In this document: positions 1 through 64,000 of the stretch, piece after piece
How the letters are laid out: every line of letters starts with the position of its first letter
Numbering within the stretch: the stretch's first letter is position 1
Assembly (NCBI RefSeq): GCF_003967015.1
Contig: NZ_AP017560.1
Location: 1,488,001 to 1,552,000 of the forward strand
Source: Pseudanabaena sp. ABRG5-3
GTDB taxonomy: Bacteria > Cyanobacteriota > Cyanobacteriia > Pseudanabaenales > Pseudanabaenaceae
Direction: 5' to 3'
Length of the DNA stretch: 64,000 nt
The notes under the pieces: generated by a model
Databases searched by the model: none
The model's input: only the letters and a program-made list of their open reading frames with translations
Told to the model about the DNA's origin: nothing
Translations under genes and position numbers: made by a program

Positions 1-1494
1 ATTCAAAACCTCTAACTCCTCATTTAACTCTTCCAACCTCTCAGAAAAAACAAAATCATCAACCTCTCTTTCTGCTACTCCCACATATCTACCAGCATTC
101 AAACTCCATCCCTGAGCCTCAATCTCATCAATTGTTGCAACCTTACACAAACCAGCAATATCAACATAAGCATTATCTGGAAACATCTCATCTAGAAAAA
201 CCTGACTACCATTAATAGTCTCAACCGCATCACCCCGATATAACCTAACAATATTTGCTAAATGCTCGATTTGGTCTGCTTCAAACTCTCGATGAGCGCG
301 ATCAACCTGTTTATAAACTTGCCTAGCATCAATAAATAAAACCTTATTCTTGCGGATAGTGCCAACTTTCCCCTTATCCAAAAACCACAATGTACAAGGC
401 AAAGTCACCGTATAGAAAAAATTAGAGCCAACAGCAACCATGACATCAACAGCACCAGATTGAATTAGCTTCTTGCGAATCTCTAGCTCAGACCCTCTAG
501 CATCACTAGCCGAATTTGCCATAACAAACCCAGCCCGACCTTTAGGACTCAACGCACTATAAAAATAATGAATCCATAGGTAGTTAGCATTGTCAGCTTT
601 TGGCAGTCCAAACGCCTTAAATCTTGGGTCACTCTCGATTCTATCTTTATCGACTTTACCCACATTAAAAGGCGGATTAGCCATCACAAAGTCAAACTTA
701 CCAACGCTCTCATGAATATCATCGTAATAGCTATTACCCTCCTTGATATCACCAGACAGACCATGTACTGCTAAGTTCATGTGACAAAGCCGCACAGTCT
801 CATCTACCTTCTCTTGACCGTAGATACTGATTTCTGCATTAGGTTTCTTCTTATGCCTTTCGACAAAAAAAGCGCTTTGCACAAACATACCGCCCGAACC
901 ACAGGCAGGGTCAAAAATTCGACCATGAAAAGGTTCGATGATTTCCACAATTAGCTTTACTACTGAGATAGGCGTAAAGAACTCTCCCCCTTTTTGCCCC
1001 TCACTCATGGCAAACTTACCTAAGAAATATTCATAGATTTTGCCAAAAGCATCACCCTCTAAGTCAGTCCCCATATCAATGCTGCTAAACTTTTTCAGAA
1101 GCTCCACTAGCAAATGATTTTCTAGCTGATTGTATGTTTTCGGTAAGACATTATTTAGAGCAGGATTATCAAGCTCAATCGCTCTCATTGCCTCATTAAT
1201 GGCTTTACCTATATCTTCACCTTCAGGCAAAGCTAACAATCTCGAAAACCTTGCTGCATCAGGTAAGTACATCACCCCCTTAGCTTGATAGTCAGCCTTA
1301 GTAATAGCCCTTCTACCGCTACCCTTACTTTTTAACTCTTCTTCTACCTTAGAAAACTTCCAGTCAGCATACCTTAAAAAAATAAGCCCTAAGACTGGTA
1401 CGGAATATTCTGATGACTTGAGCTTAGAGTTTGCTCTGAGTTCATCTGCTGCATCCCATAAACGTTTTTCTAAATCAGTTGTGTTAGCTGCCAT
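1..1494 (-). CDS. hsdM: Type I restriction-modification methylase subunit HsdM (3' end beyond window)
   Basis: This is the DNA adenine methylase (M) subunit of a type I restriction-modification system, which works in a complex with HsdS (specificity) and HsdR (restriction). The protein starts [20 protein letters not shown] at 1494 and is open for 498 codons to the window edge. It shows the SAM-binding motif [10 protein letters not shown] (encoded near 880-910) and the N6-adenine catalytic motif NPPF (near 670-680). The last visible residues include [12 protein letters not shown], typical of the HsdM C-terminus, so only a few residues should be missing. HsdS and HsdR are not in the window and probably lie to the left. 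The long gene-poor stretch and broken tRNA on its 5' side suggest it belongs to an integrated element. Confidence 0.93.
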
Positions 1495-2015
1495 TTGGGG
1501 CGATCAAGCTCGAATACATTTACCTACTCTTTGTTAGAAGAGTTTTTGTATTATGCCACGTCCAAACCAGCTATTTATCACCTATAACTGAGAATATCTA
1601 TAGAATTGATTGATTTTAACTAATTCTGACAAACTCACATCTAAACAGCCGAATCTTAAATTGGATCAGCTTAATTTGTATCCTAATAACCCAACTCTAG
1701 CTTTGCTCCGTATAATTAGCTCATCATAGAAATACGATCTCCCTTTGTTTTACAAGGAAATATAGGTCTGAGTATAAATACTTAGACAGTGCTAGAAGCA
1801 TCACTTTATTTCTATGGCTGTCTTGTTGTCTTATCGCGAGTCTAGCTTTACTAGTCTGATATTTGCGACAGTCAATATCTTAGGATTGTTATATTCGTAT
1901 TTCCTATATTTTGCCAAAAATCTATAAGAAATAGCTATATAAATAGCCATTAAAAAATCCCTGACTAGCAATCATTTCTCTTTACTTAACACCTGAAATG
2001 CTTTACTATTAAGGG

Positions 2016-2037
2016 ATTGGTACGGAATTGGTACAGA
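2016..2037. repeat. Tandem 11-bp direct repeat next to tRNA fragment
   Basis: Two adjacent copies, ATTGGTACGGA and ATTGGTACAGA, lie about 55 bp beyond the break of the tRNA-Val fragment. Short direct repeats beside a broken tRNA resemble arm-type or accessory sites for a tyrosine recombinase. That role is inference; no integrase gene is in the window. Confidence 0.5.
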
Positions 2038-2092
2038 AAATATTTGTAAATTGTAAAAGCTTTGTAAATAAAGGGTTAGAAACTAACTAAAT

Positions 2093-2135
2093 TCTCGGTG
2101 TAAACGAGACGCTCTACCAACTGAGCTAAGCGCCC
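2093..2135 (-). pseudogene. tRNA-Val(UAC) 5' fragment, broken after the anticodon stem
   Basis: Reading the minus strand from 2135, the acceptor 5' strand GGGCGCT, TA, D-stem GCTC, D-loop, GAGC, then anticodon stem TCTCG, loop TTTACAC (anticodon UAC) and CGAGA are all intact. The sequence then departs from any tRNA. The variable loop, T arm and 3' acceptor strand are missing, so it cannot fold as a full tRNA. The break sits at a position used by some integrases, and hsdM lies on the side where the 3' half should be. A split tRNA or an intron is a less likely alternative. Confidence 0.75.
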
Positions 2136-2270
2136 TTTTTTGAGGTCTTTTTTTGACCTCAATTAATATAGCAGATAGCGATCGCATTTAGTCAAACTTT
2201 TTTGAAAAATTTTGCCAAATATGGCAAAACAAGTTTTTATCTATCCTCAAAAGCTTTATAGATAAAGGTT

Positions 2271-2378
2271 TTATACCAATTCGATGAAGTGTGATTACAC
2301 TTCATCGAATTAAAACCCAAACCCAGCAAGATTTTTCAGTTCTAAAAATGGCTATGCCATTTTTAGAACTGGTATTAC
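2271..2378. repeat. MITE-like element with two hairpins (family 6, single copy)
   Basis: Two perfect hairpins stand side by side: AATTCGATGAAGTGT with its complement (2278-2311) and CAGTTCTAAAAATGGC with its complement (2337-2371). They are bracketed by inverted ends TTATACCA and TGGTATTA. No gene lies inside. It resembles the other palindromic elements in this window, but I see only one copy here. Confidence 0.55.
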
Positions 2379-2743
2379 AGCGCTAAATGAAAGAACGTTC
2401 TGTAGGGATACTCTCTCAATTTGCTAGTCATGGCACCATGCCCAGCTACTTAGTGCATGGCGATGCAGACTTTTACGAAATCTTTTAGTCTATACCAAGA
2501 CTTTTTTTAGAAATTGCGTTAAAGTTGAGAAGGCTTTTTGGAGTTAAGCAATACAAGTTATTATTGACAAAGTAAAATTTTCAAATTTTCAGTAACGGTT
2601 AATTTATCGGATTTCTTTTGAAATACTGAATATTACAAGTATAAAAAAGACAAAATTGTTGCTCTTCTACTACATATTTGTTAACAGATAACCTTTACAA
2701 TATAGAGACAATATAGCGAAATGAGGCTAGACAGCGCCCAGCT

Positions 2744-3796
2744 ATGAGTAATATTTTCTTGCTGCCGCCAAACCTAAATAAAAAGGAGCGTTTTGCCGCT
2801 TCTTGGGAGTATTTACTAGAAAATATTCCCGATTTGGGGCAGGAATTGGTTGATTTCTTAACACAGAGATCGGGAAAACGAAGTTCAACTTTTATTAAAG
2901 CTGTTAGCTATCCCTTTATTTCGTCAGATATCCAGCCTGATCTGATTCTGGAATGTCAAGATTTTGACATTATCTGTGATCATCGATTAGAAAGTGAGTT
3001 AAACAAGCATTCTCTAGACACGTATTTTACGCTGGCTAAGTTTCAAGAGAAACAAAACTATGTGGCATTAATTAGCAATAGTTATTGTCTAATCTCTCCT
3101 GAGATCTTGGCTGGGGAAGAAGCGCAGACCTACTATCTCCAGCCCTATGATGATAGTAATTCTTCAATGCCATATTTTTGTTGGCAAGATATATATGCAC
3201 TAGTGGCTCAAAAGAACGAGCGTCTTGCCCACGAATTTATCGAATACATGCACTTTATGGATATGCAGCCTTGGCAACATAGTGTATGGGGGCAGCTATT
3301 TATCAATCCTGATGTGGCAAGCAATTTTAGCGAACAATGGTCGCCAGTAATAGAATATCTGCAAGGATTGGGGGTTACATCTAAACGTAGTGGTTACAGT
3401 GCGTTGGAGATTATTTATCCTTTGCCGTGGTTACAGTTGCTTTACGTTTATGTGGCAAGATCTATCCAGCACAATGATTTGCAAGCGATCAGTCCTTATC
3501 TGGTCGCAACAATTTGGATTAAGGGAGATGAAACAGAACAGATTCGGGCTTTTCACGGAATTTCAGAGCAATTTACCTTGCCTGAAAACAATGAGGTAAC
3601 AGTCGAAATCAGACCAAGCCTTGCAGATGGTCTATGGATGATGAAAACGGGTAATCGTCCTAAACTAGCTGCCACCTATTACACCTCCCTCGATCGCATT
3701 GTATCGACAGACCGTAAGCAAATGCAGAAAAATCTGATGGCTTTTACAAAAGCAGTATTTGCCCATGCCAAAAACATATCTACAGCTACCAGCTAG
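2744..3796 (+). CDS. Hypothetical protein, possibly PD-(D/E)XK nuclease-like
   Basis: This is a 350-residue soluble protein with no signal peptide or membrane segment, and I do not recognise its family with certainty. Residues around 60-105 (PDLILECQDFDIICDHRLES, followed by a YFTLAKF segment) resemble the beta-D-beta core of PD-(D/E)XK nuclease-fold proteins. That core is common in cyanobacterial proteins beside defence loci. The canonical E-x-K is not clear (DHRLES in its place), so activity is uncertain. The middle contains MHFMDMQPWQH and a Trp-rich stretch. It is a single gene next to an island border, and its TAG stop is immediately followed by a palindromic element at 3797. Confidence 0.5.
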   Translation: MSNIFLLPPNLNKKERFAASWEYLLENIPDLGQELVDFLTQRSGKRSSTFIKAVSYPFISSDIQPDLILECQDFDIICDHRLESELNKHSLDTYFTLAKFQEKQNYVALISNSYCLISPEILAGEEAQTYYLQPYDDSNSSMPYFCWQDIYALVAQKNERLAHEFIEYMHFMDMQPWQHSVWGQLFINPDVASNFSEQWSPVIEYLQGLGVTSKRSGYSALEIIYPLPWLQLLYVYVARSIQHNDLQAISPYLVATIWIKGDETEQIRAFHGISEQFTLPENNEVTVEIRPSLADGLWMMKTGNRPKLAATYYTSLDRIVSTDRKQMQKNLMAFTKAVFAHAKNISTATS

Positions 3797-3913
3797 TATA
3801 GCTGCCGTCGCTTGTGTCAGGACAAGATCAAAACCCAAGAAGAGAATGGCGGTGCTTCGCACCGCCATTCTCTTCTTGGGTTTTATGTCCTAATACACTT
3901 GGCGATAGCTATA
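3797..3913. repeat. MITE-like palindromic element, family 2, copy a
   Basis: It is 117 bp with imperfect 28-bp inverted ends, starting TATAGCTGCCGTCGC on the left and TATAGCTATCGCCAA on the right. Both ends run into AGGACA. A perfect hairpin sits at the centre, with arms containing AACCCAAGAAGAGAATGGCG. It starts at the base after the stop codon of the preceding gene. Copy b is at 21750-21864: same outer plan, different inner arms. Confidence 0.8.
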
Positions 3914-3943
3914 AATTACCAAATAGGGGAATGCACGTTCTAT

Positions 3944-4837
3944 TCATCTGTTTCTGGTTAACTCGACATAGATATTCTCAAGGCGTACTGGTTGACGCAT
4001 AATCGAGTCGATCACAATGCCATCAAAATAATCCAAGATTTCCTTTAGCTCCATTGACTTGGGTAGCCAAAAAGTTAACTCGCGACCATAGTGACGATAC
4101 TCAAAGCCTAGCTCGATCGCTCTTTTGATTGCTAAGTCTTCGGTTGGGGTACAAACGATCACAATTTCTTGGGCAGGGACATACCTACGCAGTTCATCTA
4201 AATTTCCTTCGGCTAATAAACTACCCTGTTTAATGATGCCGATACGTTGACACAGACGTTCTGCTTCATCGAGCAAATGGGTAGTCAATAAAATCGCCGT
4301 ATCTTGGCTACTTAAATTCCGAATTACTTCCCAAATTTCGTAACGTGCCTCAATATCTAGCCCCGTTGTTGGCTCATCTAGCACCACTAACTGTGGCTGA
4401 TGAATCAGAGCGATCGCCATACTCAGGCGACGTTGCATTCCCCCACTCAGCGTATCAGCAATACTTTTAGCGCGATCGCCCAGACCTACCAGTTCGAGAC
4501 AATACTTAGCTTGTTTCCGACAAAGCTCGTTGTTCAGTCCATAGAGCCGACCAAAAAATTGGAGATTTTCGTCACAGGTCAGGCTCTTATAAAAAATATT
4601 TTCCTGTGGGGCGATTCCAATTAGCGATCGCATTGCTCCTGAAGAAGTCTGACCATTCATCATGATGTTGCCGCGATCGGCTTTAATCAAACCGCACAGA
4701 ATACTAATTGTGGTGGTCTTACCAGCTCCGTTTGGACCGAGTAAGCCGTAAACTTCACCTGATTGGATAGTAAAGCTCAAGTCCTGCAAAACTTGCTTCT
4801 TTCCATAAGATTTACAGATTTTGCGAACCTCTAGCAC
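3944..4837 (-). CDS. ABC transporter ATP-binding protein (ABC-2/DrrA type)
   Basis: This is the cytoplasmic ATPase subunit of an ABC exporter, 297 residues. Visible motifs are Walker A GPNGAGKT (34-41), the Q-loop APQEN (76-80), signature LSGGMQ (130-135), and Walker B with D-loop LVVLDEPTTGLD (150-161), followed by an H-loop (LLTTHLLDEAERL). The layout and length match ABC-2 family ATPases such as DrrA/NatA/CcmA, whose partners are six-helix permeases. No permease gene is adjacent, so the substrate is unknown and the partner must be encoded elsewhere. The ATG at 4837 aligns with the usual MLEVRKICKSYG start of such proteins. Confidence 0.92.
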   Translation of the reverse strand: MLEVRKICKSYGKKQVLQDLSFTIQSGEVYGLLGPNGAGKTTTISILCGLIKADRGNIMMNGQTSSGAMRSLIGIAPQENIFYKSLTCDENLQFFGRLYGLNNELCRKQAKYCLELVGLGDRAKSIADTLSGGMQRRLSMAIALIHQPQLVVLDEPTTGLDIEARYEIWEVIRNLSSQDTAILLTTHLLDEAERLCQRIGIIKQGSLLAEGNLDELRRYVPAQEIVIVCTPTEDLAIKRAIELGFEYRHYGRELTFWLPKSMELKEILDYFDGIVIDSIMRQPVRLENIYVELTRNR

Positions 4838-5001
4838 GAATTATATCTAGCTCTCTTAAAGTGTTGCTTAAAGTATAGCAATCAGCATTACAAAACCCAA
4901 ACAGTTAGAAACAGCACAAAATCATACCTCTAGCTATTTGAAGTTTATGGCGCAACGCTCTAGAAAAGCCTCTAAATCTAATGCAAGCAAATTAAGCAGG
5001 C

Positions 5002-5034
5002 ATAATCAAAGCGTGCGCCGCACGCTTTGATTAT
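5002..5034. terminator. Perfect palindrome at the 3' end of the NACHT gene
   Basis: Arms ATAATCAAAGCGTGCG (5002-5017) and its complement (5019-5034) are separated by a single base. It ends one base before the stop codon of the minus-strand NACHT gene at 5036. It probably acts as a terminator or mRNA 3'-end stabiliser, although no clear T-run follows. Confidence 0.6.
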
Positions 5035-5035
5035 C

Positions 5036-7525
5036 TTAGTACTGCAAAATTGAATATTCTCCTTGAGGAGATAGCAAAGTAGACTCTATTTGATTTTTAA
5101 CTAATGGGCTAACGTACTCAGCATTATTGAGACATTCCACTAAAAGCTTATTGGCATCATGATATGTTCGCAATATTTTAAGTTGATTTTCGCTAAACTG
5201 CCACTCTTGGGAACCTTTACGATGTTGCACGATGAGACTGCGTAATTTTTTTGACCAATCTAAGCCTTTTGCCTGCCACCACTTAGAAAACTTCTCGCGA
5301 TCTTTGTAAGGATCAGGAAATTTCTGTCGTAAAAATTGCAATCCCTTATGGAGATCTGGCTCAAGGATACAGGCTAATTCCAAAATGCGATGATTGGCAA
5401 AATATAGGGCTAAGTCAAGATTGAGAGCAAGATTAATCGTAAAGTCAATATCTACCTCTGTTTCCATGGTGTTATCGAAGCCCAAGGCTTTGGTTCTTGC
5501 TCGTTCTAGCGACCGCGAATGGGCAATATCTAATGCTCTTGCACGATCTAGCGATCGCGTATGCTCCAAATCAATATCTAGGTATAAAGCCCGAATCGTC
5601 ACCGCCTTATAGGGAGTCTTCATTTGAATCGATTGCTGATTTACCCAAGACAAAAATGATTGGAGGTGAGGATCTTTGACCACAAGCTCATCAATTTTTC
5701 GCTTCATCATTGTTAGTGTGCGATCGGCTTGCTGGGAAATGCTTATTGTCATTACAATCACCCCATGCCAGCGATTGAGATACATGCGATCTAGTAAGTA
5801 TTTTTGGGCAGCCGCAGGATTGCTATTAGCGATACGATAAGCCGCAAGATAGTCATGCAAAGTTGTATGGCTGAGTTTATAAATACCTTTAGCAGATTCA
5901 ATTAATAAGCTATGTTGCCATTTAAGCATCTCGAAAAGCTGATCACGATCAACTGCAACATGGGATAAATTTCGACTTGACTTAATACATGCTTGAAAGT
6001 CATCCTCAAGCTCATTGTTTTGCCAAATGTAGCCATGACGATCCAAAGAGACGATCGCAACATAGGACAGTAAATCCTGTTTCTGAGCAGTTGATAAGGA
6101 TTGCTGCGGAGAACTGGGTAAACATTTCGTCTGTTCCCATTTATTGAGTAACAGATTTAAGATTTCTTGATAAAAGTTGGGTTTGAGATATTCACAACTG
6201 TTAAAAGCAGTGCAAATATGGGTTAGCAATAGGGGATTTGTAGCAAGTTCTGCTAAAGGCTGATTAGTGGCAAGTAGTTGCTGAAACTTGTCCTTCTTTT
6301 TAGGTGATTGAACAGAGGTTGTGTGAAACCATTTACTTATGAATTCAGCGATTTGAGTATGGTTAAATGGGGCAATTTCTATGGTTTGAAATGATTCGAG
6401 AATATGCCCATAGATAGGATTGCGGGCAGCAAAGACCATCCGATTTTTGGGATAGCGATCACTAAAGTTTAAGATTTTTTGAGCAATTTCAGCACGATAA
6501 ACTTCGGGTATTTCATCTAAGCCATCCCAAAGCAATAAAAAATTCCCATCATTTAATAATTGCTCTAGTACATGATTAGTTGATAATCCATCTAATATAT
6601 CTCCAGATAATCCATAGTGGGTAATTTGAGATTTGAGCCACGTAAATGGATTATTTAAAGAATCTGTGCCATGAAAATTATGTAGATCAATTAGCGATCG
6701 CAATGGCAAAAATACAGGTAAATAATCAGGTAAAATTTGGTCAGTAATACTTGCTAAAGCCCAATATTTGATTAATGTTGTTTTACCAGTGCCAACTCCA
6801 CCGACCAACAAAATTTTCTTATATTCCTCTACAGCCTGATTTGCAGGAATTGATGGTGGATGGAGTTTTGCTAAATAAAAGCGATCATATTGTTCGGGAG
6901 GAATATTGGCAAAAGTCTCATTAAGATCTAGATATTGACTACTGGGTAAATTAGTAAAGACTTCAATATCTGTATATAGGTCATGTAAATAAAGTGGACT
7001 ATTGATATCAATTACTCTGAGGCGATCGCATTGACGAATCAACCCAGAAGATATCTTTTGACGTAGTTTTTGGACAAATTGATTAGATGTTATTAGTAGA
7101 TCATCTTGCAGATCCTGATTCACGTTAGAGGATGATAGAGATAAATCATTAGTTAAATCCTGATTTAATTCAGAGGAGGGATTAGAATCACTTAAGTTGA
7201 TAGCTGGTGGAACTTCATTACGAGAAATACTATAACCATTACTAGCTTCCTCTATATTAGTAGATACAGAATTTGCATCACCCCTAGTATCTATAGTTTC
7301 TGAAAGTTTATCTAGATGAGAGTCTAATCCAATATTTAATTTTTCACAAACTAGGTTATAGGTATTACGGTCAACAATTTCTCCATTCAAAAAGTTCTCA
7401 ACTAATTGCACTGCAATGCCAAGCTCATTTGCCAACTGCAAAGTATTATAGCCACTACGTGTGAGTTCATCCTTTGCAATAACAAGGACTTCTGACGACG
7501 CTCTGAGCATCAATGCTACAACCAT
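5036..7525 (-). CDS. NACHT-domain NTPase with N-terminal HTH-like region
   Basis: This 829-residue protein belongs to the STAND/NACHT class of signal-transduction ATPases; bacterial members often act in anti-phage defence. Residues 20-70 look like a Cro/CI-type helix-turn-helix (YNTLQLANELGIAVQLVENF). An Asn/Ser-rich linker follows (80-150), then a NACHT-associated segment (150-190, LRQKI..CDRLRVIDI..LHDLYTDIEVF). Walker A is GGVGTGKTT (242-250) and Walker B is LLLWDGLDEIP (330-340), with a sensor-like NRMVFAARNP. The C-terminal third is helical, with a degenerate repeat rich in RARALDIAHSR. The Walker B order and the associated segment match cyanobacterial NACHT proteins I know. The sensed ligand is unknown. 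A GAGG sequence lies upstream of the ATG at 7525; the Met at residue 6 is an alternative start. Confidence 0.88.
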   Translation of the reverse strand: MVVALMLRASSEVLVIAKDELTRSGYNTLQLANELGIAVQLVENFLNGEIVDRNTYNLVCEKLNIGLDSHLDKLSETIDTRGDANSVSTNIEEASNGYSISRNEVPPAINLSDSNPSSELNQDLTNDLSLSSSNVNQDLQDDLLITSNQFVQKLRQKISSGLIRQCDRLRVIDINSPLYLHDLYTDIEVFTNLPSSQYLDLNETFANIPPEQYDRFYLAKLHPPSIPANQAVEEYKKILLVGGVGTGKTTLIKYWALASITDQILPDYLPVFLPLRSLIDLHNFHGTDSLNNPFTWLKSQITHYGLSGDILDGLSTNHVLEQLLNDGNFLLLWDGLDEIPEVYRAEIAQKILNFSDRYPKNRMVFAARNPIYGHILESFQTIEIAPFNHTQIAEFISKWFHTTSVQSPKKKDKFQQLLATNQPLAELATNPLLLTHICTAFNSCEYLKPNFYQEILNLLLNKWEQTKCLPSSPQQSLSTAQKQDLLSYVAIVSLDRHGYIWQNNELEDDFQACIKSSRNLSHVAVDRDQLFEMLKWQHSLLIESAKGIYKLSHTTLHDYLAAYRIANSNPAAAQKYLLDRMYLNRWHGVIVMTISISQQADRTLTMMKRKIDELVVKDPHLQSFLSWVNQQSIQMKTPYKAVTIRALYLDIDLEHTRSLDRARALDIAHSRSLERARTKALGFDNTMETEVDIDFTINLALNLDLALYFANHRILELACILEPDLHKGLQFLRQKFPDPYKDREKFSKWWQAKGLDWSKKLRSLIVQHRKGSQEWQFSENQLKILRTYHDANKLLVECLNNAEYVSPLVKNQIESTLLSPQGEYSILQY

Positions 7526-7714
7526 AGGTCTAATTCCTCATGTTTGAATCATGTTTTTGCATAGTCTTTCGCAACTAAAAGACTGTGCAAGTAGCTTTTA
7601 GAAAAGCTTGTGTTGCAAGATTTACCCAAAATCATCTGGATTTGGATCCAGCGTAAAGTGCTGTAATGCGATCGCAAATTGCTTTAATCAATAATATTAC
7701 TTATTAAGAGAACT

Positions 7715-8437
7715 TTGACTGAAGTGAGTTTATTGACCTTAGCGATAGATGTGGGTGGAAGTAGTATCAAATCAATCATATTGCGAGACGATGGAACTGC
7801 CGCCTCAGAGCGATCGCAAATTCCTACTGCCCATCCCGCAACTCCTGATATAATCGTTTCTCAGTTACTTGATTTGATTAATACACAGGGAGACTATGAT
7901 CGAATCGCCATCGGATTTCCCAGCGTTGTCGAAAACGGGGTCACAAGGGGGGCTATCAACTTACATCCTGATTGGGATGGGTTTACCCTAGCTGAAGTAT
8001 TACAGAATAAGTTGGGTAAACCAATTAGGATTGCCAATGATGCGGATGTACAGGGCTGTGGGGCGATCGCAGGGCAGGGTGTGGAGCTAGTAGTTACTCT
8101 AGGTACTGGCTTTGGATCATCACTTTTCCTCGATGGGAAGTTACTTCCTAATTTAGAACTCGGTCAGCATATTTTTCGCGATCGCGATACCTACGAGGAT
8201 TGTTTGGGGCAAGCCGCACTAGATCGTATTGGTGTCGAGGTTTGGAATATCCAATTAGCTGAAGTGATCGCCTCACTGTATAAGTTATTTAATTTCGACA
8301 AAATATATTTAGGTGGTGGCAATTCACGCTTAGTTAATGTGGATTTATCGTCCAATTTATCTAACAAAATAGCGATCGTTTCTAACGACTTGGGATTGAT
8401 CGGCGGACTTGCATTGTGGCGCTCTAGCGGCTCATGA
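7715..8437 (+). CDS. ppgK: ROK-family polyphosphate glucokinase
   Basis: This 240-residue ROK-fold sugar kinase is probably the strictly polyphosphate- or ATP/polyphosphate-dependent glucokinase that makes glucose-6-phosphate in the cytoplasm. It starts with the phosphate-1 motif LAIDVGGSSIKSI, then IAIGFPSVVENG, the substrate loop NDADVQGCGA, and the adenosine/phosphate motif VVTLGTGFGSSLF. The C-terminal KIYLGGGNSRL closes the ATP lobe. Length fits PpgK (about 240-270). The start is a TTG at 7715, the only reasonable choice upstream of the DVGG motif apart from a nearby GTG. A second, unrelated glucokinase (Glk) lies at 56540. Confidence 0.82.
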   Translation: MTEVSLLTLAIDVGGSSIKSIILRDDGTAASERSQIPTAHPATPDIIVSQLLDLINTQGDYDRIAIGFPSVVENGVTRGAINLHPDWDGFTLAEVLQNKLGKPIRIANDADVQGCGAIAGQGVELVVTLGTGFGSSLFLDGKLLPNLELGQHIFRDRDTYEDCLGQAALDRIGVEVWNIQLAEVIASLYKLFNFDKIYLGGGNSRLVNVDLSSNLSNKIAIVSNDLGLIGGLALWRSSGS

Positions 8438-8465
8438 TAACTTAACAGGGAATTGAGCCCAGAAA

Positions 8466-9332
8466 TTAAATTGCATCAGGATCAACTCCTATCGACCTTA
8501 AATAACTCGCTAATTTCTCTTTTTGTTGACGTTCTTGATCAGCGATCGCCTCAGCTTGTTGTTGAGCTAAGCTAGCTTGATCGGCGATCGCTCGTTGTTG
8601 ATCAGCGATCGCTCGTTGTTGATCAGCGATCGCTTCAGCTTGTGTTGCTCGTTCATCACCAGTTAACAACAAATTCCCCGACTCATCCCACCAGCGCAAC
8701 CAAGATACACCATTCTCTAATTTCAGCCCAAGTTCCACGCCCATCGGTGCGATCGCAAAATGTCCGCGATCATTGGGCTGTACTTTGATATAGCGTCCAT
8801 CAACTAAGTGATAGACTTCCAGACTGTCTCGCCATGCGTCAAAAATGGCATAAAAAGGAATGCGAATTGCCTGCTCATAAACCCAAAATTTGCCAGCTTT
8901 GTCGGTTTCACTGGGCGGTGTTGTGTCTCTTTCTTCATCCCCATTACCAGATACAAATTCAATTGCTATTAAGGGTGCAACAAACTCTTTCCACAAAACA
9001 TAGGAACGACGATATTCACCATCAAGCAGTGGCGATACATTAGGAACGTAAAACCAGTCGGGTGCTTCGGCTCCTTTTTCGGGTGGTTCCATTAGTCGCC
9101 AGTAAATGCCACTATCTTGACCGATGCAGTAGCGTCCATCGGGATGTAATTTTTCTAGGACTGGAGTGATGGAGCTAGTTAAAACAATACTTTGTGGGTG
9201 TTCCTGAAAATTTTTCACAAAGGTTCCGTCTGTTTCTGGCAGTTGCTTATGATCGGGAATACTGATGGGTGTGGAGGCAATATTGGGCGGTGGTGAGGCG
9301 GTAGTTTTACTTGGTGTTTGTGTAGTTTGCAT
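8466..9332 (-). CDS. Uma2-family (DUF820) putative endonuclease with C-terminal repeat
   Basis: This 288-residue Uma2/DUF820 protein is a PD-(D/E)XK-fold family greatly expanded in cyanobacteria, whose physiological role is unknown. The core includes PDWFYVPNVSPLL, a catalytic-like LIAIEFVSGNGDEERD and KFWVYEQAIRIPFYAIFD, which give the D...E-x-(V/I) pattern of the family. The tail (about 230-288) is a helical repeat with AIADQQR units, ending KLASYLRSIGVDPDAI, a common Uma2 ending. The repeat units are encoded by a 21-bp tandem repeat built on HIP1. The N-terminal 30 residues are Thr/Pro-rich and probably disordered. Confidence 0.88.
   Translation of the reverse strand: MQTTQTPSKTTASPPPNIASTPISIPDHKQLPETDGTFVKNFQEHPQSIVLTSSITPVLEKLHPDGRYCIGQDSGIYWRLMEPPEKGAEAPDWFYVPNVSPLLDGEYRRSYVLWKEFVAPLIAIEFVSGNGDEERDTTPPSETDKAGKFWVYEQAIRIPFYAIFDAWRDSLEVYHLVDGRYIKVQPNDRGHFAIAPMGVELGLKLENGVSWLRWWDESGNLLLTGDERATQAEAIADQQRAIADQQRAIADQASLAQQQAEAIADQERQQKEKLASYLRSIGVDPDAI
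8583..8637. repeat. HIP1-based 21-bp tandem repeat inside Uma2 gene
   Basis: About two and a half near-identical 21-bp units, each beginning GCGATCGCTCGTTG, encode consecutive AIADQQR heptads. The unit length keeps the reading frame, so copy number can change without breaking the protein. Confidence 0.75.
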
Positions 9333-9417
9333 AGTAACTCTAGGAGATACGTTAATTCGATCTTAACATGAAATTTTTTGTACAGTGAGCACCGTAAAGG
9401 CTCTAGCCCCAGCCAAA

Positions 9418-9510
9418 TATAGCAGTCCTAAATCATTTGTAGAATTTTTGGTTTGTGGAAACGTCACCCCTTCGGGGTGACGTTTCCACAAACCATTTAG
9501 GATCGCTATA
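9418..9510. repeat. MITE-like palindromic element, family 1, copy a
   Basis: It is 93 bp, bounded by TATAGCAGTCCTAAAT and the inverse of TATAGCGATCCTAAAT. A perfect 21-bp hairpin sits at the centre (9450-9470 with 9474-9494, loop TTC), containing GGAAACGTCACCCC. Other copies are at 27017 (opposite orientation) and 31941, with a different arm sequence GGAAGCGCACCCC. Confidence 0.85.
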
Positions 9511-9516
9511 TGCTAC

Positions 9517-9663
9517 TAAACGTCAGTTCGGGTTAAGCTGGCAAATTTTACAATACCAAAAGTAAAAGCCTTGCTAAGCAAGGCTTTTACTTTTGGTATG
9601 GAGAGAGTGTGGATAGCAGCCCTCTCTCAAATACCGTTTCAAATTATCCCGAACTCGCGTTAA
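9517..9663. repeat. MITE-like palindromic element, family 4, copy a
   Basis: It is 147 bp, with ends TAAACGTCAGTTCGGGTTAA and, inverted, TTAACGCGAGTTCGGGATAA. It contains a long perfect hairpin with arms including AAAAGTAAAAGCCTTGC (centre TAA) and a second, weaker stem of GGAGAGAG with CTCTC. It lies directly beside the family-1 element and downstream of the (p)ppGpp enzyme gene. The sister copy is at 42173-42313. Confidence 0.85.
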
Positions 9664-9685
9664 GGAATCAGGAAATTTTTTTGAT

Positions 9686-11959
9686 TTATTCGGTGACAAG
9701 TCGAGAGACAGAGAGGGTGTCACACATTTTTTTGATTTGATTGCAAACACGATCAAACTGGTGGCGATCGCTAATATCAATACTTAAATCAATAGTTGCA
9801 GCTTTACCTTTTTTGGTCTGCACATTTGCCTTACGGACATTAATCTTGTTATCGGAGAGGCGGGTCAAAATATCACGCAATACACCTACCCGATCTATGG
9901 TTTCCACACGAATATCAATGGGGTAAGTGACAACTTGATCATTCTCTTTGCGTTGATTCCATGCTACATGCAGGAGACGATCGCTAGGGATATTTGCTAA
10001 ATTATTACAATCATTGCGATGGATTGTAATTCCGCGATTACTACCTAAAGACACAACTCCCGTAATTGCTTCCCCAGGCAGAGGCGCACAACAGCCTGCG
10101 ATCGAGTAAACCATCCCCTCTAGTCCTAAAATTGGCGATTTAGAATTGTGGTTATGATTAGGCTCATGGCGAGCTTCATATTTTTGGGGATTGATATAGC
10201 GCTCGCTATGCTGATGCTCACGCAATTTATTAACAACAGCATTAACCGAAGTTTCGCCATAGCCAATGCCTGCGATCAGATCCTCAACGGTGTGATAGTT
10301 GCAGCGCTCAGCAAGTTTGAGCATCTGGTCAGATTTGAGCAGAGCTTCTAAGCCATTTTTGCCCAATTCTCGCTCCAATACACTGCGACCGAGGGCAAGA
10401 TTTTCCTCACGCCGCGATCGCTTAAACCATTGCCGAATGCGAGATTTTGCAGAACTGGTGGCGACAAAGTTAATCCAGTCAGTACTAGGATGGGCATTAT
10501 TTTGCGTCAGAATCGAAACAATATCACCATGCTTAAGTGGGCGGTGGAGAGGAACCATCACACTATTGACTAACGCGCCAGAGCAATGATTTCCCACTTC
10601 AGTATGTACCCGATAGGCAAAATCTACAGGTGTCGCACCCCTTGGCAAACAATACACATCGCCCTTAGGACTAAAGACATAAACTTCACTATCAAATAAA
10701 TCTTCCTTGACACTGTCTAAATATTCCTGAGGATCTTTCAGTTCACGCTGCCATTCCACCAACTGACGCAACCAAGTAAATTTCTGGTCATCTCCCTTGA
10801 GTGGCTTGCTCGTAGAGTTGCTCTCTTTATATTTCCAATGGGCTGCAATACCATAATCAGCGATGTGGTGCATTTCCCATGTACGAATCTGCACTTCTAC
10901 AGGCTGTCCCTTTGGACCAATTACCGCAGTATGTAGCGATTGATAGCGGTTCGGCTTGGGCAAGCCAATGTAATCTTTAAAACGTCCGGGGATTGGACAA
11001 AAGTGATCATGAACAACCGCGAGAACGCGATAGCATTCCTCTTTGCTATTGACGATCACCCGCACCGCTTGAATATCGTAAATCTCGTTATATTGCTTCT
11101 GTTGGCGTTCCATTTTGCGGTAAATGCCATACAGGTGCTTGGGTCTACCACTAATTTCAAAGTCTTCTAATCCCATCGCTTTTAAGCGATCGCCTAATAC
11201 CTTGGTTACTTCCACCAATTGTTCATTGCGGCTCTCGTGGGTCTCAGCAACCAAAGACTCCATCATTTGATATTTTTCTGGCTCAATATATTTAAAAGCA
11301 ATATCTTCCAGTTCCCACTTGATTTGTCCTAGACCGAGGCGATTGGCTAAAGGAGCAAAGATCTCTCTAGTTTCCCTAGAAATTAAAACTTGTTTCTCAG
11401 GACGCAGATGCTCCAGTGTTCGCATATTGTGCAGGCGATCGGCAAGCTTGACGATAATTACGCGGATGTCCTGTGCCATCGCCAGAAACATGCGGCGAAA
11501 GTTTTCCGCTTGGCTTTCCGTTTTACTCTCAAAACTCAGCTTTGATAACTTCGTAACCCCCTCAACCAATTGCCTGACTTCTTTACCAAACTTTTCTTCA
11601 ATCTGCTCGCACGATACCTCAGTGTCCTCAACCACATCATGCAGGAAACCTGCGGCGATCATGGCATTGCTGCCACCTAAATCCTTCAAAATCGAGGCAA
11701 CTGCGATCGGATGCAGTATATATGGCTCCCCCGAAGCGCGACATTGACCATCATGCAGCCGATAGGCAAAGTCTAAAGCGCGACAAACAACATCCTCATT
11801 ATCTAAGTTATCTCCCCTCTGTGACTTTTCCCAACAACACCGCAACCATTCTGGAATCCACGCACCCACTACTTCATCGCATTTTCGCGCTTTTTCATAA
11901 TCTAGAGACTGACCTAGACGTTCTACTGGAGCTTCAGCTAATAATGTCATCGGAGTCAT
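9686..11959 (-). CDS. Bifunctional (p)ppGpp synthetase/hydrolase (RelA/SpoT)
   Basis: This 757-residue enzyme makes and degrades the stringent-response alarmone (p)ppGpp. Domains in order: HD hydrolase (FAYRLHDGQ, HPIAVASIL and FLHDVVEDTEVS around residue 105); synthetase, with RFKDYIGLPKPNRYQSLHT near 330 and the R-x-K-D form seen in bifunctional enzymes; TGS, with DVYCLPRGATPVDFAYRVHT near 440; a His/Cys conserved region (GCCAPLPGEAITG); and a C-terminal ACT domain (about 680-757). All catalytic motifs look intact, so both activities are expected. Length is normal. The ATG at 11959 has AAGGGGA upstream. Two MITE-like elements sit beyond its stop codon. Confidence 0.96.
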   Translation of the reverse strand: MTPMTLLAEAPVERLGQSLDYEKARKCDEVVGAWIPEWLRCCWEKSQRGDNLDNEDVVCRALDFAYRLHDGQCRASGEPYILHPIAVASILKDLGGSNAMIAAGFLHDVVEDTEVSCEQIEEKFGKEVRQLVEGVTKLSKLSFESKTESQAENFRRMFLAMAQDIRVIIVKLADRLHNMRTLEHLRPEKQVLISRETREIFAPLANRLGLGQIKWELEDIAFKYIEPEKYQMMESLVAETHESRNEQLVEVTKVLGDRLKAMGLEDFEISGRPKHLYGIYRKMERQQKQYNEIYDIQAVRVIVNSKEECYRVLAVVHDHFCPIPGRFKDYIGLPKPNRYQSLHTAVIGPKGQPVEVQIRTWEMHHIADYGIAAHWKYKESNSTSKPLKGDDQKFTWLRQLVEWQRELKDPQEYLDSVKEDLFDSEVYVFSPKGDVYCLPRGATPVDFAYRVHTEVGNHCSGALVNSVMVPLHRPLKHGDIVSILTQNNAHPSTDWINFVATSSAKSRIRQWFKRSRREENLALGRSVLERELGKNGLEALLKSDQMLKLAERCNYHTVEDLIAGIGYGETSVNAVVNKLREHQHSERYINPQKYEARHEPNHNHNSKSPILGLEGMVYSIAGCCAPLPGEAITGVVSLGSNRGITIHRNDCNNLANIPSDRLLHVAWNQRKENDQVVTYPIDIRVETIDRVGVLRDILTRLSDNKINVRKANVQTKKGKAATIDLSIDISDRHQFDRVCNQIKKMCDTLSVSRLVTE

Positions 11960-12152
11960 TGGTTCAAGTTCCCCTTAGCAGAGATATTTATATAAGATTT
12001 CCATAACCTTATTTTAAACTTTATGTCAACTATGCTACTTTGTCTTTAGATTTGCACTAAATAACAGCAAAAATATTAAAAAATCATAAAGATATAGCAT
12101 TTATCCCAACGAATTAGGGGTAAAACTTGCCTAAACTGCCAATTTTTAGATA

Positions 12153-12590
12153 TTAAACAATCATCGGCTTACTTAAGCGATCGATCTTTTTGCATAAAGT
12201 TAAACGATGAATATCACTATCCCACTGCACCTGATCAAAAATTTTGCGTAGTATATAAAAGCCTCTACCACATTCCAAGTCATGACATGGAGTTGGTTCA
12301 TCTTTTCCAACTTCAGAAGATTGTGGTTCAAGTCCCTGATCAGTAATGATCCACCAGTACATTTGCGACACAATCGAAAATTTAACCGTGATCTGTTTAC
12401 ATGGATCTAGAGAATTTCCATGTTTTACTGCATTTACCAAAGCCTCTTGTAAACCAAGCCTGAGTTCTGGCTGCCATTCTGACGGTACTTCGTCAAGCAA
12501 CAAGTCCAGCACTGGGGCAAGATAGAGAGTTGAAGTAAAACTGAGATTACTCCACTTACGTCCCACGGGACGGACAGGTGTCACAATCAC
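12153..12590 (-). CDS. Anti-sigma regulatory factor-type HATPase (RsbW-like)
   Basis: This 145-residue protein has the GHKL ATPase fold used by anti-sigma-factor Ser/Thr kinases of the RsbW/SpoIIAB type. The N-box is LGLQEALVNAVKHGNSLD, followed by IITDQGLEP (G1-like) and a glycine-containing GRGFYILRKIFDQ. In such systems the protein phosphorylates an STAS anti-anti-sigma protein and binds a sigma factor. No STAS partner or sigma gene is adjacent, so its target is unknown. It begins with GTG at 12590; a second GTG two codons later is equally possible. Confidence 0.85.
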   Translation of the reverse strand: MIVTPVRPVGRKWSNLSFTSTLYLAPVLDLLLDEVPSEWQPELRLGLQEALVNAVKHGNSLDPCKQITVKFSIVSQMYWWIITDQGLEPQSSEVGKDEPTPCHDLECGRGFYILRKIFDQVQWDSDIHRLTLCKKIDRLSKPMIV

Positions 12591-12748
12591 GCCCTTTTAG
12601 CTCCTCTGAGAATAACTGCTATAGCCTGATGCGGTTTTGGTTGCAAGAATTTACCCTGTAACCATCCCACAATGGAATTCATTAAATTCACGATCGCCAT
12701 ACAATAGTAATACTTCCTATTCTAGCGAAAAAATCTTTCCAAAGAAGT

Positions 12749-14578
12749 ATGACCTTTACGCAACGCAAAACTTCTCCCTTTAACCCCACTGAAAACATGC
12801 GCACTATGGGCAAGGGGATGCGAGCCGCAATTTTATTTTTGCTGGGCGTATTGATGCTGCTGGGAATTTTAGGGGGGCGACTATTTTATTTACAACTAAT
12901 TGAGGGTGATCTCAATCAACAACTTGCAGAAAACAATCGGATTCGGCTCATTGCTAAACCGCCTGAGCGTGGTCGGCTATTTGATCGCAAGGGTAATATC
13001 CTTGCATCTAGTCGTCTAGCCCATGTGGTTTATCTCTGGCCGATCGCCCAATCCAAAGAAAAATGGGAACCAATCATTAATCGTTTAGCAGAGTTGATGG
13101 GAGTTCCCGCCCAAAACATTACCGATAAGTTAGAACAAGAGGGGTATAACTCACCCAATTTAGTCAGAGTCTCCACAGCCATTAGCGCTAAACTTGTGAC
13201 GGTTCTCTCGGAGCATAGCCTCGAATTACCGGGGGTAAAGGTAGAGCCAGAAGCAGTACGCTACTACCCCAATGGTGATATGGCTGCCCATTTGCTCGGC
13301 TATACAGGAGAACTAACCGCCGAAGAGTTGCCCAAATTGCGCGAAAAAGGCTATCGTCCGGGGGATGTGATTGGTAAAGCAGGTGTAGAGTATGCCTTTG
13401 AGAAGATGTTGCGTGGTGAATGGGGTGGTCAACAGGTAGAAGTTGATGCCTTTGGTAAGGTATTGCGGATTTTAGGTCAAAAGCCTCCCAAAGCAGGAAA
13501 TGCTGTCAAATTAACCATCGATCTCGATTTAGAAAAAGCCGTTGAGAAGATTTTAGGGGAGCAGCAGGGCGGCATCGTGGCGATGAATCCTAACAATGGC
13601 GAAATCTTGGCAATGGTCAGTCATCCTGCCTTTGATCCCAATTTATTCTCTGGCAAAATCTCCGAGGCAACATGGAAACGCCTCCAAGAAAAGGATCACC
13701 CCTTTGTCAATCGCACTCTACAGGTATATCCCCCCGCAAGTACTTTCAAAGTTGTGACCATGACTGCGGCGCTAGAGAGTAAAGCTTTTGGAACAAATGA
13801 TGTCTTACCAACCTATCCATATCTTGATGTGGGTGGCTTCCAGTTTTGGGATCATAACAAGGCAGGCTTTGGCACGATTGGTTTCTATGAAGCGATGGCC
13901 TATAGCAGTAATACCTTCTTTGGTCAGGTCGGTATGCGAGTGGGTGAAAGGAATCTTGCTGAATGGTCACATAAGTATGGCTATGGTGAATATTCTGGCA
14001 TCGAACTCAAGGAAGAAGAAACCAAAGGTACAGTTCCTGACCCAGAGTGGAAACAGAAAGTGGTGGGTGAACCTTGGTATGTGGGCAATACTCTCAATAT
14101 GTCTATCGGTCAGGGTGATGTCCAAGCGAATCTGTTGCAGGTTTCGATGATGACCTCTGGGGTCGCCAATGGGGGCTTTAAGATCAGACCGCATTTGCTC
14201 CTCGAAGATAATGATGCTAGGGAATGGAAACAGTCCTTAAATATATCGCCAACCAATTTAGCAGCCTTGCAAAAATCGCTCAAATCAGTATTTGAGTTTG
14301 GAACGGCTTCATCTCTAAGTTCTGCGGAAATTGCTATGGCTGGTAAATCTGGGACAGCGCAAGATCCACCACGTCCTAACCACGCATGGTTTACCTTATA
14401 TGCCCCCTATGAAAAACCTGAAATCGTGGTAACGGTATTTGCAGAGAATGCTGGTGGTGGTGGTGGTAGTGCGATCGCTGCTCCTCTCGCAGTTCAAACG
14501 GTAGAAGCCTACATGCAAATCAAAAAGCAAGGCAATTCACCAAATAATCCCCCAGTTCCTGTACCAGCCCAAAACTAA
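12749..14578 (+). CDS. mrdA: Penicillin-binding protein 2 (peptidoglycan transpeptidase)
   Basis: This 609-residue class B PBP cross-links peptidoglycan during cell elongation, partnered in other bacteria by RodA. It has a short N-terminal cytoplasmic tail, one membrane anchor (about 28-48, AILFLLGVLMLLGILGG), a dimerisation domain (RGRLFDRKGNILA, GYTGELT), and a transpeptidase domain. Active-site motifs are STFK (about 331), SSN (about 387) and KSGT (about 533). The C-terminus is short and Pro/Asn-rich. Length matches MrdA of cyanobacteria. No rodA or mreBCD genes are adjacent. All three catalytic motifs are intact. Confidence 0.95.
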   Translation: MTFTQRKTSPFNPTENMRTMGKGMRAAILFLLGVLMLLGILGGRLFYLQLIEGDLNQQLAENNRIRLIAKPPERGRLFDRKGNILASSRLAHVVYLWPIAQSKEKWEPIINRLAELMGVPAQNITDKLEQEGYNSPNLVRVSTAISAKLVTVLSEHSLELPGVKVEPEAVRYYPNGDMAAHLLGYTGELTAEELPKLREKGYRPGDVIGKAGVEYAFEKMLRGEWGGQQVEVDAFGKVLRILGQKPPKAGNAVKLTIDLDLEKAVEKILGEQQGGIVAMNPNNGEILAMVSHPAFDPNLFSGKISEATWKRLQEKDHPFVNRTLQVYPPASTFKVVTMTAALESKAFGTNDVLPTYPYLDVGGFQFWDHNKAGFGTIGFYEAMAYSSNTFFGQVGMRVGERNLAEWSHKYGYGEYSGIELKEEETKGTVPDPEWKQKVVGEPWYVGNTLNMSIGQGDVQANLLQVSMMTSGVANGGFKIRPHLLLEDNDAREWKQSLNISPTNLAALQKSLKSVFEFGTASSLSSAEIAMAGKSGTAQDPPRPNHAWFTLYAPYEKPEIVVTVFAENAGGGGGSAIAAPLAVQTVEAYMQIKKQGNSPNNPPVPVPAQN

Positions 14579-14661
14579 AAAGAAGTGATTTGCGGATACA
14601 TTAAAATTAATTGAGTAGGAATCAGTTAGTTAATAGTTACTAGAAAACAAGAGGAATTAAT

Positions 14662-16104
14662 ATGCATTTGCAAAGAGTTCAAGTTCCTGATTTTCGGGTT
14701 CTAAAGGATGTAGATATCACTTTCGAGAAAAATTTTAATCCTAGAGTTTTCCCGCTTGGTAGCCAGAATGGTGGGGGAAAAAGTACTTTATTACAATTGA
14801 TTTTTGTGTTGCTACATTGCTCGACTAATCCTGAGAGAATACCTGCACTAAAGAACTTACTTAGTGGATTTGATATGCTTGCAGTTACAAATGAAAGAAT
14901 TCTAGCAATAATTGACATTTGGGATGGAGAGAAAATAGTTCAGTTAGAGTTTTTTGCTTGTACAGATTCTTATATTAAAGAGATATTAAAAGATGATAGT
15001 GAAGAAAAAAATAAGCTTAGTTTTTCCATATTCTCTGAATTAGAAACTGTGAGAAATCAAATTTCACAATTTCAAAACCAAGAAAAAGATCTAAAAGGAA
15101 TCATTGAGCAGTTTGAAATACGAAATTCTGAAACAACGCCTTCTGGTAAATTCCCTGAACATTTAAAAACAAGATTATATAATTTAGGGATTGAATTTGA
15201 AGCTATAAATGTTGATTTTTTAGACCCAGATTCTTTAAGTAAGATTGAAAAAGGAGCAAAAACTCAATTATTTAATCAGCACAAAAAGATTAGGGAAAGA
15301 GCTGATACGTTACTGTATCTTATAAATGAGCTTATAGAATATCTAAAGTTGATTAGTACTGAGTATATAACTGTCTACTCAACTGACGATATGACATCTG
15401 AAAATTATGCTTTGCTATGTCGTGTAAAGAACTTAAACATAGACATTGCTAGACAGTTTTTAAACGAATTATCAAACAAAATTTTTTTAGCAGCCCCATC
15501 CACACAGATTTTCTTGTTTCTTCCTAAGAAAATACGAAAATCTTTATTTTCAAATGGAACTAGTTATCTATCAAGCTTAATAGACATGGGCAAAAAGTTA
15601 ATTGGTTTTTATACATATGAGTTTTTAGCAGTTGATATTTTAATTAAATCTTTTATGGATGCTAGAGATAAAGACTTTAAAGAGGCATTAACAACTGGGG
15701 AGTATGGAAATAATTATAAAAGATTATTGAGAGATATAGACTTTTTAATGTATGACAAACAGGTAAATCTTACAACTGATTTTACAAGCATAACCTTTAA
15801 GACGAATAGATTTAATGATAGTTGTGAATTTTTACCAGAAGATTTAAGTCATGGTGAAATAAAAAGACTTAACACTTATATTTGGTTGCGATATATAAGT
15901 GCAGAAGACTCTATTATATTAATGGACGAAGTTGAAATTGCATTACATCCAGATTGGCAGTATCAAATTGTTTCTGATTTAGTAGAATGGTCTCCTAGTA
16001 ATCAATATATATTAGCAACTCATTCCTATGAATTATGTCAAGCCTTAACACCTTCTCATGTGAAAGTATTAGAACCAAAACTCACAGAAAGACGTATTGA
16101 TTAG
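14662..16104 (+). CDS. ABC-type AAA ATPase of a two-gene defence-like cassette (AriA-like)
   Basis: This 480-residue ATPase belongs to the RecF/OLD/SMC-like ABC class. It has Walker A GSQNGGGKST (about 33-42), a long helical middle region (about 120-260), a signature-like DLSHGEIKRLN (about 394-404), Walker B SIILMDEVEIALHPDW (about 415-430) and H-switch YILATHSYEL. Unlike OLD proteins it carries no Toprim domain; the next gene, two bases downstream, supplies a Toprim-like protein. That split is the arrangement of the PARIS defence system (AriA/AriB). Base composition is much more AT-rich than neighbouring genes and HIP1 sites are absent, which suggests horizontal transfer. A PARIS assignment is inference; other ATPase/Toprim pairs exist. 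Confidence 0.8.
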   Translation: MHLQRVQVPDFRVLKDVDITFEKNFNPRVFPLGSQNGGGKSTLLQLIFVLLHCSTNPERIPALKNLLSGFDMLAVTNERILAIIDIWDGEKIVQLEFFACTDSYIKEILKDDSEEKNKLSFSIFSELETVRNQISQFQNQEKDLKGIIEQFEIRNSETTPSGKFPEHLKTRLYNLGIEFEAINVDFLDPDSLSKIEKGAKTQLFNQHKKIRERADTLLYLINELIEYLKLISTEYITVYSTDDMTSENYALLCRVKNLNIDIARQFLNELSNKIFLAAPSTQIFLFLPKKIRKSLFSNGTSYLSSLIDMGKKLIGFYTYEFLAVDILIKSFMDARDKDFKEALTTGEYGNNYKRLLRDIDFLMYDKQVNLTTDFTSITFKTNRFNDSCEFLPEDLSHGEIKRLNTYIWLRYISAEDSIILMDEVEIALHPDWQYQIVSDLVEWSPSNQYILATHSYELCQALTPSHVKVLEPKLTERRID

Positions 16105-16106
16105 TT

Positions 16107-16928
16107 ATGAGTTTTAGTGAAGAGCAATTAAAACAACATTGCGAGATAATTTTAAAAGATCGGAAGATTTTCAATAAAATTCTTGTTCTATGTGAAGGGA
16201 ATATTCCTAAAGAGCAAGGTAGGCGATCTCCGCAATCCTATCAAAAGATGGAAAGAGTACCCGATGCTAATTTTTATAGAGCCTGCACTCCAAAAAATTG
16301 GATGACTAATACTCCAGTATTTTTTGTCTGTGGCAATTGTAATAATGCGATTAGTACATATATTGCATTACAGGAAATGCTTAAAGAAGATAAAGAGGAG
16401 ATGCCTAAACGAGAAATTAAACAGTTAAAGTATTATCATCCAAAACAAATATTTGTTTTTATAGATTTAGATAATCAAGTAAGAAAGATTAATGATTATC
16501 ACCTTAATACTACACAAGAAATATTTTTTAGTCTTTATGAGAAAACCAAAATAAATTTATTAAATACTGAAACTCAACATTCAATAATAGTTACAGGACT
16601 GATTCATAAGGAAGCTTACTTTTTAATCCCAGAGCTTCAGGAGGAAGTATTTGACAAATATAAAATACAATCTTTTTATAAAGATAGTAAGCTATCGCTA
16701 GAAGAAATTTATCTTGCAATGTCTAAGGAAATTGATCAAGATAAAAATCTAGCATCTAACTTAGAAATCATTCGCCCTCGCATAAAAAATTGTATAGATT
16801 TAGATTTTGATACTATAGAGCAATTTAAGAATAGCTGGATCAGCCAATTTCAAAATGAAACTAATGATCATAGAAGACGTGAATTTATCTTGAGCTTATT
16901 GACCATCCTAAATGTTACAGCCTATTGA
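16107..16928 (+). CDS. Toprim-like / DUF4435-type partner protein, 3' end formed by IS insertion
   Basis: This 273-residue AT-rich gene starts two bases after the ATPase stop, so the two are surely cotranscribed. It has a Toprim-like skeleton: ILVLCEGN with E30, VPDANFY (51-57), FFVCGN-NNA-STYIAL (72-88), and IFVFIDLDNQ with D120-x-D122, the E...DxD set of metal-dependent Toprim nucleases. A DUF4435/AriB-type effector role (nuclease toxin held by the ATPase) is inferred from this and from the neighbour. Its stop codon TGA lies inside the left inverted repeat of an IS630-type element, so the natural C-terminus may have been changed or lost. The cassette may therefore be inactive. Confidence 0.65.
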   Translation: MSFSEEQLKQHCEIILKDRKIFNKILVLCEGNIPKEQGRRSPQSYQKMERVPDANFYRACTPKNWMTNTPVFFVCGNCNNAISTYIALQEMLKEDKEEMPKREIKQLKYYHPKQIFVFIDLDNQVRKINDYHLNTTQEIFFSLYEKTKINLLNTETQHSIIVTGLIHKEAYFLIPELQEEVFDKYKIQSFYKDSKLSLEEIYLAMSKEIDQDKNLASNLEIIRPRIKNCIDLDFDTIEQFKNSWISQFQNETNDHRRREFILSLLTILNVTAY

Positions 16929-16983
16929 GGGAAAGAGTAGTACAAGATAAGATAGGATAGCAGAACAAAAAAGAGAGTAAAAA

Positions 16984-17352
16984 ATGGCACCTTACTCACT
17001 AGATCTTAGGCAAAAGATCGTAGCAACCTACGAAGCAGGAAATACATCGATTCGTGAAGTAGCTAAGCAATTTCAAGTCGCGACAAAAACAGTGCAAACA
17101 CTGCTGAATCAATACCGAGAGACAGGAGAACTAAACCACAAACCATTAGGGAGTCAAATCAAAAGTCCGCTCGAAGCCCATCGAGAGAAAATCCTCAAAA
17201 TTGCGACAGAGCATCCAGATTGGACACTATGGCAGTACTGTGAGGAAGTAGCAGAACAAACAGGAGTATCAGTGACCACGGGCAGTATGTGCCGATTTTT
17301 CCAGAGGCATAACATCACGCTAAAAAAAAGACCTATCGCCATGAAAAGGTAA
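16984..17352 (+). CDS. IS630 transposase, N-terminal frame (orfA)
   Basis: This 122-residue first frame carries the helix-turn-helix DNA-binding part (SLDLRQKIVATYEAGNTSIR, EVAKQFQVATKTVQTLL) and a second winged-helix-like segment (GSMCRFFQRHNITLKK). It ends just after a run of eight A residues (about 17322-17329, CTAAAAAAAAG). A -1 or +1 slip in that run would join it to orfB and make a full-length transposase, as in other IS630 elements with programmed frameshifting. A simple inactivating indel is the alternative. Confidence 0.85.
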   Translation: MAPYSLDLRQKIVATYEAGNTSIREVAKQFQVATKTVQTLLNQYRETGELNHKPLGSQIKSPLEAHREKILKIATEHPDWTLWQYCEEVAEQTGVSVTTGSMCRFFQRHNITLKKRPIAMKR

Positions 17353-17930
17353 AAAGTGAGGCAGTACAACAGCAAAGATGTGAATTTTGGGAAGCATTGC
17401 AGGGGGTAAAAGCTGAAGATCTTATTTGTATTGATGAAACGGGAGTATGGCAGGGAATGGAACGCTCTGTGGCAAGAAGTGAGTGTGGCAAGAGAGTATT
17501 CAGTCATCGTCCCTTTTACAAAGGTCAGAAATACACAGTCATTGGGGCTATTTCGGTCGATGGTATTGTTTGCCTGAAAAAGATTCAGGGTTCAATGAAA
17601 GGGGAAGATTTTCTCACCTTTATCCAAGATGACCTAGTACCTAAATTACGTCCTGAACATAGGATAATCATGGATAACCTCAACTGCCATAAAGTTGAGG
17701 GGGTCGCAAAAGCAATTACAGAGACAGGCGCTAAGATTTTGTACTTACCCACCTATTCTCCTGATTTTAATCCAATTGAGATGATGTGGTCGGTTCTCAA
17801 ATATTTTATTAGATTGCTTAGACCTCAGTCTCAAAAACTACTTCAGCATTTAATCAACGTTTTCCCTTACTTGTTAGAAAAAGATTTCTTCAAAAATTGG
17901 TTTACTAAGTGTTGTTACTGTACTACTTAA
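17330..17930 (+). CDS. IS630 transposase, catalytic frame (orfB)
   Basis: This second frame carries the DDE catalytic domain. Visible motifs are CIDETGVW (first D), RIIMDNLNCHK (second D) and YSPDFNPIEMMWSVLK (E), with the usual spacing. The frame is open from just after the A-run; the first ATG inside it is at 17397, after KSEAVQQQRCEFWEAL. It is therefore more likely made as a frameshift fusion with orfA than from its own start. The domain looks complete, so the copy may still be active if frameshifting works. Confidence 0.85.
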
Positions 17931-17940
17931 TCCCTCAACG

Positions 17941-18123
17941 GACTGTAAAAAGAATTATTGGGAACACATTAGTCCAGAGCAGGGTATAAACGCTCATCAA
18001 CATCGAGAGCAACTAGAGTTAGAAATAGCCAAATTCTATGCAAAACCAACCGACGATGAAGCGGCGGCGAAATATCACATTCCCTACTTTTTTAAAATAC
18101 TGCGTAAATGTTCAGAGTATTGA
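17941..18123 (+). pseudogene. C-terminal remnant of an unidentified gene beyond the IS
   Basis: Right after the IS end there is an open frame of 60 codons to TGA at 18121. It reads DCKKNYWEHISPEQGI, then HQHREQLELEIAKFYAKP and ending FFKILRKCSEY. It has no start of its own and is charged and helical. It could be the tail of a gene cut by the IS or by a linked deletion. It is not in the frame that would extend the Toprim-like gene if the IS were simply removed. I do not recognise the family. Confidence 0.4.
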
Positions 18124-18126
18124 TCG

Positions 18127-18167
18127 CAATAAAAAAGGGAGGCACATAGTGCCTCCCTTTTTTATTG
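18127..18167 (-). terminator. Terminator downstream of ilvC
   Basis: A perfect 19-bp stem (arms containing AAAAAAGGGAGGCAC, loop ATA) lies nine bases beyond the ilvC stop. T-runs on both strands make it a good Rho-independent terminator for ilvC and for anything reading from the IS side. Confidence 0.85.
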
Positions 18168-18176
18168 ATTTTTAGA

Positions 18177-19262
<1,086 letters not shown>

Positions 19263-19307
19263 CTAGTCTAACAAAAATCGTCCCTCTAAAGAAATAAATT
19301 TAACATA

Positions 19308-19385
19308 GCTATTTGCACCGCGCTTCGCGTGGTGCAAATAGCCCATAGAGAAAGTCAGCGCACAGCGCTGACTTTCTCTATGGGC
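19308..19385. repeat. Chain of two palindromes between kinase and ilvC
   Basis: Hairpin 1 (19308-19342) has arms GCTATTTGCACC. Hairpin 2 (19341-19385) has 21-bp arms including CCATAGAGAAAGTCAGCGC with loop ACA. They share the bases GC, so the right arm of the first runs straight into the left arm of the second. Hairpin 2 ends three bases before the kinase stop codon. Confidence 0.8.
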
Positions 19386-19388
19386 TTA

Positions 19389-20798
19389 TCAATGCTGCGA
19401 TCGCCACAGTTCTAAAAAATCATTAATTTCTTGCATTAGCCATTCTTTTTCCACCCGACTTAAACCCGACCCAAATTTGTGGGAATAGACACCTTGATTT
19501 AGACATAGCTGCATGACGGGTTGATTGTTGACTTCATAAAAACTCTTTAGCTCTAAGGGTCGCAAATCTTGAGTTTTACCCTGTATGCGGCGCTTTGCAC
19601 CGAGAATGTCCCATTCAAGACTGAAATTGCGATCACCAATTATTAAGCGAACTTTGCCAAATACCGTTGATAAGGCGGCATAAGCCATACCAATACCCAC
19701 AAGCCAAAATGGAATCGAAAACAGGGCAAAAAATCCTGCCCTCGAAGCCAAAGATGTCCAAAACACCAGAAAGCCATTCCAGCAAATGGCAAAGATTAAT
19801 AAACTGACACCTTCACCATGCCAACCTGTTGGGGGAATATTAATTTCTAAAAAATAGTCAGTCTTTTTTAGATCAATCCGACTGCCTAGAGGTTTCTCAT
19901 AGTGGCGTTTAGAAACTGGGCGATCGCCTGTTTGATTGAGTAAATGCTGAATATCAAGAGCCTTAATGCGTTGTTCGATGGGTGGTAATGTTTGTTTTTT
20001 TAACGAGGTGAGAGCTTGTCTGGCACTGCTAAAACGATCCTCGATCGCAGGTTCGATCATTTTGTCGAGCCAATTGGCAAAGTGCGGCGAAATATCGACG
20101 GAACTCCGAAAGTCAATTTTAAATCTGACCTCAGGTAAATCCGCAGGCGATCGCCCCGTCAGTAAAAATAAAATTGTTGCGCCGAGGGCATAGAGATCGG
20201 TGGCAGGCAATGACTTTCCACGAAATTGTTCGGGCGGCATATAGCCATAAGTGCCAACTACAGTACTCCCGCCTATTTGGGTATTGCGATAGGTGTCTTG
20301 TACTGCGCCAAAATCCACAAGGGCAATTTTGCCACTGGGTTGCCGAATCAGATTTTGCGGTTTGATGTCGCGATGTACTACGGGGGGCTTCAGTTCATGG
20401 AGATAGATCAATATATCGAGTACCTGTTCCGCAATTTGTTTAATGTCGGATTCGCTGCCATGCCATCCATTGGCAATTTCCTGTGCGAGCGATCGCCCCT
20501 CTACTAATTGCTGCACGATGTAGAAATCGCGATCGCTCACATGATCGATCTGAAAATAGTCTAGGTAACGGGGAATGGCAGGATGTTCGAGTTGAGCTAA
20601 AACTTTTGCTTCCCGTTCAAATAGTTCTAAGACTTTCCATTCATTCATCCGCCGCAGAGATAGAGCCTTAAGTGCAACGCGATCGCCTGTTTGCAAATCC
20701 TCAGCAGCATAAGTGATCCCAATTCCCCCCTGTCCCAAAACATGAGAAATACGATAACGTTCTTGAACTATTTCCCCAGTTTGATGTAGTTCTGTCAC
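19389..20798 (-). CDS. Serine/threonine protein kinase with membrane-associated C-terminus
   Basis: This 469-residue Hanks-type kinase has the glycine loop VLGQGGIGITYAAED (19-33), catalytic Lys in VALKALS, the catalytic loop HRDIKPQNLI (about 140), the DFG motif LVDFGAVQD, and the activation/substrate segment GTYGYMPPEQF, all intact. After the kinase domain (about 14-270) there are two hydrophobic stretches (about 345-385, LLIFAICWNGFLVFW and FALFSIPFWLVGIGMAYAAL). They anchor it in a membrane with the kinase in the cytoplasm. The tail resembles a small PH-like or DUF domain found on cyanobacterial Spk kinases. The phosphorylation target is unknown. Confidence 0.93.
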   Translation of the reverse strand: MTELHQTGEIVQERYRISHVLGQGGIGITYAAEDLQTGDRVALKALSLRRMNEWKVLELFEREAKVLAQLEHPAIPRYLDYFQIDHVSDRDFYIVQQLVEGRSLAQEIANGWHGSESDIKQIAEQVLDILIYLHELKPPVVHRDIKPQNLIRQPSGKIALVDFGAVQDTYRNTQIGGSTVVGTYGYMPPEQFRGKSLPATDLYALGATILFLLTGRSPADLPEVRFKIDFRSSVDISPHFANWLDKMIEPAIEDRFSSARQALTSLKKQTLPPIEQRIKALDIQHLLNQTGDRPVSKRHYEKPLGSRIDLKKTDYFLEINIPPTGWHGEGVSLLIFAICWNGFLVFWTSLASRAGFFALFSIPFWLVGIGMAYAALSTVFGKVRLIIGDRNFSLEWDILGAKRRIQGKTQDLRPLELKSFYEVNNQPVMQLCLNQGVYSHKFGSGLSRVEKEWLMQEINDFLELWRSQH

Positions 20799-20852
20799 AA
20801 AATTTCCCTAAACTAACCCTAAATCAATCTTATTCAAATGTTTGTGTCGCAA

Positions 20853-21638
20853 TCAGATCTCATCATCCAAATCAACACCCAACTGCCGTAACTTTTCTGC
20901 AAGTCGATCAGCCCTCGCTTTTTCCTGTAAAGCTTGCTTGCTAGCGACTTCTGCTCTTTGATTAGCGACTTCTGCCATTTGATTAGCTGCTTCGGCTATT
21001 TGAGTAGCCTCCTGAGCGGCGCTGTATAACTCCTCAGGAGTGAGCAACTTTTCACCATTATCGAGACGGTAAAACCCGATCAGATATTCTTCAGCTTGTA
21101 GCCTCAGTTGCAAAACTTGGCTGCAACTGTCGTGGATAGGCTTATATACATCATCCTCATTCAGTCGAAAACCTTGCAACTTTTCTGCAACCCATTCACC
21201 GTAGGGATCGAATAGCCAATATTCCGTAACCCCTAATTGCTCGTATAGTGTTTTCTTAAAGTTCCAATCTACTTCTTTTGTCCCTGCGGATGTCACCTCA
21301 AAGATAATTGCAGGTGTTTGCTTTCCCTCCCAAATTTTATAATTGGCATAGAGTCGTTTCTCAATATCGAAAACCACCATCACGTCAGGTGCAACTCTAG
21401 CTCTGGGATTGCCCTCAATGTAATAGAGAAATTGATCGGCAAAGACCTCGGCTTGTTGATCCTGTAAATACAGTCTCAAGAGGGCAAGGGTCATCAGGAT
21501 TGCTAAAACATGCTGTTGGGTTTCTGCCAAGGGTTCTCCATCGGAACTGGGATAGATAATTTCTGAGGTTGTGGTGATGACAGCCTGTACTTGGTTAGTG
21601 ATTTGAGGTTGCGATCGCTGATCGGTGATAGCTACCAT
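20853..21638 (-). CDS. Uma2-family (DUF820) putative endonuclease
   Basis: This is a second Uma2/DUF820 protein, about 261 residues from the preferred ATG at 21638 (MVAITDQRSQ). An upstream in-frame ATG at 21710 would add 24 hydrophobic/basic residues and is less likely. The fold core is ARVAPDVMVVFDIEK, PAIIFEVTSAGTKEVDW and KKTLYEQLGVTEYWLFDP, which keep the D...E-x-V nuclease-like pattern. The tail is an Ala/Glu-rich helix with EAANQMAEVANQRAEVAS repeats, ending KLRQLGVDLDDEI. The parallel with the Uma2 protein at 8466 in both repeat tail and last residues is notable. Confidence 0.88.
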   Translation of the reverse strand: MVAITDQRSQPQITNQVQAVITTTSEIIYPSSDGEPLAETQQHVLAILMTLALLRLYLQDQQAEVFADQFLYYIEGNPRARVAPDVMVVFDIEKRLYANYKIWEGKQTPAIIFEVTSAGTKEVDWNFKKTLYEQLGVTEYWLFDPYGEWVAEKLQGFRLNEDDVYKPIHDSCSQVLQLRLQAEEYLIGFYRLDNGEKLLTPEELYSAAQEATQIAEAANQMAEVANQRAEVASKQALQEKARADRLAEKLRQLGVDLDDEI

Positions 21639-21710
21639 ATGTCTCACGGGGAGGAACTTAATTTTAATTATAGAGAGACTCAGTCTAATCGCGACTAAAA
21701 TTAAACTCAA

Positions 21711-21737
21711 TGGGCATCCCGCTACGCGGGATGCCCA
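21711..21737. repeat. Short perfect palindrome
   Basis: The arms are TGGGCATCCCGC and its complement around TAC. It lies between the Uma2 gene and the family-2 element, upstream of the Uma2 start, so it is not a terminator for Uma2. Confidence 0.7.
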
Positions 21738-21749
21738 ATAATTTATTCA

Positions 21750-21864
21750 TATAGCAATGTAAGTTTTGCTTAGGACATAAACCCAAATAAGTGAAGGCGG
21801 CACGAAGTGCCGCCTTCACTTATTTGGGTTTTGATTTGTCCTAGCTATCTCTTACATTGCTATA
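21750..21864. repeat. MITE-like palindromic element, family 2, copy b
   Basis: It is 115 bp with ends TATAGCAATGTAAG on both sides (inverted), then AGGACA and TGTCCT, then a perfect hairpin with arms ACCCAAATAAGTGAAGGCGG and loop GAA-like. Its right end supplies the TAG stop codon of aat (21860-21862). Compared with copy a at 3797, the outer parts match and the inner arms differ. Confidence 0.85.
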
Positions 21865-22462
21865 CAAAAACACAAGATTTAGTTAATGCTTTTTGCAATA
21901 GATTTTGATAACTTTGATCGTCAATTTCATAGGCTCCAAATCTTGCTAAATGCGGATTCATTAACTGAGCATCAAATAAACCATACCCCCGCGATCGCAA
22001 ATGCTCTACTAACTTCACCATCGCTACCTTTGAGCCTTCAGGAATTTTAAAAAACATCGACTCACCAATAAATACGCCACGAATGGCGATCCCCAGAATT
22101 CCGCCTGCTAACTTGTCGCCTTGCCATGTCTCAAAACTATGCGCCCAACCTGCTTGGTGCAAATTAAAATATAGAGATCGCAGTTCGTTGGAAATCCATG
22201 TCGTTTTGCGATCGGCACAGCCTTCTACAACCTGCTCAAAGGCACTATCAATTCTGACTTCAAAGCGATTTTGATTGATCGCCCGTTGCAAAGATTTGGG
22301 ATAGCGAAAGCGATCGTCAAGGGGGATCAAGGTGCGCTCATTAGTGTAATACCACTCAATCGGCTGCCCATCGCCTTCAGACATCAAAAAGTAGCCTTGG
22401 CTATAACCGTCAATAACACTGCGGATATCAAACCTTTCCACAAATAAATTTCCAGCTCGCAA
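21860..22462 (-). CDS. aat: Leucyl/phenylalanyl-tRNA-protein transferase
   Basis: Aat adds Leu or Phe from aminoacyl-tRNA to proteins with N-terminal Lys or Arg, marking them for ClpS/ClpAP (N-degron pathway). The 200 residues carry the core motifs [48 protein letters not shown] and [15 protein letters not shown], followed by the C-terminal [19 protein letters not shown]. It starts with TTG at 22462; no ATG fits upstream of the first conserved residues. The last codon plus stop (GTA TAG) come from the end of a family-2 element, so the original C-terminus may have been trimmed or replaced there. Confidence 0.9.
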
Positions 22463-22634
22463 GTAAGGAATTTAATATTGCAATCTATCTTAAAGTCTCT
22501 TTACAAATCAACATAGTTTTTTAGCTTAATCCTCGTTTGCTAAACCAGATAATTAAATGAAAAACTACTCAGTATTTGCCTCAATTAGCCCATTAAAACA
22601 TGAGATTTTAAAAGCAAGATAAAAAATCTCAAAA

Positions 22635-22815
22635 AATAAATGGCTCACTCAATTTAAGTAAAATTACTTATCTAGAGTGAACCATTTATTTGTATAAATT
22701 GTTCTTAAATTTGGTATTGAAGTTCAGAATCTTTAAATGAGCCGATTCCGTTTGAATGTTTATATTTTGCAAGATCTTGATCAAAAATTGGGATCGCTTA
22801 ATATTTTCTTTATAA
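22635..22815. ncRNA. Candidate structured RNA element, tandem copy A
   Basis: Stem 1 pairs AATAAATGGCTCACTC (22635-22650) with 22675-22690, with a single C/A mismatch and an inner TAAGTA/TACTTA stem. Stem 2 pairs CAGAATC (22725-22731) with GATTCCG (22744-22750). Then comes a shared tail CTTAATATTTTCTTTA. Copy B keeps the same pairs with different bases. The strand is unknown: the two shared mismatches (C/A and A/C) become G/U wobbles if the minus strand is transcribed. No promoter was identified. Confidence 0.45.
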
Positions 22816-22977
22816 TTTGAGTCGGCAGTTTTACCTAAGTTTATATACCCACATCCAAAATCTTGATAGCTCCAGATCCCCATATAAGTGAGTGAAAATA
22901 CTTAGGTTCTTTGTGTGGTTATCCCTAATTGACAAAATTAATATCGATTAAAGCGAAATTATCAAGAATTTGCATAA

Positions 22978-23163
22978 AAATAAGTGGCTTCTTAAAGCTA
23001 GGTAAAAATAACCATTTGCTTTGAGAAACCACTTATTTGGTTAGTAGTTTATTAAGTTTGTATTTAAATTCAGAGCCTATATATAAGCTGGCTCCGTTTG
23101 AATGATCCTATTTTGATCGAAAATTTGACACTTGCGGGATCACTTAATATTTTCTTTACAGTT
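22978..23163. ncRNA. Candidate structured RNA element, tandem copy B
   Basis: Stem 1 pairs AAATAAGTGG plus TTCTTAAAGC (22978-22998) with 23018-23038, keeping the C/A mismatch of copy A at the same place. Stem 2 pairs CAGAGCC (23071-23077) with GGCTCCG (23090-23096). The block CGTTTGAATG and tail CTTAATATTTTCTTTA are conserved with copy A. Several base pairs differ from copy A by compensating changes on both arms. Confidence 0.45.
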
Positions 23164-23490
23164 AATTTTACAAGCTTAAAGATTAAGTATTTGTACTTAG
23201 TCTTTAAGCGATTATTAATTTGTTTTGGGCGATATTAATTAACATATTTATTAATTTGGACACTTAATTTATTGGTACTTTTTTATTAAATTTACTGATT
23301 CTTTAATATTGATTTTTATATAGATTTATCTCTTTTTATATCGATACATATCATTTGCTTAACAAAGTTTCCCAAAATCCCCATAGGTACGGAAACACAC
23401 ACCCTTTAGCAAGGTAGAACCGATCCCTCTAAAAATCTAGACATTCTAAGATATTCCTAGTTGTCTAAACACTACAGGAGGTAACTAGCG

Positions 23491-26112
23491 ATGCAACCAA
23501 CTAATCCCAATCAATTTACTGAAAAAGCATGGGCGGCGATCGCAAGGACACCCGACGTGGTGAAAGCAGCCCAACAACAACAAATTGAGCCAGAGCATTT
23601 ACTAAAATCCTTGCTAGAGGAAGAAGGACTAGCATCAAGTATTTTTAGCAAAGCGGGGATCAATATTCAACGGTTGCGCGATCGCACCGATGAGTTTATT
23701 AATCGTCAGCCCAAAGTATCTAGCTCAAATAGTGCAGTTTACTTAGGCAAAAACTTAGATGTATTACTTGATCGCGCCGACAAGGAACGTAAAGGTTTTG
23801 GCGACGAGTTTATTTCCATCGAACATATTTTGCTGCCCTATTGCAAAGATGATCGCTTCGGGAAAGTCCTTTATCAAGAAATGGGACTCGATGAAGCCAA
23901 GCTCCGTAACATTATTCAGCAAGTCCGAGGCAATCAAAAAGTGACAGATCAAAATCCTGAAAATAAATATGAAGCGTTAACTAAATATGGTCGTGATCTT
24001 ACGGAATTAGCGCGTGAAGGTAAACTCGATCCCGTAATTGGTCGTGATGATGAAATTCGCCGCACGATCCAGATTTTGTCGCGTCGTACTAAAAATAATC
24101 CTGTTTTAATTGGTGAACCGGGTGTGGGTAAAACGGCGATCGCTGAAGGTTTAGCTCAACGCATTCTCAGTGGTGATGTACCTGAATCTCTACAGGGTCG
24201 TAAGCTGATTGCCCTTGATATGGGTGGACTAATTGCTGGTGCAAAATATCGTGGTGAATTTGAGGAAAGACTGAAAGCTGTCCTCAAGGAAGTGACCGAA
24301 TCAAGTGGTCAATTTATTCTCTTTATCGATGAAATCCATACGGTCGTCGGTGCGGGTGCAACACAGGGCGCAATGGATGCAGGTAACTTGCTGAAGCCCA
24401 TGTTAGCTCGTGGTGAGTTGCGCTGTATCGGTGCAACGACTTTGGATGAATATCGCAAATATATTGAGAAAGATGCCGCCCTTGAGCGTCGCTTTCAACA
24501 GGTATATGTCGATCAGCCCAATGTCGAAGATACGATTTCGATTTTGCGCGGTTTGCGCGATCGCTACGAGTTACATCATGGCGTAAAAATCTCGGATACA
24601 GCGCTAGTAGCCGCCGCCACCCTTTCCAATCGCTATATTAGCGATCGCTTTTTGCCAGACAAGGCGATCGATTTAGTTGATGAAGCTGCGGCAAAGTTAA
24701 AAATGGAAATCACCTCGCAACCTGAAGCCCTTGATGAAATCAATCGTAAGGTGATTCAGCTAGAGATGGAATGCCTCTCTTTGAAAAAGGAAACCGATCG
24801 TGAATCTTTAGATCGTCTTGAAAAGTTGAATAAAGAATTGGGCGACTTGAAGGAAGAACAAACTACCCTCAAGGCTCAGTGGGAAGCTGAAAAACAGGTA
24901 ATCGATAATATTCGCAAACTCAAGGAAGAGATCGAGCATGTGAATGTGGAAATCCAACAGGCTGAGCGTGACTATGATCTCAACAAAGCTGCCGAACTCA
25001 AGTATGGCAAGCTTACCGATTTACAGCGTCAGTTAGAAATTGCTGAGGTCAATCTCGAAGAAGCCAAAACTTCAGGGCGATCGCTCTTACGTCAAGAAGT
25101 TACCGAAGAAGATATTGCCGAAATCATTTCTAAATGGTCGGGCATTCCTGTTAGCAAGCTAGTTGAATCGGAAAAAGAAAAGCTTTTGCAACTGGAAGAT
25201 GTTCTCCACGATCGCGTTATTGGGCAAGAAGAGGCTGTCACTGCGATCGCCGATGCGATTCAGCGTTCCAGAGCTGGACTCGCCGATCCTAATCGTCCGA
25301 TTGCCAGCTTTATTTTCTTAGGTCCCACAGGTGTCGGTAAAACGGAACTTGCCAAAGCCCTTGCCGCCTATCTCTTCGATACTGAAGACTCGATGGTGCG
25401 GATTGACATGTCTGAATATATGGAGAAACATAGCGTTTCCCGCTTAGTCGGCGCACCTCCTGGATATGTCGGTTACGAAGAAGGCGGTCAATTGACTGAA
25501 GCTGTGCGTCGTCGTCCCTATGCTGTGATTCTCTTTGATGAAATTGAGAAAGCCCATCCTGATGTCTTTAACATCATGTTGCAAATCCTCGATGATGGTC
25601 GTGTTACCGATTCCCAAGGTCGCACTGTTGACTTTAAGAATTCGATTATCATCATGACCAGTAACGTTGGTTCCCAATTTATTCTCGATATTGCAGGAGA
25701 TGATGCTCGCCATGAGGAAATGCGCGATCGCGTGATGGAATCGATGCGCTCTAGTTTCCGTCCTGAATTCCTCAACCGTATTGATGAAATTGTGATCTTC
25801 CATGCCCTCCGCCGTGACGAATTACGCCGTATCGTCAAACTGCAAGTCAAGCGTTTAGAACAACGTTTATCGGAACGTCGCATGACCCTCAAGCTTGCTG
25901 ATGCTGCCCTCGATTTCATCGCCGAAGTTGGCTATGACCCTGTCTACGGTGCGCGTCCACTTAAACGGATCATTCAGCGTCAACTGGAAACTCAAATTGC
26001 GAAGGGAATCTTACGTGGTGACTATACTGACGGTGACACGATTTTTGTCGATATCGAAAATGAACGCCTCGCCTTCAGACGACTTTCTGGAGATCTAATC
26101 ACTGTTTCTTAA
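23491..26112 (+). CDS. clpB: ATP-dependent disaggregase ClpB
   Basis: ClpB is a hexameric AAA+ chaperone that, with DnaK, pulls polypeptides out of aggregates. The 873 residues match the family. Order: Clp N-domain (1-145, two repeats), AAA-1 with GEPGVGKT (Walker A) and [13 protein letters not shown] (Walker B), the long coiled-coil M domain (about 410-530, [12 protein letters not shown]...) that distinguishes ClpB from ClpA/C, AAA-2 with [14 protein letters not shown] and [12 protein letters not shown], and the C-terminal D2-small domain. A strong AGGAGGT site (23476-23482) precedes the ATG. The 1-kb upstream region with structured elements may take part in regulation. Confidence 0.98.
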
Positions 26113-26121
26113 AAGTTCTTA

Positions 26122-26154
26122 AAAGAGAAGGGGCGCATTGCGCCCCTTCTCTTT
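26122..26154. terminator. Bidirectional terminator between clpB and mlaE-type gene
   Basis: A perfect 15-bp stem (AAAGAGAAGGGGCGC, loop ATT) lies 9 bases after the clpB stop and 2 bases before the stop of the convergent permease gene. Confidence 0.85.
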
Positions 26155-26156
26155 GA

Positions 26157-26936
26157 CTATCTTGCGGTTAAGCTAGAACCGATGCCTTGGAAAAACAACC
26201 ATGATAGAAAGAAGTTACTAATAAAAATAGAAAGTAGAGCCGTAACGACAGCAGTAGTGGTGGACTCACCGACACCCTTTGCCCCACCTGTAGTAGTTAA
26301 TCCCCATGTTGTGCCAATCGTAGCAATAAGAACACCAAAGATGCTGGATTTGATTAGGGCCGCAATTAAGTCCCAAGGTTTGAGTAAGTCCTGAACAGAA
26401 TTGAGAAACATCGTTGGCGAAATAGCATACATTGCTTGTGAGAGAAATAAGCCTCCCGCCATACCTGTTAAAAATCCTAAAATTGTCAAGATTGGCAGCA
26501 TTAGCAAACAGGCGATCGCACGGGGAGTCGCCAAATAATCAATGGGATTGGTGCGTAGCATATAAAGCGCATCAATTTGCTCAGTTACCTGCATCGTGCC
26601 AATTTCCGCCGCAAAAGCTGAACCAATGCGTCCTGCAATAATTACGGCTGTTAATACAGGAATTAACTCACGGGCTAAAGCGATCGCCAAAATTCCTCCG
26701 ATCGCCTGTTGAGCGCCAAAGTTAATAAATTCGCGTGCTACTTGAATCGTAAATACAGCACCAACAAAGGAAGCTGTAATCAAGGTAATCAGCAGTGATT
26801 CTGTGCCAACTATGGACATTTGCTCAATCGTATTGCGCCAATGGAAACGTCGATAGATCAAAATATGGGTAATGATTTGTCCGATCAGGAGACAACTTTG
26901 CCCCACTTTAATTAGCCAGCTACCAAAATTTCCCAT
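26157..26936 (-). CDS. mlaE: MlaE-family ABC transporter permease
   Basis: This 259-residue inner-membrane permease is of the MlaE/DUF140 family, which moves phospholipids or other lipids between membranes with an MlaF ATPase and an MCE-domain protein. It has five to six hydrophobic segments and the family signatures VGAVFTIQVAREFINFGA, ARELIPVLTAVIIAGRIGSAFAAEIGTM (read in parts), MRTNPIDYLATPR and GVGESTTTAVV. The partner ATPase and MCE genes are not adjacent, which is usual in cyanobacteria. Length and motifs are complete. Confidence 0.93.
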   Translation of the reverse strand: MGNFGSWLIKVGQSCLLIGQIITHILIYRRFHWRNTIEQMSIVGTESLLITLITASFVGAVFTIQVAREFINFGAQQAIGGILAIALARELIPVLTAVIIAGRIGSAFAAEIGTMQVTEQIDALYMLRTNPIDYLATPRAIACLLMLPILTILGFLTGMAGGLFLSQAMYAISPTMFLNSVQDLLKPWDLIAALIKSSIFGVLIATIGTTWGLTTTGGAKGVGESTTTAVVTALLSIFISNFFLSWLFFQGIGSSLTAR

Positions 26937-27016
26937 GCCCTAATTTTCCTATGTCATCTCAAATAGTAGTAGCACAAAGTTTATTGTTTTCATTCTTAAG
27001 TACATCGACATAATGA

Positions 27017-27107
27017 TATAGCAATCCTAAATGGTTTGTGGAAGCGCACCCCTTTGGGGTGCGCTTCCACAAACCCAAAAATCTACAAATGATTTAGTAC
27101 TGCTATA
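27017..27107. repeat. MITE-like palindromic element, family 1, copy b (inverted)
   Basis: It is 91 bp, ends TATAGCAATCCTAAAT and (inverted) TATAGCAGTACTAAAT. A 20-bp perfect hairpin (27033-27052 with 27056-27075, loop TTT) contains GGAAGCGCACCCC. It lies opposite in orientation to copy a, because the TGTAGATTTTTGGG arm is on the right. Its right end TATA runs into GGAG, so it abuts the ribosome site of the channel gene starting at 27116. Confidence 0.85.
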
Positions 27108-27115
27108 GGAGATTC

Positions 27116-27898
27116 ATGCTAAGACAGAAAATCAGCTTTTATCTTGATGACCTTGCCACCCCAATTGGCAAATTAATTAATATAGCGATCGCCTTCCTCG
27201 TTCTTGCCTCCGCCACTAGCTTCGTCGCCCAAACCTACCCAATTCCTGAGATTACCCGCGATCACCTCAATTTGCTAGATGACATCATTCTGGGGATATT
27301 TGTCTTTGAATATTTCCTGCGGCTATGGTGCGCCGAAGAAAAGCTGAAATATTTATTTAGCCTCTACGCAATTGTCGATCTTTTAGCGATTTTGCCATTC
27401 TTTTTAGGCGCGATCGATGTCACCTTTATTAGGCTCCTGCGGTGGTTTCGGATTTTGCGTCTCATTCGCCTAGTGGAATCGCGATCGCTATTTGCCAACA
27501 AGACCGAAGATATCGCGATTTTATTGAGAATTCTATTTACGCTATTTGCGATCGTCTTTGTGTTTTCAGGATTGATTTACCAGATCGAACATCCGACTAA
27601 TCCCAAATTTCACAACTTTCTTGATGCCTTTTATTTCTCCATTTTTACAATGACAACCGTGGGCTATAGCGATGTGATGCCCAAATCCGATGCAGGAAAA
27701 TTGACAACTGTACTCATGGTGCTTACGGGGATTGCCCTCATTCCTGTACAGTTAGGGGAACTATTTAAGCGCTTGATTAAAACTGCTAATCAAAGCGATC
27801 GCCTTGGGGAAATGAAGGATATTACCTGCTCTGGCTGTGGCTTATCTGTGCATGATGCCGATGCTCAGTTTTGCAAGGTATGCGGGACTAAGATTTGA
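27116..27898 (+). CDS. Voltage-gated-type potassium channel with C-terminal zinc ribbon
   Basis: This 260-residue membrane protein has a six-helix (S1-S6) ion-channel layout. S4 is rich in spaced Arg (IRLLRWFRILRLIRLVESR), so it is likely voltage-sensing. The pore helix and filter read FYFSIFTMTTVGYSDVMPK, where TVGYSD is a variant of the K+ filter TVGYGD. S6 follows (LTTVLMVLTGIALIPVQ). The cytoplasmic tail ends in a zinc-ribbon (CSGCGLSV...CKVCGTKI, about 240-258), often seen in cyanobacterial channels. K+ selectivity is inferred from the filter. TAGGAG before the ATG is a good ribosome site. Confidence 0.9.
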   Translation: MLRQKISFYLDDLATPIGKLINIAIAFLVLASATSFVAQTYPIPEITRDHLNLLDDIILGIFVFEYFLRLWCAEEKLKYLFSLYAIVDLLAILPFFLGAIDVTFIRLLRWFRILRLIRLVESRSLFANKTEDIAILLRILFTLFAIVFVFSGLIYQIEHPTNPKFHNFLDAFYFSIFTMTTVGYSDVMPKSDAGKLTTVLMVLTGIALIPVQLGELFKRLIKTANQSDRLGEMKDITCSGCGLSVHDADAQFCKVCGTKI

Positions 27899-28007
27899 TT
27901 TGCTATGATTGAGTTCTAGAGGCGCAGCATGAGGGCAATCTTTGCCATAGAGAAATTTGAGATATTCCTAGTTATCGTTAACATTTACCTTCATTTATGC
28001 AATTACT

Positions 28008-29144
28008 ATGCGTAAGCCAAGCTTCCATTCTTTAGCAACTACCTTACTGACATTTGCGACAATTCAGGTGATCGCTCTGGGGTATAGCGATCGCCAACTA
28101 GATACATTACTTCAGCAAGATCAACAAGCCTACGCCAAAAGTAGTGCGGGACGCAGTAGGAGCGGATCTTTTACTCGTTCAGCACCTTCAAGTTCTAGTA
28201 GTAAGTCTTCCTCGCCTTCTAGTTCCAGCAATACCTCTAAACCTTCCAGTCTCAGTAGTACCTCTAAACCTTCCAGTCCCAGCAGTTCATCGAGTTCATC
28301 ATCTCCATCTCCATCGAACAGTTCATCTGACAAAGAATCCTTTAGCTCAAATCAACGACCATCATCAGGCAACACTATTGTTGCTCCTGTGATTATTGAT
28401 AATGGTTATTCTCGTCCCAACTCGCCATCTTCTGGTTTTTATCAATCAACACCTAGCAGTTCAATTGGCACGCCTTGGTATGTCTGGCTAATTCTGTTAC
28501 TGATTGGCGGTACGATTACTTACTTTATTATTCGAGCGCTCTTTTGCGGATCTAAGTCTAATGTTGCCAAAGATTTAGAGAATGACACTGTTACCGTTAC
28601 TAAACTTCAAGTAGCACTTCTTTCTCAAGCGCGTGAAGTCCAATCTCGTTTAACTGAGCTAAGCCTAGAAGTAGACACAGATACTTCCGATGGCTTACTG
28701 ACTCTATTACAAGAATCCGTCCTCGCATTAATTCGCACTCCCGAAAATTGGACGCATGTTTGCAGCAGTTCTCAAGCCGTAAAGCGGGATCAAGCTGAAG
28801 GAGTTTTTCAAACACTTTCTCTCACCGAACGCAGCAAATTTAGTCATGAATCTTTAGTCAATGTCGGCGGTAGAGTTTCCCAACGCCAAGCACCGATCGC
28901 TTCTCCTGACAAAGACCCATCGGCATATATTGTCGTCACCTTGCTGATCGGCACAGAACATGACAAGCCACTTTTCGGCGATATTAAAAATACGCAAGAA
29001 TTACAACAGGCTTTAGAAGCGATCGCTTCTATCCCTGAAAGTCATTTATTAGTATTTGAGCTGCTCTGGTCTCCCCAAGCGGATTCCGATAGCCTCACCT
29101 ACGACGAGCTACTCACCGAGTACACCGACATGATCCAAATCTAG
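28008..29144 (+). CDS. DUF1517 family protein with Ser-rich region and membrane anchor
   Basis: This 378-residue protein of the cyanobacterial/plastid DUF1517 family has unknown function. A signal-like N-terminus (about 8-28, LATTLLTFATIQVIALGY) precedes a Gly/Arg/Ser start of the mature part (SAGRSRSGSF) and a very Ser/Pro-rich low-complexity stretch (about 55-130). A transmembrane helix follows (about 158-178, WYVWLILLLIGGTITYFIIR), then the conserved soluble DUF1517 domain (VTVTKLQVALLSQAREVQ, YIVVTLLIGTEHDK, DELLTEYTDMIQI). Its stop codon lies in the left base of a perfect palindrome. Confidence 0.88.
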   Translation: MRKPSFHSLATTLLTFATIQVIALGYSDRQLDTLLQQDQQAYAKSSAGRSRSGSFTRSAPSSSSSKSSSPSSSSNTSKPSSLSSTSKPSSPSSSSSSSSPSPSNSSSDKESFSSNQRPSSGNTIVAPVIIDNGYSRPNSPSSGFYQSTPSSSIGTPWYVWLILLLIGGTITYFIIRALFCGSKSNVAKDLENDTVTVTKLQVALLSQAREVQSRLTELSLEVDTDTSDGLLTLLQESVLALIRTPENWTHVCSSSQAVKRDQAEGVFQTLSLTERSKFSHESLVNVGGRVSQRQAPIASPDKDPSAYIVVTLLIGTEHDKPLFGDIKNTQELQQALEAIASIPESHLLVFELLWSPQADSDSLTYDELLTEYTDMIQI

Positions 29145-29213
29145 GTAATGATAGGCGGCGCGAAGCGCCGCCTATCATTACCTCTAGATCAATTGCTCGC
29201 ATTGCGAGCGATT
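29143..29213. repeat. Two palindromes between DUF1517 and FHA genes
   Basis: The first has perfect 19-bp arms AGGTAATGATAGGCGGCGC around GAA (29143-29183) and contains the last two bases of the DUF1517 stop codon. The second (29190-29213) has arms of GCTCGC around ATT and ends just before the FHA gene stop. They probably serve as a bidirectional terminator for these convergent genes. Confidence 0.8.
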
Positions 29214-29215
29214 GA

Positions 29216-31261
29216 TTAGGGTGACTGATTTCTCGCCCATTTAAACCACTGCGCCACAGAACTCCATCCATTGAGACGCTGTAACTGGGGAGCGTGAGCT
29301 TTTACTAAACTATCAACTGATCGCAAAGCTGCAAATTGCAAACCCAAGAAGCTATCAACAGCCGCATAAGGTCCTCCTAAAGTTGCGGCTCCTGCGGCAT
29401 ATACCCTTCCCTCAGCATTCCGCAATTCCGCAATTTCAAAATCATTAGTCACACTCAAGCGCCCCAAAGCATTTGTAGGAACGTTATAGCAATCGAGCAA
29501 ATCAGCGAATAGGGGATTAGTCTGCACCTTCGCATCTAAACCCGTCGCATCAATAATAAAATCTGCTGTTAATTGCAAGACTCCTTCCATTTGGCGCGGA
29601 CGAATGTAGGTGGCTGTGCGGCGATCGCTCAGTTGTTCTACTTTCTCCACATCACCAAAGGTAATCTGATACCAACCCTCATTCAGTCCTGTTTGTACAA
29701 TCCTTTTCCAGTCATGGCGATCGGCTGTAGTCGTTCCACCCCAATCCTTAAGCAAAGCTTGCCTAGTCTGTGGATCAGTTTCTTCGAGAACTGCGCGTAA
29801 ATCGCCTCCCCAACAGGCTTTTGGCCAGTTGAAAGGCTGAAATTCGTAATGATTTTCCACGGTGCGGCGGGCGCGTCCATAGCTATTGCCTTGGGCTTTG
29901 GGCGATCGCATTAAATGTAAGAGATTAATTTTTTGCTGTGGCGATCGCTGCCGCACTTCATAAATACGCTGCACGATCCGCGAAGCGACGATGCCACGTC
30001 CGCGAATCAACACCGTACCGCCATGATTTTGTAAATGCTCGTAAATATGCTCATGCTCCTCATATCCATTCACCACCGCCCGAAAATCTTCAGTTTCACT
30101 GCGATAGGTCTGGAGATCTGGCAAAAACTGAATCGCTGCATAGCCCATCGCCAAATGGAGATATTTAGCGACTAAAAAGGCATGATTCCCCCGTCCTAGG
30201 GAATAGGCGATCGCATAGCGTCCATCAGTAGTTTTGCGAATGGAACGTACTCTTCCATAGCGGTAGATTTTGTCCCACCCAATACGGCTAGCCTCGCGAT
30301 CGATGGAATCAAATACATTGCCCGATCGCGGTGTATAGGTTTCGGCGAAATCAGGCTCAGCAAAGACTTGCCAGAGATATCTCAAAGCTGTGTTCACTTT
30401 GCTATGAGTGAAGTCATGCCATGCCTCGCGCCATGCGTAACTCGGAAATCCCCAAATATTATCGGGACAGGAATCGGAATTAGAGCGCAATCTTTCATGT
30501 AAAGGAATTTGCGAATTGAGACAGAGACGCTTGTATCGCGCATAGGGTTGTGGTTCTAGACCAAGGGCAACAATCTGATCCGCCGCCACCCCAAAGATTC
30601 GCAGATAGTCAGCCCAGATATAACTTCCTAATCCACCACCGATCGCTCCATAGGTTGTCTCATGAACTGGTAGCCCTAGGCTATACAAAGATTGAACTTC
30701 TACATTCGGTAATTGAAAGAAGTCTGGAGGGAAGGCTTGGGCATTTTCTACGCTTTGCCCAGTATTCACAGGCTGTGAACTAGCTGGACTTGCTGCGGAC
30801 TGGAGTAATCCCGTTTCAGGATGAAAGAGAATTGTAGGAACCGAAGAAGATAGCTTAACGGTATTACTGGATGAATTAGGCGACGATCCCGTAATAATCG
30901 TTTGACTCGTTGATGGTAAATCAAAGGCGATCGCAAGTTCATAGCGTCCAATCGTTAAGCGATCGCCACTCGCTAGCACTCTCCGCAATCCCATCCCCTG
31001 TTCCAGTAAAGCGCCATTGACAAACACCCCATTGGTACTATTTTGGTCAATCACCACCACATTACCCTGCTCGAATACCAGCAAAGCATGATATCGCGAC
31101 ACTGAGCGATCGCTTAGTACTAATGGTGATACCTGATTGCCATCTAAGTCATTTGGCAAAGAAGTTTGCTCTTTGCCGATCGTGATCGGTAAACTCAACT
31201 GTAAGCTCTGCTGCTGATTCGTATTGATTTCCAGCCAACTTAACTGAACAAAAATTTGCAT
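29216..31261 (-). CDS. FHA domain fused to an FAD/NAD(P)-binding-like region
   Basis: This 681-residue soluble protein has an N-terminal FHA phosphothreonine-binding domain (about 20-115: LPITIGKEQ, LSDRSVSRYHALL, IDQNSTNGVFVNGALLE) and a Ser-rich linker (about 120-185). A long C-terminal region (about 190-681) looks like a flavin/NAD(P)-dependent monooxygenase or oxidoreductase: AIGGGLGSYIWADYL, GGTVLIRGRGIVASRIVQRIY (shown in parts), ADFIIDATGLDAK and GRVYAAGAATLGGPYAAVDS. That GG-G and ATG pattern resembles ornithine N-hydroxylase-type folds, but the family is not certain. FHA fusion suggests control by Ser/Thr phosphorylation. A second FHA gene lies 150 bp upstream on the same strand. Confidence 0.78.
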   Translation of the reverse strand: MQIFVQLSWLEINTNQQQSLQLSLPITIGKEQTSLPNDLDGNQVSPLVLSDRSVSRYHALLVFEQGNVVVIDQNSTNGVFVNGALLEQGMGLRRVLASGDRLTIGRYELAIAFDLPSTSQTIITGSSPNSSSNTVKLSSSVPTILFHPETGLLQSAASPASSQPVNTGQSVENAQAFPPDFFQLPNVEVQSLYSLGLPVHETTYGAIGGGLGSYIWADYLRIFGVAADQIVALGLEPQPYARYKRLCLNSQIPLHERLRSNSDSCPDNIWGFPSYAWREAWHDFTHSKVNTALRYLWQVFAEPDFAETYTPRSGNVFDSIDREASRIGWDKIYRYGRVRSIRKTTDGRYAIAYSLGRGNHAFLVAKYLHLAMGYAAIQFLPDLQTYRSETEDFRAVVNGYEEHEHIYEHLQNHGGTVLIRGRGIVASRIVQRIYEVRQRSPQQKINLLHLMRSPKAQGNSYGRARRTVENHYEFQPFNWPKACWGGDLRAVLEETDPQTRQALLKDWGGTTTADRHDWKRIVQTGLNEGWYQITFGDVEKVEQLSDRRTATYIRPRQMEGVLQLTADFIIDATGLDAKVQTNPLFADLLDCYNVPTNALGRLSVTNDFEIAELRNAEGRVYAAGAATLGGPYAAVDSFLGLQFAALRSVDSLVKAHAPQLQRLNGWSSVAQWFKWARNQSP

Positions 31262-31289
31262 GTCATTGAAAATGATGTGTTAAGGGATT

Positions 31290-31394
31290 TACAGCCTGTT
31301 GAGGCTTAAAGTAGTGCAGAGAAATTTTTGAAAGCGCGGCTAAGCCGCGCTTTCAAAAATTTCTCTGGATTTCGAGTCAGCGCAAAGCGCTGTA
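31290..31394. repeat. MITE-like palindromic element, family 5, copy a
   Basis: It is 105 bp, starting TACAGCCTGTTGAGGCTT and ending GCGCTGTA. A perfect 22-bp hairpin with arms AGAAATTTTTGAAAGCGCGG (loop TAA region) sits at the centre. Copies are at 33501 (inverted, same core) and 32560 (different core). It lies between two FHA genes. Confidence 0.82.
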
Positions 31395-31410
31395 TGGCGC
31401 AACTCTTTAA

Positions 31411-31914
31411 TTAAGAAAGAGGCAAAATACTACTAGCAGCACCAGCTAAGGAAGTACCACACCAAGGGCATACAAGGTCGATCTTCTCATAGCCCGAAAT
31501 TTTAGCGCATTTGGGATTTGGGCATTGCAACCCATAGGCTTGATTAGGCTGTTGAAGATTATTATGGGGATGTGGTGCAGGAATTGGTGCAGATATTGGA
31601 GATTTAGTGAGGATTTCGGTAACTTGTAAAATTTGATGTCCTAACGCGATCGCACTATGTGGTTGAAGTTCGACTTCCCCCTGCACTAACTGTTTCCCGT
31701 CAACAACTGGCGGATTAGATTCGCGCATATTCCTCAGCCAATATTTCCGCTTTTGGGGATCAAAATAAATCACCACATGTAAGCCTGATACGGTGGGATC
31801 GGCTAAAACTAAATCACACCTTGCAGGGTCACGCCCAATCCGCACCATAGTGAGACCAATCCGATAGTGTTTAGTAAAGCCAGCTTCCACCCAAGCCAGT
31901 GTTAATTCAGACAT
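31411..31914 (-). CDS. FHA domain protein with C-terminal zinc ribbon
   Basis: This 167-residue protein has an FHA domain (about 15-105: YRIGLTMVRIGRDPARCDL, DPTVSGLHVVIYFDP, LRNMRESNPPVVDGKQLV) followed by a Pro-rich linker. A C-terminal zinc-ribbon has two CxxC pairs (CPNPKCAKI...CPWCGTSL, about 133-157). It probably reads phosphothreonine marks; zinc ribbons in such small proteins usually mediate protein or nucleic-acid contacts. It sits upstream of the larger FHA gene on the same strand but is separated by a palindromic element, so cotranscription is uncertain. Confidence 0.88.
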   Translation of the reverse strand: MSELTLAWVEAGFTKHYRIGLTMVRIGRDPARCDLVLADPTVSGLHVVIYFDPQKRKYWLRNMRESNPPVVDGKQLVQGEVELQPHSAIALGHQILQVTEILTKSPISAPIPAPHPHNNLQQPNQAYGLQCPNPKCAKISGYEKIDLVCPWCGTSLAGAASSILPLS

Positions 31915-31940
31915 AATCGCCCTTAATGCTTGATCCTAAA

Positions 31941-32025
31941 TATAGCAGTCCTAAATCATTTGTAGATTTTTGGGTTTGTGGAAGCGCACCCCGAAGGGGT
32001 GCGCTTCCACAAACTATTTAAGATG
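31941..32025. repeat. MITE-like palindromic element, family 1, copy c (right end decayed)
   Basis: The left end TATAGCAGTCCTAAAT is intact. The core hairpin has arms containing GGAAGCGCACCCC around GAA. The right end (ATTTAAGATG) has lost the TATAGC terminus. Direction is the same as copy a. Confidence 0.8.
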
Positions 32026-32041
32026 TTTTCCTGTCTTTTCG

Positions 32042-32088
32042 ATAAGATGTTTGTATTCTCACCTTGGATGAGAATACAAACATCTTAT
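32042..32088. repeat. Perfect 20-bp hairpin
   Basis: Arms ATAAGATGTTTGTATTCTCA (32042-32061) pair with 32069-32088 around CCTTGGA. It stands just after the decayed family-1 end and 35 bp before the next gene start, so it would lie in that gene's leader region. Confidence 0.75.
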
Positions 32089-32122
32089 AATCACAGCCTA
32101 GAAACACCTAACATTAATCTCC

Positions 32123-32551
32123 ATGACTCCGACATTAATTGGACGATGGCAAACTCGCCTCTTACTCTTGGGAACATTGGGGGTACTCATTACTATTCCC
32201 TTTTCTCTGTTCAATGGTGATGCGATCTACTTCCAAGTTTTACTATGTATCGCAGTTCTAGGATGTATTTGGGATATTGTCTACAATCTGCTCCAACAAC
32301 TACGTTGGGATCATGATTGGTCAGCATTATGGCAACTAGCCGCAGGGATTTGGGAAGCTTTTTTCTTTTATGTTCCCTTTAAATTTCTACTTGGTAATGT
32401 CTTGAAATTACCTTGGCTCAGTTCAGAGATTCCCTTCGATAAGTTTTTACTACATTACCTATGTATATGTCTTGCGGTCTTTATCGCATCTCAAACAATC
32501 ATGCGAGTCATGTTTCCGCGTTGGCGATTTCATGGAGGAGAATGGCTCTAA
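32123..32551 (+). CDS. Small integral membrane protein, function unknown
   Basis: This 142-residue protein has four probable transmembrane helices: about 11-30 (LLLLGTLGVLITIPFSLF), 36-56 (FQVLLCIAVLGCIWDIVYNL), 72-95 (LAAGIWEAFFFYVPFKFLLG) and 108-130 (LHYLCICLAVFIASQ). Charged residues (RWQTR, RWDHDW, RWRFHGGEWL) lie in the loops and at the end. I do not recognise the family. It stands alone between palindromic elements. Confidence 0.7.
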   Translation: MTPTLIGRWQTRLLLLGTLGVLITIPFSLFNGDAIYFQVLLCIAVLGCIWDIVYNLLQQLRWDHDWSALWQLAAGIWEAFFFYVPFKFLLGNVLKLPWLSSEIPFDKFLLHYLCICLAVFIASQTIMRVMFPRWRFHGGEWL

Positions 32552-32559
32552 ATCAAACA

Positions 32560-32639
32560 ACTGACTTAAAGTTTGAGAGCGTCGCGAAGCGACGCTCTCA
32601 AACTTCGTTCTAGAACAATTTAAAGCTCAACAGGCTGTA
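32560..32639. repeat. MITE-like palindromic element, family 5, copy c (new core)
   Basis: The right end AAAGCTCAACAGGCTGTA matches family 5 and the left shows only GACTTAAA. The core hairpin AGTTTGAGAGCGTCGC around GAA is unrelated to the core of copies a and b. It follows the membrane-protein stop by about 9 bases. Confidence 0.75.
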
Positions 32640-32902
32640 AATAAGCTATTTTGCTGATGCAATAATCAGATTTTTTTGAGAAACTAAATACAGCAACATA
32701 GATGTTTCGTTAAGCCCATTTGCAGCGAGAGTTAGACTGAAAAGTTTGAATCTCGCTATTTTTGTGTTTAGTTTTAGCAATATTAATTAGCAATCAGAAG
32801 TCATAATCCTATTACTAGCGCCCTACTAGTTTTTAAGATTATTTATTGCAAGTCAATATAGTAACATAAGTTGAGAGATCTGGTCAGAAAATTTTTGCTT
32901 TT
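32640..32902. other. Intergenic stretch without recognised content
   Basis: This AT-rich sequence leads to the 32903 gene. I see no gene, palindrome or repeat in it; promoters for the downstream gene are presumably here. Confidence 0.5.
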
Positions 32903-33493
32903 ATGGATGCAACCCTTATTCGTCAACTTGTATGGCTAGACTATCGATTAGCTCTGCTATTTGTTGTGTTTGTCCCTTTTGGATTGTTATGCTGGGCTTT
33001 TCGCAGTAGCAGTGAGGCAGTCAAGCGATCGCTACTTTTATATTGGCGTGTCGCTAGCCTCTTTCTAATTACAATCTATTTAGCGATCGGTAGTTTACCA
33101 ATATCCTTTATTTCAGGCATTGTCGCAGAGATTTTAATCGTCTTGGCGCTCTGGTTTTGGCAAGATCTCAATGAAGATATTGAAGCTTCTCGCCAAAGTC
33201 TCAGACCAGTTTATTTAGGATGGCGTTGGGCAGTCACTATTTATTGTGGGGTAAGCATTGTATTTCGCGCATTATTTGCTAACTGTGCCTTTACTTCCAT
33301 TGAGAAGCTTAGCGATACTTGCAAAATTTGGTTTGAGCCACCTTTAAGTTTTAGCAACACATTTCATCATGGCGTTCCTGTCGAAAACTTGGCATTTTTT
33401 GGGGCAGTGGGGGGCATTGTTTATGGATTATATCTATTCTCCTTTCTCGCCTTTAGTTTACCCAAAACAGGAAGAATTGCATTTCGTGACTAA
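32903..33493 (+). CDS. DUF3177-type integral membrane protein
   Basis: This 196-residue protein has five to six transmembrane helices (about 13-32, 44-66, 70-90, 106-126, 160-185). It begins MDATLIRQLVWLDYRLALLF. It resembles the cyanobacterial DUF3177 family of about 200 residues, for which no function is known; the assignment rests on memory of the family start and layout. It is a single gene followed by a family-5 element eight bases after the stop. Confidence 0.65.
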   Translation: MDATLIRQLVWLDYRLALLFVVFVPFGLLCWAFRSSSEAVKRSLLLYWRVASLFLITIYLAIGSLPISFISGIVAEILIVLALWFWQDLNEDIEASRQSLRPVYLGWRWAVTIYCGVSIVFRALFANCAFTSIEKLSDTCKIWFEPPLSFSNTFHHGVPVENLAFFGAVGGIVYGLYLFSFLAFSLPKTGRIAFRD

Positions 33494-33500
33494 TTTGTAT

Positions 33501-33591
33501 TACAGCGCTTTGCGCTGACTTAAATTTTTGAAAGTGCGGCTTTGCCGCGCTTTCAAAAATTTCTCTCGGTTTTAAGCCTCAACAGGCTGCA
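33501..33591. repeat. MITE-like palindromic element, family 5, copy b (inverted)
   Basis: The left end TACAGCGCTTTGCGCTGA and right end TTTAAGCCTCAACAGGCTG match copy a in opposite orientation. The core hairpin carries one T/G pair (GAAAGTGCGGC against GCCGCGCTTTC), otherwise the same as copy a. Confidence 0.82.
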
Positions 33592-33625
33592 AAGAAAAAG
33601 GTGGCGATTTGTACCACATTTATCG

Positions 33626-33660
33626 ATAAGAAAAGCCTCGCATTGCGAGGCTTTTCTTAT
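33626..33660 (-). terminator. Terminator containing the nadK stop codon
   Basis: A perfect 16-bp stem, ATAAGAAAAGCCTCGC around ATT, includes the TAA of nadK (33657-33659) in its arm. A TTTTCTTA run follows on the minus strand. Confidence 0.8.
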
Positions 33661-34586
33661 GATCTATATTGATTGGGATAACGAACCCTTGCCCCTGTCC
33701 ATAAGAGCTTTTGACGTAGCGCTTGATAATAAGAATATTCTTCACGTAAAACGATAAACTGTGCCTGACAATCTGACATCCGAATATCCACTCTCTGTCC
33801 AGGAAACACTGAAGTAGCGATCACTCCATCTGTCCATAACTTCAAACTAAAGTCATCTGTAGTCAGTGACCAAATGCTCACCGTTAGTTTTGGCGGAATC
33901 ACGATCGCCCGACTCGATAGGCTCAAGGGACAAATCGGTGTAATCGCGATCGCGTGCATTCCTGAATGCACAATGGGACCATTTGCCGCCACCGTGTAGG
34001 AGGTCGAGCCAGTGGGTGTCGCCACAATCAGCCCATCGCCATGATATTGATCGACCACTTCACCATCGATCTCTAGTTCTAAAGATGCCGTCACCATGCG
34101 ATCGGGAGATGCAGGCTTAACACACATTTCATTCAGGCACAAAAAAGGGCCGCAGGGCTGCCCCATTCTGCTCCCTAAACCTTCATCAACGTTGATTACC
34201 CGTGCTTCGAGCATCATCCGTCGCTCGATCGCAAAGCGATCGGATAATAGCCTTTCCCAGATTTCCTTAGTATTGCCACATTCCTCGATCGAGTGGGTCA
34301 GAAAGCCTAGATGTCCACCCACATTAATCGCTAAAATCGGTACTTCTAATCTTGCCAAATATCTCGCCGCCCCCAAAGTTGCCCCATCGCCACCTAAAAC
34401 AACGGCTAGATCAATTTCTTGGTGCATGGATTCCAGAAAAACAGGATAGGGATTATCGGTAGCTCCCGTTGGACCTATTAAGACTTTGATACCAAGTTCT
34501 TCTAGCTCACAACTACATCGCTCCGCCCACATTTTGCCAATTTGACTACCCGACTTATAGGCGATTATTGCTTTACGAATCTTCAC
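33657..34586 (-). CDS. nadK: NAD(+) kinase
   Basis: NadK phosphorylates NAD+ to NADP+ with ATP (or polyphosphate). The 309 residues include the diacylglycerol-kinase-like motif VVLGGDGATLGAARYLA (the family norm is GGDGT, so the Thr is Ala here), VGGHLGFLTH, NEMCVKPASPDRMVTASLEL, YHGDGLIVATPTGSTSYTVAANGPIVH (read in parts) and the C-terminal PLSLSSRAIVIP. Length is typical of cyanobacterial NadK. The ATG at 34586 gives the usual MKIRKAIIAYKSG start. The stop codon lies inside the terminator stem. Confidence 0.93.
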   Translation of the reverse strand: MKIRKAIIAYKSGSQIGKMWAERCSCELEELGIKVLIGPTGATDNPYPVFLESMHQEIDLAVVLGGDGATLGAARYLARLEVPILAINVGGHLGFLTHSIEECGNTKEIWERLLSDRFAIERRMMLEARVINVDEGLGSRMGQPCGPFLCLNEMCVKPASPDRMVTASLELEIDGEVVDQYHGDGLIVATPTGSTSYTVAANGPIVHSGMHAIAITPICPLSLSSRAIVIPPKLTVSIWSLTTDDFSLKLWTDGVIATSVFPGQRVDIRMSDCQAQFIVLREEYSYYQALRQKLLWTGARVRYPNQYRS

Positions 34587-35048
34587 GAATGCCTCTCAAA
34601 TTGGGATGTATTGATGAGCAGGATAGGTGACGCTAAGCGGCATTTATCCTATATATCTAGATGGAATGATTTCATGTTATAGCAATTGATATTTTTGAGT
34701 AGAGTTAACAAACTGCTTCTAATTAAGTAGGTGGGCGCAATTAAATATAAAACCCCAAAACCTGTGGCGCACTCTGCGCGTGCGCCACAGGTTTTGGCTC
34801 TGGTTTTTAATTATGCCCAGCTACTTAATCTAAGAAATAGTGCGGGTTTCACATTGGTATGGAGAAATGAGAGAGTCATGGTGCAAGTCTCTTATGGCTA
34901 TAACTGGTGGATAAATGGCGGAATTTGTCTTGATTCTGGTTGATATTGTCATAACTTTTTATCAATTCATGAAAATTAATGATACAAAAAACAAATTTTT
35001 GAGATAAGATTTGACACTAGGTAAAATTCTTTGTGTGAAGGGTAAGTC
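34587..35048. other. Intergenic region with one palindromic element
   Basis: It contains a lone TATAGCAATTG end near 34678, then a complete family-3 element (34723-34828). The remaining 220 bases are AT-rich leader before the next gene. A weak open frame across the element (34731-34943) is not credible as a gene. Confidence 0.55.
34723..34828. repeat. MITE-like palindromic element, family 3, copy a
   Basis: It is 106 bp, ends AAGTAGGTGGGCGCAATTAA and (inverted) AAGTAGCTGGGCATAATTAA. The core has CCAAAACCTGTGGCGCA with its complement around a short CTCTGCGCG loop. Other copies are at 50514 (inverted) and 36768 (half element). Confidence 0.85.
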
Positions 35049-36128
35049 ATGAGTCAGGCAGGATTTGGCGATTCATCACCACAAGAGAGCATCAATCCAT
35101 TGATCTCGGAAACGCAATCCCAATCTCAGAGTTTAACTTCTAATGTACTCGGAGATTCGTCTACTCTGCTTAATACCTTGCCCCGTCAAGTTTTAGAGCA
35201 AGAGCTACAGTTTTGCAACGAGCGCAGTCAACAGGCGCAGGTTTTGTTGCGTCAGGCTCAAGAACAATTACAGCTTTCACAGTTAGTAATCCAACGACAG
35301 GAAACACTAACTCTGACCCTGCAAGCAAGGATTGATCAACTAGAGCGTGAATTGCAAGATGTGCATACCAACTGTGACGAGTTGCGCGATCGCCTCAAGC
35401 GTCAACAACATCACACATCTCAACTAAAAGCTGCCCTCGAACGCTGCCTTGACACATCCACACCTGCACCTAAGGATATGGCGCTTTCGGCTTTGGAATC
35501 TTGGTCGATCGCCAAGCTGGCTGACGAAAAAATTACTCCTGTCGAAGCAATTAATGACTCACCCTTGCAAAATGTAGTCAAAATCAACCCTGCTCCTCAG
35601 CCCATTGACATACCTGAAACCCAAGAAATCACCACTTCCAGTCAAGTATCCCAAGAACCTGAAACTATTGAAGAACCCATCAGCTTATCCATCCCTGCCA
35701 AGAATCAACCAATCTCACCTTTGATTGTTAGACCTCACAAAGCTTCACAAGGTTCACCAATTGCACCTAATTTACCTAAGTGGAAACCGAGCTTTGTAGC
35801 TGAACAGAAGGAAGAGAGAGAAGAACGCTCAATAGAAATTGCCTCACAAGTAGAGCAGAAAGTTCTTTCTTTCCATGAAAGCAATCCTATTGTCGCTAAT
35901 GATTTGCCATCTAATGAGTCGGCAATCTCGTCAGGGTCGGTAGTAAAAAGTCCGCCAATGATGTCTACCGTAGTTGCTCCTAAGTTTATCCAAGCTTTAT
36001 ATGGCAATGCTAATGAAGAAATTGAAGAGCCGACTCAATTAGCGATCGCCAATTCTGCACCTCGTAAAGCCGTGACATCGTTAGCCGCAGTGCAGCTTCC
36101 TCAGTTCCCACCATTGCCGCGCCGATGA
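35049..36128 (+). CDS. Coiled-coil protein of unknown function, upstream of ruvA
   Basis: This 359-residue protein has a coiled coil at about 50-130 (LEQELQFCNERSQQ, QEQLQLSQLVIQRQETL, LERELQDVHTNCDEL). The rest is low-complexity sequence rich in Pro, Ser, Glu and Gln that is probably disordered. It has no signal peptide or membrane helix. Its last four bases ATGA overlap the start of ruvA, so the two are translationally coupled. A role near DNA repair is only suggested by that coupling. Confidence 0.75.
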   Translation: MSQAGFGDSSPQESINPLISETQSQSQSLTSNVLGDSSTLLNTLPRQVLEQELQFCNERSQQAQVLLRQAQEQLQLSQLVIQRQETLTLTLQARIDQLERELQDVHTNCDELRDRLKRQQHHTSQLKAALERCLDTSTPAPKDMALSALESWSIAKLADEKITPVEAINDSPLQNVVKINPAPQPIDIPETQEITTSSQVSQEPETIEEPISLSIPAKNQPISPLIVRPHKASQGSPIAPNLPKWKPSFVAEQKEEREERSIEIASQVEQKVLSFHESNPIVANDLPSNESAISSGSVVKSPPMMSTVVAPKFIQALYGNANEEIEEPTQLAIANSAPRKAVTSLAAVQLPQFPPLPRR

Positions 36129-36769
36129 TTGGTTTTTTACGTGGTGCGATCGCTTACTGCAAAGCTGCTGACAGTTCTCGAAAAAATACGCCTACCTATT
36201 GGCTCACCCTCGATGTGCAGGGTGTTGGTTACGATATTCAGATTACAGCTAGTGCGGCGGGTAAGTTACCGCCTGTAGGCGAAGAAACACAGGTATTTAC
36301 ACATTTGATCGTCCGTGAAGATCAAATGGTTTTGTTTGGATTTCTCTCCCTTGCCGAGCGTGAATTATTTCGACAATTAATCAGTGTTTCAGGGATTGGC
36401 ACGCAAGTGGGCTTAGCTTTATTAAATAGTTTAGGAATTCAGGATCTGGTTAAAGCGATCGTTTCGGGCAATACCAGAGTATTAAGTTTAACTCCGGGAG
36501 TGGGGACTAAGACTGCCGAAAGACTTGCTCTAGAGCTGAAAACGAAACTTGCTGATGGTCGCTTAGCTCAAGTTGGCACAACGCGATCGCCGAGCAGTAT
36601 CTTAAGTGTGGTGCTACAAGAAGAATTAGAAATGACTTTGCTAGCTCTAGGATATACACCTACGGAAATTAGCAATGCCCTCAATGCGATCGCTAGTTTA
36701 CCGATTCTTGCGAAAACCCAAGATATCGAAGTATGGATTAAAGAGGCGATCGCATGGCTATCTCGCTAG
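36125..36769 (+). CDS. ruvA: Holliday junction branch-migration protein RuvA
   Basis: RuvA binds Holliday junctions as tetramers and loads the RuvB motor. The 214 residues include the OB-fold domain (1-70, MIGFLRGAIAYC, THLIVREDQMVLFGF), two helix-hairpin-helix motifs (LISVSGIGTQVGLALLNSLG and LTPGVGTKTAERLALELK), a flexible linker, and the C-terminal RuvB-binding domain (LLALGYTPTEISNALNAIA). It is slightly longer than the Escherichia coli protein because of residues 25-35. It is coupled by ATGA to the upstream gene. Its TAG stop is inside the base of a family-3 palindrome. Confidence 0.96.
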   Translation: MIGFLRGAIAYCKAADSSRKNTPTYWLTLDVQGVGYDIQITASAAGKLPPVGEETQVFTHLIVREDQMVLFGFLSLAERELFRQLISVSGIGTQVGLALLNSLGIQDLVKAIVSGNTRVLSLTPGVGTKTAERLALELKTKLADGRLAQVGTTRSPSSILSVVLQEELEMTLLALGYTPTEISNALNAIASLPILAKTQDIEVWIKEAIAWLSR

Positions 36770-36832
36770 AGCCAAAGCCTGTGGCGTAAGCCACAGGCTT
36801 TGGCTCTGGTTTTTAATTATGCCCAGCTACTT
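36768..36832. repeat. Half family-3 palindromic element, copy b, at ruvA 3' end
   Basis: A perfect 18-bp hairpin (AGAGCCAAAGCCTGTGGC, 36768-36785, with 36790-36807) continues into the normal family-3 right end GCCCAGCTACTT. The left terminal repeat is absent, because ruvA coding sequence stands in its place. The stop codon of ruvA overlaps the first bases of the stem. Confidence 0.8.
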
Positions 36833-36970
36833 ATGATTTAAAAGTTTCGCCTGACAATCCGCAAATAAAGAATTTAAAATTCCAAGAATATCGGCTAATT
36901 GGGTCTCTGAATAGGCGAGACTTTCATAACATTCTTGTTTGCGTAATTGATAAAATCGCCATGTGATTAC
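36827..36970 (-). pseudogene. Small open remnant between lepB and ruvA
   Basis: On the minus strand, an open frame without a start codon reads WRFYQLRKQECYESLAYSET, then QLADILGILNSLFADCQAKL. Its stop TAG comes from the AAGTAG end of the family-3 element. Its left edge overlaps the last bases of lepB. It looks like the tail of a lost gene; I do not recognise it. Confidence 0.3.
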
Positions 36971-37545
36971 TTACTCGTTGTAATTGCGCCTAAGCGATCA
37001 CCAAAAGGGAAGAATCTAATAGTTGCTTTACCGATGACATTCTCTTTTGGTAAAAATCCCCAAATATGTGAATCATTACTATGATTGCGATTGTCACCCA
37101 TCATCCAGTAATAACCTTTGGGAACGACCACTTCACGCATCGCATATTTCGGAGCTTCCGCAATATAGGACTCATCAAGGGGTTGATCATTGCGATAGAC
37201 CTTGCCATTTTTAACCGCAATGCGATCGCCTTCCACACCAATCAATCGCTTAATGTAAGCCTTGCTCGTATCACTGGTTGCAGGTGTAGCAGGTGGATAA
37301 AAAATTAAAATATCGCCGTATTGAGGTTCTTGCCAACGCTGCGAAATTTTGTCTACTAAAATGCGATCGCCCACTTGCAAGGTTGGCTCCATTGAGCCAG
37401 AGGGAATGAAGCGTGGCTCCACAATAAACGTGCGTAGGAAAATAGCGATCACAAGGGCAACAGCAAAAATCCGAATCGTTTCACCATGTTGTTGCCACCA
37501 AGGTTTGACGGTCACTTGCGAATCGAGCTTATTTTCTGTGGACAT
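36967..37545 (-). CDS. lepB: Signal peptidase I (first of two)
   Basis: This membrane-bound type I signal peptidase cuts Sec and Tat signal peptides outside the cytoplasm. The 192 residues include one N-terminal transmembrane helix (about 25-42), box B with catalytic Ser51 (IPSGSMEPTL), box D with Lys99 (YIKRLIGVEGDR), and box E (YWMMGDNRNHSNDSHIWG). A paralogue lies just upstream on the same strand (37608-38306), separated by a palindrome. Cyanobacteria often have two such enzymes, one linked to thylakoid or plasma-membrane function. Confidence 0.94.
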   Translation of the reverse strand: MSTENKLDSQVTVKPWWQQHGETIRIFAVALVIAIFLRTFIVEPRFIPSGSMEPTLQVGDRILVDKISQRWQEPQYGDILIFYPPATPATSDTSKAYIKRLIGVEGDRIAVKNGKVYRNDQPLDESYIAEAPKYAMREVVVPKGYYWMMGDNRNHSNDSHIWGFLPKENVIGKATIRFFPFGDRLGAITTSK

Positions 37546-37576
37546 GAATCAATATCTATAATATGTTTTGAGCTAA

Positions 37577-37611
37577 TTAAAATTATGGGCGCGAAGCGCC
37601 CATAATTTTAA
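37577..37611. repeat. Palindrome between the two lepB genes, containing a stop codon
   Basis: A perfect 16-bp stem TTAAAATTATGGGCGC surrounds GAA. The TAA of the upstream signal peptidase (37608-37610) is part of the right arm, so this hairpin sits exactly at its 3' end. Confidence 0.8.
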
Positions 37612-38306
37612 TATTTAGGAACGCTTAAGTTACCAGCACGACTATCAAAGGGCCAATAGCGGAACATCGCCCGTCCGACCAGATTTTCTTCTGGCATAAA
37701 TCCCCATGCGTGGGAATCCAAACTGTTGTTGCGGTTATCTCCCATTACCCAATATTTACCATTGGGAACTGTGAAAAAGGGATGATCCTTACCAGCTTGG
37801 ACATTATCGGGACGAAAGCAGTTGGGACATAGCGCATCGTCTTGGGTAGGCAAAGTATAGTTTGGTGGAGCAGCGATATATGGCTCATTTAAAGGAGCAT
37901 CATTAATAAATACCTTGCCATCATGGATGCTAATACGATCGCCAGGTAAACCAATCACGCGCTTGATATAGACCTTAGTAGCATCGGGAACTACAGGATT
38001 ATTGGGTGGGTTGAATACCACAATTTCACCCCGTTCGGGTTTGCGCCAACGAAAGGACAGTTTGTCAATAATTAGGCGATCGTCAATTAATAAGGTTGGC
38101 TCCATGGAGCTAGAGGGGATAAACCGTGGTTCTGCCACAAATATCCGTACCCCAACTGCTAAGAGAATTGCTACTGCCACAGTCGGCAAATTATCAGCCA
38201 AGATCGTTTTAAACGAACGTTCTTGAACAGGTGGAACTTGCTTGGGATCAGAAGGCGGAGTGACTGGAGACTTATCAGTGCGATCGCTAGAATTATCAGA
38301 TGACAT
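37608..38306 (-). CDS. lepB: Signal peptidase I (second of two)
   Basis: This 232-residue paralogue of the preceding enzyme keeps the catalytic dyad: Ser67 in IPSSSMEPTL and Lys115 in YIKRVIGLPGDR, with box E YWVMGDNRNNSLDSHAWG. It has a longer Pro/Ser/Asp-rich N-terminal tail (1-30). A roughly 25-residue insertion (ALCPNCFRPDNVQAG) before box E has two Cys in a CxxC, absent from the shorter paralogue; whether it binds metal or forms a disulfide is unknown. It lies downstream of the aspartokinase gene on the same strand. Confidence 0.94.
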   Translation of the reverse strand: MSSDNSSDRTDKSPVTPPSDPKQVPPVQERSFKTILADNLPTVAVAILLAVGVRIFVAEPRFIPSSSMEPTLLIDDRLIIDKLSFRWRKPERGEIVVFNPPNNPVVPDATKVYIKRVIGLPGDRISIHDGKVFINDAPLNEPYIAAPPNYTLPTQDDALCPNCFRPDNVQAGKDHPFFTVPNGKYWVMGDNRNNSLDSHAWGFMPEENLVGRAMFRYWPFDSRAGNLSVPKY

Positions 38307-38376
38307 AGAAATGCTCGCGGAATATGTACTTATCTTAAAGCGTCTTTAGTTAAGTGTGGAGCAAAGCGCCCACTTA

Positions 38377-40200
38377 CTACTTTTTCAAGACACTAGGAAC
38401 TTCTATCGCGCGATCACCCGATAGATTGAATTCTTGATGAATAAGTTTAAGCGCCTGTTCTGCTTGGTTATCGCGCACCACACAGCTAACCTTGATTTCC
38501 GATGTGGCGATCATCTCAATATTAATACCCGCATCAGCTAAGGCCCCAAACATACGGGCGGCAATACCAGATTGATTGATCATTCCTGATCCCACAATGC
38601 TGACTTTACTAATATCGTCATCACAGCATACTTCGCCATAACCTAGATCGGTCGCAACCTGCTTCAGTGCTGTTTCCGCTTTAGCCAGATCTGTAATTGC
38701 TACCGTAAAAGCAATCTCATTGACATCGCGATCGGACTGAGACTGCACGATCATGTCTAAGCTAATATTTTGCTCAGCTAATTGCTCCAGAATTTTGGCT
38801 GCCATCCCCGGACGATCGGGTACTTTTTGGACAGCGATTCTGGCGCGATTGCGATCGAGGGCAACACCTCGCACTGGTGGAGTATTGGCATTACCGATGT
38901 TTTTTTCTTGGGTTTTGGTCTGTACTGGCACATCAAAGGCTTTTTGGAGAGCAGTGATCGCCGCTTCGCCATCGGTTGCCGCAATCACACAGCTAATTTT
39001 AATTTCCGAGGTAGAGATCATCTGAATATTGATCCCCGCTTCGGCAAGGGCTAAGAACATCTTCGCCGCTACCCCCGGACGACCGATCATACCCACACCA
39101 ATTATGCTAATTTTGGCAACATTGGAGTCAACAGTAACAGAGCTTGCGCCAATCTCTAGACTACGGGTGACTAATTCTGCTAGCTGCAACTGGTCTTGGG
39201 GGATCGTAAAGGCAATGTCATTTACGCCTTCTGTCTCTTGAACCGCTTGGATAATCAAGTCCACATTTACGCCTTGCTCGGCAAGGGGCTTAAACAATTG
39301 TGAAGCGATCCCCGGACGATCGGGAATTTGTAGTAGGGCAATTTTGACTTGATCGTAGTCAATGGAAACATTTTCCACGAAACGATTGACTTCTAAGGTT
39401 TTGAGATTGCCAGTGCCTATACGGGGTGAAGTGATGACAGTACCAGCGTCATCAAGCCAACTTGATCGCACACACATTTTTACACCGAAATTTCGCGCAA
39501 TTTCCACCGATCGCGGATGCAAGACCTTAGCACCTAAGCTAGCTAGCTCTAGCATTTCATCGCAAGTAATCTCATCGAGCATCTGCGCCTTGGGCACAAT
39601 ACGGGGATCAGTGGTGAGAATTCCAGGGACATCGGTATAAATTTCGCAAACATCCGCCTCAATCGCCGCCGCGATCGCCACAGCCGAAGTGTCCGAGCCA
39701 CCACGCCCTAGGGTCGTAATTTCTGTGCTTGGTAAACCCGTTGCTCCATCAATGGCAACACCTTGGAAACCTGCAACGATGACCACTTTACCTAGTGCTA
39801 AGGCTGCTTTAATTTGCTCTGGCTCTACATATAAAATTCTGGCGCGAGTATGATTTGGCTCCGTAACGACACGCACCTGTGAACCATTCATCGCGATCGC
39901 AGGTTGTCCCACTGCCTGTAACGCCATACTTAGCAAGGCGATCGTCACCTGTTCTCCCGTAGCCAAAAGCAGATCAGTCTCACGCTCTTTCGCGGCAATT
40001 TCTTCAAGGGTCTGGTCATAGGTTGTGGATACGGATTCCGCAAGGGCAACTAAACCATCGGTGGTTTTGCCCATTGCGGAAACAACAACGACGACTTGAT
40101 TACCAGCATCAACTGTCCGCTTAATGCGATCGCGTACTGCTTTAATGCGATCGGCATCGGCTACGGAGGAGCCACCATATTTCTGAACTATTAGCGCCAT
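38377..40200 (-). CDS. lysC: Aspartate kinase with four ACT domains
   Basis: This enzyme phosphorylates aspartate, the first step towards lysine, threonine and methionine. The 607 residues have an N-terminal amino-acid-kinase domain (KYGGSSVADADRIKAV, VVVVSAMGKTTDGL, TTLGRGGSDTSAVAIAAAI) and two tandem pairs of ACT domains. The duplicated repeat is seen as ISIIGVGMIGRPGVAAKMF and VSIVGSGMINQSGIAARMF. The four-ACT form is the usual cyanobacterial one, where ACT domains bind Lys and Thr for feedback control. Length and domain count are complete. Confidence 0.96.
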   Translation of the reverse strand: MALIVQKYGGSSVADADRIKAVRDRIKRTVDAGNQVVVVVSAMGKTTDGLVALAESVSTTYDQTLEEIAAKERETDLLLATGEQVTIALLSMALQAVGQPAIAMNGSQVRVVTEPNHTRARILYVEPEQIKAALALGKVVIVAGFQGVAIDGATGLPSTEITTLGRGGSDTSAVAIAAAIEADVCEIYTDVPGILTTDPRIVPKAQMLDEITCDEMLELASLGAKVLHPRSVEIARNFGVKMCVRSSWLDDAGTVITSPRIGTGNLKTLEVNRFVENVSIDYDQVKIALLQIPDRPGIASQLFKPLAEQGVNVDLIIQAVQETEGVNDIAFTIPQDQLQLAELVTRSLEIGASSVTVDSNVAKISIIGVGMIGRPGVAAKMFLALAEAGINIQMISTSEIKISCVIAATDGEAAITALQKAFDVPVQTKTQEKNIGNANTPPVRGVALDRNRARIAVQKVPDRPGMAAKILEQLAEQNISLDMIVQSQSDRDVNEIAFTVAITDLAKAETALKQVATDLGYGEVCCDDDISKVSIVGSGMINQSGIAARMFGALADAGINIEMIATSEIKVSCVVRDNQAEQALKLIHQEFNLSGDRAIEVPSVLKK

Positions 40201-40365
40201 TCGTGGGGAAATTTTGTAAACCTGAGAGAATTTCTGAAGATGTTCTGCTCAATAACCTAATTCCAGTCAACTCACTCAAGTTAACTAATTCAAGTCAAAG
40301 CATTACAGCTTATCTATCATACATTTCATCTAGACGATCGCCATACAAGGCTTTGCTCTATCATC

Positions 40366-40400
40366 AAGAGAGTGGGGGCGCTTAGCGCCCCCACTCTCTT
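40366..40400. repeat. Perfect palindrome upstream of gpmI
   Basis: A 16-bp stem AAGAGAGTGGGGGCGC surrounds TTA. It lies between the divergent lysC and gpmI genes, so it is not at a gene 3' end, unlike most palindromes here. Confidence 0.75.
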
Positions 40401-40570
40401 CTAGGTTTTATTTGGCTACTGCCATATATCTTCGGTATTGTTAAAAGTTTTCTGTGATACATTGCGATCGCGCTAATTGCCAAGTATTGTTAAGATAATC
40501 CGTAAATTTGCTCTAATGGTATTATTGCCAAGTAAGGAGTGAACGTGTACTTAACAAGGAACTGTCTTTT

Positions 40571-42175
40571 ATGCAAACGGGGTCTGTTTCTCCACTGGTT
40601 CTGATCATTTTGGACGGCTGGGGATATAGAGAAGAAACCGAGGGCAATGCGATCGCCGCAGCAAATACTCCCGTCATAGATAGTCTGTGGAGTACTTACC
40701 CCAAAACTCTCCTCCAAGCCTCTGGCAAGGATGTCGGCTTACCCAAAGGACAAATGGGCAACTCAGAAGTTGGTCATTTGAATATTGGCGCAGGTCGAGT
40801 CGTCCCCCAAGAATTAGTTAGAATTTCTGATGCTGTAGATGACGGCTCGTTGTTGTCAAATCCTGCACTAGTTGGAGTTTGTGACAAGGTCAAAGCTAAT
40901 AATAGCAAATTGCACTTGATTGGGCTTTGCTCCGATGGAGGTGTGCATTCCCACATCGATCATTTACTAGGATTGATCGATTTAGCGAAGGTACAGGGTG
41001 TTCAAGATGTCTGTATCCACGCCATCACCGACGGTCGCGATACCTTGCCACAATCTGGCATTAACTTTATTAAACTATTGCAAGCACATCTTAATAAGAT
41101 TGGCACTGGGCGCATCGTCACAATCAGTGGTCGCTACTACGTTATGGATCGCGATAAACGCTGGGATCGTGTCCAAAAAGCCTATGAAGTGCTAACCAAT
41201 GACCAAATCACGACAGAATTAACGTCGGCGGCTGAGGTATTGGAAGCAGCTTATAAGGAAAAAATCACTGACGAATTTTTACCCCCAATAAGGATTGCCC
41301 ATGGAGCGATCACCGCAGGTGATGGTGTAATTTGCTTTAATTTCCGTCCCGATCGCTCCCGTGAAATTACCCAAGCTCTCATTGCCGAAAAATTTACAGG
41401 ATTTGAACGCGATCGCATTGAGTCGTTAGCCTTTGCCACATTTACTCAATACGACAGTTCACTTCCAGTACCTGTCGCCTTTTTGCCTCAAAACTTGACT
41501 AATCTGCTCGGGCCAGTTGTCGCCAGTCATGGACTGAAACAACTACGCCTAGCCGAAACTGAAAAGTATGCCCATGTCACCTATTTCTTTGATGGTGGTA
41601 TGGAAGAAGCTAGTGAAGGTGACGATCGCATATTGGTGAATAGTCCAAGGGTATCAACCTATGACCAAGAGCCAGCAATGTCAGCAACTGAAGTAACCAG
41701 AATTGCTTCAGAGGCGATCGCCAAGCGGATCTATTCGCTGATCGTAATTAACTATGCTAATCCTGACATGGTGGGACATACTGGTAACTTTGAAGCTACT
41801 GTCAAGGCTCTGGAACATGTAGATCGATGTTTGGGCAACCTCCTATCTAGTATCGCGAATGCGGGTGGCACGGCTCTGATTACCGCCGATCATGGTAATG
41901 CAGAATATATGTGGGATGACGATGGTAATCCTTGGACAGCACATTCCAGTAACCCCGTACCATTTATTTTGGTAGAGGGTGAGGGGCGCAAGATCCATGG
42001 TCATGGTGCAGATGTTAAGTTAAAGCCCACAGGTGGTCGTCTCGCAGACATTGCCCCCACAATTTTAGAAATTCTGCAAATTCCCCAGCCCGCAGAAATG
42101 ACAGGTGTTTCTCTGTTGGAACCAGCCAACTATGAAGTCAAAAAACTCAAAACACCAGTAAAAATTGGTAAATAA
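40571..42175 (+). CDS. gpmI: 2,3-bisphosphoglycerate-independent phosphoglycerate mutase
   Basis: GpmI interconverts 3- and 2-phosphoglycerate in central carbon metabolism and uses two Mn2+ ions. The 534 residues have the alkaline-phosphatase fold: LIILDGWGYRE, the phosphoserine loop MGNSEVGHLNIGAGR, NFRPDRSREITQAL, INYANPDMVGHTGNFEAT, and the metal ligands in TADHGNAEYMWDD and TAHSSNPVPF. Length is normal. It stands alone. Its TAA stop codon is the first three bases of a family-4 palindromic element. Confidence 0.96.
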   Translation: MQTGSVSPLVLIILDGWGYREETEGNAIAAANTPVIDSLWSTYPKTLLQASGKDVGLPKGQMGNSEVGHLNIGAGRVVPQELVRISDAVDDGSLLSNPALVGVCDKVKANNSKLHLIGLCSDGGVHSHIDHLLGLIDLAKVQGVQDVCIHAITDGRDTLPQSGINFIKLLQAHLNKIGTGRIVTISGRYYVMDRDKRWDRVQKAYEVLTNDQITTELTSAAEVLEAAYKEKITDEFLPPIRIAHGAITAGDGVICFNFRPDRSREITQALIAEKFTGFERDRIESLAFATFTQYDSSLPVPVAFLPQNLTNLLGPVVASHGLKQLRLAETEKYAHVTYFFDGGMEEASEGDDRILVNSPRVSTYDQEPAMSATEVTRIASEAIAKRIYSLIVINYANPDMVGHTGNFEATVKALEHVDRCLGNLLSSIANAGGTALITADHGNAEYMWDDDGNPWTAHSSNPVPFILVEGEGRKIHGHGADVKLKPTGGRLADIAPTILEILQIPQPAEMTGVSLLEPANYEVKKLKTPVKIGK

Positions 42176-42313
42176 CGTCAGTTCTAGTTAATCTGGCAAA
42201 TTTTAACAGCCCAAAAGTAAAAGCCTTGCTTAGCAAGGCTTTTACTTTTGGGCTTTGAGAAAGGGTTTACCCTCTCTCAAAGCCCGTTTCAAATTATCCC
42301 GAACTCGCGTTAA
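42173..42313. repeat. MITE-like palindromic element, family 4, copy b
   Basis: It is 141 bp, ends TAACGTCAGTTCTAGTTAA and (inverted) TTAACGCGAGTTCGGGATAA. A 21-bp hairpin (42209-42229 with 42233-42253) shares GGGC with a second stem (GGGCTTTGAGA, 42250-42260, with 42275-42285). In copy a at 9517 the corresponding pairs at both stems are different but still complementary. The element begins with the stop codon of gpmI. Confidence 0.85.
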
Positions 42314-42326
42314 ATAGTCATAAACG

Positions 42327-42359
42327 ACAATAAAGTGGCACGCAGTGCCACTTTATTGT
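42327..42359. repeat. Perfect palindrome after the family-4 element
   Basis: A 15-bp stem ACAATAAAGTGGCAC surrounds GCA, 14 bp beyond the family-4 element. With T-rich right flank it may add a second terminator for gpmI. Confidence 0.7.
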
Positions 42360-42476
42360 TTAGAAGACGAAATCTTCAATACATCAATTTGAATTTTTTG
42401 GATGCAGAATATGATGAGGCGATAAGCTTTGCTTGTCGTCTTATTTGTTTTTAAGAGATTTTGAGAGATTACATTA

Positions 42477-43307
42477 ATGTCAAGACTTACAAGGCGCGAG
42501 TTTATCGCCGTTAGTAGCCTAACTGCTGGATTTGCGATCGCTGTTCAGCCAATCTCCGCGAAAGTAATTACCACTAGCAGTAAGGGGCTAATGGCAGGAG
42601 AAGTAAAAATTCCTGTCATTGATGGCACAATTCCCGCCTATCGAGCACAACCCGCCAGAGGCAAAAATTTTCCCGTAATTTTAGTAATCCAAGAAATTTT
42701 TGGTGTTCATGCCCATATTCAAGATGTATGTCGTCGTCTAGCCAAATTAGGATATTTAGCGATCGCTCCCGAATTGTTTTATCGCCAAGGTGACGTATCA
42801 AAACTAGCTGATATTGCTCAAATTAGACCGATTGTGAGCAAGGTTCCTGATGCTCAGGTATTTGCCGACCTTGACGCAACCGTAGAATGGGCAGCCAAAT
42901 CGGCACAGGGTGATATTCAAAAATTGGGGATTACAGGATTCTGCTGGGGCGGCAGGATTACATGGCTCTATGCAAACCATAATCCTAAAGTCAAGGCTGG
43001 TGTCGCTTGGTATGGCAGACTCGTTGGTGAATCGACAGAACTCACACCGAATCATCCCATTGATATCGCCAAATATTTACAAGTGCCTATTTTAGGACTT
43101 TACGGTGGCAAGGATACAGGTATTCCCCTAGAGACCGTTGAACAAATGCGCGAACAACTTAAGGGTTGCAGTGTTAATTCCGAGATCGTCGTTTATCCTG
43201 AAGCTCCCCATGCTTTTAATGCCGACTATCGCCCCTCCTATCGCCAAAAAGAGGCCGAAGATGGCTGGAAACGACTGAAAGCTTGGTTTAAGAAAAACGG
43301 AGTTTAA
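42477..43307 (+). CDS. Dienelactone hydrolase family protein with Tat signal
   Basis: This 276-residue alpha/beta-hydrolase is of the dienelactone hydrolase family. The N-terminus [20 protein letters not shown] is a twin-arginine signal (RRxF), so the folded protein is probably exported to the periplasm or thylakoid lumen. Catalytic residues are visible: nucleophile Cys in GFCWGGR, Asp in [12 protein letters not shown], and His in [12 protein letters not shown]. An oxyanion-type [12 protein letters not shown] precedes them. The natural substrate is unknown; many family members hydrolyse lactones or esters of small aromatic acids. Confidence 0.9.
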
Positions 43308-43317
43308 ATGCGCGTAA

Positions 43318-43436
43318 ATGGTTGGCTACGCCAACCATCTCTAAAAGTCTAGAGGCAAAGCTTTTGCTTCTGGACTTTATCAAACTTGTAAGCTTAACCA
43401 GATTTGTAAAAAAAGAGCGCATAGCGCTCTTTTTTT
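43318..43436. terminator. Run of hairpins after dienelactone hydrolase
   Basis: Three hairpins follow one another: ATGGTTGGC around TAC (43318-43338), an imperfect AAAGTCTAGAGGCAAAGC stem (about 43343-43378), and AAAAAAAGAGCGC around ATA with a T-run (43408-43436). The last is a strong Rho-independent terminator. Confidence 0.75.
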
Positions 43437-43515
43437 ATGCAAGCTAGCTGTAATTATGAGAAAGCCTTATTATGTAAAGGAATATAAAGTATTGTAAACA
43501 AATCGTAATTTTAAA

Positions 43516-44232
43516 ATGCAAAACAAAGTTGTTGTCGTTGTCGGTGCAACAGGTGGGATTGGTTCAGCACTTGTACCGAAATTAGCAGAAGCAGGTGCAA
43601 AATTAGTTCTTGTCGCGAGAGATCGCGATAAGTTAGAGGAACTCGTTAACAATCTCGAAGATGATTACGATGCTGAGGCGATCGCTATTCCTACAGATAT
43701 TACAAAATATGCTCAAGTTGAAGGAATGGTACAACAGGCGATCGCGCAGTTTGGACAGATTGATGTCTTAGTTAATGCCGCAGGTGCAGGTATTCTCAAA
43801 CAATTCAATCGCATTGAGCCACAGGAACTTGATTACCTACTCGATCTCAATCTCAAAGGGAATTTTTATACGAGTCAGTTAGTTGCCAATGCGATGAAGG
43901 ATCGCAAGATTGGACATATCTGTAATGTGATTGGCATCTTGGGTAAGCATCCAATGGCAATGGCAGCCGCCTATTGTGCTTCTAAATTTGGAGCCGTTGG
44001 CTTTAGTAAATGTATGGCTGATGAGTTACGTCGCTTTGGAATTAAGGTAACTCTGTTTTATTTTGGGGGAATTGATTCACCATTCTGGGATAATGTCAGT
44101 CTCAAAGTCGATCGCAGCAAAATGCTGACTCCTGAAACTGCGGCAAATGCAATTATGTTTGCCATCTCGGTAGATCCTCAAGCCGTACCGATGGAAATCA
44201 ATATTCAACCTGAAAGTCATTTGTTTTTCTAA
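43516..44232 (+). CDS. Short-chain dehydrogenase/reductase
   Basis: This is a 238-residue classical SDR. It has the dinucleotide motif VVGATGGIGSALVPKLA (TGxxxGxG-like) and VNAAGAG. The catalytic set includes Ser or its equivalent before YCASK (AAAYCASKFGAVGFSKCMADEL), with Tyr and Lys clearly present. An Arg following the first strand (LVARDRDKLEEL) favours NADP(H). The substrate cannot be told; the fold resembles ketoreductases and sepiapterin-type enzymes. Confidence 0.9.
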   Translation: MQNKVVVVVGATGGIGSALVPKLAEAGAKLVLVARDRDKLEELVNNLEDDYDAEAIAIPTDITKYAQVEGMVQQAIAQFGQIDVLVNAAGAGILKQFNRIEPQELDYLLDLNLKGNFYTSQLVANAMKDRKIGHICNVIGILGKHPMAMAAAYCASKFGAVGFSKCMADELRRFGIKVTLFYFGGIDSPFWDNVSLKVDRSKMLTPETAANAIMFAISVDPQAVPMEINIQPESHLFF

Positions 44233-44339
44233 TCTCACGCTGGTGAAGTTTAGGCTTTACTAGAAATTGCTACTGGCTCTCCCTGTTTTAAAGGAGAGCC
44301 AAATTTGAAAGATATTTTTAATGAGAGAAGGGTCTCACA

Positions 44340-44801
44340 CTATTTTTTGAGAGAGTAAACAGTAGTAGTAGCTGCTAACCATATAACAATGATTTTGCCT
44401 AAAGTATCTTCTACTAGACGTTTCACATAGTAGTCATTTTCTTGCAATATCAATCTAGGGTTATCCCAGAGTCTAGGTTCAAATAGCATTGCCAAGATTA
44501 AACAAAATGAAGCGATCGCCCAACTCATAAAGATACTTTTCCAGCTTTGCGGATAAGTCCATAATGGTGGCTTACTCCAAAAGATTTTTAAGACTAATCG
44601 CCATATACCGATAAAAATCAAATAAATAACCAAACTTGCCGCAACAAAAAAAATTGCACTCCAAAACACAAAACTTTTGTCTTGAACCAGTGAGGTTACT
44701 AGAAATAGATTGAAGGCATACCAAATAGGTGCATACAGACATAAGAACGCTGGCACAAGTAATGCCAAAGCTGTGCAAAAACTATTTATCACTCGTCTCA
44801 T
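44340..44801 (-). CDS. Small membrane protein, function unknown
   Basis: This 153-residue protein has about four transmembrane helices (about 8-28, 45-67, 86-105 and 135-150; e.g. FWSAIFFVAASLVIYLIF and SWAIASFCLILAML). The first helix could be a signal anchor. It has no motifs I recognise. It is convergent with the SDR gene, and no operon partner is near. Confidence 0.65.
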   Translation of the reverse strand: MRRVINSFCTALALLVPAFLCLYAPIWYAFNLFLVTSLVQDKSFVFWSAIFFVAASLVIYLIFIGIWRLVLKIFWSKPPLWTYPQSWKSIFMSWAIASFCLILAMLFEPRLWDNPRLILQENDYYVKRLVEDTLGKIIVIWLAATTTVYSLKK

Positions 44802-45037
44802 TTTTCGTGTACTAGTTCTAGTAAAACTCAGTATTTAGTCATTTTTTACATAAATAGAGCTAAATTACAAGCTTTTAAGCCTTACCTGATAGTTTTTTAG
44901 TAGAGAGATTTCTCTCTCTGAATCGCTTTGTTTCAAATTGCTGAGAAGTATTTCTATCTCGCCTAAATCACATTTAATGATAGATAGCCACTTTTTCTGG
45001 GGAAACCAGTCCTATATCTTGGAGTTTGGAGAGAAAT

Positions 45038-47392
45038 ATGCAAAAGCGACATCTATATATATTGACGATATTCATCACAGTCGCTTCCTGTGGTGCAGCA
45101 ATCAAAGCAGCAGAAATATTTCAATCACGCACCGTCAAAATACCTAGTCCTGCGGAAATGTCAAAACTTGCTGATTCCTTCAGCGCTCAAGAAATTTCCC
45201 AACTAGAAATCGATGATGTCCTCCGCGATCGCCTCCGCTTCGATCCGCAGTGGCAGGAAATTGCACAGGCAGTTCGCCAAGATATTATCGTTGCCAAATG
45301 GGGAAAAGATCCTGTAGCCAATCCCGCATGGAAAAAGTATGGAGCTAAAGCATATCCATTGCTGAGCTATTATGCGCGTTCCCGCGATGAAACTAGACAG
45401 AAGTATGGTATTGAAGGTATTCGCAATCTCGGTAAACCCTATACGACCATATGGCTGCGTGGACAAATTCAACGTCGATTGACCTACCCGAGTTTGTACG
45501 AAATCGCTCCCTATGTTTCTGAGGCTAAAAGTAAAGACTGGGAAAAAGATTTCGGCTTGGATGATCCTCAAGTCCGCAAAGAGTTAATCAGTCTTGCTAA
45601 AGCTAATCTCGAACCGAAAAATTCTCCGCAATATTATAGTCAGTTCAATTTAGAGTTTTTGACGAGACTCCTAGGCTATGAAGCCGTGTATGGTAAATCT
45701 CCATACGAAAAAGATAAGAACTTCGCAGGTTTATCGGAATGGATGAACTATGAGCAGTTAGCAAAACCGACAGATAGTCAAATCAAGGCGGCGATCGCAC
45801 TCTATCAAAAATTACCAAGCGATGCTCAGGAATATATCTTAGTTGAGCGACTTGGAGCAATCAAAGCAGGAGAAATCTCTCCCTTTGGTCGTGCCTTCTT
45901 CCATTCTTTGATTAATGAACCAAATTCTAATGATCGGATCTGGGCGATCGCGGAACTAGATCGGCATGGGGATGCTCAAGGGACAGAACTCCTTCAAAAT
46001 ATTTTGAACAACGACCTATCTCAGCTTCATTCCCTCTCCAAGATCGTTAGTTATGAGAATTTCGCGAGTAAAGGCGACTATGCCTATTACTTACTCTTAG
46101 GGATGGTGACGAAATATCCGCAATCCAAATTTGCGATCGCCTGTCGTGAGTACGGAGATTTAACAGGACGCTCCTATTTTGATGGTGAACCACGTAGTCA
46201 AGACATCCTCTCCCGTAATGCCAACCGCACTGAGAAAGAACGCCTCAACGCATGGCAGGAATGGCTCAAGAAATATCCCGATCATTCTGGAGCCGATGAT
46301 GCTAACTATTTCCTTGCCCTCAGTCTCCAAAACAACAATGACATTGTGGGCGCAATGCGACTCTGGATCAAAATCATGGTGCAACCCATGGGCGATCGCG
46401 ATGCCCTCTATCTCGCTTTTCCCCATGTGCGGACTCTCCTCGATGTAGGACTGTCTATCGAACAAATGCAAACCCTCTTGCAGGAACCAGATAATCAACC
46501 CCTTGCACCACTCCTGCAATATGCGATCGCCATTCAATATGCGCGATCTCACAATTATGCGAAAGCCTTAGAAAGCACTGCCAACTTAAATTTAGATACA
46601 ATTCCCGACCGTGTCCTCGAAGAATACTATTACCCTCAAGGTCGCTGGTGGCGTGAGGATAATCGAGTGGTTGATTTTAAGAAAGAAGCGCAATCACTCC
46701 TGAGTGAACAAAAACTACGCTGGCAAAAACTGCGCCAATGGCAAATCGAAAATACTCCCGAATCTCGCTACCAAATCGCTTCAGATTGGTCAGGGATGGG
46801 CGGATGGAAAAATGGCTATCTACCAATCTGGGATGGATTTCGCGCCTATCGCATCCCTACAGACTGGGAATGTGACAAGTGGTGGGTATGCGATGAATCT
46901 AAACGCAGTAGCTCTGAGATTTTGGCTAAATATCAAGGTGGTAGTCAAAATGCGATCGCCATTTCCCTCTATCAAAATTTACTCGACGACAAAAATCTCT
47001 CTCCTGCGATTCGTGAAAAATCTTTGTATATGGTTGCCATGACCCTACTTACCCAGTGGGAAAACCACACTTTCGCAGAAACCCAACGTATCCATCCCCC
47101 AACAGGATTGAGTGCTAGTGGGCAATATCGCCAACTCAGCAGTAGACGTGGCTACTCTTATCAAGACTACGAACAGCGAGAAAAGAGTATGCTATCTGAC
47201 TATCAAAGACGAATTGATGGCATTATCACTGAATTACAGGTAAAGTTCCCTCAGAGTAACTATATTGATGATTTGCTATTTTCTAGTTTCTTTCTCAGTG
47301 AGCAACCGTACTATTTGCAAAGACTCTTGGAAAGATATCCCAATAGCGATCGTGCTGCTGAAGCAAAATTTCTGTTAGACCTAAAGAAATAA
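45038..47392 (+). CDS. Large putative lipoprotein with TPR/HEAT-like repeats
   Basis: This 784-residue secreted protein begins MQKRHLYILTIFITVASC, a signal peptide ending in a lipobox (VASC), so the mature protein probably carries a lipid on Cys. I chose the ATG at 45038 because GGAGAG precedes it; an upstream TTG would add four residues. The body is helical. Repeats resembling TPR units recur (ALYQKLPSDAQEYILVERLG, KYPDHSGADDANYFLALSLQ, ERYPNSDRAAEAKFLLDL), the last close to BamD or Tol-Pal YbgF repeats. Such proteins often scaffold envelope complexes. No specific family is recognised. Confidence 0.75.
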   Translation: MQKRHLYILTIFITVASCGAAIKAAEIFQSRTVKIPSPAEMSKLADSFSAQEISQLEIDDVLRDRLRFDPQWQEIAQAVRQDIIVAKWGKDPVANPAWKKYGAKAYPLLSYYARSRDETRQKYGIEGIRNLGKPYTTIWLRGQIQRRLTYPSLYEIAPYVSEAKSKDWEKDFGLDDPQVRKELISLAKANLEPKNSPQYYSQFNLEFLTRLLGYEAVYGKSPYEKDKNFAGLSEWMNYEQLAKPTDSQIKAAIALYQKLPSDAQEYILVERLGAIKAGEISPFGRAFFHSLINEPNSNDRIWAIAELDRHGDAQGTELLQNILNNDLSQLHSLSKIVSYENFASKGDYAYYLLLGMVTKYPQSKFAIACREYGDLTGRSYFDGEPRSQDILSRNANRTEKERLNAWQEWLKKYPDHSGADDANYFLALSLQNNNDIVGAMRLWIKIMVQPMGDRDALYLAFPHVRTLLDVGLSIEQMQTLLQEPDNQPLAPLLQYAIAIQYARSHNYAKALESTANLNLDTIPDRVLEEYYYPQGRWWREDNRVVDFKKEAQSLLSEQKLRWQKLRQWQIENTPESRYQIASDWSGMGGWKNGYLPIWDGFRAYRIPTDWECDKWWVCDESKRSSSEILAKYQGGSQNAIAISLYQNLLDDKNLSPAIREKSLYMVAMTLLTQWENHTFAETQRIHPPTGLSASGQYRQLSSRRGYSYQDYEQREKSMLSDYQRRIDGIITELQVKFPQSNYIDDLLFSSFFLSEQPYYLQRLLERYPNSDRAAEAKFLLDLKK

Positions 47393-47650
47393 AGAGAGGA
47401 GGGGCTAAACACCCTCTTTCTCTTCTAGAAAACAGGCTAATCCTAAATAGCTGATGCTGTTGCACACAGAGACATAAACAGCATTACCTCTAAAAAAGAT
47501 AGATAATGGTGAGAATTCTTTCTAAACTATTGCGAGTTCTCTCAAAACGTGATAGAACGAAATGATGAGTTTATTCCATCATAAGAAAAAGTATGAGGAA
47601 ACAAACTAATCAAATCAATCAATCATTATTATCTCTTTGGTTCCCATAAT

Positions 47651-48811
47651 ATGAGTATAGATCTACCTGTAAATCTACAGCCAGACGGTTTTGGCGCGTC
47701 TTTACAAGCTTTGCAATCCCATTTGCAAGGATTCCTCGCAGAATATGAAGATAAAGTCGCGCAAGCCCGCGCTCAACTCGCTCACGTTGAAGCACTCCTT
47801 GGTAGCCTCCCTGCCGAAGCTCCTAAAGCCAAAGGTAAAAAGAAAGAAGCTGTAGTTGTTGCTCCTGTAGTTGTTGCTCCCGTAATTGCTGAAGTTCCTA
47901 AAGCCCCTACCAAAGGTCGTAAACCCAAAGCCGCCGCTAAACCTGAAGCAGCTCCTGCCGCCACACCTGCTGCTAAAGGAAAAGGAAGAGGACATCGTCG
48001 GGGTTCATTGACAACTCGTCCTGCATACGAAGGACTAACCCTGACAGAATCGATCGAAAAGATTTTGAACGAACGCCAAGGTCAAGCAGTTAATGCTGAT
48101 GATGTAGTAAATATCCTTTACGGAGATCTCCCTGAAACGGTTTTCCGTGTAGCAAAAGAACGTGTCACCAAGAACCTATCGAAGGGTAAAGGTGAAAATA
48201 GATGGAAGCGCGTTCCTAATCAACTTGGTTACTACACTCTATCCCTTGAAAGCCTGAAAACAGTTCCTACCTCAACTATCAAGAGAGGTCGTGGCGCTGC
48301 TAAGGCAACCACTACTGCTAAGGCTGAGAAAGCAGCAACCAAAGCTCCTAAAGCAACCAAAGCTCCTAAAGCTACTGCCGCTAAAGCAACCAAAGCTCCT
48401 AAAGCTACTGCTGCTAAAGCAACCAAAGCTCCTAAAGCTGCTGCTACTAAAGCGACTACCGTTGCAGCAAAGGCAGCACCTAAAGCATCTAAGAAGGCTG
48501 AAGCCGCCGCATCTAAAGCTCCTCAAGCTAAGAAGTCTGGTCGCTTGAGTTCTCTAGCTTTCCGTCCTCTTTATCAGGGTAATACTTTAACCGATGCGAT
48601 CGAGAAAGTATTACAAGAGCGTAAAGGCGAGTTTGTTAATGCTGATAGTGTTGTCAAAGCTCTATACGGTGATCTCTCCGTTGAGAATTTCCGTCAAGCC
48701 AAGGATCGCGTCACCAAAAACCTGTCTAAGGGCAAGCTAGATGGTAAGTGGGAAAGAGTTCCTAATCAGCTAGGTTATTACACCTTGTCGATGTCTGCGG
48801 TTAAGGCATAG
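47651..48811 (+). CDS. Histone-H1-like protein with duplicated domain and Lys/Ala-rich linkers
   Basis: This 386-residue protein has an N-terminal helix (about 14-50), an Ala/Lys/Pro-rich stretch (55-118), domain 1 (about 119-201), a linker of repeated KATKAPKATA units (about 215-292), and domain 2 (about 294-386). The two domains are clear repeats: each has ERxGxxVNADxVVxxLYGDL, RVTKNLSKGK and VPNQLGYYTLS. The linker is very basic, like the tail of eukaryotic histone H1 or AlgP/HctB-type bacterial proteins, so DNA or RNA binding is likely. The domain may be a winged helix; I do not know its family name. A good terminator follows. Confidence 0.72.
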   Translation: MSIDLPVNLQPDGFGASLQALQSHLQGFLAEYEDKVAQARAQLAHVEALLGSLPAEAPKAKGKKKEAVVVAPVVVAPVIAEVPKAPTKGRKPKAAAKPEAAPAATPAAKGKGRGHRRGSLTTRPAYEGLTLTESIEKILNERQGQAVNADDVVNILYGDLPETVFRVAKERVTKNLSKGKGENRWKRVPNQLGYYTLSLESLKTVPTSTIKRGRGAAKATTTAKAEKAATKAPKATKAPKATAAKATKAPKATAAKATKAPKAAATKATTVAAKAAPKASKKAEAAASKAPQAKKSGRLSSLAFRPLYQGNTLTDAIEKVLQERKGEFVNADSVVKALYGDLSVENFRQAKDRVTKNLSKGKLDGKWERVPNQLGYYTLSMSAVKA

Positions 48812-48860
48812 ACATCTTAGAAGATGGCTATCTTCGTACGCCATTTATAAGACCATTACA

Positions 48861-48887
48861 AAAAAAGCTCGCAAAGCGAGCTTTTTT
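48861..48887 (+). terminator. Terminator after the H1-like gene
   Basis: A perfect 12-bp stem AAAAAAGCTCGC around AAA is followed by seven T residues. Confidence 0.88.
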
Positions 48888-48927
48888 TGCTTGTATTGTG
48901 CGTATTGATGCTTTAGAATATCCAACG

Positions 48928-49012
48928 GGAGAGATGGCAGAGTGGTCGAATGCGTTCGACTTGAAATCGAATGTTGTGAAAGCAACCGAGGGTTCGAATC
49001 CCTCTCTCTCCG
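48928..49012 (+). tRNA. tRNA-Ser (anticodon UGA)
   Basis: This is an 85-nt class II tRNA. The acceptor GGAGAGA pairs with TCTCTCC, the D-arm contains GGCAGAGTGGTCGAATGC, the anticodon loop CTTGAAA has UGA, a variable arm follows (GTTGTGAAAGCAAC), and the T-arm is GGGTTCGAATCCC with discriminator G. CCA is not encoded. Its 3' end forms part of a long palindrome described at 49000-49094. Confidence 0.96.
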
Positions 49013-49094
49013 TAAATAAAACAAAAAAGCTACCTTACGGTAGCTTTTTTGTTTTATTTACGGAGAGAGAGGGTTTGCGTAGCAAACCCTCTCT
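49000..49094. repeat. Palindrome chain that copies the tRNA-Ser 3' end
   Basis: A perfect 35-bp inverted repeat (49000-49034 with 49039-49073, loop TTAC) has the last 13 bases of tRNA-Ser, CCCTCTCTCTCCG, as its left base. An exact inverted copy, CGGAGAGAGAGGG, forms the right base. The right base is itself the left arm of a second hairpin, GAGAGAGGGTTTGC around GTA (about 49067-49094). The first stem includes AAAAAAGCTACC and a T-run, so it also works as a terminator for the tRNA. Confidence 0.9.
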
Positions 49095-49111
49095 CAAAGT
49101 TTATTTTCGCG

Positions 49112-49864
49112 CTAATCGTTGTCGATCGCCTGTTTAACCATTACCTTATCCTCAGCGATCGGTAATAACACAGGTGACTCTTGCCCCGCCTGTAAATGTG
49201 GATGACTAGGATTAGAGTTTTGAGGCTTACGGGAATTGCGCCAAGCAATAAACTTTTCTTTGAGGAAACGAAATGCGGGGGGAGCGCCAAACCATAGAAC
49301 AACTGCACTTAAAATGATCGAGCTAATTTTCACAACTCCAGATACTAGGGTTTCAAGGGGAATGAGCGTGCCAGCATAGTAGGCAACACCTGTAGTAACC
49401 ACACCCCAAACTAAAGCACCTGTAGCATTGAAAAAGAGAAACCTTGAGTAGGACATTCCCGATAGCCCTGCCATTGGCCCCGCGAAGATCCGCAAGATCG
49501 CAATAAATCTGCCAAAGAAAACTGCGCGATCGGCACTACCACGAAATTTCTCACGGGCGATCACAATTTCATCGGAGGGCATCCGAAATAATTTACCGAT
49601 TTTTTCTAGAATTGGTAAACCACCCCAACGTCCTAACCAATAGCCTGCACTATCTCCGAGGATTGCTCCTGCTACGGTACATAGCAAAACTAATGGATAG
49701 CGCAATTCACCATTTCCTGCTAGGAAGCCGCCTACTAGCGTAATCGTTTCCCCCGGTAATGGGATGCCAGCATTCTCAAGCATAATGCCCAAGAAAACGA
49801 TCCAGTATCCATACTGTTGCGTCCATTCTTGAATAATTTCTAGCGAAAAAAACTCAAAATGCAT
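49112..49864 (-). CDS. DedA family membrane protein
   Basis: This 250-residue DedA/SNARE-associated (VTT) protein belongs to a family linked to lipid scrambling or undecaprenyl-phosphate recycling across the inner membrane. It has four to five hydrophobic segments. Visible family motifs are ENAGIPLPGETITLVGGFLA, GDSAGYWLGRWGG, and FFGRFIAILRIFAGPMAGLSGM (in parts), with the conserved Glu and Arg residues needed for function. The C-terminal 50 residues are polar and not conserved. It stands alone. Confidence 0.93.
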   Translation of the reverse strand: MHFEFFSLEIIQEWTQQYGYWIVFLGIMLENAGIPLPGETITLVGGFLAGNGELRYPLVLLCTVAGAILGDSAGYWLGRWGGLPILEKIGKLFRMPSDEIVIAREKFRGSADRAVFFGRFIAILRIFAGPMAGLSGMSYSRFLFFNATGALVWGVVTTGVAYYAGTLIPLETLVSGVVKISSIILSAVVLWFGAPPAFRFLKEKFIAWRNSRKPQNSNPSHPHLQAGQESPVLLPIAEDKVMVKQAIDND

Positions 49865-50013
49865 GAGTTGTAACTCAAAGTCTAGTGGGCTAAATTTGTA
49901 TATAAAAAATTGTTACTTTTTGTATCATTATAGGCGCTTGTCCGTCAAAAAACAGACCTATAAGTCAGCCCTTAGACTGGATTTTCAGCTAGCGCAGGTA
50001 AAGATACTACTAA

Positions 50014-50418
50014 CTATAGATTAATCGAGATGGCGTTTACAGGACAAGCCGCAATACATTGTTCGCAAACTACACAACGCGATCGCGTAAAGGTGAGTTG
50101 AAAGCTCTTAGGATCGAGGGTCAGAGCTTCGGTGGGGCATACCCCAGTGCATAAGCCACAATCTACACAGGCAGTATCGTCAATTACAATTTCGCGCCCA
50201 TGTAATGAAACCTCGATATCTTGCGATCGCATCCATTCGACGGCTTCTTCGAGTTGGTCAATATCCCCTGATAGCTCTAGTACCATCTTGCCGACTTTAT
50301 TGGGAGCTACTTGAGCACGGATGATATTCGCGGCAATATTAAAATCTTTGGCAAGCCGATAGGTGAGGGGAATGTTGATCGCCCGTTTAGGGAAGGTGAG
50401 ATTAACTCTTTTTTTCAT
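50014..50418 (-). CDS. NIL domain plus two [4Fe-4S] cluster ferredoxin
   Basis: This 134-residue cytoplasmic protein has an N-terminal NIL domain (about 1-75), the ACT-like domain also found on methionine-importer ATPases. A bacterial-type ferredoxin follows with two clusters: CVDCGLCTGVCPTEAL and CVVCEQCIAACPVNAI, each CxxCxxCxxxCP. This fusion is common in cyanobacteria and is thought to act in sulfur or methionine-related metabolism, but its partner is unknown. I placed the start at 50418 (MKKRVNLTFP). An upstream ATG at 50454 would add 12 residues unlike the family. Confidence 0.9.
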   Translation of the reverse strand: MKKRVNLTFPKRAINIPLTYRLAKDFNIAANIIRAQVAPNKVGKMVLELSGDIDQLEEAVEWMRSQDIEVSLHGREIVIDDTACVDCGLCTGVCPTEALTLDPKSFQLTFTRSRCVVCEQCIAACPVNAISINL

Positions 50419-50513
50419 AGTTGGTATTTTTGGGGTATTACCCGCCCTAATCAATCAGCAATACTAATTATGAAACTAATGCTGGGATTTTTATCATCGA
50501 AAATATATTGCAT

Positions 50514-50613
50514 AAGTAGCTAGTCGTAATTAAAAAAGAACCAAAACCTGTGGCGCACGCGCAGCGTGCGCCACAGGTTTTGGGGTTTTATATTTAATTG
50601 CACCCAGCTACTT
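50514..50613. repeat. MITE-like palindromic element, family 3, copy c (inverted)
   Basis: It is 100 bp, ends AAGTAGCTAGTCGTAATTAA and (inverted) AAGTAGCTGGGTGCAATTAA. The core CCAAAACCTGTGGCGCACGC with its complement surrounds GCA. Compared with copy a it is turned around and the stem is three to four pairs longer. Confidence 0.85.
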
Positions 50614-50651
50614 ATTGCTTTTTATCGATATATCGCTTTTCAAGTAAGGAT

Positions 50652-50775
50652 GTTTGTTTCTCTACCGAAGGCAGAGAAACAAACCCAGTCGATTACAGGC
50701 AAGGGGCTTAAGCCCCTTGTTCATGATTTATCAAATAGAGAGGCGGCGCGAAGCGCCGCCTCTCTATTTGATAAA
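50652..50775. repeat. Cluster of three palindromes
   Basis: The first is GTTTGTTTCTCT with its complement (50652-50684). The second is the self-complementary AAGGGGCTTAAGCCCCTT (50701-50718). The third is a 23-bp stem beginning TTTATCAAATAGAGAGGCGG around GAA (50727-50775), ending about 80 bp before the amidase gene. Confidence 0.8.
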
Positions 50776-50854
50776 TAAAATAGTCAAACAGGACAAAAGC
50801 TGATAAACTCACGGAGACTTTTTTGCTTGCTGAAATGGACTAGCAGATAGGGAT

Positions 50855-52249
50855 ATGGGCAAAATATTTATTTCCGCAGGTCATAGCGTTTTTGAAGGTT
50901 CGTTCCGCGATCTCAGTGAAGGAGTCGGTGGAACAATCGAAATGGCTGAATTGGTAGCTACTAGAGATTTATTAATTGCTGAATTGCGATCGCGGGGGAT
51001 TGCGATCGCTGTCCCTAGTGATGACCTGACCTTAGAAGAGACGATCGCATGGATTAATTCAAGGGCAACTAGTCAAGATGTGGCTCTATCACTCAATCTC
51101 GATACGGTCACTTCACCAGAATTACGAGGAGCAACCACCTATTACATCGCCAATAATACGATTCGCAAACGTCAAGCGGAAATTATTACCAATGCCTTGA
51201 CCAAGCGGGTTCCTGAAATTACTAATCGGGGAGCGAAAGCGGATACGATCGCAAGTATTGGCAGTTTGAGCTTTTGTCGCCAACTAGTCATTCCTTCAAT
51301 TTTGTTGGAATTAGTTTTTGCAAATACTTCACAGGATCGCCTACTGATGCAAACAAGGCGGCGTGACTATGCGATCGGTATTGCCGATGGGGTACAAGCA
51401 TGGATTAATGAAACAGCAACTACGATTCCTGTATTCACTCCTGCGAACCGTATTCCTGTCACTAAACCTGTTACCTATCCAGAAATTAATATCAATCTCA
51501 ATGGGCAGAGTTATGAAGAAAAGGGGATTTTAGTTGTAGGGAATGTCTTAGTCCCAGCCGATTTAGTTGATCGCCTTGGTTTCGATCTGAGTCAGATTCC
51601 TTTAACCTGTCGTTTGCGCTATCAAAGTATTGTCTATGTGCAGGCGATCGCTCTCCGTGAACTGAATACTTCTGTATCTTGGGATAGCACCACCCGCACC
51701 CTCTATCTAAAAACGATTTTTAAAGTATTCACTGGGCAAATTGATCAGATTATGGGAGTGGGTAATGCCTCGGAAGTGCAATTATTGATGTTCCTCAAAA
51801 ATAATAATGAGACTGCTCTCACAAACTATGGCGATTTACCACATATATATCGTGAAGAAGCAGAAATTGAAGGCGTAAATCACGATATTGCCTTCTGTCA
51901 AATGTGCATCGAGACAGGATTTCTCCGATTTGGCAGAGGTATTGAACCTGAACAAAATAACTTTGCCAGTCTTGGGGCTGCACCTTCGGCGAGTGCAACA
52001 GCCAAAGTATCAGGAGCAAGTTTTGCCGATCAGCGCACAGGTGTGAGAGCGCATATCCAACATCTCAAAGCCTATGCGAGTAATGCTCCGTTATTTCAAC
52101 CTGTCGTTGCACCGAGATTCCATTTAGTTGCCCGAGGCGTTGCCCCGATCTTAAGTCAACTCACAGGACGCTGGGCGATCGATCCTCTCTACGATCGCAA
52201 AATCCTAGCCCTCATCCGCCGCCTCTACGAATCCGCAGGCATTTTTTGA
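50855..52249 (+). CDS. Amidase_3 / glucosaminidase wall protein (TftA-like)
   Basis: This 464-residue protein has an N-terminal N-acetylmuramoyl-L-alanine-amidase-like domain (about 1-185, KIFISAGHSVFEGSFRD, ILLELVFANTSQD). A middle copper-amine-oxidase-N-like stalk follows (about 205-285, NLNGQSYEEKGILVVGNVLV), then a C-terminal glucosaminidase-like domain (about 300-464, DIAFCQMCIETGFLRFG, NNFASLGAAP). This three-part layout matches the hormogonium tapered-terminus protein TftA of filamentous cyanobacteria, which shapes septal wall. No signal peptide is visible. Its last 25 bases overlap the 3' end of sdhB on the other strand. Confidence 0.78.
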   Translation: MGKIFISAGHSVFEGSFRDLSEGVGGTIEMAELVATRDLLIAELRSRGIAIAVPSDDLTLEETIAWINSRATSQDVALSLNLDTVTSPELRGATTYYIANNTIRKRQAEIITNALTKRVPEITNRGAKADTIASIGSLSFCRQLVIPSILLELVFANTSQDRLLMQTRRRDYAIGIADGVQAWINETATTIPVFTPANRIPVTKPVTYPEININLNGQSYEEKGILVVGNVLVPADLVDRLGFDLSQIPLTCRLRYQSIVYVQAIALRELNTSVSWDSTTRTLYLKTIFKVFTGQIDQIMGVGNASEVQLLMFLKNNNETALTNYGDLPHIYREEAEIEGVNHDIAFCQMCIETGFLRFGRGIEPEQNNFASLGAAPSASATAKVSGASFADQRTGVRAHIQHLKAYASNAPLFQPVVAPRFHLVARGVAPILSQLTGRWAIDPLYDRKILALIRRLYESAGIF

Positions 52250-53217
52250 TTTTTTGCTGAAGCGATCGCCTCAATTAGAGCTTTAGTTTCGGCTGCACCT
52301 TCTGACTTTTTGAATTGCCAAGGATAGGGGATTTTGCCGCTTAGCACCATCCGAATACCAATGGGAAAAATACTTAGCAATGCTTTTAAATCTTTGAAAT
52401 CATCGCTGACCAGCCGCACTGCAAATTTACTTTCATCGATCCAGCCGTCTTCTTTGACTAAATCGAGTAGAGTGTGGCGATGTCGCTGGGGCATGGATTC
52501 TGGTAAATCGCGATTAGAGAGAATCTCATGCTTGATTTGAGAAATCCGATCTAGGGGTTGCACTTCCACTGGACAAACTTCATTGCAGTTATAGCAGCGT
52601 GTGCAGTCCCAAACAAAGCCCGACTCATTATATTTCTCAACCCGTTCGACCGTGTGATCGTCACGATTATCTGCCATAACTCGATATGCTTTGGCTAAGG
52701 CATGGGGGCCAACAAAGCGATCGCTGACTGCTGCGGAGTTACATTCGGAATAGCAGGAACCGCAGAGAATGCAGTTAGCGGCGGCTTGGAGTTTGGCTCG
52801 TTGAGCAGGGGTTTGCAGATATTCAGTTTTGCTAATTTGGCGTGAGGCGGTGGAGACATAGGGATCGACTTTGTGGAGGTTATCCCAAAATTTGGTCATG
52901 TCCACGATTAAGTCCTTAATCACAGGCAGATTTTGCATTGGTTCGATTACCAATTCTGTATCATGCTCTCCCATCACTTCACTAATATGCTTCTGACAAG
53001 CTAAGCCCGATCGCCCATTAATTCGCATCGCACAGGAACCACAGATTGCATTGCGACAGTTGCGCCGAAACCCAACGGAGCCATCCTGTTCACTCTGAAT
53101 CCTAATCAATACATCTAATACTGTAGTGCGATCGGGATCGGCTTCAATTTCAAAGGTTTGATAGGTAGATTCGCTAGTACGTGATGTTTGGCGACGAAGC
53201 TTGACAATAATATTCAT
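52225..53217 (-). CDS. sdhB: Succinate dehydrogenase/fumarate reductase iron-sulfur subunit
   Basis: SdhB carries electrons from the flavin subunit to quinone at the membrane. The 330 residues have an N-terminal [2Fe-2S] domain (CRNAICGSCAMRINGRSGLAC in two parts) and a C-terminal domain with [4Fe-4S] and [3Fe-4S] ligands (CILCGSCYSEC and CTRCYNCNEVCPVEV). In cyanobacteria sdhA and sdhB are usually unlinked, as here. The C-terminal 60 residues extend past the usual core and are basic. Its 3' end overlaps the convergent amidase gene by 25 bases. Confidence 0.94.
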   Translation of the reverse strand: MNIIVKLRRQTSRTSESTYQTFEIEADPDRTTVLDVLIRIQSEQDGSVGFRRNCRNAICGSCAMRINGRSGLACQKHISEVMGEHDTELVIEPMQNLPVIKDLIVDMTKFWDNLHKVDPYVSTASRQISKTEYLQTPAQRAKLQAAANCILCGSCYSECNSAAVSDRFVGPHALAKAYRVMADNRDDHTVERVEKYNESGFVWDCTRCYNCNEVCPVEVQPLDRISQIKHEILSNRDLPESMPQRHRHTLLDLVKEDGWIDESKFAVRLVSDDFKDLKALLSIFPIGIRMVLSGKIPYPWQFKKSEGAAETKALIEAIASAKNQKMPADS

Positions 53218-53311
53218 GGTTAGCTATTTATTCTTAGGGAACATTCACGATCTGGCTTTTTGCATCAAGTTTAGCTTAAACTCAATGTTTAATGGATGTT
53301 CAAAGTTAAAG

Positions 53312-54811
53312 CTAACCTAAACAACGTAAAGACTCCAACATTCCCTTCGCCTTGTTCAAGGTTTCTTGATATTCCTTCTCAGGATCGGAATCAGCAACTA
53401 CGCCAGCACCAGCCTGTACGCTTGCCTTGCCATCCTTAACTACCATCGTGCGAATGGTAATGGCTGTATTTAACTGTCCCTCAAAATCATAATAGCCATA
53501 GGCTCCTGCATAAGTACCTCGGCGATCGCCTTCTAAGTTATGGATAATGTCCATTGCGCGAATCTTCGGCGCACCGCTAACCGTACCCGCAGGGAAACAG
53601 GCTTGCAGTAAGTCCCAAGCATTTTTTTCGGGACGAATTTCTCCAACGACGTTGCTGACGATGTGCATGACGTGGGAATAAAGCTCAATGGACATTAGCT
53701 CATCAACCTTCACTGTGCCACTTTTGCAAACGCGACCCAGATCATTTCTGCCTAGGTCTACGAGCATCACATGTTCCGCAACTTCCTTGGGATCAGCAAG
53801 TAAATCCTTGGCAAGTTCTGCATCCTCTAACGAGTTTGCACCTCTAGGTCTTGTACCTGCGATTGGACGAAGCACAGTCTTCGAGACTCCATTAATTACT
53901 TCTGCCTTGACCATGATTTCAGGGCTAGAGCCAATGAGCTGCCAATCCTTAAAGTTAAAAAATGCCATGTAGGGCGAAGGATTGACTACGCGCAAGGAGC
54001 GATACAGGCTGAATGGTTCTCCTTTAAATTCCGTTGTCAACCTTTGCGAGAGCACAACTTGGAAGATATCGCCAGCCTTGATATGTTCTTTACCTAGTTC
54101 AACACCCTTACAGAATTTTTCACGGGTGACATTGCTCGTAAAGTTAACAGGCGGCTGTAAACGAGGATTTGTCCATTTGATCGCGGTCTTCTGCCGATCT
54201 AGAGGCGATCGCAATTTATCCACTAATATCGTCAAGCGATCGCTAGCGGATTTATAGGCAGCTTCAGGATCATTGCCATTACTCAAGTCGGCATAGGCGA
54301 TCGCCCAGATTTTGCGTTTGACCTGATCGAATACCAGTAAACTATCTACCTGCATCCACACACCATCGGGTGTATCTCCTTCCTGACAGGGAAACACAGG
54401 TACTTTTGGCTCAATCCAATTAATTAATTCATAGCCCCAATAGCCAAATAGTCCCCCCAGACTCGGCGGTAACTGTGGCAAATGCACAGGCTGAATCGGT
54501 GCAAGGCATTCACTTAAATGCTGAAAGGGATTGCCAATAAATTCTTTGACCTTGCCATCACGAAATGTCTGTGTCGTGCGATCGCCCCTTGCTTCTAGTA
54601 CCCATAGGGGATCGCAACCCAATAAACTATAGCGCCCAATTCTCTCGCCACCTTCGACTGACTCTAACAAAAAGCTATAGGGTTGACCTTGACAAACGCG
54701 ATACCAAGCTGACACAGGGGTATCCAAATCCGCTACCAGTTCCATATATACAGGTACAAAGTTGCCCTGCTCAGCAAGCTTAATAAAGTCAGAATACTCA
54801 GGGAAAATCAT
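53312..54811 (-). CDS. trpE: Anthranilate synthase component I
   Basis: TrpE makes anthranilate from chorismate, using ammonia from TrpG, in tryptophan synthesis. The 499 residues have the N-terminal regulatory part with the Trp-binding LLESVEGGERIGRYSLLG, and the chorismate-binding domain with IFQVVLSQRL, PIAGTRPRGA, DLLADPKEVAEHVMLVDLGRNDLG (read in parts), FPAGTVSGAPKIRAM and a C-terminal QAGAGVVADSDPEKEYQET. Feedback residues (LLES) are intact. A long upstream region has a GTTTTCATTTTG hairpin (54903-54933), but no leader peptide with Trp codons was seen. Confidence 0.95.
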   Translation of the reverse strand: MIFPEYSDFIKLAEQGNFVPVYMELVADLDTPVSAWYRVCQGQPYSFLLESVEGGERIGRYSLLGCDPLWVLEARGDRTTQTFRDGKVKEFIGNPFQHLSECLAPIQPVHLPQLPPSLGGLFGYWGYELINWIEPKVPVFPCQEGDTPDGVWMQVDSLLVFDQVKRKIWAIAYADLSNGNDPEAAYKSASDRLTILVDKLRSPLDRQKTAIKWTNPRLQPPVNFTSNVTREKFCKGVELGKEHIKAGDIFQVVLSQRLTTEFKGEPFSLYRSLRVVNPSPYMAFFNFKDWQLIGSSPEIMVKAEVINGVSKTVLRPIAGTRPRGANSLEDAELAKDLLADPKEVAEHVMLVDLGRNDLGRVCKSGTVKVDELMSIELYSHVMHIVSNVVGEIRPEKNAWDLLQACFPAGTVSGAPKIRAMDIIHNLEGDRRGTYAGAYGYYDFEGQLNTAITIRTMVVKDGKASVQAGAGVVADSDPEKEYQETLNKAKGMLESLRCLG

Positions 54812-55407
54812 GCGATCGGGATTGCTAAATAATTTGGTTCAACTAATTTAAAATCTTATCGTGGTTTTCAGCCCTACTTAACAAAAAGCCACAGATATAG
54901 AGGTTTTCATTTTGTCGTAGGCAAAATGAAAACGCAAAACTCTTGCTAGGGCTAACGTTTACATATCTCTAGGCAAAATTTTGCTCAATTCTATACTCGT
55001 ATCAGTAAATGCCCATCAAGCGATCGCTTGATAGGCAAGAACATATTTTCTTTGAGCATAGTTGACAAATCGGTTCCTTGTTAAATTGAAGACTCCTTAC
55101 CTTGGGCATCACGATAAGTCTCTCTACTATATTAAATAGCCAGTAGTTCTCAATCCCCACTTCTACATCAAGTGAAAAGTGAGATTTTAATATTGCGATC
55201 ATGATTAAGAAAAGAATCAGCAATTTCAATGACTAGCAAAATACCATCATTTCATCTTTTGGCATAATTCAAGAAGCGATCGCTACATAGCATTTCCCAG
55301 TCCAGTGAATCTCCCACCGCAGGCTGGGAAACAACCCTTTGTACATCTCTTACCTGAAAAACGCTTATACTGGGATTAAAATCAGTCGTTCCTGTAGAGT
55401 TGAGAAA
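54812..55407. other. Divergent intergenic region between trpE and pdxH
   Basis: It holds one hairpin with arms GTTTTCATTTTG and its complement (54903-54914 with 54922-54933), upstream of trpE. Otherwise it is AT-rich with HIP1 sites. A weak minus-strand frame at 55002-55229 has no ribosome site and no family character. Promoters of both genes should be here. Confidence 0.5.
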
Positions 55408-56046
55408 ATGGATATCCATGCCCTAAGAGAAGATTATAAAAAGGGGGAACTAAGACGCAAAGATCTCCATGATGATCCCTTTAAGCAGTTTGAGAAATGG
55501 TTTCAGCAGGCATGTAATGCTGAGTTGTTAGAACCTAATGCCATGACGCTATCAACCGTTAATGCTGATGGTCAACCATTTATGCGGACAGTATTACTGA
55601 AATATTTTGACGAGAAGGGATTAGTATTTTTTACTAACTATGAAAGCCGCAAGGCAAAACAGATTGAGCATAATCACAAGGTTTCAATTCTCTTTACTTG
55701 GCTACCTCTACAGCGCCAAGTCCATATCACAGGAACCGCCGAAAAGGTAAGCACCACCGAATCTTGGCAATACTTTAGCTCTCGTCCTCGCGGCAGCCAA
55801 CTAGGAGCATGGACTTCTCAACAAAGCTCTATTATTTCTTCTCGACAGCTTCTACTGATGCAATTTGAACAGATTAAACAGAAATTTATGGATGGGGAAA
55901 TTCCCTTGCCTGATTTCTGGGGGGGATATCGCGTAGTTCCGAATAGCTTTGAATTTTGGCAAGGATGCACTAATCGCTTACACGATCGCTTTTTATACAC
56001 TCATAAGGATGATCAAGCTTGGGATATTCACAGGCTAGCTCCTTAA
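55408..56046 (+). CDS. pdxH: Pyridoxamine 5'-phosphate oxidase
   Basis: PdxH oxidises pyridoxine- or pyridoxamine-5'-phosphate to pyridoxal 5'-phosphate with FMN and O2. From the ATG at 55408 (MDIHALREDYKKGELRRKDL) it has 212 residues, the normal length. An upstream in-frame ATG at 55339 would add 23 residues not seen in the family. Motifs: DPFKQFEKWFQQA, EPNAMTLSTVNADGQPFMRT, LLKYFDEKGLVFFTNYESRK (FMN site), SRPRGSQLGAW, PDFWGGYRVVPNSFEFWQG and the C-terminal NRLHDRFLY with W and RLAP end. Confidence 0.95.
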   Translation: MDIHALREDYKKGELRRKDLHDDPFKQFEKWFQQACNAELLEPNAMTLSTVNADGQPFMRTVLLKYFDEKGLVFFTNYESRKAKQIEHNHKVSILFTWLPLQRQVHITGTAEKVSTTESWQYFSSRPRGSQLGAWTSQQSSIISSRQLLLMQFEQIKQKFMDGEIPLPDFWGGYRVVPNSFEFWQGCTNRLHDRFLYTHKDDQAWDIHRLAP

Positions 56047-56079
56047 ACTTATGATATCTCTGTCTTGAGGCTAATTATT

Positions 56080-56547
56080 ATGGAATATGGCATGATCCTA
56101 TTAATCGGAATTGCTAGCTTTGGATACGCCCCGTTAAAGCTATTGCATCCATTAGCGATCGTTCAAGGTTCGCACATTAAGGTCAATGCACCTAATGTAC
56201 CTGAGCAGTTTGACAAACTTCTCAAACGCGATCTCACAAGCTATTTGCAGGATATCTACAAAGAAGTAGTAACTGTTGAATATGAACTACTGAGAGCTAA
56301 ACCAACCCAAGTAGGTGTTGCTTTGCCCAAATATTACATCTGGGTGAAAATATACAGGCAAAATAGGCAAATATCTGGACAAAAAGTATTAATTGACGAA
56401 GGTGCAGTTAAAGTTGCAGCCGTAGAAAGAACTCATTTTACGGTATTGAACTACTTAGTGATCGCTGATTTAAAAAAATCTCCAGAGAGAATCAATCAAG
56501 TATTCCCATTACCTGTAGGCGACAAGATTCGATTGCGACTCAAATAG
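56080..56547 (+). CDS. Hypothetical protein with N-terminal hydrophobic segment
   Basis: This 155-residue protein from ATG 56080 (MEYGMILLIGIASFGYAPL) lies 33 bp after pdxH on the same strand. The first 20 residues are hydrophobic and could be a signal or anchor. The rest is mixed alpha/beta with VNAPNVPEQFDKLLKRDL, YYIWVKIYRQNRQ and ending PVGDKIRLRLK. No family is recognised. Its last 8 bases overlap the convergent glucokinase gene. Cotranscription with pdxH is plausible. Confidence 0.6.
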   Translation: MEYGMILLIGIASFGYAPLKLLHPLAIVQGSHIKVNAPNVPEQFDKLLKRDLTSYLQDIYKEVVTVEYELLRAKPTQVGVALPKYYIWVKIYRQNRQISGQKVLIDEGAVKVAAVERTHFTVLNYLVIADLKKSPERINQVFPLPVGDKIRLRLK

Positions 56548-57586
56548 AGCTTGCTCCATAAAGCATTGCGCCAATTAACCCCACTTCAGGATTCAGCACA
56601 ATGTGAATGGGAATATCCTCTAATACAGGACTAACTCTGCCCTTACCCTTGAGAATCCGCAGAAATGTGCCATCCTGAAGTAAGGGTAAGATCTTAGGAG
56701 CGATACCACCTGCAATATATATGCCTCCCTTGGGAATTAACTTTAAAGCTAAATTTCCAACCTCAGCAGCATAGGCTTCTACAAACATTTGCATTGTCTG
56801 TGTAGCGAGATGATCAACATTAGTTTCACTATTGATTCCACAATTTGCTAAAGCAGCATTAGCGATCGCGGCGGCAGCTCCCGACTCTACATCTCCCGAT
56901 TCCCATTGACGCACTTTTTCGGCAATCTCTGAAGATTCAGGTGCAGCTTGGCGATCGCGCAAAAACTGATAAATTGCCACAATCCCCATTCCTGAAACTA
57001 CACGCTCCACGGATACGCGATCATGACGCTGTTGCAGATATTTTAATAACTCAATTTCTAGCTCATTCCTCGGCGCAAAATCAGTATGTCCACCCTCTGT
57101 GGCATAGACCTCATAGCGATCGCCATTCCATCCTAAATATGCCTCACCCAATCCTGTCCCCGCACCAATGACCCCAATTGGCGATCGTTCTACCACATTC
57201 CCATCTTGTAAAGTATGCAAATCATGGGGTTGCAATCCTAAAACCCCATAACCAACCGCCACAAAATCATTAATCAAGCTGACTTTGGGAATATTAAATT
57301 CCTCAGCAAGGCGATCACTATCAAACGACCAACCTAAATTAGTTAATTGCGATTGGCGATCGCGCACGGGACCAGCAATCCCGAAACAAACAGCCGCTAA
57401 AGTTGGCAAATCACCTAAATGAGTTGCAGACTGAGCAAGAAATTCGCGTAAAACATCAGAGAAACTTGCATAGTTAGCCCCAGCAAAACGCTGTTCATGA
57501 AGCGTTTGCCATTCTGTTCCACTATTCTCAGCAAGACGTAAAAGTGTCTTAGTGCCGCCGATATCGCCTGCCAAAATTATTGTCAT
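56540..57586 (-). CDS. glk: Glucokinase
   Basis: Glk phosphorylates glucose with ATP. The 348 residues match the bacterial Glk (not ROK) family: AGDIGGTKTLLRL (phosphate motif), VCFGIAGPVRDRQSQLTNLG, INDFVAVGYGVLGL, GVIGAGTGLGEAYL, EGGHTDFAPRNELE (catalytic region), GMGIVAIYQFL and IYIAGGIAPKIL. The polyphosphate-type enzyme at 7715 would give the cell two separate ways to make glucose-6-phosphate. Length and motifs are complete. Confidence 0.95.
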   Translation of the reverse strand: MTIILAGDIGGTKTLLRLAENSGTEWQTLHEQRFAGANYASFSDVLREFLAQSATHLGDLPTLAAVCFGIAGPVRDRQSQLTNLGWSFDSDRLAEEFNIPKVSLINDFVAVGYGVLGLQPHDLHTLQDGNVVERSPIGVIGAGTGLGEAYLGWNGDRYEVYATEGGHTDFAPRNELEIELLKYLQQRHDRVSVERVVSGMGIVAIYQFLRDRQAAPESSEIAEKVRQWESGDVESGAAAAIANAALANCGINSETNVDHLATQTMQMFVEAYAAEVGNLALKLIPKGGIYIAGGIAPKILPLLQDGTFLRILKGKGRVSPVLEDIPIHIVLNPEVGLIGAMLYGASSI

Positions 57587-57671
57587 GTCTGTGTCCTTAG
57601 AAGAAGTACAAGAAAAGAACTCTTAAACTAAATTGGGTAAAGATTGAGACTGTCAACTCTTTACCCATTAT

Positions 57672-58358
57672 TTATTTGCTATCTACTCCAAACTTTTCGA
57701 TCGCATATCTTGCAGCAGTTACCACCTGAGGATGGGGATCTTTTACTAGGTAATTCAAAGCTGACAAACTCTTATCACACTTGAGATGTCCTAAAGCTTC
57801 GGCTAAACGTTGTCTAGTTAACCAATCATCGGACTGGGCAAACCTTAAGATCTTATCTACACAGCGCAAATCACCCACTTCACCTAGAGCCGCGATCGCC
57901 GCTTGATGCAGCATCGTTTCTTTGCTTTCCAATGCTTGCATTAAAGCATCATAAGCGCGTATATCACCTAAATTACCTAGAGATACCGCCGCACTAAATC
58001 GCACCAACCATTCCGTATCTTCGTAAAAAGCCCTTAATAGGGGTTCCACTGCTCGATTGTCTTGTAAATAGCCCAAGGCTCCTGCGGCATCAGCACGAAT
58101 ACCGTAATCATTTTCCGTCTCTAGTATTTTTGACAATACTGGGAAACAATCTTCCGTATGCTTTAATCCCAGCGCAAATACAGCCATCGAGCGAATCTGC
58201 AAATTATCATCATCAATCACTTTCAGAATCAAAGGTACTGCGTCCTCAGGAGATAAATCTCGCAGAGATACCAAAGCACGGAGGCGATCGCGAGAATTTT
58301 CACTCTCTAACTGTTGAGCAATATTGCGTAAATTTAGATTCTGATCGTTAGAAAACAT
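57672..58358 (-). CDS. HEAT-repeat protein (PBS-lyase type)
   Basis: This 228-residue protein is made almost wholly of about six HEAT/PBS-lyase repeats (e.g. DNLQIRSMAVFALGLKHTED, NDYGIRADAAGALGYLQDNR, EWLVRFSAAVSLGNLGDIRA, CDKSLSALNYLVKDPHPQV). The repeats resemble CpcE/CpcF-type bilin lyases and NblB, which act on phycobiliproteins. That link is only by family, because many such proteins have other roles. No signal peptide is seen. Confidence 0.85.
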   Translation of the reverse strand: MFSNDQNLNLRNIAQQLESENSRDRLRALVSLRDLSPEDAVPLILKVIDDDNLQIRSMAVFALGLKHTEDCFPVLSKILETENDYGIRADAAGALGYLQDNRAVEPLLRAFYEDTEWLVRFSAAVSLGNLGDIRAYDALMQALESKETMLHQAAIAALGEVGDLRCVDKILRFAQSDDWLTRQRLAEALGHLKCDKSLSALNYLVKDPHPQVVTAARYAIEKFGVDSK

Positions 58359-58656
58359 AACAGCAAAAACTTAAAAATATAAGTATAAAAATATAAGTAT
58401 TAGTAGAGAAATTAAAGATAGCGAAATGCCCCGATTGGATGACCCAAATATGGGATCCATGTATGCTAGTATACAAATGTGATTCTATCTATGTAGCTAA
58501 CTTATCAGTATCCGTCGCTATAAAAGAGTAGTTTAAACAAATCTACTCCCATAGATTGACTGATGTTCCAAGAGCATATCAGTCATCCACTGTTCCTACG
58601 GAATACATATGTTAGACATACATAAACTAAAAATTTACTCTCGTGAGGAGTGGAAT

Positions 58657-60267
58657 ATGAAAAAAGTATCTTTGAATTTAGCTGGTAGCATTGGCTTACT
58701 AGGCGTTATTGGCGCAGTAGCCGCTAGTCCAGCTTTTGCAGAAACCACTGGTGTTTCGCAAATTAGCCAAGCGATGAGCAGCGATCCAGTTGCTCAAAAT
58801 GTAACTTCAGTATCCCAACTCAGTGATGTTAAGCCTACTGATTGGGCTTTCACTGCATTGCAATCATTGGTAGAGCGTTACGGTTGTATCGCTGGCTATC
58901 CTGATCGCACTTTCCGTGGTAAGCAAGCAACCAGCCGCTATGAGTTTGCTGCTGGTTTGAATGCTTGTTTAGACAAAATCAACGAAATTATTTCCGCAGG
59001 GCTCGCTGACAAAGTTAGCAAAGAAGACCTCGCCACTTTGCAAAAGCTCCAAGAAGAGTTTGCTGCTGAACTAGCAACCCTTCGCGGTCGTGTCGATGCT
59101 CTTGATGCCAAAGTTACCAAGCTTGAAGCACAACAGTTCTCCACCACCACCAAGCTCACTGGCGAAGCTATTTTCTCCGTACAAGGTGCTAGCGGTAATG
59201 CCCTTGCTCCAACCAGCACCAACGTTTTCGTATCTAGCCGTGTTCGTTTAGACCTCAACACCAGCTTCACAGGCAGCGATCTGTTGAAGACCAGACTAGA
59301 AGTTGGTAACGGAACAACTAATATCCCTGGAACTTTTGGTGCTGCTGCAACCACTGGTACTAATGGAGTCAGCAGCAATGTTGGCTTCCAAACCTATGGT
59401 CAAGACTACACAGGTTTGACTGGTGGTACAACCTTTACATTAGCTAAATTACGTTACGACTTCAACGTTGCTGATGCTCGTGTATCGATTGGTCCCGTAA
59501 TGCATGCCTATGATCACATCGACACCAACAGCTTTGCTAACAATGAAGCTTATGACTTTGCCTCTACCTTCTTCATTAACAATCCCTTGATGGTCTTGAT
59601 TAATGGTCAAACTGGTGGAGCAGGTGCTGCCTTCGATTGGAATATTGCTAAGAGTGCTTTCACTCTTCGTGGTCTTTACTTAGCAGGTAATGCTAATCAG
59701 CCTACTGCTGCTGCAGGTGTTAACCAAGGTCTGTTTGGTGATGCTTACCAAGCAACGGCTGAATTGGAATTTGCGCCTAAGAATGCTGATGGCGATAAGC
59801 CCTTTGCCATTAAACTTCAGTACACCAATGGTGCAGTAAACAATACTGGTGTTAATGCTGGTGGCGTTAACGTTGAGTGGAAATTTGCCAAGAATGTAGC
59901 TGTATTTGGTCGTTATGGCTTTGGTACACTTGATACCCGAGGTCTTCCTGCAAATACTCCTGGTAGTTTCACAGGTCTACTTGGAGCTAATGCAGCAGCA
60001 ACTAGCTTAAGTCCTCAAACTTGGATGGCAGGTTTCGCTTTCCCTGATTTGTTCAAGGAAGGTGCTTTAGCGGCGATCGCTGTTGGTCAGCCTTTTATCG
60101 AAAGCCAAATTGGCAATGCCACACAAACCAACTTGGAATTGTTCTACAACTTCCCTGTAACCAACAACATCCGTATTACTCCTGATGTTCAGTTTATTTT
60201 CAATCCTAACAACGTTTCTGGTAGCACCATTTTCGTTGGTACTTTGAGAACTGTATTCTCGTTCTAA
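58657..60267 (+). CDS. Iron-uptake porin, SLH plus OprB type
   Basis: This outer-membrane beta-barrel of 536 residues from ATG 58657 (MKKVSLNLAGSIG) has AGGAG just upstream; an earlier ATG adds 16 residues before the signal. The signal peptide ends at about SPAFA-ETTG. An SLH domain (about 45-100, LSDVKPTDWAFTALQSLVER, GCIAGYPDRTFRG) ties it to peptidoglycan polysaccharide. A coiled coil (about 125-165, LQKLQEEFAAELATLRGRVD) precedes the OprB-like barrel with many Gly/Asn-rich strands, ending in F (TVFSF). This is the SomA/B family, also called iron uptake porin, the main cyanobacterial outer-membrane protein. Codon choice suggests high expression. Confidence 0.94.
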   Translation: MKKVSLNLAGSIGLLGVIGAVAASPAFAETTGVSQISQAMSSDPVAQNVTSVSQLSDVKPTDWAFTALQSLVERYGCIAGYPDRTFRGKQATSRYEFAAGLNACLDKINEIISAGLADKVSKEDLATLQKLQEEFAAELATLRGRVDALDAKVTKLEAQQFSTTTKLTGEAIFSVQGASGNALAPTSTNVFVSSRVRLDLNTSFTGSDLLKTRLEVGNGTTNIPGTFGAAATTGTNGVSSNVGFQTYGQDYTGLTGGTTFTLAKLRYDFNVADARVSIGPVMHAYDHIDTNSFANNEAYDFASTFFINNPLMVLINGQTGGAGAAFDWNIAKSAFTLRGLYLAGNANQPTAAAGVNQGLFGDAYQATAELEFAPKNADGDKPFAIKLQYTNGAVNNTGVNAGGVNVEWKFAKNVAVFGRYGFGTLDTRGLPANTPGSFTGLLGANAAATSLSPQTWMAGFAFPDLFKEGALAAIAVGQPFIESQIGNATQTNLELFYNFPVTNNIRITPDVQFIFNPNNVSGSTIFVGTLRTVFSF

Positions 60268-60268
60268 A

Positions 60269-60336
60269 TATACAAAAGGGACGCTTTGCGTCCCTTTTGT
60301 ATAACAGGGGTGGTGCTAAAGCACCACCCCTGTTTT
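60269..60336 (+). terminator. Double terminator after the porin gene
   Basis: There are two perfect stems: TATACAAAAGGGACGC around TTT (60269-60303) and AACAGGGGTGGTGC around TAAA (60303-60334), followed by T-run. The second ends at the stop codon of the convergent gene at 60337. Confidence 0.85.
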
Positions 60337-60753
60337 TTATTTAATACCAATTAGCGTTTTTGCCATGGGGAAATAAGTTGCCCACACTTTAGGATCGGGA
60401 CGGCTTGCCCATTCACTACGCGAAACAATCAATTGCAAGATAATTGCCGCTTGATCTTGATATGGGTTTTGGGCAGTGATTTTGACCGATACATCTGAGA
60501 CAAGGACTTCGCGATCAAAGGTGCGCTGGGCTGCTGATCGCGCTAGTATCTCAGCTTTACGAGTCATCACCGCAAAACCCTCATCTTGATTGACCAGTAT
60601 CCGAATATCGACCTCACGACGTTCCGCAATAGCACTGCTGGCGATCGCCATAGTTGATAAAGACGCGATCGCCGAAAGCATTAAGTAGTTAGTAAATCTA
60701 CGCAACCGCCTTGCAATGGGAAAAATCGGAGAAACATGCGAGTTGTTTTTCAT
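60337..60753 (-). CDS. Hypothetical exported protein
   Basis: This protein has 138 residues from ATG 60753 (MKNNSHVSPIFPIARRLRRF). The open frame reaches upstream to 60813, but the added residues look like read-through. The N-terminus has basic residues followed by a hydrophobic stretch ending in AIASSAIAE, a probable signal peptide, so the mature protein is about 100 residues and extracytoplasmic. It contains VDIRILVNQDEGFAVMTRKA and YQDQAAIILQLIVSRSEWA. I do not recognise the family. Confidence 0.65.
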   Translation of the reverse strand: MKNNSHVSPIFPIARRLRRFTNYLMLSAIASLSTMAIASSAIAERREVDIRILVNQDEGFAVMTRKAEILARSAAQRTFDREVLVSDVSVKITAQNPYQDQAAIILQLIVSRSEWASRPDPKVWATYFPMAKTLIGIK

Positions 60754-60995
60754 AGTTATCTTCGCCAGAAACTCACAAAAAAATTTATACAAAAATCGCC
60801 AAGATATTAGCAAAAAACTGGGAAAGATGTGTGCTATTGTCTGCTAACAAATTTGGCTTTAAAGTGTAGCTCATTCAAGAGCCAATTTAACGGTCAATTA
60901 TTTCCTTAATATTTACCCATTATTTTTTACCCATTCCCTGCCCATTCTCTGCCTATTATTTTTTGTGTCGTCATGGAGGTCATCTAGGGGGCGTT

Positions 60996-63900
60996 ATGTC
61001 AAAAGTTCTGATTAATAGTTTGATTGATGAAATTAACGTATTGCTGAGCCGTCCCGTAGGATCAGTATCTAGGAAGGCATCCCCAGATACAATTCACCAA
61101 AGAGAGCAGTTAAAACAATTGCGATCGCATCTCGAAAGCTTAACCGATGACTCTCAAATAGGAAACTTAGACAAACAGTACCAAGCTTTAGTCATACGTT
61201 TGCAAAGTACTCATGACAAAGATATTGAGCATTTAACCGCAAACACCCAAGCCACCAGAACAGATAAACTAGAGACATTGCCAACCCTATTAGTCAGCCC
61301 AGTAGTTAGCAACTTATTTGGTGCTGAATCTGACTTAATACAGGAGACTAGCACAATGACGAATGGCACGCCTGAACCCAATTCTACATTTGTCAACGAT
61401 CGCATGATTGCCGCCCTCCAGCAAGCAATTCAACAAACATTGCAACAGGTAGTCAAAGAGTCAGTTCAGCTATCAGTGCAGCAAGTCGTTAGTCAAACTC
61501 TCGCCGTAGAACGCGCCTTAATGGTGGGAGAAATCTCCGCGAGCATAAACAAAATTGTCGAATCCCAACAGCGATCGCAAATAAGTCAGGAATTAATAAC
61601 GTTAAATCAGCAAAAGCAAAAGTTAAGTGCGGAAATTTCACAGCTAGAATCGGATCGCGCATCTTGGATGAAACAGTTTCAAGAATTTCAATCTTCACAG
61701 CAAGAGTCGTTAGATCGATCTTTGCGATCGGTAAATACCTATCTACAGGATCAAATTCGCGATCAGATTAACGACACCGTACAACAAACAGTCACAGGAA
61801 CAGTTAATCAAACTGTCGCTCAAACAATTCAAGAAACAATTCAAGGTACATTACAAGATAATTTAGTCAATCTGCCATCGGTTACTGCCAATCTAGAAGC
61901 GGAATCAAATCGCGAACAGGAATTTGTAAACAAAGTACAGGAGCAAACCGATCGCTTTCTGCTGCACTTAGATGAAATGTTTAACTCTACGTTTCGATCT
62001 CTAGAACAGGATATCCAAGAATATCAAAGTTCCATCGAAGCCAAGCTTGGTCATATAGAAACCCTAGAGCAGAAAGGGGAAGCTTTAATTAATGCTCTAG
62101 TTGATCGAATTAGTCAACAGAGCGAAAATCCCGTCGAAAACTCATCTGAGTCAAGCAACATATTACCCGAATTACCAGACGATATTCCTGCCCAATATCT
62201 TGAAACCGTCACAGAACCTGCTGACGAAAATCTCATTAATGCTCTACTAGCTGGCAATGAGTTCGGCGAAACAATTACTGAACCAGTTGTTGAGCAAATT
62301 ATTGAAGTATCTCCATTAGAAGTATCTCCATTAATAGATGTACCTCAAGCAGAGATGCTTGACCAAGAGATAAATGCAGAAATAGTCGATCTACAGATCA
62401 ACTCAGAGCTAAATTTAGAATCTGTAGTTGCAAATAGTGAGAATGAATCTAGCGATCAACTAGTTAGCCCTGTAGAGCAAAGTAATATTGATGAGTCCGA
62501 CGAAGATGACTCAGAGATTACCGAGATTGAAATTATTCTAGGCGCTTCCTCTGACACCCTATTCGAGTCTCCAGTTGAAACTAGCAAGAACGATGAGCCA
62601 TTCGCTGGTTTCCTTGATGAGACAGGAAGTTTATATCTAGATCCAAGTTTTAGCGAAGATCCTCAAAGTAATATCAATGCTCCCCAAATTAATCCAGACT
62701 TTGACATAGACGCAGAAACCCAAATATTTGACAGTTTCAATGAAGATATTACGAGAATTGAAGAAACTAACGAACTGGATCTCCAGCCCTTTAGTTTATC
62801 TCCAGAATTAGCCATTGAAGCTGGACAAACAGTTAATGAACCCGAACTTCTACTCTGGTTAGAGGAAAGTAGTAATCGCCCTGTTCCCACCACAAATATC
62901 GCAGAGATATCACCTGATCAAGATTTGTTATCGTGGCTAGGTAATGATGCCCTCGATATGGCAAAACTACCAAAGCAACCTCAACAAGCATCTATAGTAA
63001 CCAATTCAATATCAGATCTAGAAATTATTAATACTAATTTGGCTGCGGCTGTAGATCTTGACACTTCAAATGAAATTGCCGTCAGCGATAACCAAAGCGA
63101 ACAAATAGACAGCGAGGTTGAACAGCTACCTTCTAATCATTCTCTTAGTGATCAAGCCTCTGACTCAGATGAATCACTAATATTACTCACTAATAAAAAT
63201 ACTGATAGTATCGAGTTCCCAGAATGGGAGGAATCATTAGTTAATGCGCTAAACTCAGATCTAGAACACTTTGACGAGGGTTTAATTGTTGATCCAGAAA
63301 TTACAACCAGTCTAGATCAGTTTATTCGCAACACTCCCTATGCTTTAATCAACTGGGAAACTGAAGAGTCACAAGCATATCCTACAATTATCGAGGTTTC
63401 AGCTAAGTCACCAACAGAAGTTCAGCCACAAACCACCAAGTCCTTAGAAAATAATCAGGATAAACTGCAAATTAATATCTCCAATGAGCAGACGGTAACT
63501 GATATAGACTCACAATCATCACCTTTTAGTCCAGAATCCAGCGAAATTCCTGAAATTTTTGACAATCCTGACGCTCTGTTTGAGACAGCAGGTAAACCTC
63601 CACTTCAAGTTTCACAATCTTCTTCCATTGATGATGACATGGAGGCTATTTTTGCGGATGTTATCGCCGAAACAACTGCGAGGTATGCTCCCCCATCCCC
63701 TCCCTTTGAAACTAATGACGAGCTTGATGAATTATTTGAGGGAACTGGGAAAAACAACAGGTCTACATCCAATATCAATTTTGAGCATCTTGGTAGCGTT
63801 GATGCTGATTCGCAAGCATCTATGGAGAGAGCCAAAACTGAAGCGGTAATGGATGAGAGTGAACTGGATACGCTTTTATTTGGCTTCGATCCTGACACTG

Positions 63901-64000
63901 AAATTGAACATGTCTTTATCAATCAATTGGCTAGCCCAGATACCACCGCTACCACCCCACAATTACCCGTTGTCAAAAACAATGATCCTCAACTCAAAGA
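60996..64000 (+). CDS. Very long acidic, coiled-coil protein (3' end beyond window)
   Basis: The frame starting MSKVLINSLIDEINVLLSRP at 60996 is open for more than 1000 codons to the window edge. Residues about 130-160 and 250-310 hold repeated Gln/Thr/Val patterns (QQTLQQVVKESVQLSVQQV, QTVTGTVNQTVAQTIQETI). Residues 185-235 look like a coiled coil. From about residue 385 the sequence is strongly acidic and low in complexity, with EIIEVSPLEVSPLI, DESDEDDSEITEIE and many Asp/Glu/Ser/Asn residues. The true start could be at a later Met. No signal peptide is present and I do not recognise the family. HIP1 sites and codon use match the host genome. Confidence 0.75.
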   Translation, partial: MSKVLINSLIDEINVLLSRPVGSVSRKASPDTIHQREQLKQLRSHLESLTDDSQIGNLDKQYQALVIRLQSTHDKDIEHLTANTQATRTDKLETLPTLLVSPVVSNLFGAESDLIQETSTMTNGTPEPNSTFVNDRMIAALQQAIQQTLQQVVKESVQLSVQQVVSQTLAVERALMVGEISASINKIVESQQRSQISQELITLNQQKQKLSAEISQLESDRASWMKQFQEFQSSQQESLDRSLRSVNTYLQDQIRDQINDTVQQTVTGTVNQTVAQTIQETIQGTLQDNLVNLPSVTANLEAESNREQEFVNKVQEQTDRFLLHLDEMFNSTFRSLEQDIQEYQSSIEAKLGHIETLEQKGEALINALVDRISQQSENPVENSSESSNILPELPDDIPAQYLETVTEPADENLINALLAGNEFGETITEPVVEQIIEVSPLEVSPLIDVPQAEMLDQEINAEIVDLQINSELNLESVVANSENESSDQLVSPVEQSNIDESDEDDSEITEIEIILGASSDTLFESPVETSKNDEPFAGFLDETGSLYLDPSFSEDPQSNINAPQINPDFDIDAETQIFDSFNEDITRIEETNELDLQPFSLSPELAIEAGQTVNEPELLLWLEESSNRPVPTTNIAEISPDQDLLSWLGNDALDMAKLPKQPQQASIVTNSISDLEIINTNLAAAVDLDTSNEIAVSDNQSEQIDSEVEQLPSNHSLSDQASDSDESLILLTNKNTDSIEFPEWEESLVNALNSDLEHFDEGLIVDPEITTSLDQFIRNTPYALINWETEESQAYPTIIEVSAKSPTEVQPQTTKSLENNQDKLQINISNEQTVTDIDSQSSPFSPESSEIPEIFDNPDALFETAGKPPLQVSQSSSIDDDMEAIFADVIAETTARYAPPSPPFETNDELDELFEGTGKNNRSTSNINFEHLGSVDADSQASMERAKTEAVMDESELDTLLFGFDPDTEIEHVFINQLASPDTTATTPQLPVVKNNDPQLK

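Follow-up and report, generated by a model that had tools for sequence, protein, structure and literature searches.

Tandem minus-strand elements between aat and clpB in Pseudanabaena: probable members of a small RNA family found across cyanobacteria

What do the two similar, structured elements between aat and clpB in Pseudanabaena sp. ABRG5-3 encode? In the window (the whole stretch of 64,000 nucleotides analysed), aat occupies 21860-22462 on the minus strand and clpB 23491-26112 on the plus strand, and the interval between them holds two elements that align in register, offset by 346 nt. A preliminary description of the locus had suggested either a new cyanobacterial small RNA (sRNA) family or a leader element. 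We think it highly probable that each element is a free-standing sRNA gene of the minus strand. This reading is drawn from the comparison of its copies, in which the promoter, the strand, the structure, the terminator, the distribution and the independence from neighbouring genes can each be followed.

The two elements, their structure and their strand

Copy A (22617-22814) and copy B (22970-23160), both given with their -10 boxes, stand in tandem and are each about 180 nt long; a search of the whole 5.66 Mb genome returned these two copies only. Identity reaches 74% between 22701-22769 and 23047-23115, and 89% between 22790-22817 and 23136-23163. The order of parts is common to both: long hairpin, spacer, small hairpin and a conserved block (22797-22812 in copy A, 23143-23158 in copy B). 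The two tandem elements with compensating stem changes were thus correctly described beforehand, as the stems, mismatches and conserved blocks named there are all present. One of the blocks has to be reinterpreted: CTTAATATTTTCTTTA is not an unpaired block inside the RNA, since on the minus strand it reads TAAAGAAAATATTAAG, which is the -10 box together with the 5' end of the transcript. By their sequence, copies A and B are paralogous small RNA genes, predicted to read on the minus strand away from clpB (Table 1).

Table 1. Predicted features of the two elements, in window coordinates
Feature	Position	Strand	Basis
sRNA copy A, predicted transcript of ~180 nt	22617..22803	-	-10 box, core and terminator conserved in 18 genus copies
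Predicted ends of copy A	start ~22802; end in T-tail ~22617-22622	-	inferred from sequence
-10 box of copy A, TATAAAG on minus	22808..22814	-	near-invariant in 40 sequences, kept across the phylum
Small hairpin of copy A, 7 bp with 12-nt loop, flanked by unpaired CATTCAAAC and GAACTTCAATACC	22725..22750	-	40- and 74-sequence pair counts
Terminator hairpin of copy A, 17 + 6 bp	22634..22691	-	pair counts, covariation
T-tail of copy A terminator, TTTTTTGAGATTTTTTA on minus	22617..22633	-	sequence
sRNA copy B, predicted transcript of ~180 nt, start ~23148	22970..23150	-	as copy A; B-type in 23 genus genomes
-10 box of copy B, TGTAAAG on minus	23154..23160	-	same conservation as copy A box
Small hairpin of copy B, CGGAGCC-AGCTTATATATA-GGCTCTG	23071..23096	-	40- and 74-sequence pair counts
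Terminator hairpin of copy B	22978..23038	-	RNAalifold
Palindrome AAGTA-TTTG-TACTT, candidate activator site (about -36 to -50)	23185..23198		24 bp upstream of the copy B -10 box

The small hairpin was evaluated on 40 genus-level core sequences, in which 279 of 280 cells are paired (99.6%) and two-sided changes occur in five of the seven pairs, whereas slid registers are only 16-50% paired. None of 500 shuffles reaches its covariation score and most genomes of the genus have the two copies as a tandem pair, so the likeness of the two elements goes beyond chance. Across the phylum, all 518 cells in 74 sequences are paired, in an alignment that was fitted to the model and thereby favours the model's pairs, with slid controls still at most 53% paired. 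In these sequences six of the seven pairs show two-sided changes, and the covariation score is 0.604, compared to 0.314 ± 0.016 for shuffled and at most 0.227 for slid alignments. The hairpin has the consensus RGGGUC-AGCCnAUAUAAA-GACCCU in most lineages, and the aligned distant matches have in common the -10 box, an unpaired UCAAAY, the hairpin and a downstream AUAAAU stretch.

The second structural part is the large hairpin. In copy A its stem has 95.4% of cells paired over 23 pairs, with two-sided changes in 10 of them and a covariation score reached by 0 of 500 shuffles; in copy B, RNAalifold on 22 sequences predicts 14 pairs, eight of them with two-sided changes. With the same program, a terminator stem of 15 bp also emerges outside the genus. 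The parts follow one another on the minus strand as TATAAAG box, core, large hairpin and T-tail, and a hairpin-plus-T score of at least 14 is found no more than 120 nt downstream in 47 of 74 copies, compared to none of 74 shuffled ones. The long covarying hairpin with its T-tail is thus predicted to be an intrinsic terminator.

The strand follows from the small hairpin: the minus strand is fixed because all 40 genus-level sequences have in it one pair that is G-U there and A·C on plus, the pair at the same position being G-U on minus in 72 of 74 sequences across the phylum. Moreover, G-U cells of the large stem are in excess on minus, whether the structure is derived from the minus strand (32 vs 8 and 37 vs 12, minus vs plus) or from the plus strand (16 vs 7 and 23 vs 13). 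Together with the placement of the T-tail, these counts bear out the minus-strand RNA that the preliminary description had favoured. It had also held one T/G pair of copy B against this choice, an argument that loses its force as the pair sits in a helix extension that shows no covariation. This extension of the small hairpin (ATTCAAA/TTTAAAT) was left uncounted, because its middle position sets a C against A, C or T and hardly ever pairs on minus.

A plus-strand element, either a clpB leader or a plus-strand sRNA, could draw on that same G-T pair and on the large stem, symmetric enough in some B copies to be flanked by T-runs on either side. We regard it as very improbable, given that the A·C pair would lie in the hairpin of nearly all sequences, that the order of -10 box and terminator suits the minus strand alone and that clpB is not adjacent to the elements in most genomes. 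A clpB leader was rejected for its wrong direction as well as for this lack of adjacency.

Returning to the minus-strand sRNA, its putative promoter is marked by the arrangement TATAAAG-AAAA-nn-TTAAG, almost without variation in the 40 genus-level sequences. No -35 box is evident upstream of the -10 boxes. A scan with the sigma-70 consensus gave promoter-like sites no more commonly than in shuffled sequences, and the promoter claim is therefore based on conservation and not on consensus.

Distribution, neighbouring genes and independence

A blastn search with copy A over 58 related genomes found the element in nearly all genomes of the genus, mostly as the tandem pair. Of the 26 genomes of the genus, 24 have one or both copies; some keep a B-type copy alone and one keeps an A-type copy alone. 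In the two genomes without a match the contigs break where the element should be, inside aat in G009 and 342 nt upstream of aat in G015, and the absence is therefore an assembly gap and not a loss. In the tree, the A copies and the B copies are split by one branch with support of 100/100, which places the tandem duplication before the divergence of the sampled species. The A copy would have diverged afterwards.

Two copies in tandem might also suggest a repeat or mobile element (a MITE or an IS end) instead of an RNA gene, a reading to which we give almost no credence. The 5.66 Mb genome has just the two copies and other genomes have one or two, their position in the genus is stable, and the compensatory changes keep the structure. 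In addition, distant blastn found no matches in plasmid and phage records, and there was no sign of the numerous non-orthologous insertions, flanked by target duplications, that such an element would leave.

The preliminary description placed the elements upstream of clpB, which is an incidental neighbour that adjoins the RNA in only some genomes of the genus, in which aat is the more constant one. The minus-strand order B, A, aat holds in most of these genomes. This order, and the presence of proB next on the same strand in many other genomes, would be expected of a cis-acting leader or attenuator whose large hairpin terminates transcription conditionally and whose target is the downstream same-strand gene (aat in this genus, proB or sfsA in others). 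Such a role is very unlikely in our opinion, as the downstream gene is unconserved and often convergent, a leader would hardly be built from two terminated copies in tandem, and no alternative antiterminator pairing covaries. Within the genus, moreover, aat lies on a different contig from the RNA in three genomes (G007, G010 and G013) and is inverted relative to the RNA pair in one only (L048, genome G001).

The free-standing sRNA gene can be followed far beyond the genus. A covariance model of the core (R1) matches 35 of 38 genomes of the bacterial family and 130 of 291 genomes of the class. At E up to 0.01, a second model built from 74 sequences (R2) matches 201 of the 291 sampled class genomes, which belong to 99 of 130 genera; these E-values are rough, and the weakest distant matches lean partly on the common -10 box. 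An example of a weak match is a Synechocystis 6714-like locus (E 0.008, 41 bits). The further copies with covariation in related genomes, for which the preliminary description had asked, are therefore abundant. Most genomes have one or two R2 matches, usually one. There were no model matches in lineages including a small-genome family (f2) and families f5 and f14. The exact 23-base hairpin pattern was also searched in GTDB and gave 61 matching stretches among 84,980 species, by title all cyanobacterial save one contig of a metagenome-assembled genome labelled Gracilibacteria. This contig (L156) is probably misbinned, because a YqeG like the cyanobacterial ones adjoins the RNA element on it.

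The commonest arrangement outside the bacterial family has the RNA after yqeG, with both on one strand (DUF3727-mltG-yqeG-[RNA]-proB). Some groups have it beside a DUF3493 gene and an SLH protein, others between rubA and sfsA in the order ycf48-rubA, RNA, sfsA, and Synechocystis-like genomes have the order rsuA-yqeG-[RNA]. These neighbours are what we take the genes to be from reading their sequences. The Synechocystis-like copies sit after homologues of slr0361-slr0362, directly after that of slr0362 (names from PMC6508509). In one Synechocystis-like genome, a retron-type reverse transcriptase was observed about 2 kb from the RNA (L220, 2333-3457). The downstream genes vary between lineages and are often convergent, and the RNA and its -10 box stay.

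Because the neighbours change while promoter, RNA and terminator stay together, we read the element as a free-standing sRNA and not as a clpB leader. Of the two options left by the preliminary description, the sRNA is thus favoured by the copies, their covariation and the lack of an Rfam match, and the leader is disfavoured, since transcription would run away from clpB and lineages differ in the gene that follows the terminator. As for what is generally expected of a trans-acting bacterial sRNA, a promoter of its own and an intrinsic terminator are seen here as conserved sequence, and no conserved reading frame is present. A small protein was considered and rejected on the latter ground: the sole frequent AUG depends on a U-A pair, in place of which the other half of the family has C-G (ACG and ATG alternate), and stops follow the candidate start from codon 4 onwards, at scattered codons.

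Comparison with known cyanobacterial RNAs

Whether the element belongs to a known family was examined with Rfam 15, and the answer is negative for the window and for 20 distant loci alike. At the gathering threshold the whole window gave tRNAs only, permissive thresholds added nothing except chance miRNA models, and the 20 distant homologous loci again gave tRNAs only. 6S RNA (RF00013) resembles the element as a cyanobacterial non-coding RNA of about 180 nt, but its closing stem and central bubble are absent from the sRNA family described here. It was rejected, as its model has no match at 22550-23300 even at E 5; the true 6S RNA of the same genome lies at G000:C1:3794434-3794621, and 6S RNA was found in 37 of 38 genomes searched.

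Yfr1 and Yfr2 resemble the family: they too are free-standing sRNAs spread over the phylum, in which an exposed motif is conserved and the transcript ends at an intrinsic terminator. They differ from it in motif, length and synteny: Yfr1 has 54-65 nt and carries CACUCCUCACACC (PMC4734099), and Yfr2 has 65-80 nt in Synechocystis (PMC5386190). PsrR1 (SyR1) is likewise conserved, and is a trans-acting RNA of about 130 nt controlled by RpaB. However, it lies in fabF-hoxH, unlike the Synechocystis-like copies described above, and it was rejected for this different location and because the probe and primer sequences of PMC2662882 are, by eye, unlike the consensus.

Two further RNAs are disfavoured by their location. 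PmgR1 (Ncr0700) has a similar length and is abundant, with a 195-nt overlap between Synechocystis strains; in Synechocystis 6803 it lies beside the transposase ssr2227 and is numbered next to psrR1 (PMC5386190, PMC12850537), not after slr0362, and is thus disfavoured. Sye_sRNA1, of about 200 nt, shows wide cyanobacterial conservation and a conserved structure, but is found after psbD or cobB (sll1501 in Synechocystis 6803; PMC6091082), neither after yqeG nor beside aat, and is disfavoured in the same way. A search of main texts in the literature by sequence strings and neighbour names gave no description of the sRNA, and its Synechocystis orthologue may be an unnamed entry in published transcript or transcription start site lists. 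We conclude that this is a new family of a known kind, the free-standing cyanobacterial sRNA, identity with PmgR1 or Sye_sRNA1 being improbable by location.

Upstream sites and possible mode of action

The palindrome AAGTA-N4-TACTT, allowing up to one mismatch, stands upstream of all 24 B copies and of eight of the 18 A copies. In the window, a 16-bp hairpin-forming palindrome at 23174-23209 was observed to span this candidate operator upstream of copy B. Other lineages have a different kind of site. HLR1 is the RpaB motif KTTACAWW-N2-KTTACAWW, for which an activating position has likewise been described (PMC13421787). HLR1-like sites (up to three mismatches) occur in 16 of 74 upstream regions compared to 2.6 expected, all in other lineages, none having been found upstream of the copies in this genus. 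The signal is modest, and the sites are candidate RpaB sites by sequence. Many of them end 16, 26 or 36 nt from the -10 box, and this phasing of about 10 bp with a position near -45 to -66 would fit low-light activation, which we consider a lead and not a proof.

From these elements a tentative mechanism can be outlined. Transcription of an RNA of about 150-200 nt would start at a promoter that has a -10 box and, further upstream, an activator site but lacks a clear -35 box, the activator site being the operator palindrome in this genus and HLR1-like RpaB sites in other lineages. The RNA would carry the phylum-conserved hairpin with conserved single strands on either side and end at the intrinsic terminator. 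If it accumulates in the cell, its exposed loop and flanking single strands may pair with target mRNAs, and its level may be set by the light or redox state. We lean, by a small degree, towards an action by base pairing in trans.

The main rival, to which we give a minor though real share of probability, is that the RNA binds or sequesters a protein, the fixed-loop hairpin being the site for an RNA-binding protein. Loop and stem are both conserved over the phylum, and three of 74 copies (L105, L106 and L138) have the conserved hairpin twice in tandem within the same RNA. However, one hairpin per RNA is usual, unlike in CsrB-type sponges, and the unpaired stretches CATTCAAAC and GAATTTAAATACC outside the hairpin are fixed in the genus as firmly as the hairpin itself.

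Going back to the trans-acting sRNA, few such RNAs are, to our knowledge, known to span the cyanobacterial phylum. By its sequence, the present family makes a good candidate for a core regulator of cyanobacteria that has so far gone undescribed. The bolder version, a core riboregulator of the rank of Yfr1 or PsrR1, retained by most genera, controlled by RpaB in many lineages, hence involved in light acclimation, and missed since its stems drift while the structure stays, is one that we put forward as possible while rather doubting it. A family that occurs in most genera, keeps its hairpin and loop fixed and has no Rfam match lends itself readily to annotation and to knock-outs in model strains, the Synechocystis-like orthologue being located by its slr0362 homologue. 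If the link to RpaB is true, an RNA arm would be added to light and redox acclimation, and the tandem copies of the genus allow asking how an sRNA pair divides its work. Elsewhere in the window, at 16984-17930, two abutting open reading frames together resemble an IS630-type transposase split by a frame change.
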